Position numbers and translations under genes: made by a program
Shown here: positions 1-64,000 of the stretch, one piece after another
How positions within the stretch are numbered: the stretch's first letter is position 1
Layout of the letters: each line of letters opens with the position of its first letter
The notes under the pieces: model-generated
The model's database searches: none
Told to the model about the DNA's origin: nothing
What the model saw: the letters and a program-made list of their open reading frames with translations, nothing else
Source of the DNA: [Clostridium] saccharolyticum WM1
GTDB lineage: Bacteria > Bacillota > Clostridia > Lachnospirales > Lachnospiraceae
Reading direction: 5' to 3'
Assembly (NCBI RefSeq): GCF_000144625.1
Contig: NC_014376.1
Location: forward strand, 2,666,001 to 2,730,000
Length of the DNA stretch: 64,000 bases

Positions 1-835
1 TACCCAGACCGGCGGAACCTACTCCGCTGTTAAAATCCTGGATCAGCATATGCTGAACCCCGTTAACTTCTGTGAATCCGGCAGCACCTGCCAGGGCGCC
101 GCTGATAAAAAATGCGGTCACAAAGATCTTATTGGAATCAATTCCTGACATCCTGGCTGCGGAAGCGTTACTTCCAACTGCACGGATCCTGTATCCCAGA
201 GGTGTTTTATAAAGCAGGATCCAAATGCCTACGGCAGCCAGAACTGCAAGTATAAATCCGATATGAAGCCTGGTTCCCTTTACGATGACAGGAAGCCATG
301 CCGCCCTTGTTATGGCATCTGTCTGCGGGTACTCTCCCTTGGATTCCTTTAAAAATGTGCGCAGCAAATAATTCATGACCGCCAAAGCAACATAGGTGGA
401 CATCATACTGACCAGAAACTCATTGGCCTTGTAGCGTGCCTTTAAAAATCCGATCAAAGCTCCCATAAGTCCTCCAGCCAGTGCCGTTGTAAGGCACACA
501 AGGATCAGAAGCAGTGCTGTGGGTACCTTTCCGTCAAGCTGTAAAGACAGGGCTATGGCTGCAACAGAACCCATATAAAACTGTCCCTGTGCGCCAATGT
601 TAAATAAGTTAGCCTTAAAGGTAAACGCAAACGCCAACGCTGTAAAAATAAGAGGCGTTGCCTTTAAAAATACTTCTCCCATGGTATATTTATCCGTAAA
701 CATGGTCTTAATGGAATATACAAATACCTCTCCCGGATTAATATGCAGCAGCAAAAGCATGAGGCCGCTTAAGAGCAGGCCGGCAATGATGGCAGCAGCA
801 TTTGTCACGATCATGTCTCTGATTTTTGTATTCAT
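1..835 (-). CDS. ABC transporter permease, BMP/nucleoside-sugar type (partial)
   Basis: This is the N-terminal part of a membrane permease whose 3' end lies beyond the left edge of the window. The start is an ATG at 835, three bases downstream of the stop of the ATP-binding gene, so the two are translated as one unit. The visible protein is strongly hydrophobic with several membrane helices and resembles the second permease of BMP-type (basic membrane protein) importers, which move nucleosides or sugars inward. Its place after a substrate-binding lipoprotein and a double-domain ATPase supports this. A second permease is expected outside the window. Substrate cannot be decided from sequence. 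Confidence 0.85.
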   Translation of the reverse strand, partial: MNTKIRDMIVTNAAAIIAGLLLSGLMLLLLHINPGEVFVYSIKTMFTDKYTMGEVFLKATPLIFTALAFAFTFKANLFNIGAQGQFYMGSVAAIALSLQLDGKVPTALLLILVCLTTALAGGLMGALIGFLKARYKANEFLVSMMSTYVALAVMNYLLRTFLKESKGEYPQTDAITRAAWLPVIVKGTRLHIGFILAVLAAVGIWILLYKTPLGYRIRAVGSNASAARMSGIDSNKIFVTAFFISGALAGAAGFTEVNGVQHMLIQDFNSGVGSAGLG

Positions 836-838
836 GCC

Positions 839-2359
839 TTACGCCTCCTTCTCCTCTTTGTAGCCGGCCATTAATAGACCGATCCGTTCTGTGTTTAGTT
901 GGTCATGATCGTAGATTCCCATAAAAGAACCTTTGTAGATCACGGCGATTCTGTCGCAAAGCTGGAAAATCTCAGACAGTTCTGTGGATACCAGAAGGAT
1001 TCCCTTTCCATTTCGACCCTCTGCCAGAATGTTGTTGTGAATGTTATGAATGGCTCCTAAGTCCAGACCCCTGGTAGGCTGATCCATGATCAAAACCTTG
1101 CCTGCATTTCCCACTTCCCTGGCAAGAATGACTTTTTGCTGGTTTCCCCCTGACAAACCCTTGATCTGGGCATCCGGGCCGGGTGCCTTGATTTCAAATT
1201 CATCAATGGCTTTCTGCGTATCATTCTGGAGTTTCTTCCTATTTAAAAGGCCATGGACCGTCCACTTTTTATCAAAGCTGGTCTTTAACATCATATTTTC
1301 AGCCAGTGTCATGTCTCCCACCATGGCATCCCTGTAACGGTCCACCGGAACGTATCCGATCCCTAAATCAATGCGTTCCCTTACGGAAGAGGCTGTAATA
1401 TCCCTGCCGCTTAAAAGTACCTTTCCAGAAGTAACGGGGAGCGCACCGCAGATCACTTCACAAAGCTCTTCCTGTCCGTTTCCGCTCACTCCCGCTACTC
1501 CGAAAATCTCACCTTCCATAATCTGGAATGACAGGTCACTTAATAAAGGAGTCTCCCCTTTGCGCTGAACGGTGACTGATTTCAATTCCAGGCAGACCCT
1601 TTTTTCTTTTTTCTCTCCCGCCTGATCCCGCTTTGGTGCCACCATTTCCTTTCCCATCATCAGCCTGGTCAGTTCCACCTCATTGGTGTCCTTTGCAGAA
1701 AGGTCTCCCGTAAGCCTGCCGTTCCTCATAACAATGATCCGGTCAGCCACCTCCATTACCTCCTTCATTTTATGGGTGATGAAGATAACAGAATTTCCTC
1801 TGGAAGTATACTCTTTTACAAACACCATCAGGGTATCAGCTTCCTGCGGCGTCAGAACTGCCGTAGGCTCATCCATGATCAATAAGCTTGTCTTCAAATA
1901 AAGGGCTTTTAAAATCTCCACCTTTTGCTGCACTCCCACTGCAAGCTCCTCCACCTTGGTATCGACAGGAATTTGAAACCCGTACTGGGCCGACAGTTCC
2001 TCTACCTCCTTTTTGCATTTCTCATAATCAATGACGCCGTTTACATTGCCTAAAATAATATTTTCCGTGACCGTATGCGCGGATACCAGGGAGAAATGCT
2101 GCTGAATCATAGAAATTCCTAAAGCCATGGCATCTTTGGGGGAGTTGATTTTCTGCTCCTTTCCATCCATCAGGATCTGACCCTCATCCGCACGGTAAAG
2201 ACCGTAGAGGATCTTCATAACAGTGCTTTTCCCTGCTCCGTTCTCACCTAACAGCGCCAGCACTTCCCCCCTATTTACGGAAAAAGAAATATCCTTGTTT
2301 GCCACCACCCTGGCAAAATATTTCGATACATTCTTTAATTCAAAAAACGGTGTATTCAC
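839..2359 (-). CDS. ABC transporter ATP-binding protein, two ATPase domains (nucleoside/sugar type)
   Basis: A 506-residue cytoplasmic ATPase with two fused nucleotide-binding domains, the layout of the RbsA/MglA/YufO group that powers sugar and nucleoside import. The first domain has a good Walker A (GENGAGKST, residues 38-46); the second has a degenerate one (GVSGNGQEE, about residue 290), which is usual in this family, while its signature LSGGNQQKV near residue 405 is intact. The start is GTG at 2359, chosen because GAGGAGGAGC precedes it at good distance. It follows the binding-protein gene by 174 bases and is followed by the permease three bases later, so the three form an importer operon. 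Confidence 0.93.
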   Translation of the reverse strand: MNTPFFELKNVSKYFARVVANKDISFSVNRGEVLALLGENGAGKSTVMKILYGLYRADEGQILMDGKEQKINSPKDAMALGISMIQQHFSLVSAHTVTENIILGNVNGVIDYEKCKKEVEELSAQYGFQIPVDTKVEELAVGVQQKVEILKALYLKTSLLIMDEPTAVLTPQEADTLMVFVKEYTSRGNSVIFITHKMKEVMEVADRIIVMRNGRLTGDLSAKDTNEVELTRLMMGKEMVAPKRDQAGEKKEKRVCLELKSVTVQRKGETPLLSDLSFQIMEGEIFGVAGVSGNGQEELCEVICGALPVTSGKVLLSGRDITASSVRERIDLGIGYVPVDRYRDAMVGDMTLAENMMLKTSFDKKWTVHGLLNRKKLQNDTQKAIDEFEIKAPGPDAQIKGLSGGNQQKVILAREVGNAGKVLIMDQPTRGLDLGAIHNIHNNILAEGRNGKGILLVSTELSEIFQLCDRIAVIYKGSFMGIYDHDQLNTERIGLLMAGYKEEKEA

Positions 2360-2384
2360 GAAGCTCCTCCTCTTCTTAGGAAAT

Positions 2385-2405
2385 AAAACACGCTTTGCGG
2401 GTTTT
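2385..2405. repeat. Small hairpin with CGC-TTT-GCG core (copy 1)
   Basis: AAAAC-A-CGC-TTT-GCG-G-GTTTT forms a short stem with one mismatch. It sits in the 174-base gap between the binding-protein and ATPase genes. The same core with arms of different sequence occurs at 50143-50166. It could be an intercistronic RNA stem that tunes the ratio of binding protein to ATPase, which is a common arrangement in import operons, but this is inference. Confidence 0.4.
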
Positions 2406-2533
2406 TCTTATTTGACGTAACATTTGCCGATTGAACATGTAAGCGTACGTTCGGCTCATTGCCCGTGCAAACAACGAGGGCTTCGCAGTTGAAACAATCT
2501 TGTTTTTTCCTGCAGCAGCCCTCCGGTTTTCTC

Positions 2534-3577
2534 TTATTTCTCAAACAACGCCTGTAAATCTACCTTTCCATCTTTGAAATCCTTAATTCCCTGATCAACC
2601 GCATCTTTTATTTCCTGGGTGATATTGTCGGTATATACCGGTACAAAGATATCTTCATTAATTCCTGCTTCATGAACCATATTACCGGAAAGCTTGCCAT
2701 CCATATAAAGGCCCAGAGCCCAGATATAGAAATTTTTAAAATCAAAATTAACAGAAGCTACGACAGTATTGGGATCAATGGTTGTCTGATCACTGGAAAA
2801 GCCGATAAATTTTGCACCCTTCGCTTTTGCTGCCTCAATACTTCCGAGACCTACCTCATTGGCATAAACAAACAGGGTGTCTGCTCCGTTGTCGATCATC
2901 TGCTCTGCCATCTGCTTGCCAAGGGCTACGTCATTCCAGCTGTTTGCATAGGCTCTCGTGGCCTTTGCACCGGAGATACCGCGGCTTTCTGCAATTTTTA
3001 CTGAGTTCTTTTCATATACATCCATCAAGTGCTCCATGGGTTCATTGGGAAAGCCTCCGATGGTTGCGAAGTTACCGTTTTTTGTCACATTTCCCGCAAG
3101 GATGGAAGCGATATAACTGGCTTCATATTCCTTTGGAAAGATGGGAGCCACATTGTCTCCATCACATTTGGAACCATTTACCGCACAAAAAGTGGTATCC
3201 TTATAATTGGGAGCCACTGCTGCCACTGCTTCATCAAACTGAGAACCGGCCGCCATAATAAGATCATAGCCTCGTTCCGCATATTCACGGAATGTGGATT
3301 CATAGTCAGAAGCCTGCACATTTTCTATATATTCCATTTTCGTGCCCAGCTTTTCGTTACATGCTGTAAGGCCTGCATAGTTTGTGGCATTCCAGCTTTG
3401 ATCATTGATCGGTCCTGGAAGGATCAGGACAATTTTATAATCCGCAGCACTCTTTCCGCTTGCCTGAGCCTTTGTTTCAGCCGCCCCTTCTGTCTTACCT
3501 CCACTACTGCAGCCACTGAGTACAAGTGCTGCTGCCGTTATCCCTGCCATGAGCAATGCGCCAAATCTTTTCTTCAT
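2534..3577 (-). CDS. BMP-family substrate-binding lipoprotein of ABC transporter
   Basis: A 347-residue extracytoplasmic binding protein. A lysine-rich signal peptide ends in a lipobox LSGC with the lipidated Cys at 23, followed by a low-complexity Ser/Gly/Ala tether. The mature part is of the BMP/PnrA type (periplasmic-binding-protein fold), known to bind purine nucleosides in several Gram-positives and spirochaetes; here the ligand is not certain, and some clostridial members serve other sugars. It is the first gene of the importer operon with ATPase and permease downstream. The ribosome site AGGAGG lies eight bases before the ATG. The two-component pair immediately upstream is a plausible regulator. 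Confidence 0.9.
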   Translation of the reverse strand: MKKRFGALLMAGITAAALVLSGCSSGGKTEGAAETKAQASGKSAADYKIVLILPGPINDQSWNATNYAGLTACNEKLGTKMEYIENVQASDYESTFREYAERGYDLIMAAGSQFDEAVAAVAPNYKDTTFCAVNGSKCDGDNVAPIFPKEYEASYIASILAGNVTKNGNFATIGGFPNEPMEHLMDVYEKNSVKIAESRGISGAKATRAYANSWNDVALGKQMAEQMIDNGADTLFVYANEVGLGSIEAAKAKGAKFIGFSSDQTTIDPNTVVASVNFDFKNFYIWALGLYMDGKLSGNMVHEAGINEDIFVPVYTDNITQEIKDAVDQGIKDFKDGKVDLQALFEK

Positions 3578-3733
3578 ACGAAATTCCTCCTTTTTTTGAG
3601 TCTGTCCTCAGTCAGATATCCTGCAGCTTCCTAAGGGTTCAAGCGAGTTTACCTTCGGTATGCTGCCTTCGTGGAAATTAATCTGAAAGTGATACCATGC
3701 TGGCCTGATTCACAGACGCTTGTAAGTTGTTTG

Positions 3734-3749
3734 TGATAATAGATTATCA
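3734..3749. promoter_or_regulatory. Palindrome resembling a Fur/PerR-type box with a 2-base spacer
   Basis: TGATAAT-AG-ATTATCA is a perfect 7-2-7 inverted repeat 157 bases upstream of the binding-protein start. The Bacillus Fur box is a 7-1-7 repeat with the same arms, so the arms match but the spacer is one base longer. It could be an operator of a Fur-family or other repressor, or chance in AT-rich DNA. Confidence 0.3.
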
Positions 3750-3823
3750 TTTTCCGGCATTGGCCACAATTCTATTAGATTACTATTTATACCAAAATAT
3801 TATGTTTTTTGTTATTATGAACA

Positions 3824-3869
3824 AATAAAAGAAAGACAGGAGAAACTTTTTAGTCATTTTCCCGTCTTT
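3824..3869 (-). terminator. Rho-independent terminator after AraC-type response regulator
   Basis: On the minus strand AAAGACGGGA..., pairs imperfectly with ...TCTCCTGTCTTT and is followed by a T-rich tract (TCTTTTATTTG). It lies 21 bases after the regulator stop codon. Confidence 0.55.
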
Positions 3870-3889
3870 ATTATTTGATTCTAAGGAGT

Positions 3890-4642
3890 TTATCGTCTGT
3901 TCCGGTACTCCAGCGGAGTGATTCCATATGCTTTCTTAAAGGCGCTGCTGAAATATTTCGCTTCTCTATAACCCACCATTTCCGCCACATCTGCCACCTT
4001 ATATTCTACATGGTTTAAATAGGACTTTGCCTTTTGCATCCGGTATTCGGTCACATATTCCATAAGATTCTTTCCTGTATGGCGTTTAAAAAGCTCACAC
4101 AAGTAGTTAGGAGAAAGATGAAGTTCCCTGGCCATATCCTTTAGGGTGATCTTACCTCCATAATGGACCTCAATATACTGGATGGCTTTCACCACCAGCA
4201 AATTCCCGACTTCATTTTCCCCTTCCGCTGACTGATTTTGTTTCCCGTCTTTTTCTGAGGCTTCCGGCTGAAGCTCCCGCTCCACTTCTCTTAACACGGA
4301 AATAAGCTCCCTTGGGTCCGTAGGCTTTAGCAAATATCTGGTCACCCCCAGTTCAATGGCCTTCTGGGCATAGGAAAAATTGCTGTACCCGCTTAAAATA
4401 ATGATTCGGAGCTTTAAGTTTCTTTCCCGAATCTGGCGGATCAGCTCAAGGCCTGAGACTTCCGGCATTTTTATATCCGTAATGATCACATCGGCCTCCA
4501 GTTCATACAAGGCCTTAAGGGCAGAACGGACATCTTCAAATATCCCTGTCACTTTAAAGCCTTCCTGGGCATCCAGCAGCTTAAAAAGTCCCTTTCTGAT
4601 TTTTGGTTCATCATCCACGATGATCAGCTTCATGTCTGGCAT
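3890..4642 (-). CDS. Two-component response regulator, CheY-AraC type (YesN-like)
   Basis: A 250-residue cytoplasmic DNA-binding regulator. The receiver domain spans about residues 4-120 with the phospho-acceptor Asp56 in ITDIKMPE and the acidic pair Asp10/Asp11. After a charged linker (about 125-145), two AraC-type helix-turn-helix motifs occupy 148-250. Start at 4642 is supported by AAAGGAG five bases upstream; the gene overlaps the 3' end of the kinase gene by 32 bases, so the pair is translationally coupled. YesM/YesN pairs in Clostridia typically control a neighbouring carbohydrate or nucleoside importer, and the BMP operon just downstream is the obvious candidate target (inference). Confidence 0.92.
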   Translation of the reverse strand: MPDMKLIIVDDEPKIRKGLFKLLDAQEGFKVTGIFEDVRSALKALYELEADVIITDIKMPEVSGLELIRQIRERNLKLRIIILSGYSNFSYAQKAIELGVTRYLLKPTDPRELISVLREVERELQPEASEKDGKQNQSAEGENEVGNLLVVKAIQYIEVHYGGKITLKDMARELHLSPNYLCELFKRHTGKNLMEYVTEYRMQKAKSYLNHVEYKVADVAEMVGYREAKYFSSAFKKAYGITPLEYRNRR

Positions 4643-6431
4643 TTTCTCCTTTCTCTGTACCCAATTCCGTTACCGGCCGGTGTTCTTTCGGTATTCGCAG
4701 GCTTACAATGGTTCCTTTTCCATAAATGCTTTCTATGACAATCCCATAAGGATCCCCATAATGAAGTCGGATGCGCCGGTCTACGTTCCTGATCCCGATT
4801 CCGGTATGGCCCTCCTTTTCTATATCAGGTAATTCATCCCTGATATGACTAAGCTGGCTTAAGGTCATACCAATACCATTATCCTCCACCGAAATGATCA
4901 TATCATCTCCAACCCCTTTTATCGTGATGGAGATGTTCCCTTTCCGGTTTCTGGGTTCAATTCCATGGGTGATGGCATTTTCCACAATGGGCTGCAGAAT
5001 CAGTTTCGGAACCTGGACAGCAGCCAGGTTTTCCTCCACTTCAAGGGAATATTCCAGCCGCTCTTCCAAACGGTTTTTTTGGATTTTTAAATAACACTGC
5101 ACATATCCGATTTCCTTTTCCAGAGGCACAAAGGCATGTTCATCCTCTATGCTGTAACGCATTAGGCCTGCCAGGGAAAGAATGATATCACTGATATCAT
5201 ATTCTTCCCGGTCGATGAGCATCCAGTTGACAGAGTCTAAGGTATTATAAAGAAAATGGGGATTGATCTGTGCCTGAAGAGCCTGGACCTCCGCATTTTT
5301 CTGAGCGATCTTCTCCTGATAAACCTGGCGGATCAGGGTATTGATCTCTTCCAGCATGTAATTAAAGGATTCTGTCAGTTCACCAATTTCATCCTTTCTT
5401 TTATTTGAGACCCGGACAGTAAAGTCTCCCTTCTGTACCTGCCCCATTGCCCTTGAAAGCCGCTTGATAGGACCTGCCATGGTGTAAACCAGGAGAACGA
5501 TGACCACGGCTATTCCTAAGGTACTTACCGTTCCCACCAGCCATATGGCCTTGTTTAAATCCTCTGCCTGGGGAAATAACCCCTCAAAAGGTATGGCCGA
5601 ATAGGATTTCCAGCCAGTGATGCCATTGTATTGCCCGCAGACATAGTATTTCTTGCCATTCCATTCCAGTTCAAAACGGCGGATCCCCCGTTCAAAACGG
5701 TCGTTGATTTCTTCCTGCCAACCATTGTTTATCTTGGGATTGCTGCAAACCACCTGCCCCTTTTGGTCCACAATAAACAGATATTGGTACTGGAACAGCC
5801 CCTGGTTCCCCAAAAGAAGATTGCTGAACATATCGGGATCCAGTTCAATCACCATGACTCCTAAGTTTTTTTCTTCCTCCTTGTCCTGGATAGCCCTGAC
5901 AACAGTCACTGCCTGATGCTCTTCTCCGGAAGGTGAAAAAAGCTTTGGCATGATACCTGTCCACACCGTTTTATTATTTCTGCCGCCAAGCGCCTCATCG
6001 TAGCTTTTAAGTATATCCTTTGAAAGATACATTGGTCCGGAACCGTGGGTCTTGACTGTTGTATACATTACCTGGGATGTGTTGATGATGGAAATGTCCA
6101 TCTGCTCTCCAACGGATTTTATAAGGCTCCGGCAGTACTCATCAAGATAAGTCCTGTTGGCCCGCTGATCCCCTTCATCCCAGCCTGGAGTGCATGCATC
6201 CCGCACCAGCTGGCTGACCACCGCATTGTCAAGGATCTCCATGATATAACGGACCTTAACATTGATGTTAACATCAATGCGGTTAATGGTATCTGACATT
6301 TCCTGTTTTTTATTTTTTACCACAATGTCCTTGCTATGGGAAAAAGATAGACTCCCTATAATAGCCCCTTCCATCATGGCTGTTATAATAAAAACAAGAG
6401 TCAGCTTCATTCGGAACGACAAATGCTTCAT
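4611..6431 (-). CDS. Sensor histidine kinase, YesM type
   Basis: A 606-residue membrane kinase. One membrane helix at about 11-30, an extracytoplasmic sensor region of about 260 residues (35-290, probably a Cache-type ligand pocket), a second helix near 295-318, a HAMP linker (319-372), and a HisKA_7TM-type kinase core with the phosphorylated His392 in NPHFLYNTL. The C-terminal ATPase domain carries the N box (VENAITHG) and the glycine loop GIGIRNVDRR. ATG at 6431 has GGAGGTGGG upstream. It partners the overlapping AraC-type regulator. The ligand is unknown. Confidence 0.93.
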   Translation of the reverse strand: MKHLSFRMKLTLVFIITAMMEGAIIGSLSFSHSKDIVVKNKKQEMSDTINRIDVNINVKVRYIMEILDNAVVSQLVRDACTPGWDEGDQRANRTYLDEYCRSLIKSVGEQMDISIINTSQVMYTTVKTHGSGPMYLSKDILKSYDEALGGRNNKTVWTGIMPKLFSPSGEEHQAVTVVRAIQDKEEEKNLGVMVIELDPDMFSNLLLGNQGLFQYQYLFIVDQKGQVVCSNPKINNGWQEEINDRFERGIRRFELEWNGKKYYVCGQYNGITGWKSYSAIPFEGLFPQAEDLNKAIWLVGTVSTLGIAVVIVLLVYTMAGPIKRLSRAMGQVQKGDFTVRVSNKRKDEIGELTESFNYMLEEINTLIRQVYQEKIAQKNAEVQALQAQINPHFLYNTLDSVNWMLIDREEYDISDIILSLAGLMRYSIEDEHAFVPLEKEIGYVQCYLKIQKNRLEERLEYSLEVEENLAAVQVPKLILQPIVENAITHGIEPRNRKGNISITIKGVGDDMIISVEDNGIGMTLSQLSHIRDELPDIEKEGHTGIGIRNVDRRIRLHYGDPYGIVIESIYGKGTIVSLRIPKEHRPVTELGTEKGENARHEADHRG

Positions 6432-6621
6432 TTTCCCACCTCCGGATACATTCTACCGTCTATGTAACAGTTTTCGACAATTCTAAGTTAAATATTACAT
6501 CCCTCCGTCAGTTGTGTCAAATTGCTTTTCAGCAATCTCGCCGGAGTATTTCCATAAAAGTGCAGCGTCTTGCAAAGAACCTCCTGGAGCTTAATCTAAA
6601 GTTTCCCCAGTACCGCATGAT

Positions 6622-6658
6622 AAAAAAAGGGTAAAAGCATCGCTGCTTTCACCCTTTT
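6622..6658 (-). terminator. Rho-independent terminator after the Ntn-hydrolase gene
   Basis: On the minus strand AAAAGGGTGAAAGCA-GCGA-TGCTTTTACCCTTTT forms a near-perfect 15-base-pair stem with further T residues after it, 45 bases beyond the stop codon of the hydrolase gene. Confidence 0.85.
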
Positions 6659-6703
6659 CCCGATTATATTCCGCCTTTTTCCATTTTCGCGGAATTTAAC
6701 TGA

Positions 6704-7405
6704 TTATTCTTTCAAATGGTATTCATATATATCGGCAAAATTCTGCTTTTCGCAGTAATAAACAACAGCACCGGCACTGTCGTAAACCATCGAAATATCA
6801 GTATTCCATTGGCCGCTGCATTGCTTTACGGCATTCAATATTTCAAAGGCTCTGGACACTGTCATGGGTTTATTTTCGGACAATAATTCAGACCCTATCA
6901 TGTACCGGCTGCAATGCATTTCTGCTCCCGCTTCTTTAATATCCTTAACCGAAACATTTGTCATGATCTGAAATTCCCCCTGTTTCAGAGGATTGTAGAG
7001 ATATCCTCTTCCCGGCTCTATGATCCATGTATTTCCCATGGTTCCGCATATCATGTTATGAGTGCTCCAGCCAGGTACATTTACGATCTCTGTCTGTTTC
7101 AAAAAATCCTCCAAAGCATCCACTTGAACGTTACCGTCAATAATGCCTGAAATAAGTTTTGTGGTATGAACGACTCCTTTTGCCCGCCTGTATTCTCCTT
7201 TTCCATTAGATTCAACGCTAAGGTTATTAAAAAAGATCCCGGACTTATGAACCCCGAAACTTGGGCTTTTAGTTTTTCCTGTATCAACAGATACAATAAA
7301 CCAATCCTTTTTTTTAGTATCGAAGCTGTATTTTAACCCATTGTTGTCAAAGTTCATCCCAATAAAGTAGCCATTGTCCGCCATTTTAATGAAACTGGTA
7401 CACAT
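6704..7405 (-). CDS. Choloylglycine-hydrolase-superfamily protein (linear amide C-N hydrolase)
   Basis: A 233-residue N-terminal-nucleophile hydrolase. I place the start at the ATG at 7405, not at the upstream codons of the open frame, because AAAGGAGAG stands nine bases before it and because this puts Cys at position 2 (MCTSF), where the family needs its catalytic nucleophile after Met removal. Other family-like features are GMNFDNN near residue 15-21, and HNMICGTMG near 120. Relatives hydrolyse conjugated bile salts, penicillin V or N-acyl amides; this protein is about 90 residues shorter than typical bile-salt hydrolases, so bile-salt activity should not be assumed. It is a single gene with its own terminator. 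Confidence 0.75.
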   Translation of the reverse strand: MCTSFIKMADNGYFIGMNFDNNGLKYSFDTKKKDWFIVSVDTGKTKSPSFGVHKSGIFFNNLSVESNGKGEYRRAKGVVHTTKLISGIIDGNVQVDALEDFLKQTEIVNVPGWSTHNMICGTMGNTWIIEPGRGYLYNPLKQGEFQIMTNVSVKDIKEAGAEMHCSRYMIGSELLSENKPMTVSRAFEILNAVKQCSGQWNTDISMVYDSAGAVVYYCEKQNFADIYEYHLKE

Positions 7406-7524
7406 GATCCTGCTCTCCTTTTGTATGAAATATTGGAATTTATTACAAAAAAAGCACGAAAAGAAATCCATCTCTTTCCGTGCTTTTCCCAAGCCTGCAC
7501 AAAATACATTACAGACTTTCGGTA

Positions 7525-7677
7525 TTAATAGCCTGCTGCAATATATTGTTCAATTAATTTATCCAGTTCCACACTTCTGTGATAAATAATATCTTCATCA
7601 TCATGCTCAATGCTTTTATTTAATCTTTCCCTTGCTTCTTCAATATCGTGTATTAACTCTTCTTTTGACATCATCAT
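7525..7677 (-). CDS. Spo0E-like sporulation regulatory phosphatase
   Basis: A 50-residue protein. Its C-terminal half carries the Spo0E family signature: HRSVELDKLIEQYI, where the family motif is S-x-E-L-D-x-L-I. Spo0E proteins are two-helix aspartyl-phosphate phosphatases that remove phosphate from Spo0A and so restrain entry into sporulation. The gene begins at the first of three consecutive ATG codons at 7677; that ATG overlaps the lgt stop as ATGA, so it is translationally coupled to lgt, with AAAGGAG just upstream. The N-terminal half is highly acidic/basic (EELIHDIEEARERL) and helical, as expected. Function is inferred from family. Confidence 0.82.
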   Translation of the reverse strand: MMMSKEELIHDIEEARERLNKSIEHDDEDIIYHRSVELDKLIEQYIAAGY

Positions 7678-8558
7678 ATCATTACTTCTCCTTTGCTCTT
7701 TTTTCGTATCTGTCTGTGTTTGCAGAAGAGCACAAGAGTAGATATCACTACCAGAATTAATGACAGTGCCTGAGACACCGGAATGCCAGTACTAAAGAAT
7801 ATTAGCTGGTCCGTGCGGAGTCCTTCAATCCACACTCGTCCCAAACCATAGCCAAGCAGGTAAATAAAAAGCATCTCCCCATCAAACCTCTTGCGTTTTC
7901 TGTACCAAAGCATAAATAACAGCACGCATAGATTCCAGACCGATTCATAAAGAAAGGTAGGCTGTACCTGTATATACTCCACACCATCTTTTACGATCAA
8001 ATGGTTCAAAAGCTCTCTTGATATCATATTCTCATTAACCAGCGCTCTTCTGATTCTCATAGCAAACAGGCTGTTGGTATATCCGCCAAACGCCTCGCAA
8101 TTAAAGAAGTTTCCCCATCTTCCTATAATCTGCCCGGTTATCAATCCTAGGCATCCAGTGTCCGCCAAGGAAAAGAAGGAAAGTTTCTTTACCCTGGTAT
8201 AAACAATTAGAGTCAAAACGGCCCCTATGACACCTCCATAAATGGCCAGTCCTCCTGCCCTGAGATTTAAAATTTGAAGCAGGTCATTCTTATAATTGTC
8301 CCAATCAAATAAAACATAATAGATCCGGGCTCCCATTATAGATATAATGATTGCATATAGGGTATAATCCAGATAAATATCCGGATTTTGTCCCCTGCGT
8401 TTTGCATCGCTTGTTGCAACCCAAAGACCTGCTAATATTCCAACCCCTATGATAATCCCGTAAAATGCAATGCGGAATCCAAATATTGAGATACTGTTTC
8501 GCAAATGGTCGATTGTAATTCCCAAATGGACAAAACTAATATCTGCCGTATTTGCCAT
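7674..8558 (-). CDS. lgt: Prolipoprotein diacylglyceryl transferase
   Basis: A 294-residue integral membrane enzyme that moves the diacylglyceryl group of phosphatidylglycerol onto the lipobox Cys of prolipoproteins, the first step of lipoprotein maturation (for example of the binding protein at 2534-3577 and the TPR lipoprotein at 44198-44977). About seven membrane helices are visible. The Lgt signature GRWGNFFNCEAFGG lies near residues 135-148, and the conserved ARIYY and LRTDQL segments are present. The 3' end overlaps the small spo0E-like gene by four bases. The upstream gap to divergent ychF is about 200 bases and AT rich. Confidence 0.95.
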   Translation of the reverse strand: MANTADISFVHLGITIDHLRNSISIFGFRIAFYGIIIGVGILAGLWVATSDAKRRGQNPDIYLDYTLYAIIISIMGARIYYVLFDWDNYKNDLLQILNLRAGGLAIYGGVIGAVLTLIVYTRVKKLSFFSLADTGCLGLITGQIIGRWGNFFNCEAFGGYTNSLFAMRIRRALVNENMISRELLNHLIVKDGVEYIQVQPTFLYESVWNLCVLLFMLWYRKRKRFDGEMLFIYLLGYGLGRVWIEGLRTDQLIFFSTGIPVSQALSLILVVISTLVLFCKHRQIRKKSKGEVMI

Positions 8559-8763
8559 TCGTCTTCTCCTTTCGATGTTTTCTTTATTTTACCCCGTGAA
8601 AACACAAAAATCAAACATATTCGCCCGACATATTCAACTATAATTCGACAAACTATTGATTCTTGTGTTTTTCCCTTTTATTTTTGCGGATAATATGCTA
8701 TTCTATATTAGTTGCAGACAAAAATCAACCATAAATATAAACAATATTAGGAAGGTAATTGCT

Positions 8764-9861
8764 ATGAAATTAGGTATTGTCGGATTGCCAAACGTAGGTA
8801 AAAGCACCTTGTTCAATTCTCTTACAAAGGCTGGGGCAGAATCTGCTAACTATCCATTTTGTACCATTGATCCCAATGTGGGAGTTGTTCCTGTTCCGGA
8901 TGTGCGCTTAGGCCAGTTGGCCGCTCTTTATGATTCCGCAAAAATCACTCCTGCCGTTATTGAATTTGTGGATATTGCAGGACTTGTAAAAGGAGCTTCC
9001 AAAGGGGAAGGCCTGGGCAACCAGTTTCTTTCCAACATCCGGGAAGTAGATGCTATCGTCCATGTGGTCCGCTGCTTTGAGGATACCAATGTAATCCATG
9101 TAGATGGAAACGTAGATCCCCTGCGTGATATTGAAACCATAAATCTGGAGCTGATCTTTTCCGACTTGGAAATCTTAGACCGCCGCATTGCCAAAAGTAC
9201 AAAAGGCGCCATGAATGACAAATCTCTTGCAAAGGAACTGGAGATTTTAAAAAGGATCAAAGTCCACTTAGAAGATGGAAAACTTGCAAGAGGGATGGAG
9301 ATCGAGGATGGGGATGAAAAAGAATTCATATCTACCCTTAATCTTCTCACCTTTAAGCCTGTGATTTTCGCCGCCAATGTTTGCGAGGACGACCTGGCTG
9401 ATGACGGAATTTCCAATGAGTATGTGGAAAGGGTTCGCAAATTTGCAAAAGAGAATGATTGTGAAGTATTTGTTATCTGTGCTCAGATCGAACAGGAAAT
9501 CGCAGAGCTGGAAGAAGATGAAAAAAAGATGTTCCTGGAAGATCTGGGCCTTACAGAATCAGGCTTGGAGAAGCTGATCGCAGCCAGCTATCATTTGCTT
9601 GGACTCATCAGCTATTTAACTGCAGGTCCAACAGAAACAAGAGCATGGACCATAAAGGAAGGGACCAAAGCACCTCAGGCTGCCGGTAAGATCCACTCGG
9701 ATTTTGAACGTGGCTTTATACGTGCGGAGGTTGTGAATTATCAGGATCTTCTGGACTGTAAAACCTACAGTGCAGCAAAGGATAAAGGACTGGTCCGCCT
9801 GGAAGGTAAGGAATATGTAGTGAAGGATGGGGATGTTGTCCTGTTCCGATTTAATGTATAA
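8764..9861 (+). CDS. ychF: Redox-regulated ATPase/GTPase YchF (OLA1 family)
   Basis: A 365-residue Obg-superfamily P-loop protein found in almost all bacteria; it prefers ATP, binds ribosomes and is implicated in stress and translation control. The start is ATG at 8764 (MKLGIVGLPNVGKST) with AGGAAGGTAATT upstream; an extension of the frame to 8656 is AT-rich leader. The P-loop is residues 7-15, the G3-like DIAG motif follows at about residue 67, and the C-terminal TGS domain runs from about 280 to the end. It is the only gene in its block transcribed rightwards and appears monocistronic. Confidence 0.95.
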   Translation: MKLGIVGLPNVGKSTLFNSLTKAGAESANYPFCTIDPNVGVVPVPDVRLGQLAALYDSAKITPAVIEFVDIAGLVKGASKGEGLGNQFLSNIREVDAIVHVVRCFEDTNVIHVDGNVDPLRDIETINLELIFSDLEILDRRIAKSTKGAMNDKSLAKELEILKRIKVHLEDGKLARGMEIEDGDEKEFISTLNLLTFKPVIFAANVCEDDLADDGISNEYVERVRKFAKENDCEVFVICAQIEQEIAELEEDEKKMFLEDLGLTESGLEKLIAASYHLLGLISYLTAGPTETRAWTIKEGTKAPQAAGKIHSDFERGFIRAEVVNYQDLLDCKTYSAAKDKGLVRLEGKEYVVKDGDVVLFRFNV

Positions 9862-9915
9862 AGCCAGTCTCGCTGCCCCTGCCAAACCGTTATCTATATA
9901 ATACTTATAATGTAT

Positions 9916-9952
9916 GCAGAGTCAAAAAAATGATTTCAAGTTTTGGCTCTGC
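9916..9952 (+). terminator. Possible terminator stem after ychF
   Basis: GCAGAGTCAAAA and TTTTGGCTCTGC form a 12-base-pair stem with one mismatch 55 bases after the ychF stop. A run of T follows only weakly (TCCTATTGTAATTCC), so termination efficiency is doubtful. Confidence 0.4.
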
Positions 9953-10105
9953 TCCTATTGTAATTCCTTTATAAAGTATTAAACATATCAAATAGGCAGA
10001 TTACCATCTGGCAACCGGAATATATGAAGATTCACGGTCTGCTTCATCCTGACATAAACTTCAATATTGGATGACCGGATGTTCTATTTGATCATTTCGT
10101 TCAAA

Positions 10106-10176
10106 TCGAAAATGGTGCAAACAAAGCACAGTTTAACCGAATAGTAAAACTGCTTTTTTGTTTACACCATCTCCGA
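10106..10176. repeat. 71-base imperfect inverted repeat
   Basis: Two arms of about 29 bases (10106-10134 and 10147-10176) match in inverted orientation with a handful of transitions and one indel, around a 12-base loop. No T-run follows on either strand, so it does not look like a terminator. It may be the remains of a small palindromic element or encode a structured RNA. Confidence 0.55.
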
Positions 10177-10599
10177 TTCTAATCCAAAGAATTGTAACAA
10201 TTTTTAAAAACTACGTGGGGCATCTTTTCCATAACTATTTGTCAGGTTCAAATCAGAAACACCATAACCGGCTTCTATGTTTGAAGCAACCGTTTAATAC
10301 TGGTCATAAGTATTTGTTATTCTAATCTCCATATCTTTGACACTGCCGTTAGGTTTCATTCAAAACCTGGAATGGTAAGAAGCATTGCATCTGCCATTAT
10401 TCGTTGTAAAGCTATTTTATATTTAAGCTTAATTCATTACTCAGTATAGTATTCTCTCAAAGATCACTTATACTTTCATTTCCCCTATCAGTTAATGCCA
10501 TTAGTTATATAACTTTTATTGTTGAATATTACCCTGGCCACTGTAAATTTATAAGAACTTTCCAAAAGCTCTGCCTGCGTTTCTTCTTCCAGGCTGCAT

Positions 10600-11193
10600 T
10601 CAGCTTGTCTTAACTATATTTTTTCTTTCACCCAGATTTTTTAATTTCCCCAGTACAAGCATAATAGATAACGTAATTAATGCAAGCATGATACAATGAG
10701 AAACATCAGGCAATCTTACAATTTGAAAAATCACCACCATACCAACCAAAACATATAATACAACTTTGGTCCGCTTTTTGAAAACAACAGTTTCCGTTGC
10801 ATCCAAGGGTTTGTTGCTATCTTCCACCGGCGCAAGCAGCAAAATCACCACACTGGATCCTATGACCGAAACCAAACCAATGACACTGTTCCATATAGGC
10901 AATCTCATTGATATAAGTGCCGCTATTGCCATAATAATCGAAAGCAGATAACATCTTAAAGGGGTCTTTGCATGATATCCTCCCGCACAGGATCTAAGCG
11001 GGAAATAGGCAAACATAAACAATATGCTTTCCCATACCTGTCCAAGGATAATACCAATGGTTACAGTCGTCAGTATGTTCCAAATGATGATGAAACCTTG
11101 CTGTAAACCATAAATATACAGTTCCCTATCCTCTTCTCTGATGATTCCGTTTCCCTGCAATAGGGTAACTACACGTTCCGTAAAAACAGTCAT
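10600..11193 (-). CDS. agrB: AgrB-family autoinducer-peptide processing membrane protease
   Basis: A 197-residue multi-spanning membrane protein that cuts the AgrD precursor and helps cyclise it to the autoinducing peptide. The family's catalytic pair is visible as His74 (GGYHA) and Cys81 (LRCYLL), seven residues apart as in Staphylococcus AgrB His77/Cys84, with the preceding PLRSCAGG also typical. Five to six hydrophobic segments follow the amphipathic N-terminus. The start at 11193 is two bases after the agrD stop, so the two are translationally linked. The gene order, with agrD upstream of agrB, differs from the Staphylococcus agrBDCA order. Confidence 0.92.
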   Translation of the reverse strand: MTVFTERVVTLLQGNGIIREEDRELYIYGLQQGFIIIWNILTTVTIGIILGQVWESILFMFAYFPLRSCAGGYHAKTPLRCYLLSIIMAIAALISMRLPIWNSVIGLVSVIGSSVVILLLAPVEDSNKPLDATETVVFKKRTKVVLYVLVGMVVIFQIVRLPDVSHCIMLALITLSIMLVLGKLKNLGERKNIVKTS

Positions 11194-11195
11194 TG

Positions 11196-11339
11196 TTAAA
11201 ATTTGCGAAGTTTCTCAGCACCATCCGGGAGTTTTGGCTGGTGTGCGTAAAAGGTGCAAGCAGCGTTTACATTCAAAGTTGTTACCATAAGAGCCAGTGT
11301 AGCAATCACGCCACCATATTTCATAATCAGTTTTTTCAT
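11196..11339 (-). CDS. agrD: AgrD-type cyclic thiolactone autoinducer precursor
   Basis: A 47-residue peptide starting at an ATG at 11339 behind a strong AAAGGAGG. It has the three parts of AgrD: an amphipathic, basic N-terminus (MKKLIMKYGG) with a hydrophobic stretch to about residue 25, a core with one cysteine (NAACTFYA, Cys28), and a charged C-terminal tail HQPKLPDGAEKLRKF resembling the conserved QPxxP...L tail of clostridial precursors. By analogy with other clostridial AIPs, whose ring ends just before that tail, the likely ring is Cys-Thr-Phe-Tyr-Ala closed as a thiolactone; the exported N-terminal tail cannot be predicted. The gene is too short for standard ORF calling. Confidence 0.88.
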   Translation of the reverse strand: MKKLIMKYGGVIATLALMVTTLNVNAACTFYAHQPKLPDGAEKLRKF

Positions 11340-11366
11340 ATATTATTACCTCCTTTGTTTTTATTG

Positions 11367-11423
11367 ATTATATCATTTATATTCCATTATGCGGGTTTTT
11401 GCTGCGAGTGACATATGTTTTTG
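11367..11423 (-). promoter_or_regulatory. agrD promoter with direct repeats, candidate LytTR operator
   Basis: On the minus strand a -10 TATAAT lies at 11372-11367, 28 bases before the agrD start codon, without a recognisable -35. Just upstream are two identical 7-base repeats CAAAAAC, at 11401-11395 and 11423-11417, with a period of 22 bases. LytTR regulators such as AgrA bind tandem direct repeats with about two helical turns of spacing placed next to a weak -35. The layout fits autoinduction of agrD-agrB by the adjacent LytTR regulator, but the repeat sequence itself differs from the known AgrA site. Confidence 0.5.
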
Positions 11424-11480
11424 TAATGAATGAATGATCTATTAAGAAGGTGAAGAGACAGGAAGAATATTCTCCTGTTT

Positions 11481-12767
11481 TTAATCAACATACATCAGTA
11501 AAATAGAAGTGAATGTGGTTGAATTATATTCAATATCCATAGAACCATCATATTTTTCCAAAATCCTTTTTATGTTTTTGATGCCTAACCCATGATTGAT
11601 GTTATCTTTCTTCTTAGTAACCAGATTATTATCCCGTTCTATGATAATTCCATTAAAAGTATTTGAAACTTTTATTATAAATTGTCCTCTGTTATGCTTG
11701 ATTTTTACTGATATCATACGCCTGTTTTCAATGGCCTTTAGTGCATCAATGGCATTATCAAGTAAATTTCCCAAGATAGTTGCCATATCAAAAGCAGGTA
11801 CTTGTAAATCCCTTGGTAAATTAATATCCAGGCTAATTTCTGCATCCAGCTTGGAAGCTTCCTGCAGCTTAAAATTAAGTATGCTGTCAACAACTACATT
11901 GCCTGAATGTGAAAATACCGTTTTATCATCAAAAGCAGAAATTATGTCATTTAAACATTGCAGCAGTTCCTCATGGCAATGGTTTTTGGCGAGAGACTGT
12001 AATGCCAGCAATTGGTTTTTCATATCATGCCTGATTGATAAGGTTGCTTCCAAAGAAGCTTTCATAATTTCCAGCTGCTTTTCATAATATTTATTTTGCT
12101 CTGCAAATAAAAGCTTTTGGCTTTGTTCTAAAAACATTTCAGATATCTTATCATACAGATAAAATACAGAAAAGTTGGTCACCAGAATTAAGATGATACC
12201 AATAATAACATAGGAAAATTTCAAATTGCCGGACGAAAGAAGCAACAACATTAAATATAATGAGGCAAAGGGGATCACTGAAATACAAATCCAATAAGTG
12301 GATGGAATACTGATTCCTTTTTTAATATGCTTATACTTAGATAAAATGATAACCACTGCATAAGAAATGATCTGCATTGCAACAATGCCAAAAACAGAGT
12401 CAAAATCATTATGCTTTAAAATCGGAAGTTTAAAATATCCTATAAACAGAATCAGCAATACTTCTATGCACATTAGAGTCAGATAAATTGCCATAACTGA
12501 AAATATCCGTCTTTTCAATGACCCCTTATAATTAAATGTCAGCAGAAAAAAAAAGCAGATATTGGAAACCAGCATTATGACAGAAATCTTAGTCAACAGG
12601 TAAATAACTGTAATGAATACATAACAGGATGCATAGGAAGCAAACTCCCACTTTCCCTTTACCTGCCGCTGGCTGCGGTCAAATAACACCATCATAAACT
12701 TATAAATAATGTATGTCCGAAAGAGATTGGAGATCATATAAATGATATCATACATGCTTAATTGCAC
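11481..12767 (-). CDS. agrC: AgrC-like sensor histidine kinase (GHKL/HPK10)
   Basis: A 428-residue kinase with about six membrane helices in residues 5-205, then a coiled linker and a kinase core. The phospho-acceptor is His247 in SIRHDMKNQ, the AgrC-type H box; the N box LGNLLDNAIDA lies near 340 and the glycine loop HGLGIKNIK near 395. It is expected to sense the AgrD-derived peptide at the cell surface. Start is GTG at 12767, seven bases after GGAGG, overlapping the 3' end of the regulator gene by ten bases. The agrD gene begins 141 bases downstream behind its own promoter-like sequence. Confidence 0.88.
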   Translation of the reverse strand: MQLSMYDIIYMISNLFRTYIIYKFMMVLFDRSQRQVKGKWEFASYASCYVFITVIYLLTKISVIMLVSNICFFFLLTFNYKGSLKRRIFSVMAIYLTLMCIEVLLILFIGYFKLPILKHNDFDSVFGIVAMQIISYAVVIILSKYKHIKKGISIPSTYWICISVIPFASLYLMLLLLSSGNLKFSYVIIGIILILVTNFSVFYLYDKISEMFLEQSQKLLFAEQNKYYEKQLEIMKASLEATLSIRHDMKNQLLALQSLAKNHCHEELLQCLNDIISAFDDKTVFSHSGNVVVDSILNFKLQEASKLDAEISLDINLPRDLQVPAFDMATILGNLLDNAIDALKAIENRRMISVKIKHNRGQFIIKVSNTFNGIIIERDNNLVTKKKDNINHGLGIKNIKRILEKYDGSMDIEYNSTTFTSILLMYVD

Positions 12768-13486
12768 GATTCTTCCTCCTTCTCATAAGATATAAGCAAG
12801 TCCCGGACATCTTTCCTTCTGCGCTGGCTTATAAGCAAATGCTCACCATTCCGCATAATAACTTCCTCATATCTAAATTTAGATACAAAAGCATAGTTAA
12901 TGATGTAAGATCTATGAATTTGAATAAATTGATAGCTGGAAACCTGCGTTAAGACGGCTTCTATTGTGCTGTAAAAACAAACATTACCTTTAGTTGAAAC
13001 TAATTTTATTTCTCTGTCTAAACTTTCAAAATACAAAATATCTTTTATTGGAATCTTATGTACGCTATGACCAATTTTGTATGAAAACACATCATTGCGC
13101 TTCCCCAGGATTTTTAAAGCTAATTTTATATCCGCAATAATTTTCTCTTTCTCTACTGGTTTGGGCAAAAAATGCATGGGCTGCACTTCGAACAGCTGTC
13201 GGTCATAGTTATCCTTTGACGATATGTACACGATATTGGTAATATAATTTTCCAGCTCATTTCGAATCCTGTTCCCAAGCTGAATGCCATTTAAATCCTG
13301 CATTTCAATATCTAAAAATATTAAATCAAATGCATATTCATTTACTATAAATTTATATAAATCACTTCCGGAATAGAAAACCTCAACCTCTAAATGTATG
13401 CCAGATTCCTTTTGAAAATCCAAAATAATTTTTTCTATTTCTGCACAAACTATTTGCTCATCATCACAAACCGCAATTTTCAGCAT
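12758..13486 (-). CDS. agrA: LytTR-family response regulator, AgrA-like
   Basis: A 242-residue regulator. The start is taken as ATG at 13486 (MLKIAVCDDE) because AAGGTGG precedes it; the open frame extends a further eight codons without support. The receiver has Asp59 in FLDIEMQD and the acidic pair at residues 8-9; a LytTR DNA-binding domain fills about 138-235, with the typical FESLDREI and QIHRSYIIN segments. It is the first gene of the agr-like locus and is translationally coupled to the kinase. Candidate targets are the repeats upstream of agrD. Confidence 0.9.
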   Translation of the reverse strand: MLKIAVCDDEQIVCAEIEKIILDFQKESGIHLEVEVFYSGSDLYKFIVNEYAFDLIFLDIEMQDLNGIQLGNRIRNELENYITNIVYISSKDNYDRQLFEVQPMHFLPKPVEKEKIIADIKLALKILGKRNDVFSYKIGHSVHKIPIKDILYFESLDREIKLVSTKGNVCFYSTIEAVLTQVSSYQFIQIHRSYIINYAFVSKFRYEEVIMRNGEHLLISQRRRKDVRDLLISYEKEEESCN

Positions 13487-14070
13487 AAGTCCACCTTCTT
13501 TATCAGCCACTTCTCCTTTGTTTAATCATCATATTTTAATCATTATGGGAGTGTGAGCTTATTTATCCTTTGTTAAATAAAATACATCGCATCTTCCATT
13601 ATAAGGGAGGTCTACCTTTTGTGCATCTACTATTTCCAATTCTCTTTCCCATATTATTTGATAAAACTATCAGCCTTCCTATTTATTTACCGTACTTAAA
13701 ATATACTCAGGGAATTTTGCAGGAACCGCCGTCTCCGGAATAAATGGTATTCAGAAAAATCAAGCCAGCCATCTGGATATGATGTATATGACCAGGACCG
13801 ACAGGAAAAGAACTGATTTCATTCCGATACCGGTAAAATAATTCCGTAAACACCCTTCAAAAATTTTTTTATTCATTTTCTCCATGTCCTCCATGTGCAG
13901 AAAACTGTTAATACCTTCACTAATACTATAATAAGTAACACCGCTTTTTTACAGGTTGTAATTATCGTTAATGATACTTTATTTTTTCGTTTTATGAAAT
14001 CTATCTGGAATTTTTCCTTATATCATGTTAAAATCATATAATAGAGAAATTTTATATGGGGAGGAAAGTC
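13487..14070. other. Divergent intergenic region between agr locus and DUF5131 gene
   Basis: 584 bases without a credible gene. The left part carries the agr operon promoter (13598-13625). The right end carries a TATAAT at 14037-14042 about 30 bases before the DUF5131 start. The middle, around 13700-13850, is less AT rich and may be a decayed coding segment, but no protein was recognised in any frame. Confidence 0.5.
13598..13625 (-). promoter_or_regulatory. Promoter of the agr-like regulator/kinase genes
   Basis: Minus strand: TGCACA (13625-13620), 16 bases, TATAAT (13603-13598), about 110 bases before the regulator start codon. Confidence 0.5.
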
Positions 14071-14778
14071 ATGGCTGTCTGGAATCCATGGAGGGGCTGC
14101 CGCAGGTGCAGCGAAGGCTGTAAATTTTGTTATATTCATAAAGGGGACCGCAAACGAGGGATTAATACGGAAGAGATTATAAAGTCAGATAAATTTGAGG
14201 CACCGGTCGCTAAAAATAAAAAAGGCGAATATAAAATGAAATCTGGGCAAACGGTATATCTCTGTTTTTCCAGTGATTTTTTGATCGAAGAGGCCGATGA
14301 ATGGAGAAATGAATGCTGGGCAATGATGCATCAGCGTCCTGATCTGCATTTTGTCTTTTTAACAAAGCGGATTGATCGATTTTTACAGTGCATTCCAAAA
14401 AACTGGGGGGAAGGTTATGATCATGTAACGGTCGGCTGTACCATTGAAAACCAGGACAGGGCGGATTACCGTCTTCCCATATTCTCCCAGCTTCCCATTA
14501 AACATAAAAATATTATTTGCCAGCCTCTTATCGAGGATATCCACTTAGAAAACTACCTGGAAGGTATCCAACTGGTTGTCGTGGGAGGCGAATCAGATTA
14601 TCATGCAAGGCCCCTTCATTATGACTGGGTTTTATCCTTAAGAGAACAATGTATGGAAAAAGGGGTGCGTTTTCAGTTCCGGCAATGCGGCACTCATTTC
14701 ATTAAGGACGGAAAAGAATTTACCCTGAAGACCAGGGATTTATGCAGCCAGGCGCGAAAGGCCGGGATCGATTGCTGA
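14071..14778 (+). CDS. DUF5131-family protein (phage Gp37/Gp68-like)
   Basis: A 235-residue protein. The ATG at 14071 is preferred over the frame's earlier codon because GGGGAGG lies seven bases before it. The N-terminus has MAVWNPWRG followed by four cysteines, Cys10, Cys13, Cys17 and Cys20 (C-x2-C-x3-C-x2-C), then an aromatic Tyr, which resembles a metal or iron-sulfur binding knuckle as in the radical-SAM-like part of this family. The C-terminal part contains VVVGGESDYHARPL and RFQFRQCGTHF. Relatives occur in phages and in bacteria, and the function is not established. It stands alone beside an IS200/IS605 element, suggesting an acquired segment. Confidence 0.78.
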   Translation: MAVWNPWRGCRRCSEGCKFCYIHKGDRKRGINTEEIIKSDKFEAPVAKNKKGEYKMKSGQTVYLCFSSDFLIEEADEWRNECWAMMHQRPDLHFVFLTKRIDRFLQCIPKNWGEGYDHVTVGCTIENQDRADYRLPIFSQLPIKHKNIICQPLIEDIHLENYLEGIQLVVVGGESDYHARPLHYDWVLSLREQCMEKGVRFQFRQCGTHFIKDGKEFTLKTRDLCSQARKAGIDC

Positions 14779-14886
14779 TACAGTGATCGCAAAATTCCAT
14801 TCCCATACAGTATGCTTCAAAGCAATTACCTGCTGCTCCGGCCCCAATGTTATAACAGGCGAATGAACGGCAGCATTTAGTCAAGA

Positions 14887-14905
14887 CCACCCGTAAAACG
14901 GGTGG
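14887..14905. repeat. Right-end hairpin of IS200/IS605 element
   Basis: CCACCCGT-AAA-ACGGGTGG, a perfect 8-base-pair stem with a 3-base loop, downstream of tnpA. Confidence 0.75.
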
Positions 14906-15027
14906 CTTGTGAAAAGGGTATAACCCTTTGATACTAGGCCAGCGTCTCAAGGCGCTGGCTTTCACTTCGTTCAAGCCACTATGCTTTTGACTCGTCGCCG
15001 CCCCTGAAGGGGCCTTTGTAATACCGA

Positions 15028-15483
15028 CTAACCCTTAAAAGGGTCCTCGTATTCTTTTACACTTAGTTTATCTTGCATAATATCCGCTTTTTCCTGCTCC
15101 TGTATATATTTTCGGATGGTGTCCTCATTTAGTCCTACTGTGCTTACATAGTATCCTTCCGACCAAAAATGTCGGTTTCCGAATTTATACTTTAGGTTTG
15201 CGTGGCGATCAAACATCATAAGGGCGGATTTGCCTTTCAGATAACCCATAAAACTGGATACGCTAATTTTAGGCGGAATACTTACCAGCATATGTACATG
15301 ATCCGGCATAATATGGCCTTCTAAGATTTGGACCCCCTTATAATTACATAGTTGCTTCAAGACTTCTCTCAAATCTTCCTTGTATTGATTATAAATTACT
15401 TTTCGTCTATACTTAGGTGTGAAGACGATATGATATTTGCACATCCATTTCGTGTGTGCCAGTTCATTGGCTTTCTTCGCCAT
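15028..15483 (-). CDS. tnpA: IS200/IS605-family transposase (HUH, Y1)
   Basis: A 151-residue Y1 transposase. The ATG at 15483 is chosen for GGAAAGGTGATTTCA upstream; the frame extends further without support. It carries the histidine pair of the HUH metal site in PDHVHMLV (His62, His64) and the candidate nucleophile Tyr126 in the helix IRKYIQEQ; FWSEGYYVSTVG is characteristic. The protein cuts and rejoins single-stranded element ends as a dimer. The gene looks intact at full family length, so the element may still be active. Confidence 0.93.
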   Translation of the reverse strand: MAKKANELAHTKWMCKYHIVFTPKYRRKVIYNQYKEDLREVLKQLCNYKGVQILEGHIMPDHVHMLVSIPPKISVSSFMGYLKGKSALMMFDRHANLKYKFGNRHFWSEGYYVSTVGLNEDTIRKYIQEQEKADIMQDKLSVKEYEDPFKG

Positions 15484-15569
15484 TGAAATCACCTTTCCTT
15501 TCTCTAATAGTGGCTTGGACACCTCTATTATAATCGGAAAGGTGATTTTTTGTATAACTTACTGACTCG

Positions 15570-15586
15570 CACCCGCATAGCGGGTG
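15570..15586. repeat. Left-end hairpin of IS200/IS605 element
   Basis: CACCCGC-ATA-GCGGGTG, a perfect 7-base-pair stem with a 3-base loop, about 87 bases upstream of the tnpA start. Confidence 0.75.
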
Positions 15587-15657
15587 GTTTATTATTTCAC
15601 ATGGATTCATTTCTCTTAAAGAGAAACTCACCCATGTTCAACAGGCTAAAGCCCATA

Positions 15658-15713
15658 ATAAAAAAAGAGGTTTTGCTCAACAGATGACTGAAATCTGTTG
15701 TGCAAAAGCCTCT
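15658..15713 (-). terminator. Terminator of the gltBD operon
   Basis: On the minus strand a 20-base-pair stem (AGAGGCTTTTGC...CAACAGAT against its complement, loop of seven) is followed by TTTTTTTATTA. It begins 17 bases after the gltD stop. Confidence 0.92.
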
Positions 15714-15730
15714 CTTTGACTATCAAATCC

Positions 15731-17218
15731 TTATGCCAGGTTTGAATATCCCATTAAACTGATGTCTACTTCCCTGGCCACTTCCCGGCCTTCTCTGATG
15801 GCCCAGACCACCAGTGACTGTCCCCGGCGCATGTCTCCGGCAGCAAATACCTTATCCACATTTGTCTTGTATTTCCCGTTTTCAGTTTCCACATTGCTTC
15901 TGCCGTTTAATTTTACGCCAAAAGCGTCAGCCACATAATTCTGCGCCCCCAGAAACCCTGCCGCAATCAAAACCATGTCAGCCGGAACTTCTTTTTCACT
16001 GCCGGCGATTGGTTCCATGCTCAGACGGCCTGTTTTTTCATCCTTTTTAGGCTCCAGACCCATAAGCACCGCTTTTACCACCTTGCCGGATTTATCCTTG
16101 ATAAACTCCTTTACTGTGGTCTGATATACCCTGGGATCCTTTCCAAATACAACAATGGATTCTTCCTGGCCGTAATCGGTTTTCAATACTTTCGGCCATT
16201 GGGGCCAACGGTTGTCCGGGGTTCTTTTATCAGGCAGTTTGGGCATCATCTCAACCTGTATCACGGACGCACAGCCATGCCGGATGGCAGTTCCCACACA
16301 ATCATTTCCGGTATCGCCGCCGCCGATGACAATGACATGCTTTCCTTTTGAGGATAGATAGCCCTGATCCTGTAAGTTGGAATTTAACAGGCTCTTTGTG
16401 GTGGACTTTAAAAAATCCACAGCAAAATAGATTCCCTCAGCATCTCTTCCAGGAACTTTTAAATCCCTGGGATTAGAAGCACCGCAGGCCAAGATGATCC
16501 GGTCAAACTCTTTTAGAAGATCTTTGGCTTTCTGATTTTTCCCTACATCAGCACCTGTCAGGAAGGTCACACCTTCCTGCTTCATGATCTCTACCTTCCG
16601 CTCAATGACATGCTTTTCCAGTTTCATGTTGGGGATTCCATACATGAGGAGGCCGCCGGTACGGTCTTCCCGTTCCAGAACAGTGACGCTGTGCCCTCTT
16701 TTGTTCAACTGATCTGCCGCTGCAAGCCCTGCCGGACCGGAACCAATGACTGCTACCTTTTTGCCTGTGCGGATCTTTGGAGGTACCGGACCTGCAATGC
16801 CGCTTTCATAAGCCCGTTCAATAATGGCCAACTCATTTTCCTTGATGCTCACCGGGTCACCGTTTAAACCGCAGGTGCATGCCGCCTCACAGGGAGCCGG
16901 GCATACCCTGGCGGTGAATTCCGGAAAACTGTTGGTCTTTTTCAGCCTGTTGTAGGCCTGCTGCCATGTTCCTGTATATACAAGCTCATTCCACTCAGGG
17001 ATTAAGTTATTAAGGGGACAGCCGGAAACCATTCCCTTCAAGATCACTCCGGACTGGCAGAAGGGGACGCCGCAGTCCATACAGCGGGCTCCCTGACATT
17101 TTTGTTCTTTTTCAGAAAGAGGCAGATGAAACTCGTTATAATTTTTAATACGAGCCTTGGGGTCTACCGTTTTTCCCGTTTTTCTGCTATATTCTAAAAA
17201 TCCTGTTGGTTTTCCCAT
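15731..17218 (-). CDS. gltD: Glutamate synthase small subunit (NADPH)
   Basis: A 495-residue flavoprotein that passes electrons from NAD(P)H through FAD and iron-sulfur clusters to the large subunit. N-terminal cysteine motifs for two 4Fe-4S clusters are visible (CQGARCMDCGVPFC near 39-52 and CPAPCEAACTCG near 107-118), then a first dinucleotide fold GSGPAGLAAAD near 158 and a second GGGDTGNDC near 298. Length matches GltD. It follows gltB by 12 bases and is the last gene of the operon, ended by a strong stem-loop. Confidence 0.96.
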   Translation of the reverse strand: MGKPTGFLEYSRKTGKTVDPKARIKNYNEFHLPLSEKEQKCQGARCMDCGVPFCQSGVILKGMVSGCPLNNLIPEWNELVYTGTWQQAYNRLKKTNSFPEFTARVCPAPCEAACTCGLNGDPVSIKENELAIIERAYESGIAGPVPPKIRTGKKVAVIGSGPAGLAAADQLNKRGHSVTVLEREDRTGGLLMYGIPNMKLEKHVIERKVEIMKQEGVTFLTGADVGKNQKAKDLLKEFDRIILACGASNPRDLKVPGRDAEGIYFAVDFLKSTTKSLLNSNLQDQGYLSSKGKHVIVIGGGDTGNDCVGTAIRHGCASVIQVEMMPKLPDKRTPDNRWPQWPKVLKTDYGQEESIVVFGKDPRVYQTTVKEFIKDKSGKVVKAVLMGLEPKKDEKTGRLSMEPIAGSEKEVPADMVLIAAGFLGAQNYVADAFGVKLNGRSNVETENGKYKTNVDKVFAAGDMRRGQSLVVWAIREGREVAREVDISLMGYSNLA

Positions 17219-17230
17219 TTCTGCTCCTCC

Positions 17231-20200
17231 TTATTTTTTTGTATTGGCATAAAATGCTTCAATCTGCGCCTGTTCACTGCTTAAGCCCTTTTCTTCCATC
17301 TGAACGATGGTGTTCATCATCCGCCTGTAATCATGAGGCATGACTTTCTTAAATTTAGGCAGGTATTCTCCAAAGTTATCAAGGATCTCTTTTCCCCTTG
17401 CAGAATTGGTATATGCCACATGCTCCTTGATCATGTCTTTCAGTTCAAGAACATCATATTTATTGGTGACCTCTTCAAAAGAAACCATTTCCTTATTGAG
17501 CCGCTTATAAAAATCCCTTTTTTCATCCAACACATAGGCAATGCCGCCGCTCATTCCAGCAGCAAAGTTTTTGCCGGTGGAGCCAAGCACTACTACCCGG
17601 CCGCCTGTCATATATTCGCAGCCATGGTCTCCCACGCCCTCTACAACAGCAGTTGCACCGGAGTTTCTGACGCAGAAGCGTTCGCCGGCGATCCCGCAGA
17701 TAAATGCCTTCCCGCTGGTGGCACCGTACAAAGCCACATTTCCAATGACAATGTTCTCCTCAGCCTTAAACTTAACACCCTGAGGGGGATAAACTACCAG
17801 CTTTCCGCCGGAAAGTCCCTTTCCGAAATAGTCGTTGCTGTCCCCTACCAGTTCCAGGGTAAGGCCTTTGGGAATAAAAGCTCCAAAGCTCTGTCCGCCG
17901 CTGCCTGTACAGTTGATGGTAAAGGTATCCTCAGCAAGACCCTCAGGGTAAAGCCTGGTGATTTCCGAACCAAATATGGTGCCTAAAGCCCGGTCCGTAT
18001 TGGATACATCAATATGAAGGCTCTTTTTCTGACCTCCCTGGAGAGCCTCTCTTAATTTTTTAAGTATAATCTTCTCATCAATGGTCTTATCCAGTCCAAA
18101 ATCAAATCCCTGCTTCTGGCCGTAGCCCGCCCGCTTCTGCCCGGCATAGGAATTATTCAGTATAGCAGAAAAATCCACCTTGCCTGCTCTTTCCGAAGAA
18201 ATACTGTCTTTCTTCTTCAAAAGATCGGTTCTTCCCACAAGCTCATCGACGGTACGGATGCCAAGCCTTGCCATGTACTCCCGAAGCTCTCTGGCAATAA
18301 AATGCATGAAATTAATCACATGTTCCGGTTTTCCTTTAAAGCGCTTCCTAAGCTCCGGATTCTGGGTGGCAATCCCCACCGGGCATGTGTCCAGATTGCA
18401 GACCCTCATCATGACACAGCCCAGGGTCACAAGGGGAGCTGTGGCAAAGCCAAATTCCTCTGCCCCCAAAGCGCAGGCAATGGCGACATCACGTCCTGTC
18501 ATCAGCTTGCCATCCGTCTCCAGAATCACCTTGTCCCGCAGCCCATTCATGATCAGGGTCTGGTGGGCCTCCGCCACACCTAACTCCCATGGAAGCCCTG
18601 CATTATAAATGGAGTTTCTGGGAGCCGCTCCGGTCCCCCCATCAAAGGAAGAAATCAGGATTACCTGGGCACCGGCTTTTGCAACGCCTGCGGCAACCGT
18701 GCCCACACCTGCCTCAGAAACCAGCTTAACAGAGATCCTGGCCTCTGTATTGGAATTTTTTAAATCATAAATCAACTGCGCAAGATCCTCAATGGAATAA
18801 ATATCGTGGTGAGGCGGAGGGGAAATAAGCCCTACGCCCGTAGTTGAATGCCTGGTTTTTGCGACCCACGGATATACCTTTTCCCCCGGAAGCTGGCCGC
18901 CTTCTCCCGGCTTTGCACCCTGAGCCATTTTAATCTGGATCTCCCTTGCGCTGACTAAATACCTGGAGGTTACGCCAAAACGCCCGGAGGCCACCTGCTT
19001 AATGGCAGAACAGCGGTTTACACCGTCTGCTCCCGGAGTCAGACGCTCCAGGCTTTCACCGCCCTCGCCGCTGTTTGATTTGCCGTGAATCCGGTTCATG
19101 GCAATGGCCAGGGTTTCATGGGCTTCCTGGGAAATGGAGCCGTAGGACATGGCTCCCGTCTTAAACCGCTTGACAATAGACTCTTCACTTTCCACTTCTT
19201 CCAATGGAATTTCCTTTGATTTGGAATAATCAAAGTCCAGAAGGCTTCTTAAATTGACTGTCTGCCCCTCTTCCGTCAAAGCATGAGTATATTCTTTAAA
19301 TGTTTCGTAGCTTCCGGTTCTGGCAGCCTCCTGAAGGAGATGTATGGTAACCGGATTGTATAAATGCTCCTCCTGCCCAGCCCGTTCTTTATGGCTTCCA
19401 ACGCTCTCCAGTGTCAGATCCACGTCAAGGCCAAGAGGGTCAAAGGCGGCTGAATGAAGTACATCCACATCATTGGCAATGTCATCAAGGGTGATCCCTC
19501 CCACTCTGCTGACTGTATCCGTAAAATATTTGTCAACCACCTTCCTGGAAATTCCGATGGCTTCAAAGATCTGGGCTCCCTGATAGGACTGTATGGTGGA
19601 TATCCCCATTTTGGAGGCGATCTTTACGATGCCATGAAGTACCGCTGCGTTATAATCTTCTACAGCCGCATAGTAGTCCTTATCCAGCATGCCTCTTTCC
19701 ATGAGGGAGCGTATGGACTCCTGGGCAAGGTAAGGATTGATGGCACAGGCTCCATAGCCCAGCAAAGTGGCAAAATGATGTACCTCCCTTGGCTCTCCGC
19801 TTTCCAGTATAAGTGCCATGGAAGTCCTCTTCTTTGTCTTTACCAGATGCTGCTGAAGCGCAGATACCGCTAACAGGGAGGGAATAGGCACATGGTTTTC
19901 ATCAATATCCCGGTCAGACAGGATAATGATATTGGCCCCATCCCTGTGAGCCCGGTCCGCCTCCAGAAAGAGCCTGTCAATGGCTTTCTCCAGGGAGGTA
20001 TTTTTATAATAGGTTATGGGGATCACTTCAACCTTAAAGCCGGGCTTTTTCATGTTTTTAATTTTTAACAGGTCCGTACAGGTGAGAATGGGATTATTGA
20101 CTTTCAGTATCTTACAGTTTTCTGCTGTCTCCTCCAGGATGTTCCCTTCTTCACCTACATAAATAGTAGTGGAAGTGACAATCTCTTCCCGGATGGAGTC

Positions 20201-21790
20201 AATGGGCGGATTAGTAACCTGGGCAAAGAGCTGTTTAAAATAATTGAACAGTGGCTGATGCTTCTTACTTAGCACTGCCAGAGGACTGTCGGCACCCATG
20301 GCGGATACTGCTTCTGCACCATTTAAAGCCATGGGCAGGATCATGGTCTTGTATTCCTCATAGGTGTAGCCATAGGTCTTCTGCAGCTTCGCCCTTTCCT
20401 CTTCACTCATGGCAGGAACTCCCTTATTGGGGATAGGCAGGTCACGTAATTCAATTAAATTGGAATCCAGCCATTCTCCATATGGCTGGCTGGCAGCATA
20501 ATATTCCTTAAGCTCCTTATCGCTGATAAGACAGCCCCTGACCGTATCGATGAGAAGCATTTTGCCGGGACGAAGGCGCTCCTTTTTCACCACATGGTTC
20601 TGCTCAATATCGATGGCGCCTACCTCGGAGGCCAGGATCATCTGATCTTCATCTGTAATATAGTATCTGGACGGGCGAAGACCATTGCGGTCCAAAACAG
20701 CTCCCACCAGATCACCGTCGCTGAATACAATGGAAGCCGGGCCATCCCACGGTTCCATCATAGTGGCATAGTAACGGTAAAAGTCTTTAATCTCCTGGGA
20801 CATGGATTTGTCATGCTCCCATGGTGCCGGAATGGTCACCATAACAGACAGAGGAAGATCCATTCCGCTCATCATCATAAATTCCAACGCATTATCTAGC
20901 ATGGCTGAATCCGAACCTTCCTGGTTTATAATTGGAAGGACCTTATGCATGTCATACCGGAAATACTCGGATTCCATATTCTCTTCTCTGGCCATCATCT
21001 TATCCACATTGCCCCGAATGGTATTGATCTCGCCGTTATGTACAATGAGACGGTTGGGGTGAGCTCTCATCCAGCTGGGGTTGGTATTGGTACTGAACCG
21101 GGAATGAACCACAGCGATGGCAGATTCATAATCCTTATCCTGAAGATCCGGGAAAAACTTTCTTAGTTCCTTTACCAAAAACATCCCCTTATAGACAATG
21201 GTCCTGCTGCTTAAGGAAACCACATAGGTATTGTCGTTGCTTTGTTCAAAAATACGTCTTGAAACGTAAAGCTTCCTGTCAAACTCCAGTCCTCTGGCAG
21301 TATCCACCGGTTTCTTCACAAAGCCCTGGGCAATGCAGGGCATACAATCCACCGCCTTGGCGCCGATCAGCTCCGGATGAATGGGCACATCTCTCCAACC
21401 GGAAAATTCAAGACCTTCCTTTTTTACAATGATCTCAAACATCTTCTTAGCCTGGTTTCTGGCAAGCTCATCCTGGGGAAAGAAAAACATTCCAACGCCG
21501 TACTCCCTTTCCTCTCCAAGCTCTATGCCAAGAGGCTTTGTCACTTTTTTGAAGAACTTATGAGAGATCTGGAGCATGATTCCGACTCCGTCCCCTGTTT
21601 TCCCTTCCGCATCCTTTCCTGCACGGTGTTCTAAATTCTCCACGATATGGAGAGCCTGCTCCACCGTTTTATGAGTCTTTACGCCTTTTATGTTGGCTAC
21701 CGCTCCGATGCCGCAGTTGTCATGTTCAAAGCGGGGGTCATATAGCCCCGGCGATGCCTTCTTAGTGGGGGATTTTGTATTCATATCCAT
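17231..21790 (-). CDS. gltB: Glutamate synthase large subunit
   Basis: A 1519-residue amidotransferase that makes two glutamates from glutamine and 2-oxoglutarate. Residues 1-25 are a propeptide, with the catalytic Cys26 in HDNCGIGA becoming the N-terminus after cleavage. Then follow the glutamine amidotransferase domain (26-430), central domain, FMN-binding synthase domain with the 3Fe-4S cysteines in CVMMRVCNLDTC (about 1120-1132), and the C-terminal beta-helix domain. The start at 21790 has AAAGGATGAG upstream. A good promoter stands at 21908-21936. With gltD it forms the nitrogen assimilation operon. Confidence 0.97.
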   Translation of the reverse strand: MDMNTKSPTKKASPGLYDPRFEHDNCGIGAVANIKGVKTHKTVEQALHIVENLEHRAGKDAEGKTGDGVGIMLQISHKFFKKVTKPLGIELGEEREYGVGMFFFPQDELARNQAKKMFEIIVKKEGLEFSGWRDVPIHPELIGAKAVDCMPCIAQGFVKKPVDTARGLEFDRKLYVSRRIFEQSNDNTYVVSLSSRTIVYKGMFLVKELRKFFPDLQDKDYESAIAVVHSRFSTNTNPSWMRAHPNRLIVHNGEINTIRGNVDKMMAREENMESEYFRYDMHKVLPIINQEGSDSAMLDNALEFMMMSGMDLPLSVMVTIPAPWEHDKSMSQEIKDFYRYYATMMEPWDGPASIVFSDGDLVGAVLDRNGLRPSRYYITDEDQMILASEVGAIDIEQNHVVKKERLRPGKMLLIDTVRGCLISDKELKEYYAASQPYGEWLDSNLIELRDLPIPNKGVPAMSEEERAKLQKTYGYTYEEYKTMILPMALNGAEAVSAMGADSPLAVLSKKHQPLFNYFKQLFAQVTNPPIDSIREEIVTSTTIYVGEEGNILEETAENCKILKVNNPILTCTDLLKIKNMKKPGFKVEVIPITYYKNTSLEKAIDRLFLEADRAHRDGANIIILSDRDIDENHVPIPSLLAVSALQQHLVKTKKRTSMALILESGEPREVHHFATLLGYGACAINPYLAQESIRSLMERGMLDKDYYAAVEDYNAAVLHGIVKIASKMGISTIQSYQGAQIFEAIGISRKVVDKYFTDTVSRVGGITLDDIANDVDVLHSAAFDPLGLDVDLTLESVGSHKERAGQEEHLYNPVTIHLLQEAARTGSYETFKEYTHALTEEGQTVNLRSLLDFDYSKSKEIPLEEVESEESIVKRFKTGAMSYGSISQEAHETLAIAMNRIHGKSNSGEGGESLERLTPGADGVNRCSAIKQVASGRFGVTSRYLVSAREIQIKMAQGAKPGEGGQLPGEKVYPWVAKTRHSTTGVGLISPPPHHDIYSIEDLAQLIYDLKNSNTEARISVKLVSEAGVGTVAAGVAKAGAQVILISSFDGGTGAAPRNSIYNAGLPWELGVAEAHQTLIMNGLRDKVILETDGKLMTGRDVAIACALGAEEFGFATAPLVTLGCVMMRVCNLDTCPVGIATQNPELRKRFKGKPEHVINFMHFIARELREYMARLGIRTVDELVGRTDLLKKKDSISSERAGKVDFSAILNNSYAGQKRAGYGQKQGFDFGLDKTIDEKIILKKLREALQGGQKKSLHIDVSNTDRALGTIFGSEITRLYPEGLAEDTFTINCTGSGGQSFGAFIPKGLTLELVGDSNDYFGKGLSGGKLVVYPPQGVKFKAEENIVIGNVALYGATSGKAFICGIAGERFCVRNSGATAVVEGVGDHGCEYMTGGRVVVLGSTGKNFAAGMSGGIAYVLDEKRDFYKRLNKEMVSFEEVTNKYDVLELKDMIKEHVAYTNSARGKEILDNFGEYLPKFKKVMPHDYRRMMNTIVQMEEKGLSSEQAQIEAFYANTKK

Positions 21791-22173
21791 AATCTCATCC
21801 TTTCCTTATTCTCGCCCATATCTATGGACATAGTGGTTAGCCCGGAGGACGTTCCTGATTTTTCCCTCAGCTTTTGGGTGCTGATGTATTACAGTAAATT
21901 TTAGTTGATAATACTACATTTTTTCCCACTTGTAAACGGATTTTATTTTTATATTGTCAGATAATTTGATAATTTATAATTTTTAATTCAATATTCTAAT
22001 TATTATAAAGAATATTTATGTTTTTTCTTCTGTTATTACACAATTTTATCGACTTTTAAATATTCTGGAACAAACTTCTAATTATTTGAAGTCATAGCTT
22101 TCAATTATTAAGCCAATAGTATGGTTTCAAAGCTTTCCCATTGCAGGAATAACTCATTGAGCCTCCATAGCAG
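21791..22173 (-). other. gltB promoter region and untranslated leader
   Basis: The distal part (about 21940-22140) is very AT rich with no gene. The promoter at 21936-21908 leaves a leader of about 115 bases containing small stems such as CTATGTCCATAG. I looked for a glutamine riboswitch (CGTTCA ... GGAAGTAGG ... GAAGGAACG) and found only an isolated GGAACG, so none is called. Confidence 0.5.
21908..21936 (-). promoter_or_regulatory. gltBD promoter
   Basis: Minus strand TTTACA (21936-21931), 17 bases, TATTAT (21913-21908): close to the housekeeping sigma-A consensus. Confidence 0.65.
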
Positions 22174-22204
22174 CTAAAAAAGCCCTGGGAATCTTCCCAG
22201 GGCT
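22174..22204 (-). terminator. Terminator of the HPr gene
   Basis: Minus strand AGCCCTGGGA-AGAT-TCCCAGGGCT followed by TTTTTTAG, a perfect 10-base-pair stem 34 bases after the HPr stop. Confidence 0.93.
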
Positions 22205-22237
22205 TATACAATATTCTTTTAAAATAAAAAAACAGTA

Positions 22238-22504
22238 TTACATCTCACCAAGACCGCTTTCGATGGCTTCTGTCATGGTCTTCATTGCAGCTGCCTCGTC
22301 TTCGCCGTCACAGATCAGTTTGATTTCTGTTCCGCATTTAATTCCGGCTGCCATAACGTTTAATACGCTCTTTGCCACGATTCTTTTCTCTCCATATTCG
22401 ATGATAACATCAGATTTAAATTTCATAGCTGTTTGAGACAGCACCCCTGCTGGTCTTAAATGAAGTCCGGATGGATTTACTACGGTCAGTGTTTTTGATA
22501 ACAT
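22238..22504 (-). CDS. ptsH: HPr-family phosphocarrier protein
   Basis: An 88-residue cytoplasmic phosphocarrier of the sugar phosphotransferase system. The start is ATG at 22504, nine bases after TAAAGGAG; the longer frame is leader. His15 in SGLHLRPAG is the residue phosphorylated by enzyme I, and Ser46 in VAKSVLNVM is the HPr-kinase site used for carbon catabolite control in Firmicutes. Both are present, so it is HPr rather than the Crh type that lacks His15. Ends in GLGEM, typical of HPr. It stands alone, with no ptsI neighbour, and has its own terminator. Confidence 0.92.
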   Translation of the reverse strand: MLSKTLTVVNPSGLHLRPAGVLSQTAMKFKSDVIIEYGEKRIVAKSVLNVMAAGIKCGTEIKLICDGEDEAAAMKTMTEAIESGLGEM

Positions 22505-22624
22505 AAAATTTTCTCCTTTATCCTCAATTTTTTTATACTCCTTGCAGTTAATTTTATTACAATATCCAATTTGTGTCAAGACAAACCATCGGTCTTTTAC
22601 ATATTTTCCAAAGGACTATCCCGC

Positions 22625-23260
22625 CTAGGAGATCTTAGAAAAAGCCTGTCTTTCTCTCTGAGAATAGACACAACCGCAGTAATCCTGCCTGTAAAGGCCA
22701 TACTCCCCAGAAAGCTCCACAGACCGTTTATATCCGTTTTTTTTCTTAAAATCAGAAGGCAGATAAGAAACCCTGTACTCCTTGGCAAGCTTCTCTCCGA
22801 TCTCATTCAGCTTCCCTGCATTCTTTAAGGGGCTTATGGATAACGTGGTGGTGAAGTAATCAAAGCGCCCTGCCTGAGCCACCTTTGCCGCCTCCTGGAG
22901 ACGCAGTTCATAGCATTTAAAGCACCGTTTTCCCCCTTCCGGTTCCTGCTCAAGTCCTCTTACCATACGATAAAATTCATCCGGCTCATAGGGCCCAGCT
23001 TCCATGGCAACAGGATGGTCAAACTTCATGGCGGCAATGAGCCGTTCCTGCTCGTTTACCCGCCTTTTGTATTCCTCGGGAGGATATATATTAGGATTAT
23101 AGAAATACACAGTTATTTCAAAATAGTGGGATAAATACTCCAGCACATAGCTGCTGCACGGTGCACAGCAGCTGTGCAGAAGCAGTCTTGGGATTTTTTC
23201 TTGATCTACTAATCCTGCAATGACCTGATCCAATTCCTTCTGATAATTTCTCTGGTTCAT
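22625..23260 (-). CDS. queH: Epoxyqueuosine reductase QueH
   Basis: A 211-residue protein of the former DUF208 family, an iron-sulfur enzyme that performs the last step of queuosine tRNA modification in bacteria lacking QueG. Start at ATG 23260 is set by GGAAGGAGC upstream. Conserved features include SCCAPC (Cys31, Cys32, Cys35), RCFKCYELR near 128-134, YFTTTLSISP near 153, and CGC near the C-terminus. Together these supply the 4Fe-4S and adjacent metal ligands. It follows rpoD after a terminator. Confidence 0.93.
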   Translation of the reverse strand: MNQRNYQKELDQVIAGLVDQEKIPRLLLHSCCAPCSSYVLEYLSHYFEITVYFYNPNIYPPEEYKRRVNEQERLIAAMKFDHPVAMEAGPYEPDEFYRMVRGLEQEPEGGKRCFKCYELRLQEAAKVAQAGRFDYFTTTLSISPLKNAGKLNEIGEKLAKEYRVSYLPSDFKKKNGYKRSVELSGEYGLYRQDYCGCVYSQRERQAFSKIS

Positions 23261-23365
23261 GGTAGCTCCTTCCCTGCTATAAAAAAGCTGGCATTGGATA
23301 TGACCAAAGCCAGACCCTCTGCTTCGTCGCTTGCTCACGAACGCGGACCGCTGCGTTCAAATGAC

Positions 23366-23395
23366 AAAAAGGCGTCCGCAGTAGCCTGCCACGCC
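23366..23395 (-). terminator. Terminator after rpoD
   Basis: Minus strand GGCGTGGCAGG-CTA-CTGCGGACGCC, then TTTTTG, starts about 10 bases after the rpoD stop. The stem has a mismatch in the middle. Confidence 0.65.
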
Positions 23396-23404
23396 TCCTG
23401 TTTT

Positions 23405-24547
23405 CTACAGAAAATCCCTGATCCGTTTGCTGCGGACAGGATTTCTAAGCTTTCTAAGTGCCTTTGCTTCTATCTGCCTGATGCGTTCCCGGGTAACATT
23501 AAATTCTTTTCCCACTTCTTCCAGTGTACGGGGATGGCCATCCTCCAGGCCGAACCTGAGTACGATCACCTGGCGTTCCCTCTCCTTTAAATCTCCAAGC
23601 AGGGCGTCAATATGCTCTCTCAGCATAACGGATTCCACATTGCCTTCCGGAGTCACAACGTTATTATCGGCTACGAAATCTCCCAGGTTGGAATCATCCT
23701 CTTCCCCAATTGGCGTTTCAAGGGATGCCGGTTCTCTGGCGATCTGCATAATCTCCATGACCTTGTCCTCAGACATGTCAAGGGCTTCCGCCAGTTCGGA
23801 CACAGACGGTTCGTATCCAAGTTCCAGAGTCAGTTTTCTTTGCATCTTGGACATTTTATTAATCGTCTCCACCATATGCACAGGCACACGAATCGTTCTG
23901 GCCTGGTCTGCAAGGGCTCTGGTCACAGACTGCCGTATCCACCAAGTAGCATATGTACTTAATTTATAACCTTTTGTATAATCAAATTTTTCCACACCTT
24001 TAATAAGGCCTAAATTTCCTTCCTGAACCAGATCAAGGAAACTCATTCCGCGGCCCGTATAGCGCTTTGCAATACTGACTACAAGGCGCAGGTTTGCCTC
24101 AATCAAACGCTCTTTGGCATCATCATCGCCATCCGCTTTTCTCTTAGCAAGGCGCAGTTCTTCCTCTGCGTTCAAAAGTGGTACTGTGCCAATTTCCTTT
24201 AAATACATGCGGACAGGATCTTCCGTACCAATGCCCTCTAACAGGTCAATGGCATCAAGATCAATATCTTCCTCATCAACATCCTTTATAAAGCTGTCAT
24301 CAAGATCATCATCTAAAAGCAGGTCGTCTGACAGGAGCACATCATCAGTTAAAACGGAATCGTCAATGACCGGGATCACGTCTACGCCGCGATTCTCCAG
24401 GTACGTATAAATCTGATCCATCTGCTCGGTTGTCAGTTCTTCCCCCATAAAGAAGTTATTAATCTCCGTTACATCCAAAGCATTGTGCTTCGTTTTTGCA
24501 AGTTCGACAAGTTTTCCCAGCTTATCTAAAAAATTATCCTTTTCCAC
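23405..24547 (-). CDS. rpoD: RNA polymerase primary sigma factor (sigma-A/RpoD)
   Basis: A 380-residue housekeeping sigma factor. Region 1.1 occupies about 1-75, followed by a very acidic linker (about 80-105). Region 1.2 begins at [11 protein letters not shown], region 2 has YATWWIRQ and TIRVPVHM near 200-225, region 3 follows, and region 4 contains the -35 recognition helix [11 protein letters not shown] near 350. The sequence supports the TTGACA/TATAAT promoters noted elsewhere. Unusually there is no dnaG next to it; the upstream neighbour is a lipid kinase gene about 100 bases away. Confidence 0.97.
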
Positions 24548-24651
24548 TTAATAACGTCCTTTCGCTAAGAGGTATACATAAAGCCCACACAACTTTTCAT
24601 TATATACTACCGGAATCCATATTTCAACATATTTCTGCTAAAAAAGCTGTA

Positions 24652-25554
24652 TTATTGCTTTTTCGGCACTTTTCTCATAATTCGGATTCTTTTCTTTAAA
24701 TTATTGATGTCAACTTCCCTCCTGGTCCCGCCGAATTCTCCGTCTAACACCCAGTCTATAGGCTCTTCCGAGAGAATTTTCAAAGACCTTGTCCGAAATT
24801 TATGGACGTATTCGTTTGGTTCTTCCTTCAGAAACATGTAGTTAATGATGTTGGTCAGATCCAGAGGTGTTTTGGGTGTCCGGATAAGCAGCACTTCAAA
24901 CTCACCGTCGTCAAGAGCGACATTCTGGGCCACTAGGCCTTTAAAGCCCCCCACACTCATGGTATTGGTTATCATGCCGAATATAAACTCCCCTTCCAGA
25001 GTCATCTCCCCACACTCGATCCGCATCCCGTATGACTTTATGGAAGCCAGGCTTTTCATTCCTTCCAGCATATACGCCTGATGTCCCAGTACATTTTTTT
25101 TATCCTGAGGGGTTAAATAAGATACCTCTGTAAAAGCTCCAAAAGCCGCAATATACACAAAATGCCTGTCCCCGCAAAAACAGCCGATATCAATGGGAAA
25201 AGGTTCGCCAAAAACTGCCGCTTCCGCCGCCCTTTTCATATTTTTGGAAATCTTTAAGCTGGAAGCAAAATCATTGGTGGACCCAGCCGGAATATATCCA
25301 AGATCCGGGATTTGGTCCAGCTTCATGAGGCCGCTTATGGTTTCATTTAAGGTCCCGTCCCCCCCGCTGCACACGACCAGGTCCGCATTACCACCGTATG
25401 CAGCGGCAGCTTCCATAGCGTCGCCGCACCGCTGGGTCACATGGACTGTCAGTTCGTAACCGGCCTTTGTAAAAATATCCAGGATATCCATCAGCTTATT
25501 CCTGATCTGAGCTTTCCCTGAGCGGGGATTAAATATAAAAAGAATCTTTTTCAT
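24652..25554 (-). CDS. Diacylglycerol/lipid kinase, YegS/DagK family
   Basis: A 300-residue kinase with the DAGK catalytic motif GGDGTLNET (64-72) and a substrate motif AGSTNDFASS near 100. The family phosphorylates diacylglycerol or related lipids at the membrane, recycling lipids released in teichoic acid synthesis. The C-terminal beta-sandwich carries WVLDGEFGG, which is usual. It starts four bases downstream of mutY and is probably co-transcribed with it. Confidence 0.9.
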   Translation of the reverse strand: MKKILFIFNPRSGKAQIRNKLMDILDIFTKAGYELTVHVTQRCGDAMEAAAAYGGNADLVVCSGGDGTLNETISGLMKLDQIPDLGYIPAGSTNDFASSLKISKNMKRAAEAAVFGEPFPIDIGCFCGDRHFVYIAAFGAFTEVSYLTPQDKKNVLGHQAYMLEGMKSLASIKSYGMRIECGEMTLEGEFIFGMITNTMSVGGFKGLVAQNVALDDGEFEVLLIRTPKTPLDLTNIINYMFLKEEPNEYVHKFRTRSLKILSEEPIDWVLDGEFGGTRREVDINNLKKRIRIMRKVPKKQ

Positions 25555-25558
25555 TCTA

Positions 25559-26656
25559 TCACCTGATTAGTTTTGTATACGCCTTAAATGCACCTGGCAG
25601 AGAATAATTTTTCTTTAAGTCCGTACCGGTGACCCATAAATAGTCTCCGTGAAGCGGTTCCTCAAGTTCCACCCAAAACCCTGTCATATGCCATTCCACA
25701 TGGCTGAACACATGCTTTGCGGCAGGAAGAGGGGCTATGACAGCCTCCTCCACTCCAAGCCGGGCAGGAATTTCCTCCTCTTTTAGATGACCTTCCACAT
25801 TGGGGAACTCATAGAGTGAGGCTAAAAGCCCGGTGTCCTCCCGTTTGCGAATGGCGATCCGGCCATTCTGCCACAGAAGCATCACTGTTATATCCACAAT
25901 CTTTCGGTTCTTTTTAGGAGTCTTTACCGGAATTTCCCCTATAAGACCCTTGATTCTTGCAACGCATAGGGAGGCCAGAGGACATTGACTGCATAAGGGA
26001 GGCCCATTGGGTACACATACAATGGCTCCGATTTCAATGAGTCCCTGGTTATAAGAGCTGGCTGCCTCTTCCGGCATCACAGCCTTAAGTTCCTCCTCCA
26101 TGCGTGTTTTTACCGACTGCTTTAATATGTCTTCTCTGCTGCCTGTCACCCTGGAAACCACCCGTAAAACATTGCCATCCACTGCAGGAACAGGAATGCC
26201 GTAGGCTATGGATGCAATAGCCCCTGCAGTATAAGATCCGATCCCCGGAAGCTTTTTAAGCTCCTCGTAGGAGGCGGGAAGTTCTCCGCCATACTGCTCT
26301 ACAAGAAGCTCTGCTGTTTTCTTTAGATTTTTTGCCCTGGTGTAATAGCCTAAGCCTTCCCAAAGTTTTAATAACCGGTCTTCCGGCACTGCTGCCAGTT
26401 CACGGATCCCGGGCAAATCACCTATAAAACGCTCATAATAGGGCTTTACAGCTTCTACTCTTGTCTGCTGAAGCATGATCTCCGATATCCATACCCGGTA
26501 TGGGTCCGGCCGGTCCCTCCAGGGAAGAGCCCTGGCATGTTTGCTGTACCAGGTTAAAAGGGGGCGCTCCATAGCTTTAAGCCGTTCTTTTGTATCCAGC
26601 TCTTTTTCCCTGGGTTCTAAAACCTGTAACTTATCGTAAAGCGAATGGCTGTCCAT
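25559..26656 (-). CDS. mutY: A/G-specific adenine DNA glycosylase
   Basis: A 365-residue DNA repair enzyme that removes adenine mispaired with 8-oxoguanine. The helix-hairpin-helix glycosylase domain holds the catalytic Glu59 (SEIMLQQTRVE), LPGIGSYTAGA at 136-146 and catalytic Asp160 (AVDGNVLRV). The 4Fe-4S cysteines are 214, 222, 225 and 231, a C-x7-C-x2-C-x5-C spacing with one residue more in the first gap than the usual C-x6. A C-terminal NUDIX-like domain that senses 8-oxoguanine follows from about 245. Its ATG overlaps the birA stop (TAATG), indicating coupling. Confidence 0.94.
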   Translation of the reverse strand: MDSHSLYDKLQVLEPREKELDTKERLKAMERPLLTWYSKHARALPWRDRPDPYRVWISEIMLQQTRVEAVKPYYERFIGDLPGIRELAAVPEDRLLKLWEGLGYYTRAKNLKKTAELLVEQYGGELPASYEELKKLPGIGSYTAGAIASIAYGIPVPAVDGNVLRVVSRVTGSREDILKQSVKTRMEEELKAVMPEEAASSYNQGLIEIGAIVCVPNGPPLCSQCPLASLCVARIKGLIGEIPVKTPKKNRKIVDITVMLLWQNGRIAIRKREDTGLLASLYEFPNVEGHLKEEEIPARLGVEEAVIAPLPAAKHVFSHVEWHMTGFWVELEEPLHGDYLWVTGTDLKKNYSLPGAFKAYTKLIR

Positions 26657-27639
26657 TACACATATCCGTAGATTCCCCGGACAGATACTTCTCCGGAAAT
26701 CACACGCCTGACCTTTCCCGGTTCCACTTCCACAAGAAGCTCTCCCTTTTCGTTGATCCCCAAAGCCTTACCAATATAATCTCCTGACCTGTCCAGAACT
26801 CTTACTTCCTTTCCTGCATTGACCATATTCTTATTATAGACACTTATCAGCCCGGATAAATCACCCTGGCTGATAAATTCTTCATAATATTGTTCAAAAG
26901 CCTCCATAACAGCAGCAACCAGCCGGCTTCTTCCCACCTTTTCCCCTGTTTCCAAAAACAGGGAGGTGGCTGTCTGCCTTACCTCTTCAGGAAATTCTTC
27001 CATATTGACGTTGATTCCGATCCCGACTACCACATAATGGATTCCTTCCAGCTCAGCGCTCATTTCTGTCAGAATACCGCACAGCTTTTTTCCATTAGCA
27101 ACAATGTCGTTGGGCCACTTAATGCCTGCTGCAAGGCCTGTCAAATTCTTTATTCCGTCATAAACCGCCAGGGCGGCCACAAGGGTTATCATAGAAGCTG
27201 AGGACGGAAGAATGTCCGGCCTTAAGATCAGGCTCATAAATATGTTATTTCCGGAAGGAGATACCCAGGTACGTCCTCTTCTGCCCCGGCCCGCCTCCTG
27301 GAGGTCCGCCAAAACAAGAGTTCCACTGGAAGCACCTTCCTCAGCCAAGCGCTTGGCCCTTATATTGGTGGAATCAATGATCTCATGGTATTCCACCTCC
27401 CGGCCGAATTTCCCTTTGATACAGCTTTCTATCTCTGTTTTCGTCATTATATCACAAGAACCGATGAAATGATACCCTTTATTTCGAACTGCCTCAATTT
27501 CATATCCCTCTTCTCCCAGCTGACGGATGGCCTTCCAAACTGCCGTTCTTGAAACTCCGAAGCGGTTGCACAGCTCCTGCCCGGATAAATAGCCGTCACT
27601 TTCCTTAAGCAGCTTAAGAATCTCTGTTTTCAATGACAT
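26656..27639 (-). CDS. birA: Bifunctional biotin ligase / biotin operon repressor
   Basis: A 327-residue protein joining an N-terminal winged helix (about 1-60, NRFGVSRTAVWKAI) to a biotin-protein ligase core (75-270) with the biotinoyl-AMP loop GRGRRGRTWVS near 115 and KWPNDI near 170, plus an SH3-like C-terminal domain. It attaches biotin to carboxylases and represses biotin genes. The ATG at 27639 overlaps the upstream stop as TGATG; the frame's earlier GTG codons lie inside the upstream gene's ribosome-like run. No biotin synthesis genes are in the window. Confidence 0.93.
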   Translation of the reverse strand: MSLKTEILKLLKESDGYLSGQELCNRFGVSRTAVWKAIRQLGEEGYEIEAVRNKGYHFIGSCDIMTKTEIESCIKGKFGREVEYHEIIDSTNIRAKRLAEEGASSGTLVLADLQEAGRGRRGRTWVSPSGNNIFMSLILRPDILPSSASMITLVAALAVYDGIKNLTGLAAGIKWPNDIVANGKKLCGILTEMSAELEGIHYVVVGIGINVNMEEFPEEVRQTATSLFLETGEKVGRSRLVAAVMEAFEQYYEEFISQGDLSGLISVYNKNMVNAGKEVRVLDRSGDYIGKALGINEKGELLVEVEPGKVRRVISGEVSVRGIYGYV

Positions 27640-27947
27640 CACCCCCACCAGATGCTCACCGCACTGATTGCAGTAAGGGCCGTAAGAAGGATCCCGAACA
27701 AGAGGACCGCCACGCCCGCTGCCTTCTTCTTTTTTTCCCGGCCGCTGAGTCTGATTTTATAAATCCCGTTGACCAGGTTAAGCACGCCGGCCAGGAAAAA
27801 TATGGCCGGTATCAAAAGCATGTGGTCTTCCGGGTTTAAAAATGATAGGACTGCCAGCACTACGATGAGGATTCCCACCACAATATGGAGGATATCCACG
27901 AGCATGGAAGCGTTTCTCAAGCTTTTTCCTCGTTCCTGTATATACAT
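27639..27947 (-). CDS. Small membrane protein of unknown function (three helices)
   Basis: A 102-residue protein with three membrane helices at about 17-36, 43-62 and 79-97, separated by a short basic loop (RLSGREKKKK, about 67-76), so the second connection is likely cytoplasmic. No domain was recognised. It lies three bases after argF and overlaps birA as TGATG, implying an argF-membrane protein-birA-mutY-lipid kinase transcription unit. Start ATG at 27947. Confidence 0.7.
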   Translation of the reverse strand: MYIQERGKSLRNASMLVDILHIVVGILIVVLAVLSFLNPEDHMLLIPAIFFLAGVLNLVNGIYKIRLSGREKKKKAAGVAVLLFGILLTALTAISAVSIWWG

Positions 27948-27950
27948 ATT

Positions 27951-28886
27951 CTACTCTCCTAAGGTTGCCACCATTACCGCCTTAATGGTATGCATTCTGT
28001 TTTCTGCTTCATCAAATACCACAGATGCGCCGGATTCAAAAACATCTTCTGTCACTTCATTCCCCTTGACAGCCGGCAGGCAGTGCATGAATATGGTAGT
28101 ATCCTTACCGGTTTTTTCCATCAGCTCTTTGTTTACCTGGTAAGGCTTTAACAGTGTGATTCGCTGGGCTGCCTTATCTTCTTCGCCCATTGAACACCAC
28201 ACATCGGTATAAATAGTATCCGCGTCTTTTACTGCATCCGTATCTTCGGTAAGAGTGATGGTGCTCCCGCTTTCCTTCGCATAGCCCTGGCATAAATCCA
28301 CCAGTTCCTCCTTGGGCCACAGGCTTTTAGGGGCCAGTATGGTAAAATGAACGCCCATTTTGCTCATGCCGATCATCAGACTGTTGGCCATGTTATTGCG
28401 TCCATCTCCTGCATATACAAAATGAAGTCCCTTCAAATATCCGAAATGTTCCTTCATGGTCAGAAGGTCTGCCAGAATCTGTGTTGGATGATAATCATCC
28501 GTCAGCCCGTTCCATACCGGAACTCCTGCATATTTCCCCAGATCTTCTACTGTCTTGTGCTTAAAACCGCGGAATTCGATTCCATCAAAGACCCTTCCCA
28601 AAACTCTTGCCGTATCTTCCACGCTTTCCTTGTGTCCCAGCTGGATGTCATCTTTTCCTAAATATTCGGGATGGGCTCCTTCATCCACCGCAGCCACCAC
28701 AAAGGAACATCTGGTACGGGTGGATGGCTTTTCAAATATAAGGGCAATGTTTTTCCCCTTCAGAGAATTTCCTGTAATCCCTTGTTTTTTCTTCGCCTTT
28801 AAATCAGCAGCCAACTTTAACAGGTATCCGATCTCTTCCGGTGAATAATCCTTCAATGTGATAAAATTTCTTCCTTTTAAGTTCAT
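27951..28886 (-). CDS. argF: Ornithine carbamoyltransferase
   Basis: A 311-residue cytosolic enzyme forming citrulline from ornithine and carbamoyl phosphate. The carbamoyl phosphate motif STRTR is at 55-59 ([12 protein letters not shown]), HPTQILADL near 133, and the ornithine-closing HCLPA near 268. All are canonical. With no other arginine genes nearby it could work either in arginine synthesis or, together with a carbamate kinase such as the gene at 54457, in fermentation of citrulline; sequence does not decide. Confidence 0.94.
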
Positions 28887-28961
28887 ATTGCTTCCTCCGC
28901 TTTTCTACTTGTATTTTTATACATTATTATAGTATATAGCGTATAGTTATGCAATACTTTT

Positions 28962-30134
28962 TTATTTCTTATTATCTGGCAGTAAGGAACCGGCCTTTTC
29001 AAGAGACCGGAACTTCTTTCTGATCTCTCTCAACAGCTCATCAACCGTGTATATTTGAAAGCGTCTGACCTTTAATCGCTTTGCCAGATCTTCCAGAAGC
29101 CCCAGATACATGTCCTTATAATCCCAGCCTTCCTTCAGCTTAAACTCCTCTGCCAGCCTGGGAAATAACTTTTCCGTAAATGCCCGGTACCCCGTAAGTG
29201 CCGCCATTCCCTCTTCATTAAGGGTATCCTGCATGTATATTTTAAAGAATTCCAATTCAGACATCATCTTATCGAAATAATAAGGCTCCGTATTAGGTGC
29301 ATCAATATAATAAATACGCCCGTAAAGGCCATATAAGAACCTTTTTGCATCATAATATCCCAAAGTCATGTTTTTTCTGGTCTTTTTTTTATCAAATTCC
29401 AGAATTCCCCCCAGATCCTGCCTGGGAGCGATGTGGTACACCCGGATTCCCTCTGGAATTTCTGTGACCCGCTCTTTATCAAGACCCAGGCCATAAATTC
29501 GTATCACAATGATATCTTCATATCCATGTTCAAGAAGCACATTTATGGGAACATTGTTGACCCCTCCGCCATCCATATACCGTTTTCCGCCCAGCTTTTC
29601 ATTTTTAAAGGCCAAAAAATAAGCGCTGGCCAGCAGCATATCCTTGATCGTCCCTGCTTCACCGGTTCTTATATCCTCGGCCAGTTCTTTCCTGTCGGAA
29701 ACCGAATAGGTGACGGTATATAGCTCCCTGTCGGAATTTCTGATCTTATCCTCATCTCCCACCACTTCCTCAATAAGATTTCTTAAGGGAGTGATGTCGA
29801 ATCCGCCGTCCTTTAAGATCTGGAATCCGCTGCTGATCAGATCCTGCAAATTTAAGGATTTAAAATCCCTTTCCCTAAGTGCCTTTATGGTCTCATCATT
29901 TACCGCCATAACCTGGGAGTATTCAATGTTTTTCCATATCTTTTCCGCCCGCTCCAGATCATCCATACAAATGAGAGCACCGTTTAAGGATCCAACGGAA
30001 ACACCCGCTATACCTTTAATCCTTACACCTGCTTCCCGCAAGGCCTTCCAAGCACCGATCTGATAAGCTCCCTTGGCTCCTCCGCCTTCCAGCACAAGTC
30101 CATACTCCCTGCTTAAATCCAGTTTCAGTTCCAT
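28962..30134 (-). CDS. Patatin-like phospholipase
   Basis: A 390-residue serine acyl hydrolase. The oxyanion motif GGGAKGAYQIG is at 17-27, the nucleophile Ser46 is in GVSVGSLNG, and the catalytic Asp lies in YMDGGGVNN near 188, giving the Ser-Asp dyad of patatins. Bacterial members hydrolyse phospholipids or act on membrane turnover. The last 150 residues are helical and charged with no recognised domain. No signal peptide is present, so it is probably cytoplasmic. Confidence 0.9.
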   Translation of the reverse strand: MELKLDLSREYGLVLEGGGAKGAYQIGAWKALREAGVRIKGIAGVSVGSLNGALICMDDLERAEKIWKNIEYSQVMAVNDETIKALRERDFKSLNLQDLISSGFQILKDGGFDITPLRNLIEEVVGDEDKIRNSDRELYTVTYSVSDRKELAEDIRTGEAGTIKDMLLASAYFLAFKNEKLGGKRYMDGGGVNNVPINVLLEHGYEDIIVIRIYGLGLDKERVTEIPEGIRVYHIAPRQDLGGILEFDKKKTRKNMTLGYYDAKRFLYGLYGRIYYIDAPNTEPYYFDKMMSELEFFKIYMQDTLNEEGMAALTGYRAFTEKLFPRLAEEFKLKEGWDYKDMYLGLLEDLAKRLKVRRFQIYTVDELLREIRKKFRSLEKAGSLLPDNKK

Positions 30135-30227
30135 AAATCCCTCCTAATAAACATACAAGGAAGTTCGATCCGCCTTTGGCTTATCGAACGGCTGATTCCG
30201 CTTGATTCATTCAGATGCAAATTATGC

Positions 30228-30264
30228 CAAAAACGCAGCAAGAGGGCATATGCCCCCTGCTGCG
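30228..30264 (-). terminator. Terminator of the SPFH/NfeD operon
   Basis: Minus strand CGCAGCAGGGGGCA-TA-TGCCCTCTTGCTGCG followed by TTTTTGG; stem of about 14 base pairs, 20 bases after the SPFH gene stop. Confidence 0.88.
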
Positions 30265-30285
30265 GTCGTTTTAGCTGAAAGGAAG

Positions 30286-31224
30286 TTATTCCACCGGATT
30301 TTTAGGAATCTCCGTGATGGAAGATACCAGTCCTGCCAGACCCTGGATCTCGGAAGGAATGATGATTTTAGTCGCTTTGCCGTCGGCTGCCGCCTTAAAT
30401 GCCTCCAGGCTCTTAAGGACCAAAACAGCCTGATCCGCACCGGCATCCTTAATCATACGGATTCCATCCGCATTGGCCTGCTGGATTTTTAAGATGGCTT
30501 CCGCCTGACCTTCTGCTTCACGGATCCGTTTTTCCTTTTCTGCCTCTGCACGAAGGATTGCTGCCTGCTTTTCAGCTTCTGCATCAAGAATTGCGGATTC
30601 CTTCTTACCTTCTGCCACAAGAACGGTAGATTTTTTCTCTCCTTCTGCCCTTAAGATGGCCTCACGGCGTTCACGCTCTGCCTTCATCTGCTTCTCCATG
30701 GCATCCTGAATGGCTGCCGGAGGCATAATATTTTTAAGCTCCACACGGTTCACCTTGATTCCCCATGGGTCAGTGGCAATATCAAGGGTTTCTCTCATCT
30801 TTGCGTTGATGGTCTCTCTTGAGGTCAAGGTCTGATCCAGCTCCAGATCACCAATGATATTACGAAGGGTCGTGGCCGTCAGGTTTTCAATGGCCATAAT
30901 GGGATTTTCCACACCGTAGGCATAAAGCTTGGGATCTGTAATCTGGAAAAATACCACCGTGTCGATTCTCATGGTAACGTTATCCTTGGTAATAACCGGC
31001 TGAGGCGGGAAATCCGCTACCTGCTCCTTTAAATTTACCCTTTTGGCAACTCTGTCAAGAATCGGCATCTTAATATGAACACCTACAGACCATGTCTCCA
31101 GGAAAGCGCCCAAACGCTCTACAACCAGGGCCTGTGCCTGGGGAACAATCCTAACACAGGATGCCAATAATGCCAGAATAACAATTAATATGATAATAAC
31201 CGCTGTAAATCCAACTACTCCCAT
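30286..31224 (-). CDS. SPFH/band 7 membrane protein (stomatin/QmcA-like)
   Basis: A 312-residue protein anchored by one N-terminal helix (about 3-22). The start is ATG 31224, preceded by AGGAGG. The SPFH domain spans about 25-190, then an Ala/Glu-rich coiled coil (about 185-265) of the sort that drives oligomer ring formation. The family organises membrane microdomains and influences proteases. It follows an NfeD gene by one base, the classic stomatin-NfeD pairing. Confidence 0.92.
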   Translation of the reverse strand: MGVVGFTAVIIILIVILALLASCVRIVPQAQALVVERLGAFLETWSVGVHIKMPILDRVAKRVNLKEQVADFPPQPVITKDNVTMRIDTVVFFQITDPKLYAYGVENPIMAIENLTATTLRNIIGDLELDQTLTSRETINAKMRETLDIATDPWGIKVNRVELKNIMPPAAIQDAMEKQMKAERERREAILRAEGEKKSTVLVAEGKKESAILDAEAEKQAAILRAEAEKEKRIREAEGQAEAILKIQQANADGIRMIKDAGADQAVLVLKSLEAFKAAADGKATKIIIPSEIQGLAGLVSSITEIPKNPVE

Positions 31225-31225
31225 A

Positions 31226-31666
31226 CTACAATTCCTCCTGAGTCTCACTCACAATTAATTTAACGCCTCTGATTTCTTTTACTTTCACCATAACGCCTTC
31301 CGGGTATATCCTATTCTCCTCAAGCGCCCTGGCTGTCCATTCCTGGCCATTAAGAACTGCAGCGCCCTGTTCCTTTGCGTTGTTAATCTCAACCGTGACC
31401 CTGGCGCTCTTTCCGATCAGGCTATCCATATTGGTTCTCACCGTGTTTCGGTTTACATACTTTAAGGCAAAAGGCCTGGTAAAAAATAAAAGTAAAAAAG
31501 ATACAATAACAAATAACGCCAACTGCACCTGGATATTAATTCCAAACAGCGCCAGCAAAAATGCAACCAAAGCGCCTCCAGCAAACCAAATGGTCGTCAG
31601 AGCCATGGTCGCCGCTTCTATTCCCAGAAGCACTACAAATGCAATAAGCCAATAGACTGCTGCCAT
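31226..31666 (-). CDS. NfeD-like membrane protein
   Basis: A 146-residue protein with an N-terminal membrane pair or trio (about 3-70) and a C-terminal OB-fold (about 85-142, with GKSARVTVEIN and VKEIRGVKLIV). ATG 31666 is chosen for AAGGGGAATGATGAG upstream; the open frame's earlier codons have no site. NfeD proteins act with the SPFH partner encoded immediately downstream. This is the short form without the serine-protease domain. Confidence 0.88.
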   Translation of the reverse strand: MAAVYWLIAFVVLLGIEAATMALTTIWFAGGALVAFLLALFGINIQVQLALFVIVSFLLLFFTRPFALKYVNRNTVRTNMDSLIGKSARVTVEINNAKEQGAAVLNGQEWTARALEENRIYPEGVMVKVKEIRGVKLIVSETQEEL

Positions 31667-31796
31667 CTCATCATTCCCCTTCCCTGCCAGTGTAGGCAAA
31701 GCTGCCCGGCAAATCTATCTGTTGGTACCATCATACTATATGTTCCAGTATTTCTCAATATTTCCTCCTGTAAAAAGCCTTACAATTTTCTGACGA

Positions 31797-32576
31797 TTAC
31801 CCCCTCCGCTGCCTGGCCGCCTCAAACATGAGCACAGAAGCAGCAACTGCAGCATTTAAGGATTCCACCTTTCCTTTCATGGGTATCTTTACACAGGCAT
31901 CCGCCAGTGCTGCCGTTTCGTCTGTCAGGCCATTTGCTTCGTTCCCCACTAAAAACCCTGTATCAACAGTATAATCCTCTTTTTCATAATTATTCCTGCC
32001 GTTTAAATGTGCCGCATAAAGCCTGACTCCGCCGGCTTTCAAGGCCTTTAAAGAGGCAGGAAGGTCTTCCGTATATACAAATGGAACGCGAAAAACAGAG
32101 CCCATGGTAGAGCGTATCACTTTCGGATTGTAAATATCTGCAGTCGTTTCGCTCATGAGTACGCCGGTGATCCCGGCTCCTTCCCCCGCCCTGAGAATTG
32201 TTCCGAGATTACCCGGATCCTGGATGTTTTCCAGAACCATCAAAAAGGCGGGACCAGGAGCTGCCAGCAGATCTTCCGTCCGGAAGGCATGCTGCCTGAC
32301 AAGAGCCAATATTCCCTGCGGAGTCTGGGTATCTGACATGACCTTAAACACCTCCCGGGAAACGGTTTCATATTTCATTCCTGCCAAAAGCCTTTTATGG
32401 GCCTCATCCTTTATAAAGTCTTCCGACACAAAAAGGCTGTCGATTCTGTCCGCCGGAATTTCCTTAAACATACGAAGGCCTTCCGTCACAAAAAGGCCGC
32501 TTGTTTTTCTGGCTTTGACCTTCTTTGATAAATTCATCACCTGTTTCACCCTTGCATTGGCGCTGCTGGTTATCAT
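31797..32576 (-). CDS. SpoU/TrmH-family RNA 2'-O-ribose methyltransferase
   Basis: A 259-residue SPOUT enzyme. Start at 32576 from AGAGAGGTAC upstream. An N-terminal substrate-binding domain (1-95, SSANARVKQVMNLS) precedes the trefoil-knot domain with motif 1 LENIQDPGNLGTILR near 114-128, motif 2 GNEANGL near 208 and motif 3 IPMKGKVESLNAAVA near 228-242. It methylates the ribose of an rRNA or tRNA nucleotide with S-adenosylmethionine; the target is not decidable. Fifteen bases after nadE, so probably co-transcribed. Confidence 0.92.
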   Translation of the reverse strand: MITSSANARVKQVMNLSKKVKARKTSGLFVTEGLRMFKEIPADRIDSLFVSEDFIKDEAHKRLLAGMKYETVSREVFKVMSDTQTPQGILALVRQHAFRTEDLLAAPGPAFLMVLENIQDPGNLGTILRAGEGAGITGVLMSETTADIYNPKVIRSTMGSVFRVPFVYTEDLPASLKALKAGGVRLYAAHLNGRNNYEKEDYTVDTGFLVGNEANGLTDETAALADACVKIPMKGKVESLNAAVAASVLMFEAARQRRG

Positions 32577-32590
32577 AATGTACCTCTCTT

Positions 32591-34501
32591 TTATAAGTTC
32601 TCCAACTCTTCCAGCCACAGGCGGCTTACGGCATCGCTGGGCATTCGCAAATCTCCTCTGGGAGAAACTGCGACAGAGCCCACCTTCGGTCCGTCAGGCA
32701 TGCAGGAGCGCTTAAACTGCTGGCTGAAAAATCTTCTGTAAAATACCTTTAACCATTTTAATATCTCATCCTTTCCGTAATGCCCGGAAAAAGCATGGAC
32801 CGCCATGCGGTAAACCTTCTCCGGCCGGAAACCGAACCTTAAAATCTGGTACAGGAAGAAATCATGAAGTTCATACGGGCCTACCAGATCCTCAGTTTTC
32901 TGGGCAATCTCCCCATCCTTAGGAGGAAGAAGCTCCGGGCTTACGGGCGTATCCAAAACATCATACAGCACGCCGCTTAAGTCCTTTTCTCCGCAGGTAT
33001 CTGCATAGTAGCGGACCAGATGCCGGACCAGGGTTTTGGGAACCGAAGAGTTTACGCCGTACATGGACATATGGTCGCCGTTATAGGTAGCCCAGCCAAG
33101 AGCCAGCTCCGACATGTCCCCTGTTCCAATGACCATACCATTTAAACGGTTGGCCAGATCCATCAGAACCTGGGTCCGCTCCCTTGCCTGGGAGTTTTCA
33201 TAGGTGATATCATGAACGCCTTCCCTCTGCCCGATATCCCGGAAATGAAGACTTACCGCTTCCCTGATGTTCACCTCAGTAAGCTCCGCTCCAAGGGTCC
33301 TGGTCAGGGTACAGGCGTTCTGATACGTCCGGTCCGTTGTACCGAAGCAGGGCATGGTCACCCCGTGAATCTGTTCTCTTGGAATCTTAAGCATGTCAAA
33401 GGCCCGGACCGTCACAAGAAGAGCCAGTGTGGAATCAAGGCCGCCGGAAATCCCTACGATCCCATGCTTGCAGCCGGTATGAGCCAGCCTCTTTTTTAAT
33501 CCCATGGCCTGTATGGATAGAATCTCCTCACACCTTCGGTTCCTTTCCGACTCATTGTCCGGAACAAAGGGCCTGGGATCAATCAACCTTTTTAACTCCA
33601 GTTCCTCCTTCTTCATCCGGAAGGGAACTACCAGATAATGATTGCGGTCGGCTGCTGGAAATGTGGTCATCCTGCGCCTTTCATGAACCAGCCGTTCCAG
33701 ATCCATATCCCCGTATACCGTTTTGTTTCCAAAACGGCTGGATTCCGCAAGAAGGGTCCCGTTTTCCGCAATCAGATTCTGGCCTCCGAACACCAGATCC
33801 TGAGTGGATTCTCCCTCTCCTGCGTTGGCATAGATGTAGCCGCAAACCAGGCTGGCTGAATGGCCCGTAATAAGGCTTCTCCGGTAAATATCTTTTCCCG
33901 TGGTCTCATCACTGGCAGAACAGTTTGCCATAACCGTGGCTCCCGCAATGGCATGACGGATGGAGGGCGGATTGGGAACCCATGCATCCTCGCATACCTC
34001 TGCTGCCACTACAAGCTGGGGAATATCCTCACATGCAAAAAGAAGATTGGCACCCATTGGGACTGTATCCTCCTCCCATTTAACCATCACCGGAATTTCG
34101 TTCCCAGGCTGGAAATAGCGCAGCTCATAAAACTCCGAATAATTGGGCAGACAGGTCTTTGGCACGATCCCAAGGATCTTTCCGTTCTGCACGGCAACCG
34201 CCGTATTATAAAGCTTTCCGCTTTCCTCCCATGGCATGCCGATAAAACAGAGAAGATCATGGCCCTTTGTTTCCTTTAAAATCTCCTTAAGCTCCTTTTT
34301 CGCTCTTCTTAGCAATGCATCCTGGCCAAATAAATCGCCGCAGGTATAGGCAGTCAGGCAAAGCTCCGGAAACACCATAAGCTTTGCATGATTTTTGATT
34401 CCTTCTTTTATCTGTTCACAGATCCGTTCTCTGTTAAATTCCGGGTCTGCTACTTTTACATCTGGGGTCGCCGCCGCAACCCGGATATATCCATGTTTCA
34501 T
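32591..34501 (-). CDS. nadE: Glutamine-dependent NAD+ synthetase
   Basis: A 636-residue two-domain enzyme making NAD from deamido-NAD. The N-terminal nitrilase-type glutaminase has the catalytic Glu in VFPELCLTAY (about 45), Lys in GIVPKTCLPNY (about 115), and Cys in AAEVCEDAW (about 171). The C-terminal synthetase domain has the ATP loop GISGGLDST near 350-358. Length matches the large glutamine-using form, so it can use glutamine rather than only ammonia. Start ATG 34501 follows the MATE gene by 16 bases. Confidence 0.95.
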   Translation of the reverse strand: MKHGYIRVAAATPDVKVADPEFNRERICEQIKEGIKNHAKLMVFPELCLTAYTCGDLFGQDALLRRAKKELKEILKETKGHDLLCFIGMPWEESGKLYNTAVAVQNGKILGIVPKTCLPNYSEFYELRYFQPGNEIPVMVKWEEDTVPMGANLLFACEDIPQLVVAAEVCEDAWVPNPPSIRHAIAGATVMANCSASDETTGKDIYRRSLITGHSASLVCGYIYANAGEGESTQDLVFGGQNLIAENGTLLAESSRFGNKTVYGDMDLERLVHERRRMTTFPAADRNHYLVVPFRMKKEELELKRLIDPRPFVPDNESERNRRCEEILSIQAMGLKKRLAHTGCKHGIVGISGGLDSTLALLVTVRAFDMLKIPREQIHGVTMPCFGTTDRTYQNACTLTRTLGAELTEVNIREAVSLHFRDIGQREGVHDITYENSQARERTQVLMDLANRLNGMVIGTGDMSELALGWATYNGDHMSMYGVNSSVPKTLVRHLVRYYADTCGEKDLSGVLYDVLDTPVSPELLPPKDGEIAQKTEDLVGPYELHDFFLYQILRFGFRPEKVYRMAVHAFSGHYGKDEILKWLKVFYRRFFSQQFKRSCMPDGPKVGSVAVSPRGDLRMPSDAVSRLWLEELENL

Positions 34502-34517
34502 CTCTTTTATCTCCTAT

Positions 34518-35876
34518 CTATTCATTGGTGCCCTTTGGTATCCACCTGGCCTTTAAGGTGTAAACACAGTCCATGAGCATCGTTGTGATCCATGTTATAG
34601 GATAACACCACATGACTGCTCCAAAACTGGGGAAAAATGGAACCAGCAGATTAATGTAGATCATACGCAGAATGCACATGTTTCCCACACCGATCAGCAT
34701 AGAAACCATGGTTCTGCCGCTGCCCCGTATACTGCCCATTAAAATCTGGTGAATGGCCAGAGTCCAGTAAAACGGAAGCAATATCAGCATGGTGGAATAC
34801 CCATAAGCGATAACCTCTGTATCAGGTGAAAAGATTTTAAGAATATGCTTTGCATTGAGATACAATATCACGGATATGACTGCCGTATAAGCCATACTTA
34901 TGACAATCCCCTGATATACCCCCTGTTTTATTCGTTTTGATTTCCTTGCACCAATATTCTGCCCGGTAAAGGTGGTGGCCGCCATGCAGAAGCTTTGAAG
35001 GGGAAGCATGGCAAATCCGTCCACTTTACTGTAGGCGCCGAACCCTGCCATTGCGGCAGAGCCAAAACTGTTGACATTTGCCTGAACGATCACATTGGAC
35101 AGAGAAATAATAGACTGCTGGATTCCGCTTGGAATACCAAGCTTTAATATACGCATCATCATTCTTTTGTCTATCCTTATCTTCTTAGGAATCAGCCGGT
35201 AAATATCCTCTGTTTTAATCAACGCCCGTACCGTCAGCACAGAAGACACTGCCTGGGCTGCGACCGTGGCGTATCCCACACCTTCCGTTCCCATGCCGAA
35301 GACCACAACAAAAACCAGATCCAGGATAATATTCACAACCGAAGACACGCAAAGATAATAAAGAGGCCTTTTGGCATCTCCTACAGCCCTTAAGATTCCT
35401 GCTCCCATATTATATACGAGATTAAACAGAGAGCCGCAGAAAAATATCCTTAAATACGCCACAGAGTTTGGCATAACCCCTTCCGGAGTACCCATCCAGC
35501 TTAGAATCAAAGGCGACATAAGCACCCCAACAACGATAAGGATTCCTCCTCCGGTCAAACTTAATGCCATGCTTGTATGAACTGCCCAGTGAAGCTTTCT
35601 CTCATCCCTTGCCCCGTAATACTGTGATATGATGACTCCCGCCCCTGTTCCGATCCCCATAAACAGGCCGATGATCAGATTGATCAGGGAATTGCTTGAG
35701 CCTACGGCAGCCAGTGCATCGCTTCCGATAAAGTTGCCCACCACAACAGAATCCACGGTATTATAAAGCTGCTGAAACAGGTTTCCGGCCAGAAGAGGCA
35801 GGGAAAATGCCAGGAGCTGCTTCCAGATTATCCCTTCCGTCATGATGATCTGGTTCGTACTTTGTCTTTTCTTCAC
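34518..35876 (-). CDS. MATE-family multidrug efflux transporter
   Basis: A 452-residue transporter with twelve membrane helices, in two internally similar halves. The start is GTG at 35876, because GGGAGG stands six bases before it; the frame's upstream part would have no ribosome site. Family features include SLPLLAGNLFQQLYNTVDSV split across the first helix and NANVNSFGSAAMAGFGAYSKVD in the second half in similar form. Cation-coupled export of cationic drugs or metabolites is the family role; substrate unknown. Confidence 0.92.
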   Translation of the reverse strand: MKKRQSTNQIIMTEGIIWKQLLAFSLPLLAGNLFQQLYNTVDSVVVGNFIGSDALAAVGSSNSLINLIIGLFMGIGTGAGVIISQYYGARDERKLHWAVHTSMALSLTGGGILIVVGVLMSPLILSWMGTPEGVMPNSVAYLRIFFCGSLFNLVYNMGAGILRAVGDAKRPLYYLCVSSVVNIILDLVFVVVFGMGTEGVGYATVAAQAVSSVLTVRALIKTEDIYRLIPKKIRIDKRMMMRILKLGIPSGIQQSIISLSNVIVQANVNSFGSAAMAGFGAYSKVDGFAMLPLQSFCMAATTFTGQNIGARKSKRIKQGVYQGIVISMAYTAVISVILYLNAKHILKIFSPDTEVIAYGYSTMLILLPFYWTLAIHQILMGSIRGSGRTMVSMLIGVGNMCILRMIYINLLVPFFPSFGAVMWCYPITWITTMLMDCVYTLKARWIPKGTNE

Positions 35877-35961
35877 AAATGTCCTCCCTTCTTTTCCCAA
35901 TTCCCCAATGAGTATTAGTATACATCCAATTTCAGAAATTGGGAAGCCGGATAATTTAAGG

Positions 35962-35990
35962 TTTACTTTTCCTAAGGTTTCGTGTACAAT
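35962..35990 (+). promoter_or_regulatory. Promoter of the Rrf2-family regulator gene
   Basis: TTTACT (35962-35967), 17 bases, TACAAT (35985-35990) with an extended TG before the -10, 54 bases before the start codon. Confidence 0.55.
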
Positions 35991-36043
35991 ATTTTTATAT
36001 CCTACTAAACAGATAAGAATAATTAGGAAGGAGAGTTATAACC

Positions 36044-36484
36044 ATGAAATTTTCTACCAAGGGACGTTACGCTCTTCGTATGATGCTTGAGTTTGCACTG
36101 CATCCAGGGGAATGCACAAAGATCAATCAGGTGGCGGAACGCCAGGAAATATCTGATAAATACCTGGAACAGATAGTTACCATATTAAGCAGAGCCGGGT
36201 ATGTGAAAAGCAGAAGAGGCGCCCAGGGTGGTTATTATCTTACTAAGGATCCTTCCGAGTATACCGTGGGCATGATACTCCGTCTTGCGGAAGGAAGTCT
36301 GGTTCCAGTGACCTGCCTGGAGGATGAGGTCAACCCCTGCAGCCGTTCCCAGAACTGCGCCACTCTCATGGTTTGGAAAGAGCTGGATCATGCCATCTCC
36401 CACGTAGTGGACGGCATTACCCTGGCAGATCTGGTGGAAGAACAAAAAAGGCTGGATGGACAGGCCAATTATTATGAAATTTAA
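36044..36484 (+). CDS. Rrf2-family transcriptional regulator, IscR-like
   Basis: A 146-residue winged-helix regulator. The N-terminal helix-turn-helix (KFSTKGRYALRMM; QEISDKYLEQI) is typical. Three cysteines, Cys91, Cys99 and Cys105, lie where IscR holds its 2Fe-2S cluster, so this member probably senses iron-sulfur status or oxidants. Clostridial homologues often precede iscS-iscU or cysteine genes; here no such genes follow, and it is a single-gene unit ending in a strong bidirectional stem-loop. ATG at 36044 is preceded by AGGAAGGAGAG. Confidence 0.9.
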   Translation: MKFSTKGRYALRMMLEFALHPGECTKINQVAERQEISDKYLEQIVTILSRAGYVKSRRGAQGGYYLTKDPSEYTVGMILRLAEGSLVPVTCLEDEVNPCSRSQNCATLMVWKELDHAISHVVDGITLADLVEEQKRLDGQANYYEI

Positions 36485-36493
36485 AACGGCATG

Positions 36494-36540
36494 AAAAAAG
36501 TTCGTGTTTTCTCCTTAACCTGGAAAACACGAACTTTTTT
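36494..36540. terminator. Bidirectional terminator between Rrf2 and HD-GYP genes
   Basis: AAAAAAGTTCGTGTTTTC pairs perfectly with GAAAACACGAACTTTTTT (18 base pairs, loop of 11). The A and T runs serve both converging genes. Confidence 0.95.
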
Positions 36541-36584
36541 AAACCGGCGGTTCAGCAGGACTTGTTCCTCATCTGCTGCTTTTA

Positions 36585-37856
36585 TCACTCCCTGTAAATG
36601 GAACTCCGTTCAAATATATTGCAGAAAGCATGAGCATTTTCCAGAAACAGATCTACCAAAAGAGGATCAAAGTGGCTGCCTCTGCCCTGGGTCATGATCT
36701 GTGAACTCTTTTCATGGGAATACCCCTCCTTATAAACACGTTTAGACCGAAGGGCGTCATACACATCCGCCAGGGCCATGATCCGGGCTGATATTGGAAT
36801 TTCTTCTCCCTTCAGTCCCTTTGGGTAACCGCTTCCATCCCATTTTTCATGATGGCAGAGAGTGATTTCCTTGCCGATTTTGATAAATGCGCTTCCCGTA
36901 TCTTTTTTTTCCACACTGGCCAGGGTCTGGTATCCTATGGTAGTATGGGTTTTCATGACTTCAAATTCTTCCGCCGTCAGTTTTCCCGGCTTTAACAGGA
37001 TCGCATCCGGAATCCCAACCTTTCCGATGTCATGAAGAGGGCTGGCCTGGGTAATGCTGTCAATAAAGGCCCTGTTTATTTCTCCTGGATGCGCGTTCCT
37101 TTCCCGAAGCTTTTCCGCCAGAAGCCGGCAATACTTCGACGTTCTCACAATATGCTCTCCCGTATCGTCATCCCTTGACTCCGAAAGTTTCACCAAAGCA
37201 TGGATGGTGGCCATTTGGGAAGCCGATACTTCCTCCACCTTTTTTTGAACAAGGACCTCCAGATGGTGATTATATTCTTCCAGCTTTTCCTCAACAGCCT
37301 TACCATTTGTGATGTCCTGAATGGTGCCATGAACGCTGGTTGTTTTTCCGTCAGAATCCTTTGAAGCTACAAACCGGATATGTACCCACTTGATCCTGTT
37401 CCCCTCCATAAGCAGACGGTACCGGTATTCGGCAGGAACCATGCCATTTTCCATGTCCCGTAATATCTGATTTGCCAGCTTCTTGTCATCAGGATGGATC
37501 TTTTTTAAATACAGCATAAGATCCGGCTTTTTAGACGCTTCTATTTCCAATATCCGGTTTATGGTATCCGACCACCATAGCTGCTTTGTGGTCAGATTCA
37601 GTTCCCAATTTCCTATAAGGGCGATTTCCTGGGCTTCCCGGAGAGATAATTCGCTTTTTTCCAGCTCTCTTCCCTTTTCTTCCAGCTGCTTTGATATGTC
37701 TACATACCTCTCCATGATCTCAGAGACCAATGCGGTATGGGTCTGGTTATCCACCTGCTTTGCAAAATAATCAAGCATGGACTTGACATATTCATCCGTA
37801 CCCGATTCATCCAATACCATATTCTCTCCCAGCAGGATCGAATCTGTCCGCCTCAA
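36585..37856 (-). CDS. PAS-HD-GYP cyclic-di-GMP phosphodiesterase
   Basis: A 423-residue cytoplasmic protein. A coiled N-terminal region (about 15-75), a PAS_3-type sensor (about 75-190, NWELNLTTKQLWW), and an HD-GYP domain (about 215-410) with HDIGKVGIP, HHEKWDGSGYP and ALADVYDAL, the metal-binding and GYP motifs of phosphodiesterases that linearise cyclic di-GMP. The frame begins with TTG at 37856, overlapping the upstream stop as TTGA, so translation appears coupled to the di-iron protein gene; an ATG at 37820 with GGGAGAG upstream is an alternative. The pair probably makes an oxygen or redox-sensitive cyclic-di-GMP switch (inference). Confidence 0.9.
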   Translation of the reverse strand: MRRTDSILLGENMVLDESGTDEYVKSMLDYFAKQVDNQTHTALVSEIMERYVDISKQLEEKGRELEKSELSLREAQEIALIGNWELNLTTKQLWWSDTINRILEIEASKKPDLMLYLKKIHPDDKKLANQILRDMENGMVPAEYRYRLLMEGNRIKWVHIRFVASKDSDGKTTSVHGTIQDITNGKAVEEKLEEYNHHLEVLVQKKVEEVSASQMATIHALVKLSESRDDDTGEHIVRTSKYCRLLAEKLRERNAHPGEINRAFIDSITQASPLHDIGKVGIPDAILLKPGKLTAEEFEVMKTHTTIGYQTLASVEKKDTGSAFIKIGKEITLCHHEKWDGSGYPKGLKGEEIPISARIMALADVYDALRSKRVYKEGYSHEKSSQIMTQGRGSHFDPLLVDLFLENAHAFCNIFERSSIYRE

Positions 37857-38674
37857 TTTCCTTCCCCCTCCAGAAAATAATCAATCCCAAGGCTGGTCAA
37901 TTCCTTTAACCGTTTGATTGCAATACTTTGTGCCTCAGGTATATCCAGTATGCTGCCATGCTGGGGGGCGATCATGGAAATATCCAGCTCCTCAATTCTT
38001 TCAAGGGCATAATGCAGCGCTTTTTTCGATGGCATAATGCGCTGATGAAAATTCACCATGCCCTTTATCTGACATGGCTTCCCGGTAATGGGACAGATCT
38101 GCCGGGGCGTACAATCCAGGCACTTATCACCGATCAGGGTATATAAATTCCAGTTGTTATCATAGCTTCCGAAAATATCGCTGCTGAACAATATCTTTGT
38201 CTTCACGTCATAAGTAACAAAGCTGCCAGGCGAATGGGCATAAGGTGTCCTGATAAACTCCAGCCGTCTGCCGTTTGCAAATTCAAAGTGATACCCTAAT
38301 TTCTCAATACACTCCTTAGGCGTATTCTTGGAATAATAATTAATGAAAATATTATTTTCATGATGGGAAATGATTTTTAATTCCCGGCTGTTAATGAGGG
38401 TTTCTATATGAGGTAGATTGCCGCACAAATCCGGATCATAATGCTGGTAGATCAGGCGGTTGATTTTACCCGGACTGGTTCCCGTTCGCATGATCTTCAG
38501 CATGACCGTACTGAAATCATCCCGGCTGCCGCTGTCGATAAGCACTGCTTCATCACCGTCTACAATCAAATAAGGATTGCAGTGAAGCCCTGCTCCCTCA
38601 TCATAAAAACCCACCCAATAGACCCCCTGGGCGATTTCCACATATTCTTTATAATTTAAATCCTGCTTATCCAT
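37853..38674 (-). CDS. MBL-fold di-iron protein, ODP/flavodiiron-like
   Basis: A 273-residue metallo-beta-lactamase-fold protein. ATG at 38674 has GGAGGAAC at proper spacing; the ATG six bases earlier is too close. The metal residues line up with flavodiiron proteins: His78-x-Asp80-x-Asp82 (QHYDPD), His147 (AHSPG), Asp166 (SSDIFG) and His239 (PQHG). There is no flavodoxin domain, so it is like the stand-alone oxygen-binding di-iron proteins that act as sensors. An insertion holds four cysteines, 185, 188, 194 and 201, possibly a second metal site. It overlaps the HD-GYP gene. Confidence 0.85.
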   Translation of the reverse strand: MDKQDLNYKEYVEIAQGVYWVGFYDEGAGLHCNPYLIVDGDEAVLIDSGSRDDFSTVMLKIMRTGTSPGKINRLIYQHYDPDLCGNLPHIETLINSRELKIISHHENNIFINYYSKNTPKECIEKLGYHFEFANGRRLEFIRTPYAHSPGSFVTYDVKTKILFSSDIFGSYDNNWNLYTLIGDKCLDCTPRQICPITGKPCQIKGMVNFHQRIMPSKKALHYALERIEELDISMIAPQHGSILDIPEAQSIAIKRLKELTSLGIDYFLEGEGN

Positions 38675-38767
38675 CTCCATGTTCCTCCAATATATGGCCG
38701 GCAGCCGCCTTTTCCCCCAGTGCCACCTTTCATCGCCGCCACGGCTGCGGCAAATGGAACCCGCTGA

Positions 38768-40135
38768 TTAAAAGAATTTTGATGCATACCCCTGAATAAA
38801 GATTACCAGAACAATAACAGGAAGAACGAAGGTCACATAAGCCCTTGCCCAGCGGGGGAACCGGATCCCCTTTCCTTCGTTGGCCTCTTTCATAAAATTA
38901 TCAAACCCCCAGCCATATCTGGTGGTACAGAACGCCAGGTATATCAGGCTTCCCAATGGAAGCAGGTTATTGCTGATAATAAAGTCTTCTAAATCCAGGA
39001 TATTGCTTCCTTCGCCAAAGGGCATAAAACCGCTCCAAACATTAAATCCCAGCACACAGGGTATGGACAAAAGAATCATAGCAGCCCCATTCAGCCAAAC
39101 CGCTTTTTTTACGGTACAACCTGTTAAATCTGTTGCGAAAGAAACGATATTCTGGAAAACTGCAATTTCCGTGGAAATAGCTGCAAATGACATAAAGAGG
39201 AAAAACAGGCTTCCAAGGAGTCTTCCTCCTGCCATGTTATTGAACACGTTTGGCAAAGTCACAAAAACCAGCTTGGGCCCTTGACCAGGCTCAATTTGAA
39301 ATGCAAAGCATGCCGGGAAAATAATAAGTCCTGCCATAAAAGCCACAAAGGTATCCAGAACCGCCACACTGATGGCTTCTCCGGTTAGTCTGTGCTCCTT
39401 GCCGATATAGCTTCCAAAAACGGCGAGAGCACCAATTCCAATACTTAAGGTAAAAAAAGCCTGTCCCATGGCGGCAAATATGACTTCTCCAATACCTGCT
39501 TCTATGATCTTGGCAAAATCAGGTTTTAAGTAAAACTCCAGTCCTGCCCTGCTGTTTTCCAGGAACACCGAATGAACGGCAAGTATTGCCATTAAACCTA
39601 AAAGACATACCATCATCCATTTCGTGATCTTCTCCACACCGCCCTGAATTCCTCTGGCACAAATAGAAAAGCACCCCACCACCATGATGACCATAAAGAT
39701 TCCCATGATCACAGGGTCTGCCAGCATATTTTCAAACTCCCCTGCTACTCGTTCCGCATCAAGGCCTACAAAATCTCCCTTAGCCATCTTAAAAAAATAC
39801 AATACCATCCAGCCGGTAACCGTGGTATAAAACATCATCAGAATGTAATTTCCAGCCATTCCCAGATATTTTGCATAATGCCATTTGCTTCCTTCAGGCT
39901 CCAGAACATCATAGGATAATGCAATGCTCTTCTGGCTTGCACGTCCCACGGCAAATTCCATCGCCACAATGGGCAGCCCCAAAATAAGCAGAAACACCCC
40001 ATAGATCAATACAAACGCCGCTCCTCCATACTGGCCCACAATATAAGGAAAACGCCAGACGTTTCCCAAACCAATGGCACATCCTGCCGAAATCAGGATA
40101 AAACCCAGGCGGGACGAAAATTTTTCTCTACCCAT
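38768..40135 (-). CDS. Sodium-dependent transporter, NSS (neurotransmitter symporter) family
   Basis: A 455-residue transporter with about twelve membrane helices, LeuT fold. I start it at ATG 40135 (MGREKFSSRLGF) because TGAGGAG is nine bases upstream and bacterial NSS proteins begin this way; earlier codons belong to the frame only. The first helix carries the sodium/substrate motif SAGCAIGLGNVWRFPY. Bacterial members move amino acids such as tryptophan, tyrosine or leucine with Na+. Substrate unknown. The terminator of nrdD lies in its upstream region. Confidence 0.92.
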   Translation of the reverse strand: MGREKFSSRLGFILISAGCAIGLGNVWRFPYIVGQYGGAAFVLIYGVFLLILGLPIVAMEFAVGRASQKSIALSYDVLEPEGSKWHYAKYLGMAGNYILMMFYTTVTGWMVLYFFKMAKGDFVGLDAERVAGEFENMLADPVIMGIFMVIMVVGCFSICARGIQGGVEKITKWMMVCLLGLMAILAVHSVFLENSRAGLEFYLKPDFAKIIEAGIGEVIFAAMGQAFFTLSIGIGALAVFGSYIGKEHRLTGEAISVAVLDTFVAFMAGLIIFPACFAFQIEPGQGPKLVFVTLPNVFNNMAGGRLLGSLFFLFMSFAAISTEIAVFQNIVSFATDLTGCTVKKAVWLNGAAMILLSIPCVLGFNVWSGFMPFGEGSNILDLEDFIISNNLLPLGSLIYLAFCTTRYGWGFDNFMKEANEGKGIRFPRWARAYVTFVLPVIVLVIFIQGYASKFF

Positions 40136-40177
40136 TTTTCCAAACTCCTCATCAGTCATATTTTCTGTCATCCTTCC

Positions 40178-40227
40178 AAAAAACAGCAAAAGATTCCATG
40201 CCATTATAGCATAGAATCTTTTTGCTG
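40178..40227 (-). terminator. Terminator of nrdD
   Basis: Minus strand CAGCAAAAAGATTCTATGC pairs with GCATGGAATCTTTTGCTG around a short TATAATG loop, then TTTTTTGG. It begins 51 bases after the nrdD stop. Confidence 0.9.
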
Positions 40228-40277
40228 ACTACTATATCTATCTCTCCATGACAGACCGGCAGAGAAAAAGAGCTTTT

Positions 40278-42644
40278 TTAGCAGACCGGACTTTCTGCAT
40301 ATTTCCTGATTTCAGAGGCATTGGTAATTTTGCGGATCTGACCGTTTTTTACAACCACCAGAGTAGGTGCCTGCATAATGCCGAACCTTGTGGCAAGCTC
40401 TGCATTTTCCTCCGCATCAACGACCTCATAATCCATATGTTGTAAAAACTGCTTTGCCATACGGCAGTTGGGACAGGTTTTTGTTGTAAAAAGATAGGTA
40501 CCTGTGGGAATCTCCGGCTTTTTCTCCATTGCCTTATCCTTGATTTCCTCTGCACATCCCTTTTTCAGCACAGAACGGGAAGGCTCATAGACTGTCCGGT
40601 TCTTGTATTCCTGGGTCTTTCCCTCATTCCAGTTCTGTACCGGGCGGTAATAACCGGTGATCCGGCTATATACTTCGGCATTTTTTCCGCAGACCGGACA
40701 TACCTTATGCTCACCGGAAAGATATCCGTGTTCCGAGCAGATGGAATAAGTAGGAGACAAGGTATAGTAAGGCAGTTTGAAATTCTCCGCAATGGTGCGT
40801 ACCAGCTTTGAAGCCGCTTCCCAGTCAGGAAGCTTCTCACCCAGGAATGCATGGAAAACGGTCCCTGAAGTATAAAGGGTCTGCAGCTCATCCTGGATTT
40901 CCAGCGCATCAAAAACATCCACTGTATAATCCACAGGCAAGTGGGAGCTGTTGGTATAATACGGGGTATCTCCCTGCTTTCCGGCAGTGATGATATGAGG
41001 ATAATGTTTTTTGTCATGCTTTGCCAGACGGTATGTTGTAGATTCTGCGGGGGTGGCCTCCAGATTATAGAGATCGCCGTACATCTCCTGGTAATCGGAC
41101 AGCCTTTCCCGCATATGGTTCAGCACAGCCTTTGTAAACTCTCTGGTCTTTTCACTCGTCAAATCCTTTTCCAGCCAATTGGCATTTAAGCCCACCTCGT
41201 TCATCCCGATCAGGCCTATGGTGGAAAAGTGGTTTTCAAAGGTGCCCAGATACCGCTTTGTATAAGGATAAAGTCCCTGGTTCAAAAGTTTTGTTATGAC
41301 TTCCCTCTTCGTCCTTAGGGAACGGGCTGAAAGGTCCATCATATGGTCCAGACGCTTGTAAAAATCAGCTTCGTTCCTGGAAAGGTAAGCGATCCTTGGC
41401 ATATTGATCGTCACAACACCCACGGAACCGGTGCTTTCTCCGGAGCCAAAGAATCCGCCGGTCTTTCTCCTAAGCTCCCTTAAATCCAGCCGAAGGCGGC
41501 AGCACATGCTTCTTACATCACTTGGTTCCATATCGCTGTTTATGTAATTGGAAAAATAAGGGGTTCCGTATTTGGACGTCATTTCAAACAGCAGCTGGTT
41601 ATTCTCTGTATTGGACCAGTCAAAATCCCTGGTAATGGAATAAGTAGGAATGGGGTACTGGAAGCCCCGCCCATTGGCGTCTCCCTCAATCATGGTTTCA
41701 ATAAAGGCTTTATTGATCATATCCATTTCAGCTTTGCAGTCCTTATACTTAAAGTCTGCCTCTTTACCTCCTACAATGGCGTTTAACTCTGCCATATCCG
41801 ACGGAACGGTCCAGTCCAGAGTGATATTGGAAAAGGGAGCCTGAGTTCCCCATCGGCTGGGCGTATTAACCCCATAAATAAAGGATTCGATGCATTTTTT
41901 TACTTCCCGGTAGGATAAATGGTCAGCCTTTACAAAGGGAGCTAAATAGGTGTCAAAGGAAGAAAAGGCCTGGGCGCCTGCCCACTCATTCTGCATAATC
42001 CCCAGGAAATTGACCATTTGGTTGCAAAGTACGGATAGATGTTTTGCCGGGGATGAGGTGATCTTTCCTGGTATGCCGCCCAGTCCTTCCAGAAGAAGCT
42101 GCTTTAAAGACCAGCCTGCGCAGTATCCGGTGAGCATGGATAAATCGTGAATGTGGATATCCGCATTCCTGTGTGCATTGGCGATCTCCTGGTCATAAAT
42201 TTCAGACAGCCAGTAATTGGCTGTAACCGCACCGGAATTGCTTAATATCAGTCCTCCCACGGAATAGGTGACTGTGGAATTTTCCTTGACCCTCCAGTCC
42301 TCCACTTTTACGTAGCTGTTTACCACAGCCTTGTAATCCAGGATGGTATCCTTCATATTACGGATTTTTTCTCTCTGCTTTCTATATAATATATAAGCCT
42401 TTGCCACATCCGTATAACCCGCCTGCTCAAGAACGTGCTCCACACTGTCCTGGATTTGTTCAACCGTGACCTGTCCTCCTGACATCTTTCCCTGAAAATC
42501 AGCGGTTACCCTAAGAGACAACAGTTCCAGTATTTCATTGTTATACTCCTTCTGGGTGGCTTTAAATGCTTTTTTAATCGCTTCCGTGATTTTATTCAGA
42601 CTGAATTCAGCACTTTCCCCATTTCTCTTTACTACCTGGATCAT
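40278..42644 (-). CDS. nrdD: Anaerobic ribonucleoside-triphosphate reductase with C-terminal redoxin domain
   Basis: A 788-residue class III ribonucleotide reductase. The start is ATG 42644 with AAAGGAG ten bases upstream. An ATP-cone domain occupies about 1-90. The glycyl-radical barrel follows, with a zinc knuckle (CSEHGYL and CPVCG near 620-640) and the radical glycine in SRITGYYRPV near 650. After this a linker (EEIKDKAMEKKPEIP) leads to about 75 extra residues of thioredoxin/glutaredoxin fold with the redox motif CPNC and APTLVVV. The fused domain may deliver electrons directly. No nrdG activase gene is adjacent. Confidence 0.94.
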   Translation of the reverse strand: MIQVVKRNGESAEFSLNKITEAIKKAFKATQKEYNNEILELLSLRVTADFQGKMSGGQVTVEQIQDSVEHVLEQAGYTDVAKAYILYRKQREKIRNMKDTILDYKAVVNSYVKVEDWRVKENSTVTYSVGGLILSNSGAVTANYWLSEIYDQEIANAHRNADIHIHDLSMLTGYCAGWSLKQLLLEGLGGIPGKITSSPAKHLSVLCNQMVNFLGIMQNEWAGAQAFSSFDTYLAPFVKADHLSYREVKKCIESFIYGVNTPSRWGTQAPFSNITLDWTVPSDMAELNAIVGGKEADFKYKDCKAEMDMINKAFIETMIEGDANGRGFQYPIPTYSITRDFDWSNTENNQLLFEMTSKYGTPYFSNYINSDMEPSDVRSMCCRLRLDLRELRRKTGGFFGSGESTGSVGVVTINMPRIAYLSRNEADFYKRLDHMMDLSARSLRTKREVITKLLNQGLYPYTKRYLGTFENHFSTIGLIGMNEVGLNANWLEKDLTSEKTREFTKAVLNHMRERLSDYQEMYGDLYNLEATPAESTTYRLAKHDKKHYPHIITAGKQGDTPYYTNSSHLPVDYTVDVFDALEIQDELQTLYTSGTVFHAFLGEKLPDWEAASKLVRTIAENFKLPYYTLSPTYSICSEHGYLSGEHKVCPVCGKNAEVYSRITGYYRPVQNWNEGKTQEYKNRTVYEPSRSVLKKGCAEEIKDKAMEKKPEIPTGTYLFTTKTCPNCRMAKQFLQHMDYEVVDAEENAELATRFGIMQAPTLVVVKNGQIRKITNASEIRKYAESPVC

Positions 42645-42840
42645 AAAAACCAAACTCCTTTCCACTTATCTGCCCTTTTTACGGGCATAGAAATATGCCC
42701 ATAAGGCATTCCTCTGAAAAACCCCTTATGAATCTGTTTTTGTAATACATTCCATTATGAAGACTTGTTATCATAATCAGAAAAACAGTGCAGAAACGGC
42801 ACCTTTTATGTAAGGCCTGAAACAGCTTCTCACAAATAAT

Positions 42841-42869
42841 ATTATAGCAGAACAAAAAGAAAAACACAA
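42841..42869 (-). promoter_or_regulatory. Candidate nrdD promoter
   Basis: Minus strand TTGTGT (42869-42864), 17 bases, TATAAT (42846-42841), giving a leader of about 190 bases before nrdD. The -35 lies inside one arm of the hflX terminator (42864-42879), whose sequence ACACAATATGTAGTTC resembles an NrdR box. Confidence 0.5.
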
Positions 42870-42911
42870 TATGTAGTTCGGTTTTTTAACACCAATCCAC
42901 ATATTGTGTTT
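42857..42911 (-). terminator. Terminator of hflX
   Basis: Minus strand AAACACAATATGT and ACATATTGTGTTT pair around a 24-base loop and are followed by TTCTTTTTG. It starts two bases after the hflX stop. Confidence 0.75.
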
Positions 42912-42912
42912 A

Positions 42913-44184
42913 TTATTCATTAAAAGCATCGGCATTGTCGGCCAGAGAGGCAAACAGCTCCGATGGAACATAAGCGTTGACAAAAATCCCGTCTTCCTGA
43001 TACTCTTCCTTTAACAACTGGCCGTATTTACGGATCAGCTGGATTTTTCCTGCTTCCTTATAGGAATAGATCCTTTCCAAATACACCTTTTGATTTCTAA
43101 GAATCGTTTCCAAAAGATTGATAAGTTCATCAAGACCCTCTCCGGTTTTTGCAGATATCCTCACCTGATGGTCCGAAGACACATCTCTCAGGATCACTCC
43201 TGCATCTGCCGCATCAATCTTATTGAACACTGTGATCATGATTTTATCACAAATACCAAGTTCTCTTAAAGTTTCATATACAACATACATCTGCATATCC
43301 ATCTGCGGATTGGAACAATCCACCACATGAAGGATGATATCGCTGTATTTGGCTTCTTCCAAAGTGCTTTTAAAAGCTTCGATCAAATGGTGGGGAAGCT
43401 TTCTGATAAATCCTACCGTATCTGTTAAAAGAATTTGCTGCCCTCCCGGCAGGCTTAAATTCCTGGTGGTAGGATCCAGGGTGGCGAACAGCTTATCCTC
43501 AGCCAATATCCCTGCATCCGTAAGCCTGTTTAACAGGGTGGATTTTCCGGCGTTGGTGTAGCCCACGATCGCTGCGGCGGGCACATGATTTTTATCCCGC
43601 TGCTGTCTTACCACCTCCCTGTGGCGCTTGACATCCTCTAATTCAGCCTTTAACATACCGATCCTGTCATGAATAAGACGGCGGTCCATTTCCAGCTTTT
43701 TCTCTCCCGGTCCCCGGGTGCCGATACCGCCTCCCAGACGGGATAAGGAACTTCTAAGTCCTACCAGACGGGCCGACCGGTATCTTAACTGGGCCAGCTC
43801 CACCTGTATCTTTCCCTCCCTGGTGACGGCTCTGGAAGCAAAGATATCCAGGATCACCATGGTCCGGTCCATAACCTTTGTATCCAGTGCCCCTTCCAGA
43901 TTCCGAAGCTGAGCCGGAGACAATTCGTCGTCACAAACGATTCCGGTTGCGTCAAGCTCCCAGATTCGGTCCTTTATTTCCTCAATCTTTCCCTTTCCCA
44001 GATAAGTCCCCGGATGGATCCTCTCCCGGTTCTGGATCACCTTATCCACGGCAACGGCTCCTGCCGTTTTCACCAGTTCTTCCAGTTCATCAAGAGACCC
44101 TTTGGCATCCTCTTCATCTCCGGTGCTGACAGCCACCAGGATGACACGCTCTTCTATTTCCTTTAACTCTATCAGTTCTGTCAT
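42913..44184 (-). CDS. hflX: Ribosome-associated GTPase HflX
   Basis: A 423-residue GTPase that splits stalled ribosomes under stress. I start at ATG 44184, six bases after GGAG; the frame's preceding TTG is less likely. The HflX-specific N-terminal domain (about 10-180, with GTYLGKGKIEEI and GIGTRGPGEKKLE) precedes the G domain with the P-loop GYTNAGKST near 207, TDTVGF near 254 and NKID near 325. It lies 14 bases after a TPR lipoprotein gene. Confidence 0.95.
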   Translation of the reverse strand: MTELIELKEIEERVILVAVSTGDEEDAKGSLDELEELVKTAGAVAVDKVIQNRERIHPGTYLGKGKIEEIKDRIWELDATGIVCDDELSPAQLRNLEGALDTKVMDRTMVILDIFASRAVTREGKIQVELAQLRYRSARLVGLRSSLSRLGGGIGTRGPGEKKLEMDRRLIHDRIGMLKAELEDVKRHREVVRQQRDKNHVPAAAIVGYTNAGKSTLLNRLTDAGILAEDKLFATLDPTTRNLSLPGGQQILLTDTVGFIRKLPHHLIEAFKSTLEEAKYSDIILHVVDCSNPQMDMQMYVVYETLRELGICDKIMITVFNKIDAADAGVILRDVSSDHQVRISAKTGEGLDELINLLETILRNQKVYLERIYSYKEAGKIQLIRKYGQLLKEEYQEDGIFVNAYVPSELFASLADNADAFNE

Positions 44185-44197
44185 CAATCACTCCAAC

Positions 44198-44977
44198 CTA
44201 TCTTGTCTTTAAAAATGTGATCTCCCGATCCGCTTCCTCATCAGGGCCGTGGACGGAGACATACTGCTGCATCAGATCCAGGGCTGTTTTAAATTCACCT
44301 TTATGTTCTTCAGCTACAGCCTGGTTAAACAATAATTCTGGAACCAGGGAACTGTCAGGTAATGAAAGGCCATTCTTAAAATATTCAGCCGCCCCATCCC
44401 AGTCCTTTTCGGCCATCCTGCATAAACCCATCCGATTGTAAAGCTGGGCGCTTTGCTCCCCCTCCTTAACAGCTTCTTCATAGAGGTTCATGGCATCAGA
44501 GGCTGATCCTTCTTTTTCCATGGCCTCGCCTGCGGCCAGAAGGGCATTTAACCTGCCCGGTGCTTTCTTTTCTGTATCCAACTGGGTGCTTCGCTTATAA
44601 TCCTCTATGGAACCTTTCAAATCTCCTGAGCCTGCCCTGGAAACAGAACGAAGATTCAGGTATTCCGGCAGTTCCCCATCCACCTTTATGAGTATGTCGT
44701 AGGTATCTGCGGCGGAAGAATAATCGCCTGCAAGGTATTGAGCCTCTGCCCGGTACTTTAACACATCCACATCAAATTTCCCCACCAGTCCTTTGGAAGA
44801 ACTGATGGCCTGGTCAAAGGCTTCTACCGCTGCGTCATAATTTCCCTGGTTAAGGGCTTCAATCCCGGCGTTCCGGAAAGAATATTTATTATCCTTTTTC
44901 CCGCAGCCGCCTGCTCCTATGGCAATGGTCAGGGCCAGTCCAAGGATGGCAGCCGCATATCCTGTCTTAGTTCTCAT
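44198..44977 (-). CDS. TPR-repeat lipoprotein
   Basis: A 259-residue surface lipoprotein. The signal peptide ends at GAGGC with lipidated Cys25. The mature chain is built from about six tetratricopeptide repeats (for example ALNQGNYDAAVEAFDQAI, AQYLAGDYSSAADTYD, AEKDWDGAAEYFKNGL), a helical scaffold for protein binding on the outside of the membrane. Function and partners unknown. ATG 44977 has AAAGGAGA upstream. It is 14 bases upstream of hflX, though a functional link is not evident. Confidence 0.88.
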   Translation of the reverse strand: MRTKTGYAAAILGLALTIAIGAGGCGKKDNKYSFRNAGIEALNQGNYDAAVEAFDQAISSSKGLVGKFDVDVLKYRAEAQYLAGDYSSAADTYDILIKVDGELPEYLNLRSVSRAGSGDLKGSIEDYKRSTQLDTEKKAPGRLNALLAAGEAMEKEGSASDAMNLYEEAVKEGEQSAQLYNRMGLCRMAEKDWDGAAEYFKNGLSLPDSSLVPELLFNQAVAEEHKGEFKTALDLMQQYVSVHGPDEEADREITFLKTR

Positions 44978-45119
44978 GCTATTATCTCCTTTTTGGGAAG
45001 TTCAATTCGCCATTAGCTGCCGAAGGGACAATTTACGAAATTTAAGCTCCCACAGTCTGACTTTATAAAGTGAGATTGAAAGAAAAACGGCTTAGACAAA
45101 AAATGCCATGCGATAAAAG

Positions 45120-45557
45120 TTATTGTTTCCCCGTACTGCCATGGCCGCCCCGGTCCTCATGGCCTAAAAGCTCCGCTTCTTCAAAGAGTAAAGCCGGCTG
45201 ATGTTCCATAATGCGGAACTGGCAGATGCGTTCATTGACATGGATCACGGTGTCCCGAAGTGCATAGGCCGGGAAAAACCACTGGTCATTGTCACCGCAG
45301 TAGGTTTCATCAATAACCCCCATGCTGTTGGTCTGGATCACGCCGTAATTCTTAAATGTGCTGCTTCTGGGAACCACATGGGCTTCATACCCGGCCGGCA
45401 GCTCCATGGCGATCCCAAGGGGAATCAGCTTAAATTCACCGGCTTTCAGTTCCACTTCTTCTGCTGCACGCAGATCAATCCAGTCTGACTTGCCGTCAAT
45501 GCAGCGCAAACGTTCAATTTTATCAGTAAAATATTTAACTCTTATGGTTTTTGTCAC
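45120..45557 (-). CDS. dut: dUTP diphosphatase (trimeric dUTPase)
   Basis: A 145-residue enzyme that hydrolyses dUTP to dUMP, limiting uracil in DNA and feeding thymidylate synthesis. The five dUTPase motifs are visible: [29 protein letters not shown], a fourth near [10 protein letters not shown], and the C-terminal GGHGSTG. Start is GTG at 45557 with GAGGAGG upstream, overlapping the scpB stop as GTGA. The chromosome-condensation and nucleotide-hygiene genes are thus translated in series. Confidence 0.9.
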
Positions 45558-46216
45558 CTTATTTCCTCCTCAATGTCATCCACTTTTTTATCTCCCGCCG
45601 GAATCAGATCACTGCTTTCGGAAAGCTCCTCTTCCACTTCCATCCGGATCTCAGCCGCAACCACCGGATCAGCCACAGGAAGATTCTGGGTAGAACCGAT
45701 GCCGAATCTTCTTAAAAACTCCTCGGTGGTTGCAAACAATGCAGGACGGCCGGGAGCATCTAAGCGGCCGACTTCATATACCAGATTGTATTCTACCAGC
45801 TTATTGACTGCGTGATCTGACTTAACGCCTCTTATTTTTTCTATTTCCAGCTTTGTTACAGGCTGCTTATAGGCTATGATGGACAAGGTCTCCAAAATCA
45901 CCTCCGTTAGTACCTGCTTTTTCGGCGCAGCTGCCACGCGGATCAGATTCTCATAGTATTCAGACCGAGTGCACATCTGGTAACAGTTCTCCAGTTCCAG
46001 GATCTGCATGCCTCTTTTCCCCGTATCGTAGCGCTTCATCAAACGGAGGACCGCCTCCTTTGCCGTGGCCTCATCCTGACCAATAGCAGAAGCCAGAGCC
46101 TTTAGTTCAACAGAATTACCCATGGTAAAAAGAACTGCCTCAATCACGGCTTCCCATGTTTTTTCTTCTTTCGTACTCTTTTTCGGCCCCTCAACCACAA
46201 GAGTTTCCTTATCCAT
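45554..46216 (-). CDS. scpB: Segregation and condensation protein B
   Basis: A 220-residue partner of the SMC complex with two tandem winged-helix domains (about 20-100 and 105-185; [24 protein letters not shown]). ATG 46216 overlaps the scpA stop over eight bases and has GGGAGAGG upstream, so I reject the eight codons further upstream in the frame. The acidic tail (EVEEELSES...DIEEE) is typical. ScpB bridges ScpA and the SMC heads in chromosome organisation. Confidence 0.95.
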
Positions 46217-47033
46217 CGATTTCCTCTCCCTTAAGTCCATCCGAATCTTCCTCCAGACCCGTCAAATCCAGCTCTTCATCCTCCCCTTCCGGTTCCAGGG
46301 TTTCAATGAGCATATCATCAAACAAATGCTCCTGGGTCAGCCTGATCTTGCCGATCTTCATGAGCTCCAGAAGCGCCAGAAATGTAACAACAACAAGAGT
46401 CCGGTCCGGCTGCTGCTCAAGCAGTCCCCGGAAAGAAAATTTCCTGTGCTCCCTGGCATAATCCATAACAGTTTTTATCTTATCCTCCAGGCTTACGGAT
46501 TCCTTCCGGATGTTGCCGAACCGGCTTCGGATTGGATCCACACGATCCGTGCCCCGTTTCATGACAGCCCGGAAAATCTCCTGGAGTTTTGCCAGGGTAA
46601 GCCCGTCAAGAAGCCTGTCTAAATCCACCGGTGGCTCATACTTTGCCACCTCAGCCGGAATGGATGGTTCTTTGTACAGCAGACGGTCTGCACCCAATTC
46701 CCGGTCCTTAAGCTCCTGAGACATGTATTTATAATATTTATATTCCAGAAGACGTGCCACAAGCTCAGCCCTTGGGTCCTCCTCCTCACCTTCCTCATTG
46801 ATCTCCCTTGGGAGCAGCATACGCGCCTTTATATCAATGAGAGTCGCAGCCATGACCAGAAATTCGCTGACAATATTCAGATCTTCTGTCTCCATGTGGT
46901 TTACATAGTCCAGATACTGCTCTGTAATCGTAGCGATAGGGATGTCGTAGATGTTCACCTTATTCTTGTCGATCAAATGAAGCAGCAGGTCCAGCGGACC
47001 CTCGAAATTATCCAGTTTATATGAGATTCCCAT
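46209..47033 (-). CDS. scpA: Segregation and condensation protein A
   Basis: A 274-residue kleisin that connects the two SMC head domains. ATG 47033 (MGISYKLDNFEGPLDLL) is preceded by TGGAGG at eight bases. The N-terminal helical domain, including PLDLLLHLIDKNKVNIYDI in the first 40 residues, contacts the SMC neck; the central region is acidic; the C-terminal winged helix (about 190-240) contacts the other head. Operon with scpB and dut. Confidence 0.95.
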   Translation of the reverse strand: MGISYKLDNFEGPLDLLLHLIDKNKVNIYDIPIATITEQYLDYVNHMETEDLNIVSEFLVMAATLIDIKARMLLPREINEEGEEEDPRAELVARLLEYKYYKYMSQELKDRELGADRLLYKEPSIPAEVAKYEPPVDLDRLLDGLTLAKLQEIFRAVMKRGTDRVDPIRSRFGNIRKESVSLEDKIKTVMDYAREHRKFSFRGLLEQQPDRTLVVVTFLALLELMKIGKIRLTQEHLFDDMLIETLEPEGEDEELDLTGLEEDSDGLKGEEIDG

Positions 47034-47117
47034 AAAATCCTCCAAGGCAGATGAAAGCATGCCTCTGATCAGTATATCAAATCCTTCTTCATCTGTAAAT
47101 ATATGGAAGGCACTAAA

Positions 47118-47969
47118 TCATGTTTTCATTTTTAAATCCACCACTACCAGTTGAGGTTTGTTGTTCAGGCGGATGTTAATAGAATGAGTCCCAAGCCCTC
47201 TGCTCACGATCATATGTCTTTCTTCGGAATGAAACTCACCGGCGCAGTAAGGAAGGAAAAACTGGTATTGAGGCGTCATGACTCCACCCAGATATGGAAG
47301 CCTTATGGTTCCGCCATGAAAGTGACCGGACAGTGTCAAATCCGCTCCCCAGTCCCTGCATGGACGGAAAAAAAGAGGAGAATGACAAAGCAGAATCTGA
47401 AACCGTTCCCTGGATGCCTTCCCTGCTTTTTGCCCGATCTCCTTCTCAGTTAAATGTCCCGGGCGGAATTTCCGGTAAACCTCCGGTTCCAGATCTATCC
47501 CCGTAACAGATAAATCTTCCCCAAACTGCTCCGTCCGGTTTTCTAGAAATCTGACTCCAAACCTTTTTAAGCTGCTTCTATAATCTTCGTATGCTCTGCC
47601 GTATACTTCGGGCTCCCAAAGCAGACGGTTTTCATGGTTGCCGTTGCCGCAAAATACCGGATACCGGCGGGCCAGCGTTTCCAAAAGCTCTAAGGAGGCT
47701 GACGTAATGGCCCTGCCCTTGCTGATGATCATATCGCCTCCCACCAATACAAGATCAGGAGCCACCTCATGGACTGCGGTCAAAAGTTTTTCATTTCCCT
47801 CCCCAAACCGGTGTTCGTGAAGATCGGAAAGGAACACAAGGGTACGGTCCTTTCTTATCTTTGGGTTCTCCAAAACCGTTCTCTCCACAGAAAGCTGTTC
47901 TTTTTCATACTCAGAACGCAAATACAAGCCTGCGCCAGCGGCGCAAAGAGCTCCGGCAGCAAACCACAT
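47118..47969 (-). CDS. Calcineurin-like metallophosphoesterase, membrane-anchored
   Basis: A 283-residue phosphoesterase. One N-terminal helix (about 1-18) anchors it. The metal motifs follow: SDLHEHRFG near 49, GGDMI near 78, GNGNHENRL near 109, CHSP near 194, and SGHFHGG near 215. The family includes enzymes for UDP-sugar lipids and nucleotides; the best-known relative is YkuE, but the substrate is unknown. It lies 84 bases upstream of scpA on the same strand. Start ATG 47969 behind GAGGAAAAG. Confidence 0.88.
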   Translation of the reverse strand: MWFAAGALCAAGAGLYLRSEYEKEQLSVERTVLENPKIRKDRTLVFLSDLHEHRFGEGNEKLLTAVHEVAPDLVLVGGDMIISKGRAITSASLELLETLARRYPVFCGNGNHENRLLWEPEVYGRAYEDYRSSLKRFGVRFLENRTEQFGEDLSVTGIDLEPEVYRKFRPGHLTEKEIGQKAGKASRERFQILLCHSPLFFRPCRDWGADLTLSGHFHGGTIRLPYLGGVMTPQYQFFLPYCAGEFHSEERHMIVSRGLGTHSINIRLNNKPQLVVVDLKMKT

Positions 47970-48044
47970 CTGACTTTTCCTCTTCTTCCCTTATTTTTTT
48001 CCTTGTCTTTCCATCATACAATGAAGAGCCTGTCTGAGTCAAGG

Positions 48045-48263
48045 CTAAGAGGTCCAGCTGCCCACCAGATATTCAATGATGAGATTGGGTACAATAACCA
48101 TGAGCCCGATTCCAATGCTCATAACGATTGTGCCGCAGAAATATTCCTGATAGCCTGGAGTTCCAGGGGCCGGGGGCACAGTAAAGGCAAGGCGGTAGAT
48201 GGATCTGCAGAGAACAGAAAAGCAAATAAGATAAAAAATTACATTAAATATATTTTTTTTCAT
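48045..48263 (-). CDS. Small membrane protein of unknown function
   Basis: A 72-residue protein with two membrane helices (about 5-22 and 42-65) joined by a proline-rich loop (VPPAPGTPGYQ). ATG 48263 is chosen because AAAGGAGG stands ten bases before it. No domain recognised. It is divergent from the Xre-type regulator gene 94 bases away, which may control it (inference). Confidence 0.65.
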   Translation of the reverse strand: MKKNIFNVIFYLICFSVLCRSIYRLAFTVPPAPGTPGYQEYFCGTIVMSIGIGLMVIVPNLIIEYLVGSWTS

Positions 48264-48357
48264 TGATGTATTCCTCCTTTCCCATAATATAAACCACTTA
48301 TGGATAATATGCAATACTGGATAATCAAGGTTTAATTAAGACCAGAGGTGATAAATC

Positions 48358-48636
48358 ATGATTGTTTACGACAGACTTTGGGAAACCATGAAAAAGAAAA
48401 ACATCAGCCAGTATCATCTGATAAAGTACTGCAAGGTAAGTGCCGGGCAAATCGGACGTCTAAAGAAGAATAACTTCGTATCCACTCATACCATTGATAT
48501 GCTTTGCAAGATTCTTGACTGCAGCGTGGAAGAGATCATGGAATACCGTACCGATATAAGCGAAGCCACCCTGGCGGAAGAATGCGCACCCGAAGCAGAA
48601 CAAGGCGATGCAGCTCCTTCAGAGGATTTGGCATAG
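48358..48636 (+). CDS. Xre-family helix-turn-helix regulator
   Basis: A 92-residue protein. Residues 3-62 form a Cro/C1-type helix-turn-helix (LWETMKKKNISQYHLIK, then VSAGQIGRLKKN and TIDMLCKILDCSVEEIMEY). The last 25 residues are acidic and unstructured. Proteins of this minimal form often repress their own or neighbouring gene. The stop codon lies inside the terminator stem at 48628-48669. Divergent neighbour: a two-helix membrane protein. Confidence 0.88.
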   Translation: MIVYDRLWETMKKKNISQYHLIKYCKVSAGQIGRLKKNNFVSTHTIDMLCKILDCSVEEIMEYRTDISEATLAEECAPEAEQGDAAPSEDLA

Positions 48637-48669
48637 AAAAAGAGCCTACAGGCTCTTTTTCTATGCCAA
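48628..48669. terminator. Bidirectional terminator between Xre and D,D-carboxypeptidase genes
   Basis: TTTGGCATAGAAAAAGAGCC and GGCTCTTTTTCTATGCCAAA form a perfect 20-base-pair stem around a 4-base TACA... loop. The stop codon of the Xre gene is in the left arm. Confidence 0.92.
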
Positions 48670-48682
48670 AACATCCATGTTC

Positions 48683-49978
48683 TTACCGGATCCAGGCGCC
48701 GGAAGAATCCAGCCGGTATCCATCGGGCGTAACAGCATCCTTAAGCATGGCACCGCCGGTACCCACATAATACCATTTTCCGCTGCTCTCCACCCATCGG
48801 TTTTCTGCCATTACTGATCCCGAGTCAAACCAGTAGTAAACTCCGTTTATTTTCTGCCATTCATTGCAGGCCTTGTTTCCATCCTGCTTTCTATAATACC
48901 ACTTGGAACCTTCCTGAATCCAACCTGAGGAGGAAGTCTGTATTCCCTGTCCACCGGCTGCCTTCAAGGCAAACCCGTAATCCAAAAGAGATTTTGTATC
49001 CGCATAATGAGTGGATTTACTCTTCATAATGACGGCAATCAGCCGGATCCCGTTCTTCTCCACACAGGTAACCAGGGTGTTGCCTGCCAGAGAAGTATAC
49101 CCGGTCTTTCCTCCGATGACTCCCGGATAATATCTGGAATCTCCGGGATAAAGCATCTTATGGCCCATGGATACCGTTCTGGCCGATGCATTCTTTGTCG
49201 CCGGGATCTGGTAGCTTAGGGTGGAGGTCACCTTTTTTACTGTCTCATTCTGAAACGCGGCCCTGGCAATAAGTGCCATGTCATGAGCCGTGGTATAATG
49301 GCCGGAGCTGTTAAGCCCGTTAGGATTAACAAAGTTGGTTCCAGTACATCCAAGTTCCTTTGCCCTGACATTCATCAGGGCCGAAAAAGCGCTGATACTT
49401 CCTGAAACATGTTCAGCCAGACCATTGGCCACTTCGTTAGCAGACTTCAGCATAAGGCCGTAGAGACACTGCTCTACCGTCAGCTTGTCCCCTTCAGAAA
49501 GCCCCAGTGTCACAGCACCTGATTCCAGGTTTGTTGTGGCGGCCTTTGAGAAGGTTACAGTATCCGGCAAGCTGCATTTTTCTGCTACAAGAAGAGCAGT
49601 CATAAGTTTTGTAATGCTGGCCGGATAATATCTTGTGTCACCGTTTTTTGAATAAAGCAGAGTTCCAGTGGATGCATCCATAAGGACTGCCCCTTCCGAC
49701 TGGATCTCCGGCTGCGTTATTCCGGAAGGCTGCGATTGTCCTACGCTTGGTACCGCTCCCGTCTGTCCGCTTCCTGTACCGGTTCCTGTACCGGTTCCGG
49801 TGTTAACCCCAGGTCCGATTTCATTGGAGGAGCTTCCGGACGGCCCGCTTACAGCCTCCGTCTTCCCTCCTGATCCCGGGAAGGGCTGTACCAGTGGCAT
49901 ATCCCCGTAGGATGGGCTTGCTGCAAGAATGCTGATACTGATTACCAGGCTCCATAGCCTGTATGATTTTTTTGCCAT
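48683..49978 (-). CDS. D-alanyl-D-alanine carboxypeptidase (peptidase S11) with cell-wall-binding repeats
   Basis: A 431-residue exported penicillin-binding protein. Signal peptide about 1-25, then a Gly/Thr/Ser linker (50-85) with a GTGTGTGTGS run encoded by a 12-base repeat. The S11 domain has Ser121-x-x-Lys124 (ASITKL), SANEVANG near 180 and KTGYTS near 288, so all catalytic boxes are in place. The C-terminal 80 residues are aromatic repeats of the choline-binding/glucan-binding type (SGWIQEGSKWYY; GVYYWFDSGS; GKWYYVGTGG). It trims peptidoglycan stem peptides at the cell wall. Confidence 0.93.
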   Translation of the reverse strand: MAKKSYRLWSLVISISILAASPSYGDMPLVQPFPGSGGKTEAVSGPSGSSSNEIGPGVNTGTGTGTGTGSGQTGAVPSVGQSQPSGITQPEIQSEGAVLMDASTGTLLYSKNGDTRYYPASITKLMTALLVAEKCSLPDTVTFSKAATTNLESGAVTLGLSEGDKLTVEQCLYGLMLKSANEVANGLAEHVSGSISAFSALMNVRAKELGCTGTNFVNPNGLNSSGHYTTAHDMALIARAAFQNETVKKVTSTLSYQIPATKNASARTVSMGHKMLYPGDSRYYPGVIGGKTGYTSLAGNTLVTCVEKNGIRLIAVIMKSKSTHYADTKSLLDYGFALKAAGGQGIQTSSSGWIQEGSKWYYRKQDGNKACNEWQKINGVYYWFDSGSVMAENRWVESSGKWYYVGTGGAMLKDAVTPDGYRLDSSGAWIR

Positions 49979-50142
49979 ATCCTGTTATCTCCTGTGTAGT
50001 TCTGGATGCAAGTAACTTTTCTTACAACAGTATATCATAAAATCCATAATTTTCCGATTAAAATTTTCTTACAAACTTTTATCAATTTTGTAGAAAGAAA
50101 CAGTTTCGGTAACCACTATTACATTGCCTGTGTACAACTATG

Positions 50143-50166
50143 AGAAACACGCTTTGCGAGTTTCTC
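50143..50166. repeat. Small hairpin with CGC-TTT-GCG core (copy 2)
   Basis: GAGAAAC-A-CGC-TTT-GCG-A-GTTTCTC forms an 11-base-pair stem with one mismatch, 165 bases upstream of the carboxypeptidase gene. It shares its core and neighbouring bases with the hairpin at 2385-2405. Confidence 0.4.
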
Positions 50167-50221
50167 AAGTTATCCCGGCAGTCGCCAAAAGCAAGCCAGC
50201 TTGTATTGGCTCGTTCCTCGC

Positions 50222-50252
50222 GTAAATAAAACACCGCCTGAATCAGGCGGTG
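50222..50252 (-). terminator. Terminator of the NUDIX gene
   Basis: Minus strand CACCGCCTGA-TTCAGGCGGTG followed by TTTTATTTACG; perfect stem nine bases after the stop codon. Confidence 0.92.
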
Positions 50253-50260
50253 CGTATCGT

Positions 50261-50947
50261 TTAAAATATCTGATCTCTGTATTCCTTTTCCAACTCTTCC
50301 AGCCTGTCCATAGCCACGTTCAGGATCTCGGCATGGTCAAATGCCAATTTTTCCTGATCCAATACGTCAATTGCAGGCAACAGATCGATCTCCGTCTCCT
50401 TTTTCCACATAAACCCCTGGCGTTCATAGGTTTCGGTGATCCGATAAGTCATAAAAATATGTTCCTCTTCATTTTCAATGGTAAGCGCATAGGTGGCTCC
50501 TTGTTCCAGCTCGGACAGTTTCTTTTTCCTGACCTGGAACCAGCAGGCCTCTGCAGCATCGTCGTCTGCCTTTGGAACCAGCTGGTCCTTCGGCACTGCG
50601 GCCATATAGGATACTGAGATGACTCTTGTTCTGGGATCACGCTTCACGCTCCCCCATGTGTACAGCTGTTCCAGGCATATCCCCCTTAACCCCGTCTCTT
50701 CCTCAAGCTCCCTTGCTGCCGCTTCATCCAGAGATTCATTGGGATTTACAAAACCTCCCGGAATCGCCCACTGCCCGATGCAGGGATGATTTTTCCGTTT
50801 CATGAGCAGGACTTCCGTTTCCGTCTCTTCTTCCGCCACCGCAAAAATCAGCATATCCACCGTCACCGACGGGCGCTCGTAATTTCCCGGACGATACTGC
50901 AAAAGAAACTCTTTTTCCGTTAATCCCTCTTCATTCCTTCGTTCCAT
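50261..50947 (-). CDS. NUDIX hydrolase
   Basis: A 228-residue protein whose central NUDIX box reads GGFVNPNESLDEAAARELEE followed by ETGL, a full match to the metal-binding motif G-x5-E-x7-R-E-U-x-E-E-x-G-U. A C-terminal extension of about 75 residues (VLDQEKLAFDHAEILNVAM) resembles the tail of ADP-ribose pyrophosphatase-like or NrtR-like proteins, but the winged helix needed for NrtR regulation is not clearly present. Substrate unknown. ATG 50947 after GGAAGAAGG. Confidence 0.88.
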   Translation of the reverse strand: MERRNEEGLTEKEFLLQYRPGNYERPSVTVDMLIFAVAEEETETEVLLMKRKNHPCIGQWAIPGGFVNPNESLDEAAARELEEETGLRGICLEQLYTWGSVKRDPRTRVISVSYMAAVPKDQLVPKADDDAAEACWFQVRKKKLSELEQGATYALTIENEEEHIFMTYRITETYERQGFMWKKETEIDLLPAIDVLDQEKLAFDHAEILNVAMDRLEELEKEYRDQIF

Positions 50948-50971
50948 TCTGCCCTTCTTCCTACCAGAATT

Positions 50972-51451
50972 TTAGAATATCATGGACCGGAGTGCTCCTA
51001 AAAGTCCTGCACTGGCAAGTCCCATGATGACTCCTGCCATCAGGACGCCTCCCATCACGGCTAAAATACTGGATTTAAAATCAATATCAAGCAGGCTGGC
51101 TGCCAAAGTGCCTGTCCAGGCACCGGTTCCCGGAAGGGGAACTCCTACAAATAACAAAAGTGCAATAAACAACCCCTGTCCAGCTTTCGCCTGCAGTTTT
51201 TCGCCGCCCCGTTTCCCTTTCTCCAGGCACCAGGAGAAAAATCCGCCGATTACCGGCTTATCCGCTCCCCATTCAAGAACCTTTCTCGCAAACAGATAAA
51301 TAATTGGCACCGGAAGCATGTTTCCAATAATAGCAACGAGATAAGACTGGAAAAGAGGCAGTCCCATGACGGTTGAATATGGAATTGCACCTCGAAGCTC
51401 GATTAACGGAACCATGGAGATAAAGAAAACAGTCATATATTTTTGTAACAT
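50972..51451 (-). CDS. Small multi-drug export protein, COG2426 family
   Basis: A 159-residue membrane protein with four helices and the family features PLIELRGAIPYS near 16-27 and GVPLPGTGAWTG near 102-113, two similar half-repeats of the DedA-like fold. The family name small multi-drug exporter rests on little evidence; a lipid or ion role is equally possible. It lies 24 bases upstream of the NUDIX gene on the same strand and may share its transcript. Confidence 0.85.
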   Translation of the reverse strand: MLQKYMTVFFISMVPLIELRGAIPYSTVMGLPLFQSYLVAIIGNMLPVPIIYLFARKVLEWGADKPVIGGFFSWCLEKGKRGGEKLQAKAGQGLFIALLLFVGVPLPGTGAWTGTLAASLLDIDFKSSILAVMGGVLMAGVIMGLASAGLLGALRSMIF

Positions 51452-51661
51452 ATCCCATTCCTTTCGTGTATAAGTCTGCCTTTATACTATACACAAAGAT
51501 GGACCTTCAATCAACCATTTTATAAAAAGATTATATTTTCACTGCAGCCCTGAAAAAGGGTGTTTAAGAATGCTCATTCCTGCATATACCATATATTGTG
51601 GAAACAGGGAGCCTTCAGCTTAATCTTCTCTGAAATAAATATTAACATTTTTGAAATACTA

Positions 51662-51690
51662 TTGTACTGACAAAACGAGTGTGATATAAT
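51662..51690 (+). promoter_or_regulatory. Promoter of the PAP2-like gene
   Basis: TTGTAC (51662-51667), 17 bases, TATAAT (51685-51690), 56 bases before the start codon. Confidence 0.6.
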
Positions 51691-51745
51691 CCTCCAAAGT
51701 TGATAAACATCATACCAACCACCAGAACGGAAAAGGATGACCCTT

Positions 51746-52402
51746 ATGAAAAATCTGCTTTACAGATACAGGCATGTCTGGATCCTCAGTTACGCCTTTA
51801 TCTATATTCCATGGTTTATCTACCTGGAAAAGACGGTGACGAACCACTACCACATTATGCATGTTGCCATAGACGACCTGATACCTTTTAATGAATATTT
51901 CATTATTCCATATCTTTTATGGTTTGCCTATATCGCCGCCGCTGTTTTATACTTTTTCTTTACCAATGTAAAAGACTATTACAGACTTTGCACCATGTTG
52001 TTTACAGGAATGACCATCAGTCTGGTGGTCTGTACCGTATTTCCAAACGGGACGGATTTCCGTCCGATGATCGATCCCGGCAAAAATCTCTGCTCGGCCA
52101 TAGTGGCGGTCCTTTATTCCACGGATACTTGTACCAATGTATTCCCAAGCATCCATGTTTATAACTCCATTTGTGTGCATATTGCAGTCCTCAACAGTAA
52201 ACGCTTAAAAAAATACCAGCTTCTTAAAACCGGCTCCTTGCTGTTAATGATCTCCATCTGCCTTGCCACTGTTTTCTTAAAACAGCATTCTGCCTTTGAC
52301 GGTCTTGGCTCATTGGTTATGGCTTACGTCATGTATCACTTTGTATACTCTGATTCTTATGTACCAAGCAGGGAAAAGGTTTCCCAAAAAGCCATCAGCT
52401 AG
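51746..52402 (+). CDS. PAP2-family membrane phosphatase
   Basis: A 218-residue membrane protein with about six helices. Start ATG 51746 is favoured over 51737 because AAAAGGATG stands at good distance. The phosphatase motifs are NVFPSIHVYNS near residue 134 and KQHSAFDG near 180, corresponding to the PSGH and H-x3-D parts of PAP2; the first motif (KxxxxxxRP) is not clear, with only TDFRPMID near 108. Such inositol-phosphorylceramide-synthase-like PAP2 proteins act on lipid phosphates. Single gene ending at a terminator. Confidence 0.82.
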   Translation: MKNLLYRYRHVWILSYAFIYIPWFIYLEKTVTNHYHIMHVAIDDLIPFNEYFIIPYLLWFAYIAAAVLYFFFTNVKDYYRLCTMLFTGMTISLVVCTVFPNGTDFRPMIDPGKNLCSAIVAVLYSTDTCTNVFPSIHVYNSICVHIAVLNSKRLKKYQLLKTGSLLLMISICLATVFLKQHSAFDGLGSLVMAYVMYHFVYSDSYVPSREKVSQKAIS

Positions 52403-52421
52403 TCAAACATTGCATAGAAAG

Positions 52422-52459
52422 TCCCCTGGCACCGATCAAAGGCCCAGGGGATATTTTTT
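52422..52459. terminator. Terminator between PAP2 and glycosyltransferase genes
   Basis: TCCCCTGGC and GCCCAGGGGA pair around an 11-base loop and are followed on the plus strand by TATTTTTTG. Confidence 0.85.
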
Positions 52460-52481
52460 GTTTTCAACAGTCTGGTTTCCT

Positions 52482-53501
52482 TTAGTTAAAACCGAAAAAT
52501 TTCTGTGTCATTTTGTAAATGGCAATCGGAAATTTCTTTCCGCCCTTTCCCGGTAAATTGACCCCCTGCCCCATAAAGCCCCAGCGGAGTCTTAAGTACA
52601 GCGGTAGATTCTGCTTGCGTAGATGCTGCCAAAGTTCCTTTTTCTTCTCCATATTTTCATCACTATCCGACTTGATGGCTAAGATGGAAGAAATGGTCAT
52701 CATGATCTCTAAGTACCGCACCATATAATAGCGCAGCTTCCGCTGCTTGATCTTTGTCACATCGTAATAGCCAAGCATCAGCTTTGTCACCTTGATCTGC
52801 TGGTCAATGCGGCCGATCATAACCGATTCATTCACAGACTGGTCCTCTCTTCCGATAAAGTACCGGTAAAAGTTTACATCTAAATAATAAATGGTTTTCA
52901 CATGAGGCAGCGGCTGATACACAAAGATATTGTCCACATAAAAAGTATGCTTGGGAAGCTCCAGACCGCACTGCCTTAAAAGCTCTGTCCGGTAAATCAC
53001 GGAATGCATGAGAATATAATGTCCCAGGAGGAACACCTTAACATCCTTCCAGCTAAACAGCTCGTTCTCCGGAAGGGCGGTCCGGTAATTCATGACTTTT
53101 TTCCGATTTGCCCCCTGTTTTTCATAAACAAAATTGCTCACCAGCATGTCCAGGGTCTTTTCCCCATAAACAAAGCGGCGCAGGGTATTCAGTATTTCCA
53201 TATATGCAGACTCATCCACCCAGTCATCGCTGTCTACCACTTTAAAATATATACCGGTAGCATTTCTTAATCCGGCATTGACTGCCTCTCCATGGCCGCC
53301 GTTCACCTGATGGATAGCCCGGCAGATCTCCGGATAATTTCTTTCGTATTCATCCGCAATTTCCGCTGTACGGTCCTTGGTTGATCCATCATCCACAATG
53401 AGGATCTCCACCTCCTCACCACCCGGCAGCAGAGATTCAATGCAGTGCCTCATATAGGCCTCAGAATTATAGCATGGAATTGCCACAGATAAAAGTTTCA
53501 C
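52482..53501 (-). CDS. Family 2 glycosyltransferase
   Basis: A 339-residue GT-A fold enzyme. Start is GTG at 53501 with AAAGGAGG upstream, overlapping the CPBP gene stop as GTGA. Family motifs are VAIPCYNSE (5-13), IVDDGSTKD near 33-41, GHGEAVNAGL near 69, and the metal-binding DSDDW near 90. The C-terminal 120 residues are basic and helical. Family 2 enzymes make cell-surface polysaccharides or teichoic acid decorations; the donor and acceptor are not identifiable. It contains no membrane helices. Confidence 0.9.
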   Translation of the reverse strand: MKLLSVAIPCYNSEAYMRHCIESLLPGGEEVEILIVDDGSTKDRTAEIADEYERNYPEICRAIHQVNGGHGEAVNAGLRNATGIYFKVVDSDDWVDESAYMEILNTLRRFVYGEKTLDMLVSNFVYEKQGANRKKVMNYRTALPENELFSWKDVKVFLLGHYILMHSVIYRTELLRQCGLELPKHTFYVDNIFVYQPLPHVKTIYYLDVNFYRYFIGREDQSVNESVMIGRIDQQIKVTKLMLGYYDVTKIKQRKLRYYMVRYLEIMMTISSILAIKSDSDENMEKKKELWQHLRKQNLPLYLRLRWGFMGQGVNLPGKGGKKFPIAIYKMTQKFFGFN

Positions 53502-54241
53502 ACAATATCCTCCTTTAAATTGTTTTTCCGATAAATCCGGATCGCACAAATAACAGACACCACCGCAGATGCGGCTGCCATAACCAGCCGGCCTTCCGTA
53601 TGGAATAAGGAATTTAAGCGCTGTGTATTCATCACGGAAAGCGAAAGTAAATTAGCTGATACGTGAAATAAGTAAGGAGCCAGCAGGGTCCTAAAAACCT
53701 CATACAGCCAGGCAACGGCCAAGCCAATGAGAAAAGCGTAAACTCCCTGAGGAAGATTTCCATGATAAAGACCAAACAGCGCCGCTGACAGCACCGCTGA
53801 CAGCCAAAACGGGAGCTTTTCCCGAAGAGATGCATAACCCAGTCCCCGGAAAATAATCTCCTCAGCCAATGGGATCAAAAAACCGGAGGCCAGAATCTGG
53901 ACGGGAAAGGCAGCCATATAAAGATAGCTTTCTGCCTCCTTATAGGACACGGACATCTCCGACAAGCCAAACGCATCCACCATATAATTTCCAAGCACGC
54001 ACAAGGCAGCTCCGAATATGATCAGTTCAGCCAGGCAGCCGTAAAGAGAAGATCCTGGCAGCGGGACCTTTCCACGGCGTTTCCGTCCGGTATCATAAAA
54101 AAAATAAAGCACAGGTGATACCAGAAGCGCAGATAAGGCGGTGGCTTCCAGAGCGCCTAAGTTAAAATACAACAGCAGGGCGGTGGTCACTGCGGTATAA
54201 AAAAACATGGGAAGAATCAGATGCAGGATGATTACTATCAT
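53498..54241 (-). CDS. CPBP-family intramembrane glutamic protease
   Basis: A 247-residue membrane protein with about eight helices. The Abi/CPBP motifs are present: EEIIFRG near 126-132 supplies the catalytic Glu-Glu and Arg, FGLYHG near 161, and the third motif near 208-214 contains HVSANL. Bacterial members confer bacteriocin immunity or process membrane proteins. It is translationally coupled to the downstream glycosyltransferase gene. Start ATG 54241, with GAAAGGACA upstream. Confidence 0.9.
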   Translation of the reverse strand: MIVIILHLILPMFFYTAVTTALLLYFNLGALEATALSALLVSPVLYFFYDTGRKRRGKVPLPGSSLYGCLAELIIFGAALCVLGNYMVDAFGLSEMSVSYKEAESYLYMAAFPVQILASGFLIPLAEEIIFRGLGYASLREKLPFWLSAVLSAALFGLYHGNLPQGVYAFLIGLAVAWLYEVFRTLLAPYLFHVSANLLSLSVMNTQRLNSLFHTEGRLVMAAASAVVSVICAIRIYRKNNLKEDIV

Positions 54242-54378
54242 AAACAGGTTGTCCTTTCATTTTCTGTATCTTCCTAAACATTATACCATTTGATTCCAGG
54301 ATATCTACCATAATTTCTTTAATTCTTTCTAAATATTGCTCCAGCCTGGGTATCCAGACCGCCCTCCCATGAAATCTA

Positions 54379-54407
54379 TTGATTTTTTTATTATCTGACC
54401 ATATAAT
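54379..54407 (+). promoter_or_regulatory. Promoter of the carbamate kinase gene
   Basis: TTGATT (54379-54384), 17 bases, TATAAT (54402-54407), 50 bases before the start codon. Confidence 0.65.
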
Positions 54408-54456
54408 ATCTTTAATACTTTCTGATCAAACTATACGGAAATGAGAGGTAAATGAT

Positions 54457-55395
54457 ATGGCAAAAAAACGTATTGTCCTGGCTTTGGGACACCATGCTTT
54501 GGGAACAAATCTTCCGGAACAGAAAAAAGCGGTTGCCGAAACAGCCAAGGTCATCGCAGATTTTATTGAAGCCGGCTGGCAGGTGGCCGTCACCCACAGC
54601 AATGCACCTCAGGTGGGCATGATCCACACAGCTATGAATGAATTCGGTAAGCTCCATGACGGTTATACTTCTGCGCCCATGTCCGTATGTTCGGCTATGA
54701 GCCAGGGTTACATTGGCTATGACCTGCAAAACGGTATCAGGGCAGAGCTGGTAAAGCGGGGCATTTATAAATCGGCAGCCACGATTTTGACTCAGATGAT
54801 GGTAAATCCTTATGACGAAGCATTCTATACTCCCATGAAGCCCATCGGACGATATATGACGGCGGTGGAAGCAAAAGAGGAGGAAGAGAAAGGAAATTTT
54901 GTAGAAGAGGTGCCCGGCCTGGGCTTCCGCAGAGTGGTAGCATCTCCGAAACCTGTGTCCATTGTTGAAATCGAAATTATCAAAGCGGTACTGGATGCTG
55001 ACCAGATCGTCATCGCCTGCGGCGGAGGCGGCATACCGGTGATGGAACAGGGATACCGGTTAAAGGGCGCCAGCGCTGTCATTGAAAAGGATCGGGCCGC
55101 CGGCCTTCTGGCAAAGGAAATCGATGCAGATGTGCTTATGATCCTGACAAACGTCGATAATGTAACTTTAAATTTCGGAACACCTGATGAGCGCCCCATC
55201 GTCCAGATGGATCTTAACGAGGCGGAATCCGGCATTCGGGAGGGACAGTTTGAAACCGGTTCCATGCTTCCCAAGATCGAAGCATCCCTGGATTTTATCC
55301 GCCATGGCAGAAACCGGAAGGCGATTATCACCTCTCTTAATCAAGCGAAGGCCAGTCTGGAAGGAAAGGCTGGTACCACCATAAAAGAAGCATAA
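54457..55395 (+). CDS. arcC: Carbamate kinase
   Basis: A 312-residue amino acid kinase-fold enzyme that makes ATP and carbamate from carbamoyl phosphate and ADP in arginine, agmatine or purine-derived catabolism. Conserved parts are THSNAPQVGMI near 46-56, ACGGGGIPV near 187-195, EKDRAAGLLA near 208 and ILTNVDNV near 228. The first motif reads ALGHHALG where most members have ALGGNAL. It is alone here, with no arcA or arcB neighbour; an argF-type transcarbamylase is 26 kb away. Confidence 0.9.
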   Translation: MAKKRIVLALGHHALGTNLPEQKKAVAETAKVIADFIEAGWQVAVTHSNAPQVGMIHTAMNEFGKLHDGYTSAPMSVCSAMSQGYIGYDLQNGIRAELVKRGIYKSAATILTQMMVNPYDEAFYTPMKPIGRYMTAVEAKEEEEKGNFVEEVPGLGFRRVVASPKPVSIVEIEIIKAVLDADQIVIACGGGGIPVMEQGYRLKGASAVIEKDRAAGLLAKEIDADVLMILTNVDNVTLNFGTPDERPIVQMDLNEAESGIREGQFETGSMLPKIEASLDFIRHGRNRKAIITSLNQAKASLEGKAGTTIKEA

Positions 55396-55489
55396 AACGG
55401 ATGACAACAATGCTTTGAGAACCTTTTTGAATATGGACAGAGATCTCCTTCATATATTGAAACAAATGTATTAGTACGGAGTTTTATAT

Positions 55490-56347
55490 ATGAAATTTTT
55501 GCAAAAAATAAAAATTGCAGAAAAAATCAGAAAGTTTTCGGTATCTTCCGAAACAGGAAAAAAGGCAGTCATGGTATTCCTGCTTTTTCTCTGTGCCTTT
55601 CTGGCCGGACATCTTGGAGCCATGCTGGTGGAGCATCACAAAGCGGTGGAAACAGCAGCGGATGGAAACTGGGGTTTAAGCTTTCAGCAGGAAGGGCAGC
55701 CGCCGGTAGCCAATGCCACCATGGACTATTTAAAAAAGTTTGATGCTTATTATGCAAAAAAAACTCCGGATAAAATCCTTTATCTGACCTTTGACGCCGG
55801 ATACGAAAACGGAAATACAGCAGCCATACTGGATGCATTAAAGAAACACAATGCTCCCGCTACCTTTTTTGTGGTAGGAAATTACATAGAAACATCTCCG
55901 GAGCTGGTGAAGCGAATGGTGGAGGAAGGCCATACCGTAGGCAACCACACCTATCATCATCCGGACATGTCCAAGATTTCTTCAAAGGAGGCTTTTGAAA
56001 AAGAACTTAAGGATCTGGAAAATCTTTTCGAAAAAACCACGGGACAGCCCATGAAAAAATACTACCGTCCTCCTCAGGGGAAATACAGCGAGTCCAACTT
56101 ACAGCTAGCTAAGGATATGGGATACAAAACCTTTTTCTGGAGCCTGGCCTACGTTGACTGGTATCAGGATAAGCAGCCGACAAAGGAAGAAGCCTTTAAA
56201 AAGCTTCTTGGCAGGATCCATCCAGGGGCCGTTATACTCCTGCACAGCACTTCCAGCACCAATGCCCAGATCCTTGATGAATTGATGACCAAATGGGAGG
56301 AAATGGGATATCAGTTCAAATCCCTGGATCAGTTGGTGGCTGAGTAG
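55490..56347 (+). CDS. pdaA: Polysaccharide deacetylase, PdaA type (muramic delta-lactam)
   Basis: A 285-residue enzyme with one N-terminal helix (about 25-45), placing the catalytic domain outside the membrane. The NodB-type fold has LTFDAGYENGN near 105 with the catalytic Asp, HTYHHPDM near 150 with the metal-binding His pair, RPPQGKYS near 188, and LLHSTS near 248. The TFDAGYENG form is that of PdaA, which deacetylates N-acetylmuramic acid in spore cortex peptidoglycan. Sporulation-specific expression is inferred, not visible. Confidence 0.9.
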   Translation: MKFLQKIKIAEKIRKFSVSSETGKKAVMVFLLFLCAFLAGHLGAMLVEHHKAVETAADGNWGLSFQQEGQPPVANATMDYLKKFDAYYAKKTPDKILYLTFDAGYENGNTAAILDALKKHNAPATFFVVGNYIETSPELVKRMVEEGHTVGNHTYHHPDMSKISSKEAFEKELKDLENLFEKTTGQPMKKYYRPPQGKYSESNLQLAKDMGYKTFFWSLAYVDWYQDKQPTKEEAFKKLLGRIHPGAVILLHSTSSTNAQILDELMTKWEEMGYQFKSLDQLVAE

Positions 56348-56439
56348 CCGGCCGCTTCTCTACCCGGCAGAAAAAGCAGAAGGTGATGCACAGTAATAAT
56401 GCAATATCTGTGTGATAAGGTAAAATCGTTTACGATATA

Positions 56440-56484
56440 AAAATGAGTCTTGAAATGGTTTTAAACCGTTTCAAGACTCATTTT
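56440..56484. terminator. Bidirectional terminator between pdaA and SulP genes
   Basis: AAAATGAGTCTTGAAATGGTT pairs almost perfectly with AACCGTTTCAAGACTCATTTT, 20 base pairs, with A and T at the bases. Confidence 0.92.
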
Positions 56485-56533
56485 GGATAAGGCCCGTTTC
56501 CCGTCCTGCTTGCATTTTTGCCTGCAGACATCC

Positions 56534-58174
56534 TTATAAAGCAGACGCTCGGATCAAAGCCTCATCAATGCACCCCGCAATATTCTCTCTTCCAACGTCA
56601 TCTAAAAATCCCGCCTTTTCCATTACTGACATCGGCTGTTCATTTACATGGGACAATACCAGTATGACATTTTTTCTGCTTAAATTATGGTAAAGCTTTC
56701 TTAAGCTTTTTAAGGCTGTGGCATCCATAGCCGGAACACTCCGCATCCGAAGGATCAGCACCCGCTTCCCTTCCTCCAAAATCACCTTGGATATTTTATC
56801 GGCGGCTCCAAAGAACATGGGGCCATTGATCTCAAACACAGCCACATGCCTTGGTACAGGCTTTAAGTCAACGGAATCTCCGTCACAGACCTCTTCTCCA
56901 TCTTCCAGGTACTTCCAGCCGTTTACCTCGGCCACATCTGCCATTCGCTTCATAAACAGCAGGGAAGCAAATACCAGACCAACGCAAATGGCCATAACAA
57001 GGTCAAATACCACGGTAAGAACAAAGGTAACCAAAAGCACCAACCAGTCACTTTTCGGGGAGGTCTTTACAATGGAAACAAATTCCCGCCACTCGCTCAT
57101 ATGATAAGCAACCATAAACAGGATTGCCGCAATGGCCGGCATGGGGATAAGGGCGGCATAGGGCATCAGGAATACGAGGATCAGCACAAGAAGAACGGCA
57201 TGAACCATTCCCGCCACTGGAGTCCTTCCTCCGTTTTTGACGTTGGCGGCAGTCCGGGCAATGGCGCCTGTGGCCGGAATTCCTCCAAACAAGGCAGAAC
57301 ATGTATTTCCCACACCCTGAGCGATCAGTTCCATGTTGGAATTGTGCCTGCTTCCCACCATACCGTCAGCCACCACACAGGACAGCAGGGATTCAATGGC
57401 AGCCAGAAGAGCGATGGTCACTGCATCCGGCAGAACCTTCTGCATCATGGCAAAAGACAGACTGGGTATGTGAAAAGCAGGAAGGCTGGGGGAAATGACA
57501 TACAGATCTCCAATGGTGTGGACGGGTAGATGAAAGATCTTTACCAAAGCCGCAGTTAGAATAACGGCGATCAGGGACGGGGGCACCCACTTAAAATACT
57601 TTGGCCAGATGATAAGTACAATAAGGGCAATCATTCCCACTGCCAATGCCATGGGATTAAAGGTCCCCATACAGAGGATCACCTGCTCCAGCTTTTCCAT
57701 CGTCTCTATTGGTGCTTTTTCAAAGGAAAGTCCAAGAAAATCCTTTATCTGGCCGATAAAAATAGTCACTGCGATCCCGGTGGTAAAACCGGTGGTAATG
57801 GTATAGGGAATGAAACGGATCAGGCTTCCCAGGCGAAAAATACCCATGATAACCAGGAAGATCCCGGCCATAATGGTTGCAGCAGCCAGACCGTCAAGCC
57901 CGTTTTTTAAGACGATTCCAGCTACAATCGAGGCAAATGCTGCCGTAGGTCCTGCAATCTGCACCTTGCTGCCCCCTAAAAAGGAGATCACAAAGCCCGC
58001 AACAATGGCTGTATAAAGTCCCTGCTCCGGCGTTACGCCGGAAGCAAGGGCAAGAGCGATGGATAGGGGCAGTGCAATGATCGCTACGATGATTCCTGAA
58101 ACGACATCCTTAATAAATTGCTCCCTTGTGTAATGCTTCATTGATAAAAAAAACTGGGGGATCATATCCTTCAT
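56534..58174 (-). CDS. SulP-family anion transporter with STAS domain
   Basis: A 546-residue transporter with a membrane domain of 10-14 helices (1-410) and a C-terminal STAS domain (about 440-540, FEINGPMFFGAADK and MDATALKSL). The N-terminal signature is ALPLSIALALASGVTPEQGL in the first helices. SulP proteins carry sulfate, bicarbonate or other anions, with the STAS domain regulatory. Substrate unknown. It is the last gene in a run from DUF4317 through the FokI-like gene and Crp/Fnr regulator, but a 112-base AT-rich gap suggests its own promoter. Confidence 0.92.
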   Translation of the reverse strand: MKDMIPQFFLSMKHYTREQFIKDVVSGIIVAIIALPLSIALALASGVTPEQGLYTAIVAGFVISFLGGSKVQIAGPTAAFASIVAGIVLKNGLDGLAAATIMAGIFLVIMGIFRLGSLIRFIPYTITTGFTTGIAVTIFIGQIKDFLGLSFEKAPIETMEKLEQVILCMGTFNPMALAVGMIALIVLIIWPKYFKWVPPSLIAVILTAALVKIFHLPVHTIGDLYVISPSLPAFHIPSLSFAMMQKVLPDAVTIALLAAIESLLSCVVADGMVGSRHNSNMELIAQGVGNTCSALFGGIPATGAIARTAANVKNGGRTPVAGMVHAVLLVLILVFLMPYAALIPMPAIAAILFMVAYHMSEWREFVSIVKTSPKSDWLVLLVTFVLTVVFDLVMAICVGLVFASLLFMKRMADVAEVNGWKYLEDGEEVCDGDSVDLKPVPRHVAVFEINGPMFFGAADKISKVILEEGKRVLILRMRSVPAMDATALKSLRKLYHNLSRKNVILVLSHVNEQPMSVMEKAGFLDDVGRENIAGCIDEALIRASAL

Positions 58175-58286
58175 CTTTTCTGTTCCTCTGTATATTATAA
58201 ATTTTTTATAAACTTTTTATAATATAACTGTGATAGGAAAAGAATGCAAGGGAATTTCCCATGTTCTTCAAATAATACAAAAATTC

Positions 58287-58955
58287 CTATCTCAGACTGT
58301 CCTCAGCCAGCAGTTCCAGGCCCTTTTCATCAAGCAGCTCCACGCTGCCCCTGGTGATCCTTACCAGATGTTCCGTCTGAAACAGCCGTAAAAGCCGGGT
58401 CACCACTTCTCTTGCCGTTCCCAGGTGATGGGCGATCTGCTCATGGGTGATGGAAAGCTCCCTGGAACCGGTAAGCCTTTCCTCTTCCAAAAGAAAGGCG
58501 GCCAGGCGGCCATCCATTTTCTTATTTAAGACCTGATCCATCAGCCACATGACATCGGAAAAACGGGAAGCCATCAGCTCATTGGTAAAATTGGAGACTA
58601 CTGCCGACTGCTCCATCAGCCTTTTGTAAACCTCCGGCGGTACCACGGTTACCACAGATTCCTGCTCCGCTTCCACCGTCACATCAAACTGGATATTTTT
58701 AACCATGCAGGGACCGGAAAAAAGGCAAATATCCCTTTCCAGCAAGCGGTAAAGGGTCAGTTCCCTCCCCTCATCGGATATCATGAAAACCCTAAGCTGC
58801 CCTGCGGATACCAGCAACAGTCCGCTGCAGCCATCTGCCCCGCCATGGACCAGCATACCCTTTTCAAACCTGACTTCCCTGGCATTTTCTTTTAAGAGCA
58901 TTCTTTGTCTTTCCGTCAGCTTATTCCAGAAAGGAAGGTATTCTCCCAACACCAT
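58287..58955 (-). CDS. Crp/Fnr-family transcriptional regulator
   Basis: A 222-residue regulator. ATG 58955 is chosen from CGGAGGTTG upstream; the frame's N-terminal extension overlaps the FokI-like gene. An effector domain of the cyclic-nucleotide-binding fold spans about 10-125 (GMLVHGGADGCSGLL), followed by a long helix and a winged helix-turn-helix (about 150-215, THEQIAHHLGTAREVVTRLL). No Fnr-type N-terminal cysteine cluster is seen, only Cys40 and Cys74. It starts 19 bases after the FokI-like gene, so the two probably share a transcript; the SulP gene downstream is a possible target. Confidence 0.9.
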   Translation of the reverse strand: MVLGEYLPFWNKLTERQRMLLKENAREVRFEKGMLVHGGADGCSGLLLVSAGQLRVFMISDEGRELTLYRLLERDICLFSGPCMVKNIQFDVTVEAEQESVVTVVPPEVYKRLMEQSAVVSNFTNELMASRFSDVMWLMDQVLNKKMDGRLAAFLLEEERLTGSRELSITHEQIAHHLGTAREVVTRLLRLFQTEHLVRITRGSVELLDEKGLELLAEDSLR

Positions 58956-58974
58956 ATTATCAACCTCCGTGTAC

Positions 58975-60708
58975 CTAAGAACATTGAAACGCAATCTCAT
59001 CATTGCAGTCAAAAAGTGCAAAACATTCTTTATAGCCCAGTCTTCCGGATTTGAGTTCTTCCGCCATCAAAAGAAGATTCATGGAATTGACAGCAGCCCC
59101 GCAGATTCCCGAACGCATCCGGATGTTATCAAGCCTCTCCTTAAATCCCCCGGTAAAGGTCCCTGAAACAAAAGCAAAATGATACCGTACCACGTCTTTA
59201 TCAAAGATCTCCCACCATTTGTTTGGATTAAGCCTCTCGTTTCTCTCCTTGTTCTCCTCTATGTAGCGGTACATCTCGTCAGCCTGCTTAATGGGTAGGG
59301 AATATCCCTTTCCGTAAGCCTTATTATCTAGGATCAGCCCGTCTTCCCCGTAATACACGCACACATCCGGTTTCCTCGTGTCCCCAAGCCTGGCTCCCTT
59401 AAAATCCAGCTCGGCCGTCAAAAGCTGGGCCGTCTGGATCTCATAATCCCTGTCTGAAGTGCCGTCAAATCCCAGATCCAAAAGGATCAGATATTTATGA
59501 TCCACATGAGTTAAATGGGATCTTAAAATATCCTTGCATAGGGACACCTCTGATTTCACCGGTGCCGGTTCCTGGTCTTCATAAGGCAGTTCAAGGCCGA
59601 TTATTTCATCCATGATCCGATAGGAACCTCCTGTCTTCTTCACATGCAGCCCGATATTTTCAAAGCTTCGGATGTCATCAAGAATGGTCTCTTCCTCCTC
59701 TTCCATGCCAGCCGTCTTTAAATACGCCTTTATCTGCAAGGGGGAACGGTAGGCCCCTTCCAGGTATTTAATAATATGAGTCCTCCTGCTGCGTAAATAG
59801 TCCCGGTCAGCTACCTTGGTCGCCAGCATATCCCACAACACCCGCTTGGGGATTCTGGGAAATTTGGAAACACCGGTAACATGCTTTAATATGGTTCTTC
59901 CCTTTAAGGTCAGCTGGTATGACTGGGGAATGGTTCCTGTATAGGCCCTGCCTCCTATGGAAGCAGTCACCTCTTTCGACACCTTAATGACCCAGCCCAT
60001 CTGTAAAAGCCAGCTGCAGATAGTCCTGACATATTTATCACTGGTACCTTCCGTATCCTGAAGAAGCTTTGTCTTCTCTTCTCTTGCCTCCGCTTCCGTC
60101 AGACCCTGAAGGATCATGTACTGGGGAATGGAAGTAAATCCGGCCTCTCCGATAAAACCAAGCCTTGCCCCGATCTCAAACTTTGTCAGATGTCCTTCTT
60201 CTCCCAGCAGGGACAGAACCCTGCATACGGGCGGGTAAGATAAAAATGCATTTTTTAATGCGAAAGCCTCCTCTTCGCTGCCCGCAGGCGCAACCGCATA
60301 CAGCCGGCCCAGAGCGGACAGAGAGCAGACATCCTCCTTCCGGCTGTAATCAAGAAAACCAATGCTGACTGCCCATCTTAAAAAGGAATCAGCGGGCCAG
60401 TCGCTTTGGTATTCTTTCCTTTGCCCGGGCAGAACTGCCTGAATGATCCCGGAACAGGGGGCATTGCTCCTTGTATACCCCACAGGTGTCCCCTTTCCCT
60501 TTAAATGGGGATAAGGGATGGAAATTTCATTCCCGCTTAATTCCTGTATAAACTCATCTCTCCCGTCTTTTTCCGAAATAAGCCTGGGGATCTTATCCAT
60601 ACGCAGGCTCCTGTTAATCGCTGAATCCGGTACAAACGCGGAAACCACTTTTTTTAAGTTTTCCAGGGTATAGGCCTCCTGTACCCATCCAAATGTCCGA
60701 TCTGCCAC
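58975..60708 (-). CDS. FokI-like type IIS restriction endonuclease
   Basis: A 577-residue protein, the length of FokI (579-583). The start is GTG 60708 with GAGAGGAAATAACA before it, giving an N-terminus MADRTFGWVQ that lines up with the FokI RTFGWVQ. The recognition half (about 1-375) shares long blocks with FokI: TRSNAPC at 79-85, FLRWA 109-113, HLTKFEIG 173-180, GEAGFTS 187-193, and RIPKRVLWDMLAT 285-297. The nuclease half (384-577) keeps RKPD448 and D461-N-K463, matching catalytic FokI Asp450, Asp467, Lys469, and the dimer pair Asp477/Arg481 (FokI Asp483/Arg487). Cleavage outside GGATG is the expected activity. No methyltransferase gene is nearby. Confidence 0.93.
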   Translation of the reverse strand: MADRTFGWVQEAYTLENLKKVVSAFVPDSAINRSLRMDKIPRLISEKDGRDEFIQELSGNEISIPYPHLKGKGTPVGYTRSNAPCSGIIQAVLPGQRKEYQSDWPADSFLRWAVSIGFLDYSRKEDVCSLSALGRLYAVAPAGSEEEAFALKNAFLSYPPVCRVLSLLGEEGHLTKFEIGARLGFIGEAGFTSIPQYMILQGLTEAEAREEKTKLLQDTEGTSDKYVRTICSWLLQMGWVIKVSKEVTASIGGRAYTGTIPQSYQLTLKGRTILKHVTGVSKFPRIPKRVLWDMLATKVADRDYLRSRRTHIIKYLEGAYRSPLQIKAYLKTAGMEEEEETILDDIRSFENIGLHVKKTGGSYRIMDEIIGLELPYEDQEPAPVKSEVSLCKDILRSHLTHVDHKYLILLDLGFDGTSDRDYEIQTAQLLTAELDFKGARLGDTRKPDVCVYYGEDGLILDNKAYGKGYSLPIKQADEMYRYIEENKERNERLNPNKWWEIFDKDVVRYHFAFVSGTFTGGFKERLDNIRMRSGICGAAVNSMNLLLMAEELKSGRLGYKECFALFDCNDEIAFQCS

Positions 60709-60803
60709 TGTTATTTCCTCTCTGTGCAATTCCTTTTTCCTGCCCGCATTCTTTAGGCAGAGCCCCTCTTTTACTGGGTGTAAAGCCACAGGGTATTTTC
60801 TTC

Positions 60804-60832
60804 AGTATACCATAGGCTCCCGTGATTGGCCA
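60804..60832 (-). promoter_or_regulatory. Promoter of the FokI-like gene
   Basis: Minus strand TGGCCA (60832-60827), 17 bases, TATACT (60809-60804) with an extended TGG before the -10, 95 bases before the GTG start. It stands in a 312-base gap (60709-61020) that otherwise shows no gene. Confidence 0.6.
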
Positions 60833-61020
60833 CGTCATTTTCCATGGAAGGTGCAAAGGGTTTGGTTTGTTTGCCTCCTTCCATGACCCTTATGGCCGGG
60901 TCTGCTTTTCTTCTGCTCCGCACTGCAAAACACCGGCTTCCAAAACCAGGGCTTTTCTTGGTTTTTTTAATCCGGTACTGTTATTCCATCCTGCTGGTCC
61001 ACTGGGCAATTTTTCTTTTG

Positions 61021-62190
61021 TCAGGGAACTGTTCCGATCTTCGGCTCCGCTGTCCTCTCCGCTCCAATGGGTCTTACGGTGATCCCGTTGATTTCCACAT
61101 GCTCGCTGATGCCGATCACGATACATGGACGGCCGTCGATCATCCGGTTTTCCACCAGATGGGTCTTATCAGGCGCCACCTTGATGCTCACATCCGCAGT
61201 TTTGATCTCAAAGCTTTTGGTATTGACCACATTGGAGGCCAGGAAGGGAGGCACCGACGGTTCTTCACTCTCCCCATAACGCTGTTCAAACTCTTCCAGC
61301 TTTTCCTGGCTGGCTCCATTATTCTCTAAAAGCCGTTTCATCTGATACTTATCCAGGGTAAAGGGGGCCGGTTCATCCTTTGTTTCCTCCAGAATCTCAT
61401 TTAAGCTCTCGTGAAGGCTTTTAACCGTCTCAAAATCGCAGTTATCTCCCAGAGTTTCTTCCACAATCGCCTGGAAGGTCTCTTTCTGGCTCTTGGCGGA
61501 CATAGGTATCACACAGCCAAGCAGTTCGTCAATCAGGCGCTCCGGCATCTGCTCCGGGTTTTTGGCATAGTATAAGAGACTGTGTATATCTGTATTCCTG
61601 TCTGTAAAGGACGGAAATAAGAAGCCGGTTTCAGGAGCCTCTACAATCCAGTCCCTGCTGCGGTTTTGGATTGCGTTTGCCTCGGTATTGTAGCAAAGGC
61701 CTGCTTTCGACAGCTTTACCGGACAAATGGTACACTGGATGAATTCATAGACAAAATCTGAGGCATCATACATTTCCAGTCCATCGGATGATCTTGCGGG
61801 AATATCGTAGGCACAATGGATGAGGATGATATAAAAATTCTCTCCGTAATCATAGCTGGCAATGACCTTGTCGTAGAATTCCTCTATCAGTGCGTCATCC
61901 TTTAACTGGCTGTCCCGAAGCTTTAAAAGGAAATTCTGGGTTCCTCCCTCGGCCTCTGTATGTAAGGGAAATTCCATATTTACCATATTCTTGCCGATGG
62001 TTCCTGACAGAGCACTTCTGAAAATGTTGAAATACTTAAACGCTTCTTCCTCGGGGAGGGATAGAAATGCCTCCTTCAGCTCCGTCCGTTTGTTCTTTTC
62101 CGCGTCCACATAGCAGCCGCAGATCCGGCTGATGGCACAGTTGGCCGGAGTAAAAAGTTTCTTTATTTCGTTGGCTTCTTTCTTATTCAT
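61021..62190 (-). CDS. DUF4317-family protein
   Basis: A 389-residue protein of a family common in Lachnospiraceae with no known role. ATG 62190 is chosen for AGGAGAAGACC upstream. It begins MNKKEANEIKKLF, has a patch of cysteines (CAISRICGCY, about 18-27; CTICPVKLSKAGLCYN near 156-171) and ends with a KTHLVENRMIDGRPCIVIGI segment. No membrane helix, signal peptide or nuclease/methyltransferase motif (no FxGxG or DPPY/NPPY) was seen, so it is not the missing methylase of the restriction gene downstream. Confidence 0.82.
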   Translation of the reverse strand: MNKKEANEIKKLFTPANCAISRICGCYVDAEKNKRTELKEAFLSLPEEEAFKYFNIFRSALSGTIGKNMVNMEFPLHTEAEGGTQNFLLKLRDSQLKDDALIEEFYDKVIASYDYGENFYIILIHCAYDIPARSSDGLEMYDASDFVYEFIQCTICPVKLSKAGLCYNTEANAIQNRSRDWIVEAPETGFLFPSFTDRNTDIHSLLYYAKNPEQMPERLIDELLGCVIPMSAKSQKETFQAIVEETLGDNCDFETVKSLHESLNEILEETKDEPAPFTLDKYQMKRLLENNGASQEKLEEFEQRYGESEEPSVPPFLASNVVNTKSFEIKTADVSIKVAPDKTHLVENRMIDGRPCIVIGISEHVEINGITVRPIGAERTAEPKIGTVP

Positions 62191-62310
62191 TCTACGGTCT
62201 TCTCCTATTCTAAAGTAAAGCTGCAAAATAATACTAGAGCAAATCAGGACAGAAGTCAAGAATTGGTATTGCTAAAGCAGGCTCATTGTTTCTCCTCTCT
62301 TTTCAATAGT

Positions 62311-62344
62311 AAAAAGCTCACAGACCCAAGCCTGTGAGCTTTTT
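62311..62344 (-). terminator. Terminator of the superoxide reductase gene
   Basis: Minus strand AAAAGCTCACAGG-CTTGGGT-CTGTGAGCTTTTTAC, perfect stem of 11-12 base pairs, 10 bases after the stop codon. Confidence 0.93.
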
Positions 62345-62352
62345 CACTTTTC

Positions 62353-62727
62353 TTATTTATCTGCTTTCCATAATCCATGAAGATTACAGTATTCGTATGC
62401 TGCAATTACTTCATCTCCATCGCAAAGCATGAATTCAGCGACCGGCTTCTCTCCCGGGCTCAATACCTTTCTCTGATTGCCCTGCTTGGTCTCTAATGCA
62501 ATCCAGCCAATGAAATGTTCTGGAAGCATTGGATGCTCAACGGATCCAACAGTGACCTTCACATGCGGTCCGTCAATCTCAATAACAGGAACGTGTTTCT
62601 CTGTTGCAGCATCTGTTGTATTGGCTACCAACTCATGCATATTTTCTCCGCAACATGTAATCGTACCACCTTTTTCCTCTACAACCGCCACAATATTACC
62701 ACAACGGTTACACTTTAAAAACTTCAT
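62353..62727 (-). CDS. dfx: Desulfoferrodoxin (superoxide reductase, class I)
   Basis: A 124-residue iron protein that reduces superoxide to peroxide in anaerobes. The N-terminal desulforedoxin-like centre has Cys6, Cys9, Cys25 and Cys26 (CNRCG; TCCGENM). The catalytic centre has the histidines of EKHVPV, SVEHPM and PEHFIGW and the CNLHG motif supplying the axial Cys and last His, with the conserved Lys before the first His. All ligands are present. It has its own promoter and terminator, consistent with a stress gene. Confidence 0.95.
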   Translation of the reverse strand: MKFLKCNRCGNIVAVVEEKGGTITCCGENMHELVANTTDAATEKHVPVIEIDGPHVKVTVGSVEHPMLPEHFIGWIALETKQGNQRKVLSPGEKPVAEFMLCDGDEVIAAYEYCNLHGLWKADK

Positions 62728-62774
62728 AGCAATAACCTCCTTCGTCTTTAGAATCCTTATTGAATTATATTCTC

Positions 62775-62803
62775 AGTATACCATAAAATTCTATAATTTA
62801 CAA
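62775..62803 (-). promoter_or_regulatory. Promoter of the superoxide reductase gene
   Basis: Minus strand TTGTAA (62803-62798), 17 bases, TATACT (62780-62775) with an extended TGG, 48 bases before the start codon. Confidence 0.65.
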
Positions 62804-62820
62804 TAGATCCCAATGCCATA

Positions 62821-63585
62821 TCACCTGCCGCATCTTTCCTGGTATTCTGAGGGCGAAACTCCTAAAAGCTTTTTAAACTGCACACTGAAATAGGCTGTGT
62901 CCGAATACCCCACCTGGTCCGCCACCTCATACACCTTGACCCGGCAGTCCTTTAGCAGGGACATGGCTACCTGCATCCGGTAAAAAGTGAGGTAACTGGT
63001 AAAGGTATAATCCGTTTCCTTTTTCAGCACCCGGCTCAGATAGCCTTCGCTGATTTCCAGATATTCCGCCACCGTACTGATGGTAATATCCTCCTGATAA
63101 TGCTTCCTTATAAACCTGGTAGCTTCATCCACATATTTGTTTTTGGATTTTTTAACTGCATGGAAACGGAGCACCGGGGCAGCCGTCTCTTCTGCAGCCT
63201 TTTCCGTGCCCTGTTCCATTTGGCTTCTGATATGCAGAATGGCCTGCTCTAAATCTCCATCCTTTAAGGGCTTTAAAAGGTAATCACTGACCCCCAGGCG
63301 CAAGGCGCTTTGGGCGTACTTAAAATCCCCATAAGCGGTCAAAATAATGAACCTGGCTTTGCAGCCTTCTTCCCGTAACCTGGTAATCATCTCTACTCCA
63401 TCCATGCGGGGCATCTTCACATCTGTCACGATAATGTCCGGGGAGAGCCGCTTTGCCAGACAGACCCCCTCTTCCCCGTTGGCGGCCTCCCCCGCTATGA
63501 CACAGTCCAAGACTGCCCAGTTAATGGTCAAAATGATTCCCCTGCGAACCATGGTCTCATCTTCCACTACAATGACTTTATACAT
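62821..63585 (-). CDS. Two-component response regulator, CheY-AraC type
   Basis: A 254-residue regulator with a receiver domain (about 3-120; the phospho-acceptor Asp55 in IVTDVKMPRMD) and a C-terminal AraC-type double helix-turn-helix (about 155-252; ISTVAEYLEISEGYLSRVL, YSDTAYFSVQFKKLLG). Start ATG 63585 overlaps the kinase stop by eight bases (ATGTATAA). It is the same class as the regulator at 3890-4642 but a distinct gene. Confidence 0.92.
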   Translation of the reverse strand: MYKVIVVEDETMVRRGIILTINWAVLDCVIAGEAANGEEGVCLAKRLSPDIIVTDVKMPRMDGVEMITRLREEGCKARFIILTAYGDFKYAQSALRLGVSDYLLKPLKDGDLEQAILHIRSQMEQGTEKAAEETAAPVLRFHAVKKSKNKYVDEATRFIRKHYQEDITISTVAEYLEISEGYLSRVLKKETDYTFTSYLTFYRMQVAMSLLKDCRVKVYEVADQVGYSDTAYFSVQFKKLLGVSPSEYQERCGR

Positions 63586-64000
63586 CCGAAACCTCCCTCT
63601 GGACAGGCAGCCTTAAAGCAATGGTAGTTCCCTCCTTGGTTACCTCCGCTCTGATCCCGTATTCCTGCCCGTAATATATTTTCAGTATACGGATCACATT
63701 GTAAAGACCCAGGTGTCCATCTCTTTTGAAAGGATTGTCACTATTGATCCAGTCTGCCATTTCCTGGTCCATGCCGCACCCATCATCTGTAATGGAAATG
63801 CTTAGCACCCCATCCTTCTGGTCTGCAAAAATGCAGATGTACCCATTCTCGCACCCATCCAATCCATGGATGATGGCATTCTCGACCAATGGCTGTAACA
63901 GCATTCTGGGGACCATACATTCCTCCAGCTGGTCCGGTATCTCTGTTTCATAGAGAAAACGTCCCGTAAAACGGATTTTTTGGATCTGTATGTAGCTTTC
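63578..64000 (-). CDS. Sensor histidine kinase, YesM type (partial, 5' end beyond window)
   Basis: The visible 140 residues are the C-terminal ATPase domain of a kinase. The frame runs open through the right window edge: ESYIQIQKIRFTGRF, then PRMLLQPLVENAIIHG (N box), DDGCGMDQEM (G1 box) and GHLGLYNVIRIL. The acidic and glycine positions match the YesM group and the kinase at 4611-6431. It overlaps the response regulator gene and forms a two-component pair. Confidence 0.9.
   Translation of the reverse strand, partial: ESYIQIQKIRFTGRFLYETEIPDQLEECMVPRMLLQPLVENAIIHGLDGCENGYICIFADQKDGVLSISITDDGCGMDQEMADWINSDNPFKRDGHLGLYNVIRILKIYYGQEYGIRAEVTKEGTTIALRLPVQREVSDV

Follow-up and report, generated by a model that had tools for sequence, protein, structure and literature searches.

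Candidate methyltransferase partners in trans for a FokI-type restriction endonuclease of [Clostridium] saccharolyticum and its relatives

The genome of [Clostridium] saccharolyticum WM1 contains a gene for a FokI-like restriction endonuclease, here called R, with neighbours of other kinds, and the question is which methyltransferase (MTase), if any, protects the chromosome from its product. In the FokI type example the MTase gene is adjacent to the R gene. A preliminary description of this locus considered a methylase elsewhere in the genome, a changed recognition, and a solitary nuclease with another use. The genome is a single contig of 4,662,871 bp; the window, that is, the whole stretch of DNA that was analysed (64 kb), covers its positions 2666001-2730000. 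The features discussed are listed in Table 1.

Table 1. The endonuclease gene, its neighbours and the candidate MTase genes (positions of the first three rows refer to the window, those of the last row to the contig).
Feature	Position	Strand	Remarks
R, FokI-type type IIS restriction endonuclease	58975..60708	-	577 aa, GTG start; Pfam and PDB matches
DUF4317-type gene, upstream of R	61021..62259	-	name from the preliminary description; neighbour, outside the system
Crp/Fnr-type regulator, downstream of R	58287..59021	-	name from the preliminary description; neighbour, outside the system
M1-M2 pair	G000:C1:4224537-4226422	-	PF02086 in both

The R protein has the domain plan of FokI, the recognition domains D1-D2-D3 being followed in order by a PD-D/EXK cleavage domain, and it shares the catalytic and dimerisation residues of that enzyme. 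Four Pfam domains (FokI_D1, FokI_dom_2, FokI_D3, FokI_cleav_dom) score above the cut-off, and residues 4-571 align with PDB 2fok at E 8.6e-122, far past chance. The claim of a complete FokI-like endonuclease is thus borne out by an intact frame of 577 aa, and the nuclease residues named with it (Asp448, Asp461, Lys463 and the dimer residues Asp477/Arg481) are correct, as they align with FokI D450, D467, K469, D483 and R487. All five are identical in 35 of 35 aligned proteins, 20 of the separated group defined below (our own included) and 15 of the linked group. Translation probably starts at the GTG at 60708, since homologues open with [MV]A[DE]RTFGW; this codon is preceded by an AGAGG-like ribosome site. 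An alternative GTG at 60789 would give a protein of 604 aa. Among NCBIfam models R had only a weak match far under the cut-off (EreD), and PF05869 gave 0 matches. In the R tree the protein is remote from FokI (long branch). The possibility that R is broken or misread was ruled out by the open frame, the Pfam domains, dN/dS and the kept residues.

No MTase gene was detected next to R. The genome-wide profile matches to PF02086 and PF01555 include none inside the window, the motif [DNS]PP[YFWH] occurs in 0 of its 54 open frames of at least 120 aa, and tblastn with the candidate partners M1 and M2 described below gave nothing in the 64 kb. For these profiles, motif and queries, the earlier statement that the window holds no MTase gene stands. 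The Crp/Fnr frame overlaps the end of R by at most 47 bases. Lack of sites cannot protect the host if GGATG is the target, because there are 202 GGATG sites in the window, compared with 177 expected; protection by missing sites was rejected on this condition. Two minor observations were made. A minus-strand frame at window positions 15028-15558, presumably resembling an IS200/IS605-type transposase, has SKPLLEKGKVISMAKKANELAHTKWMC in common with a frame at L015 7567-8061, and at least two copies occur in the genome. At L018 8426-9577 (minus strand), a collagen-like protein of 383 aa with GPTGPTG repeats is encoded beside a gene with two-piece PF01555 matches.

Candidate partners were found on the same chromosome, 1,500,056 bp from R (R to M1, midpoint to midpoint). 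PF02086 matches the genome in seven places, two of which are M1 (349 aa) and M2 (282 aa), D12 adenine-MTase genes that overlap by 10 bases. On the PADLOC profile PDLC03287 (type II MTase, 646 positions) M1 covers positions 1-339 (E 3.2e-127) and M2 positions 362-641 (E 1.3e-106). Hence two D12 units cover both halves of one two-headed profile, as in the M.FokI type, and it is through this profile that the two systems are likened; here, however, the units are two genes and two chains, not one, and lie far from R. M2 scores above the cut-off of the Dam model TIGR00571 and M1 does not. M2 also matches solved DNA adenine methylases, and no match for M1 was found among solved structures. Another D12 MTase as a better partner was rejected: with M1 and M2 as queries only the two genes themselves were matched at E 1e-10, so the other five PF02086 matches (L004-L008) are distant. 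The genome search for N6-adenine methylases suggested in the preliminary description thus yielded a candidate pair, in support of its option of a methylase elsewhere. Of its refuting condition, a GGATG methylase gene together with full GGATG/CATCC modification, the gene part has candidates. Its assumption that FokI-type systems carry a two-headed methylase is true of FokI itself, but two separate MTases are common in type IIS systems (PMC4081073).

Very probably, R belongs as the restriction component to a type IIS restriction-modification (R-M) system with separated genes, stable in its lineage, served by M1-M2 in trans and probably chimeric. R and the candidate MTase genes are unlinked in the genome, which is the mark of a separated type II R-M system. 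In the mechanism predicted from the sequences, M1 and M2 would each methylate one strand of the asymmetric site of R, this methylation would protect the chromosome in trans from a distance of about 1.50 Mb, and R would cut unmethylated incoming DNA as a dimerising type IIS nuclease. The methylation and cleavage activities of the three proteins are predictions. That R restricts DNA, and does so at a GGATG/CATCC site methylated by M1 and M2, is our inference.

FokI recognises GGATG and cleaves at 9/13, and M.FokI methylates adenine in GGATG and CATCC. In FokI, the residues Q12, N13, R79, W105, W219, E220, K225 and R228 contact bases. Six of them are kept in R (Q12, R79, W105, E220, K225, R228), W219 is replaced by T, and N13 by E. 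The latter replacement is found in 20 of 20 separated and 14 of 15 linked proteins (the other having a gap), and D occupies the position in G166. A literature search on FokI base contacts found no paper. The FokI mutant N13Y is described as binding-deficient (PMC4081073), and because of N13 to E the site of R may differ from GGATG, in line with the preliminary option of a changed recognition, although most of the aligned recognition residues are kept. A fused GATG/CATC MTase of Mycoplasma hominis gave full protection from FokI only with both of its halves (PMC12898733). In Streptococcus equi, m6A was reported at CATCC or GGATG/CATCC (PMC8202921, PMC8754150), which does not fix the specificity here.

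Co-occurrence of R with M1 and M2 was analysed in three overlapping sets: genomes of the family, genomes of the genus (Lacrimispora) and a set of named loci. A FokI cleavage-domain match is present in 17 of the 397 family genomes and is strong (E 2.3e-56 or better) in 11. Six weak matches (E 2.9e-4 to 1.2e-18) were not scored as full FokI homologues, and neither M1 nor M2 has a match in these six genomes. In the 11 genomes the relatives of R cover most of the protein in tblastn (fragmented in G386, interrupted by a contig break in G269), and all 11 have both M1 and M2. M1 at E 6.4e-83 or better is found in 14 of the 397 genomes, 11 of which have R; the chance of all 11 R falling within these 14 is 4e-19, assuming independent genomes, which they are not. 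The R and M genes are linked in G126, G166, G291, G318, G386 and G269, and separated in G000, G321 and G046 (on one contig) and in G033 and G361 (on different contigs). Genomes of the latter kind, with R and M apart, are below called the separated group.

The named set consists of 40 loci. The whole-genome search for M1 took in 30 of them, and M1 is present in all 30. In 20 of the 40 loci (L099-L116, L128, L133) no M1 or M2 was observed in the R flanks examined, one of the two flanks being short in L104, L107 and L115; all 20 genomes have M1 elsewhere, 77-89% identical. In the genus, R is present in 24 of 25 genomes, M1 in 25 of 25, and M2 adjoins M1 in 25 of 25 (primary M1 loci); the one genome lacking R has a completeness of 67%. 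In none of the 24 R-bearing genomes are R and M1 linked: nine have them on one contig, separated by at least 1.2 Mb, and the other 15 on different contigs. The shorter distance between R and M1 is 1.2 to 1.6 Mb in seven single-contig genomes (two lengths rounded), and the values for G321 (1.22 Mb) and G444 (2.58 Mb) were taken along contigs short of whole chromosomes. In Hungatella G046 the distance is 1.63 Mb. In these overlapping sets a full FokI-type R was accompanied by M1 in every genome searched (11/11, 30/30 and 24/24). If M1-M2 were core genes for some other reason, co-occurrence inside one genus would be weak evidence of partnership. Among 72,556 plasmid records 13 match R, all at less than 60% identity, so no near relative of R was observed on plasmids.

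Some other FokI-related proteins were encountered. Those of the loci L029-L032 (G110, G082, G061, G149), about 520-530 aa long, combine a FokI cleavage domain with a different N-terminus, which is NYWWVTRPKRKL in three of them and a variant in L031; no match to M1 or M2 at E 1e-10 was found in these genomes.

Selection on the genes was estimated from nine pairs. The dN/dS values are 0.055-0.094 for R, 0.04-0.092 for M1, 0.017-0.105 for M2 and 0.009-0.106 for the neighbours; they are rough, because several dS exceed 0.8. The value for R is low and within the range of its neighbours, and therefore R is maintained: it is under purifying selection. This bears on the possibility that R is a solitary nuclease repurposed beyond restriction, or inactive. 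The window without a detected MTase and the flanks of the 20 separated named loci are consistent with it, as is one R frame of the 20, that of L128, where R and M1 are both broken, by decay or by sequencing error. However, R is one full-length open frame in the other 19, selection preserves it, the catalytic and dimerisation residues are the same throughout, and MTases are present in trans, so this explanation is highly improbable. The preliminary idea of a solitary nuclease with another use finds no support, since a relative of M1 is present in all the genomes with a full FokI-type R whose whole sequence was searched.

The flanking genes of both loci were searched in the relatives. The R and M loci proved to be nearly constant, and to lie in different neighbourhoods. 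The DUF4317 gene adjoins R in 19 of 20 genus loci (L080 and L103 come from one genome), the exception, L104, beginning at the edge of its contig. On its other side R has Crp and/or SulP genes in all 20. The M locus of our genome lies between what we take to be a gene for a binding protein of the spermidine/putrescine type and a GGDEF gene. A potD-type gene adjoins M in 16 of the 17 other genus loci (not in L197), and a GGDEF gene likewise in 16 of 17 (not in L207); all flanking names save DUF4317 and Crp (SulP, potD-type, GGDEF) are presumptive. In UBA5385, DUF4317 still adjoins R. In Hungatella, Crp is the sole R neighbour kept (L081, L082, L116, L133), and different genes flank M (L086, L087).

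The trees of R and of the MTases are in conflict. The linked systems of gut Clostridia (L117, L118, L122-L125, L127, L134 and others; R 54-66% identical) have the same plan of two separate MTase genes as here, with M1-M2 directly upstream of R and from another M branch. The named linked loci in which R gives one alignment have R 61-66% identical (54-55% in two), whereas their M1 is only 39-44% and their M2 43-48% identical, L120 M2 being set apart. Within the separated group, identities are 70-89% for R and 77-89% for M1, and thus M1 is not the faster-evolving gene. The R tree was built for 25 of the 40 named loci. Near-duplicates (L104, L108, L111, L113-L115) and broken, partial or unneeded sequences (L119, L121, L126, L128-L130, L135, L137, L138) were left out, as were the R of G386, which is broken, and that of L128, which has a frameshift; the R of G291 is represented by an open piece of 448 aa only. 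This tree places the separated group within the linked R, beside L127 and L134 (support 99/96), and a single clade of all linked R is rejected (p-AU 0.0025).

In the M1 tree, linked M1 together with G132 form one clade (100/99), with the separated group outside. Placement of the separated genes with L127 and L134 is rejected for M1 (p-AU 1e-48) and for M2 (p-AU 9e-7). For M2 the conflict with nesting among the inner linked genes is weak (p-AU 0.026 only), and one clade of linked M2 is rejected (0.0019), as expected, since the set included L120 with its separated-type M2. In all topology tests the groups were chosen after the identities had been seen, and the trees contain several long branches.

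MTases from phage, viral and plasmid contigs were added in a concatenated M tree, from which L120 (MTases of two types), L224 (partial) and G063, G087 and G132 (not both MTases in the set) were left out. The separated group and six phage or viral-contig pairs form one clade (99/96), with the pair of Streptococcus phage Javan105 nearest to the separated group (100/98). The other side consists of 20 rows with MTases adjoining an R (98/86); among them L220-L223 came via the R search, which selected for their linkage to R. The Javan105 pair (M1 71%, M2 65%) and those of L224-L229 are the nearest outside relatives of the Lacrimispora M pair. A FokI-like R was found near none of the seven separated-type pairs (L217, L224-L229) in the stretches examined, that of L224 being 4.6 kb long. 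Tail genes are beside M1-M2 in L229 and an annotated integrase in L217; the phage nature of L225 and L228 is less clear. For M1 alone, the viral-contig scan gave no relative. In the protein database the best 120 of 2269 matches to the M1 lineage were listed, with gene surroundings mostly out of view. A third MTase, of PF01555 type, follows M2 in three of the four contigs scanned (cassettes of all three MTases at L217 4501-7547, L225 8001-10926, L229 7980-10907), and none was found after M2 in the fourth, L228. On L225, a contig of a viral collection, a GmrSD-type restriction gene lies near this cassette (13267-15288, minus strand).

Judging from these sequences, the system is probably chimeric, with parts from different lineages: R probably comes from a branch that normally has adjoining M1-M2, and M1-M2 from a branch that has no R where the surroundings are visible. 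The root of the trees is uncertain, so either part may be the one that was replaced. One alternative is that a linked system was split by one ancestral rearrangement, R and M being original partners and the tree conflict an artefact of rates or long branches. Rearrangement is a described route of separation (PMC3488263), and R and M are both common to Lacrimispora, Hungatella and UBA5385, whose rows group together in the R tree as well as in the concatenated M tree. However, the greater divergence of M1 and M2 than of R at the linked loci, with M1 not faster, the rejection both of M grouped like R and of one linked-R clade, and the clustering of the M pair with pairs that have no R nearby make it unlikely.

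Natural mixtures of the two MTase types were also observed. The gene order in L120 is linked-type M1, R, separated-type M2, the latter being the only M2 found in that genome. In L126 a linked-type M2 adjoins R and no M1 is there; elsewhere in this metagenome bin M1 is present in two fragments, 67% and 74% identical to our M1 (separated type). Other genomes have MTases without R. In G132 a linked-type M1 and a separated-type M2 (72%) are on different contigs, M2 adjoining relatives of fM3-fM0 of our M locus, and no R was found. In G063 (89% complete) M1 (67%) and M2 (66%) are on different contigs and no R was found. In G087 M1 was found, and M2 and R were not. The mixtures suggest that the two MTase types are interchangeable beside the same kind of R. 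If the R of the mixed genomes is active, they imply one shared target, with binning errors possible.

Two kinds of observation, co-occurrence and natural mixtures, bear on whether the MTases would recognise the target of R. Both speak against the possibility that R and M1-M2 are functionally unrelated, the target of R having shifted, the host being protected otherwise, and M1-M2 being orphan epigenetic MTases. The replacement of N13 by E would agree with this, and so would the relatives of M1 and/or M2 without R in G063, G132 and G087 and the seven pairs of the same branch with no R in the stretches examined. Yet no full FokI-type R was observed without M1, and L120 and L126 suggest that the MTase types substitute for each other; we consider such independence quite improbable.

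Separated R-M systems as such are on record, and 57 of them were predicted in 1040 genomes by Ershova et al. 2012. According to that paper (PMC3488263), separated systems are rare and represent dead-end branches, the known functional ones are of type I, and the routes proposed are rearrangement or transfer of R into a genome with a suitable MTase. An intact R and remote MTase genes are common to those type II systems and to ours; the difference is that here the split spans a genus and some relatives, at nearly constant loci, with an M partner that is apparently not the original one. As separation is already known, the novelty lies in the core, nearly constant and apparently chimeric state. Nor are lineage-stable restriction systems new, given StyLT/SenTFI of Salmonella, a type III system (PMC12707154). 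It is stable in its lineage rather than mobile, as here, the types being III and IIS, respectively. Our literature search found no paper on a separated FokI-type system like that described here, and none on MTase exchange. Among the matches listed, those on FokI homologues in Lachnospiraceae were genome-editing and unrelated papers, and none on methylomes showed Lacrimispora.

The StyLT/SenTFI genes are linked, whereas here R and M are apart. Type II systems are commonly regarded as mobile and addictive pairs of linked genes (PMC3488263). We lean slightly towards a different picture for the present one: R would be a core, non-mobile gene of the genus, its antidote a captured M1-M2 pair of a lineage that is elsewhere found without R, on phages or mobile elements, and R, M1 and M2 exchangeable modules that share one site. 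If so, the system would be a set of modules rather than one selfish linked unit. If confirmed, it would be an example, open to direct testing, of a restriction system that has become an established function of its host, with a methylase of phage lineage acting as host antidote.

Finally, a second FokI-type system was observed in addition to the separated core system at L192 (G433:C89), by coordinates in the Lacrimispora defluvii genome of L107. Here a fused MTase frame of 674 aa, 42-49% identical to M1 and M2, adjoins a distant R.
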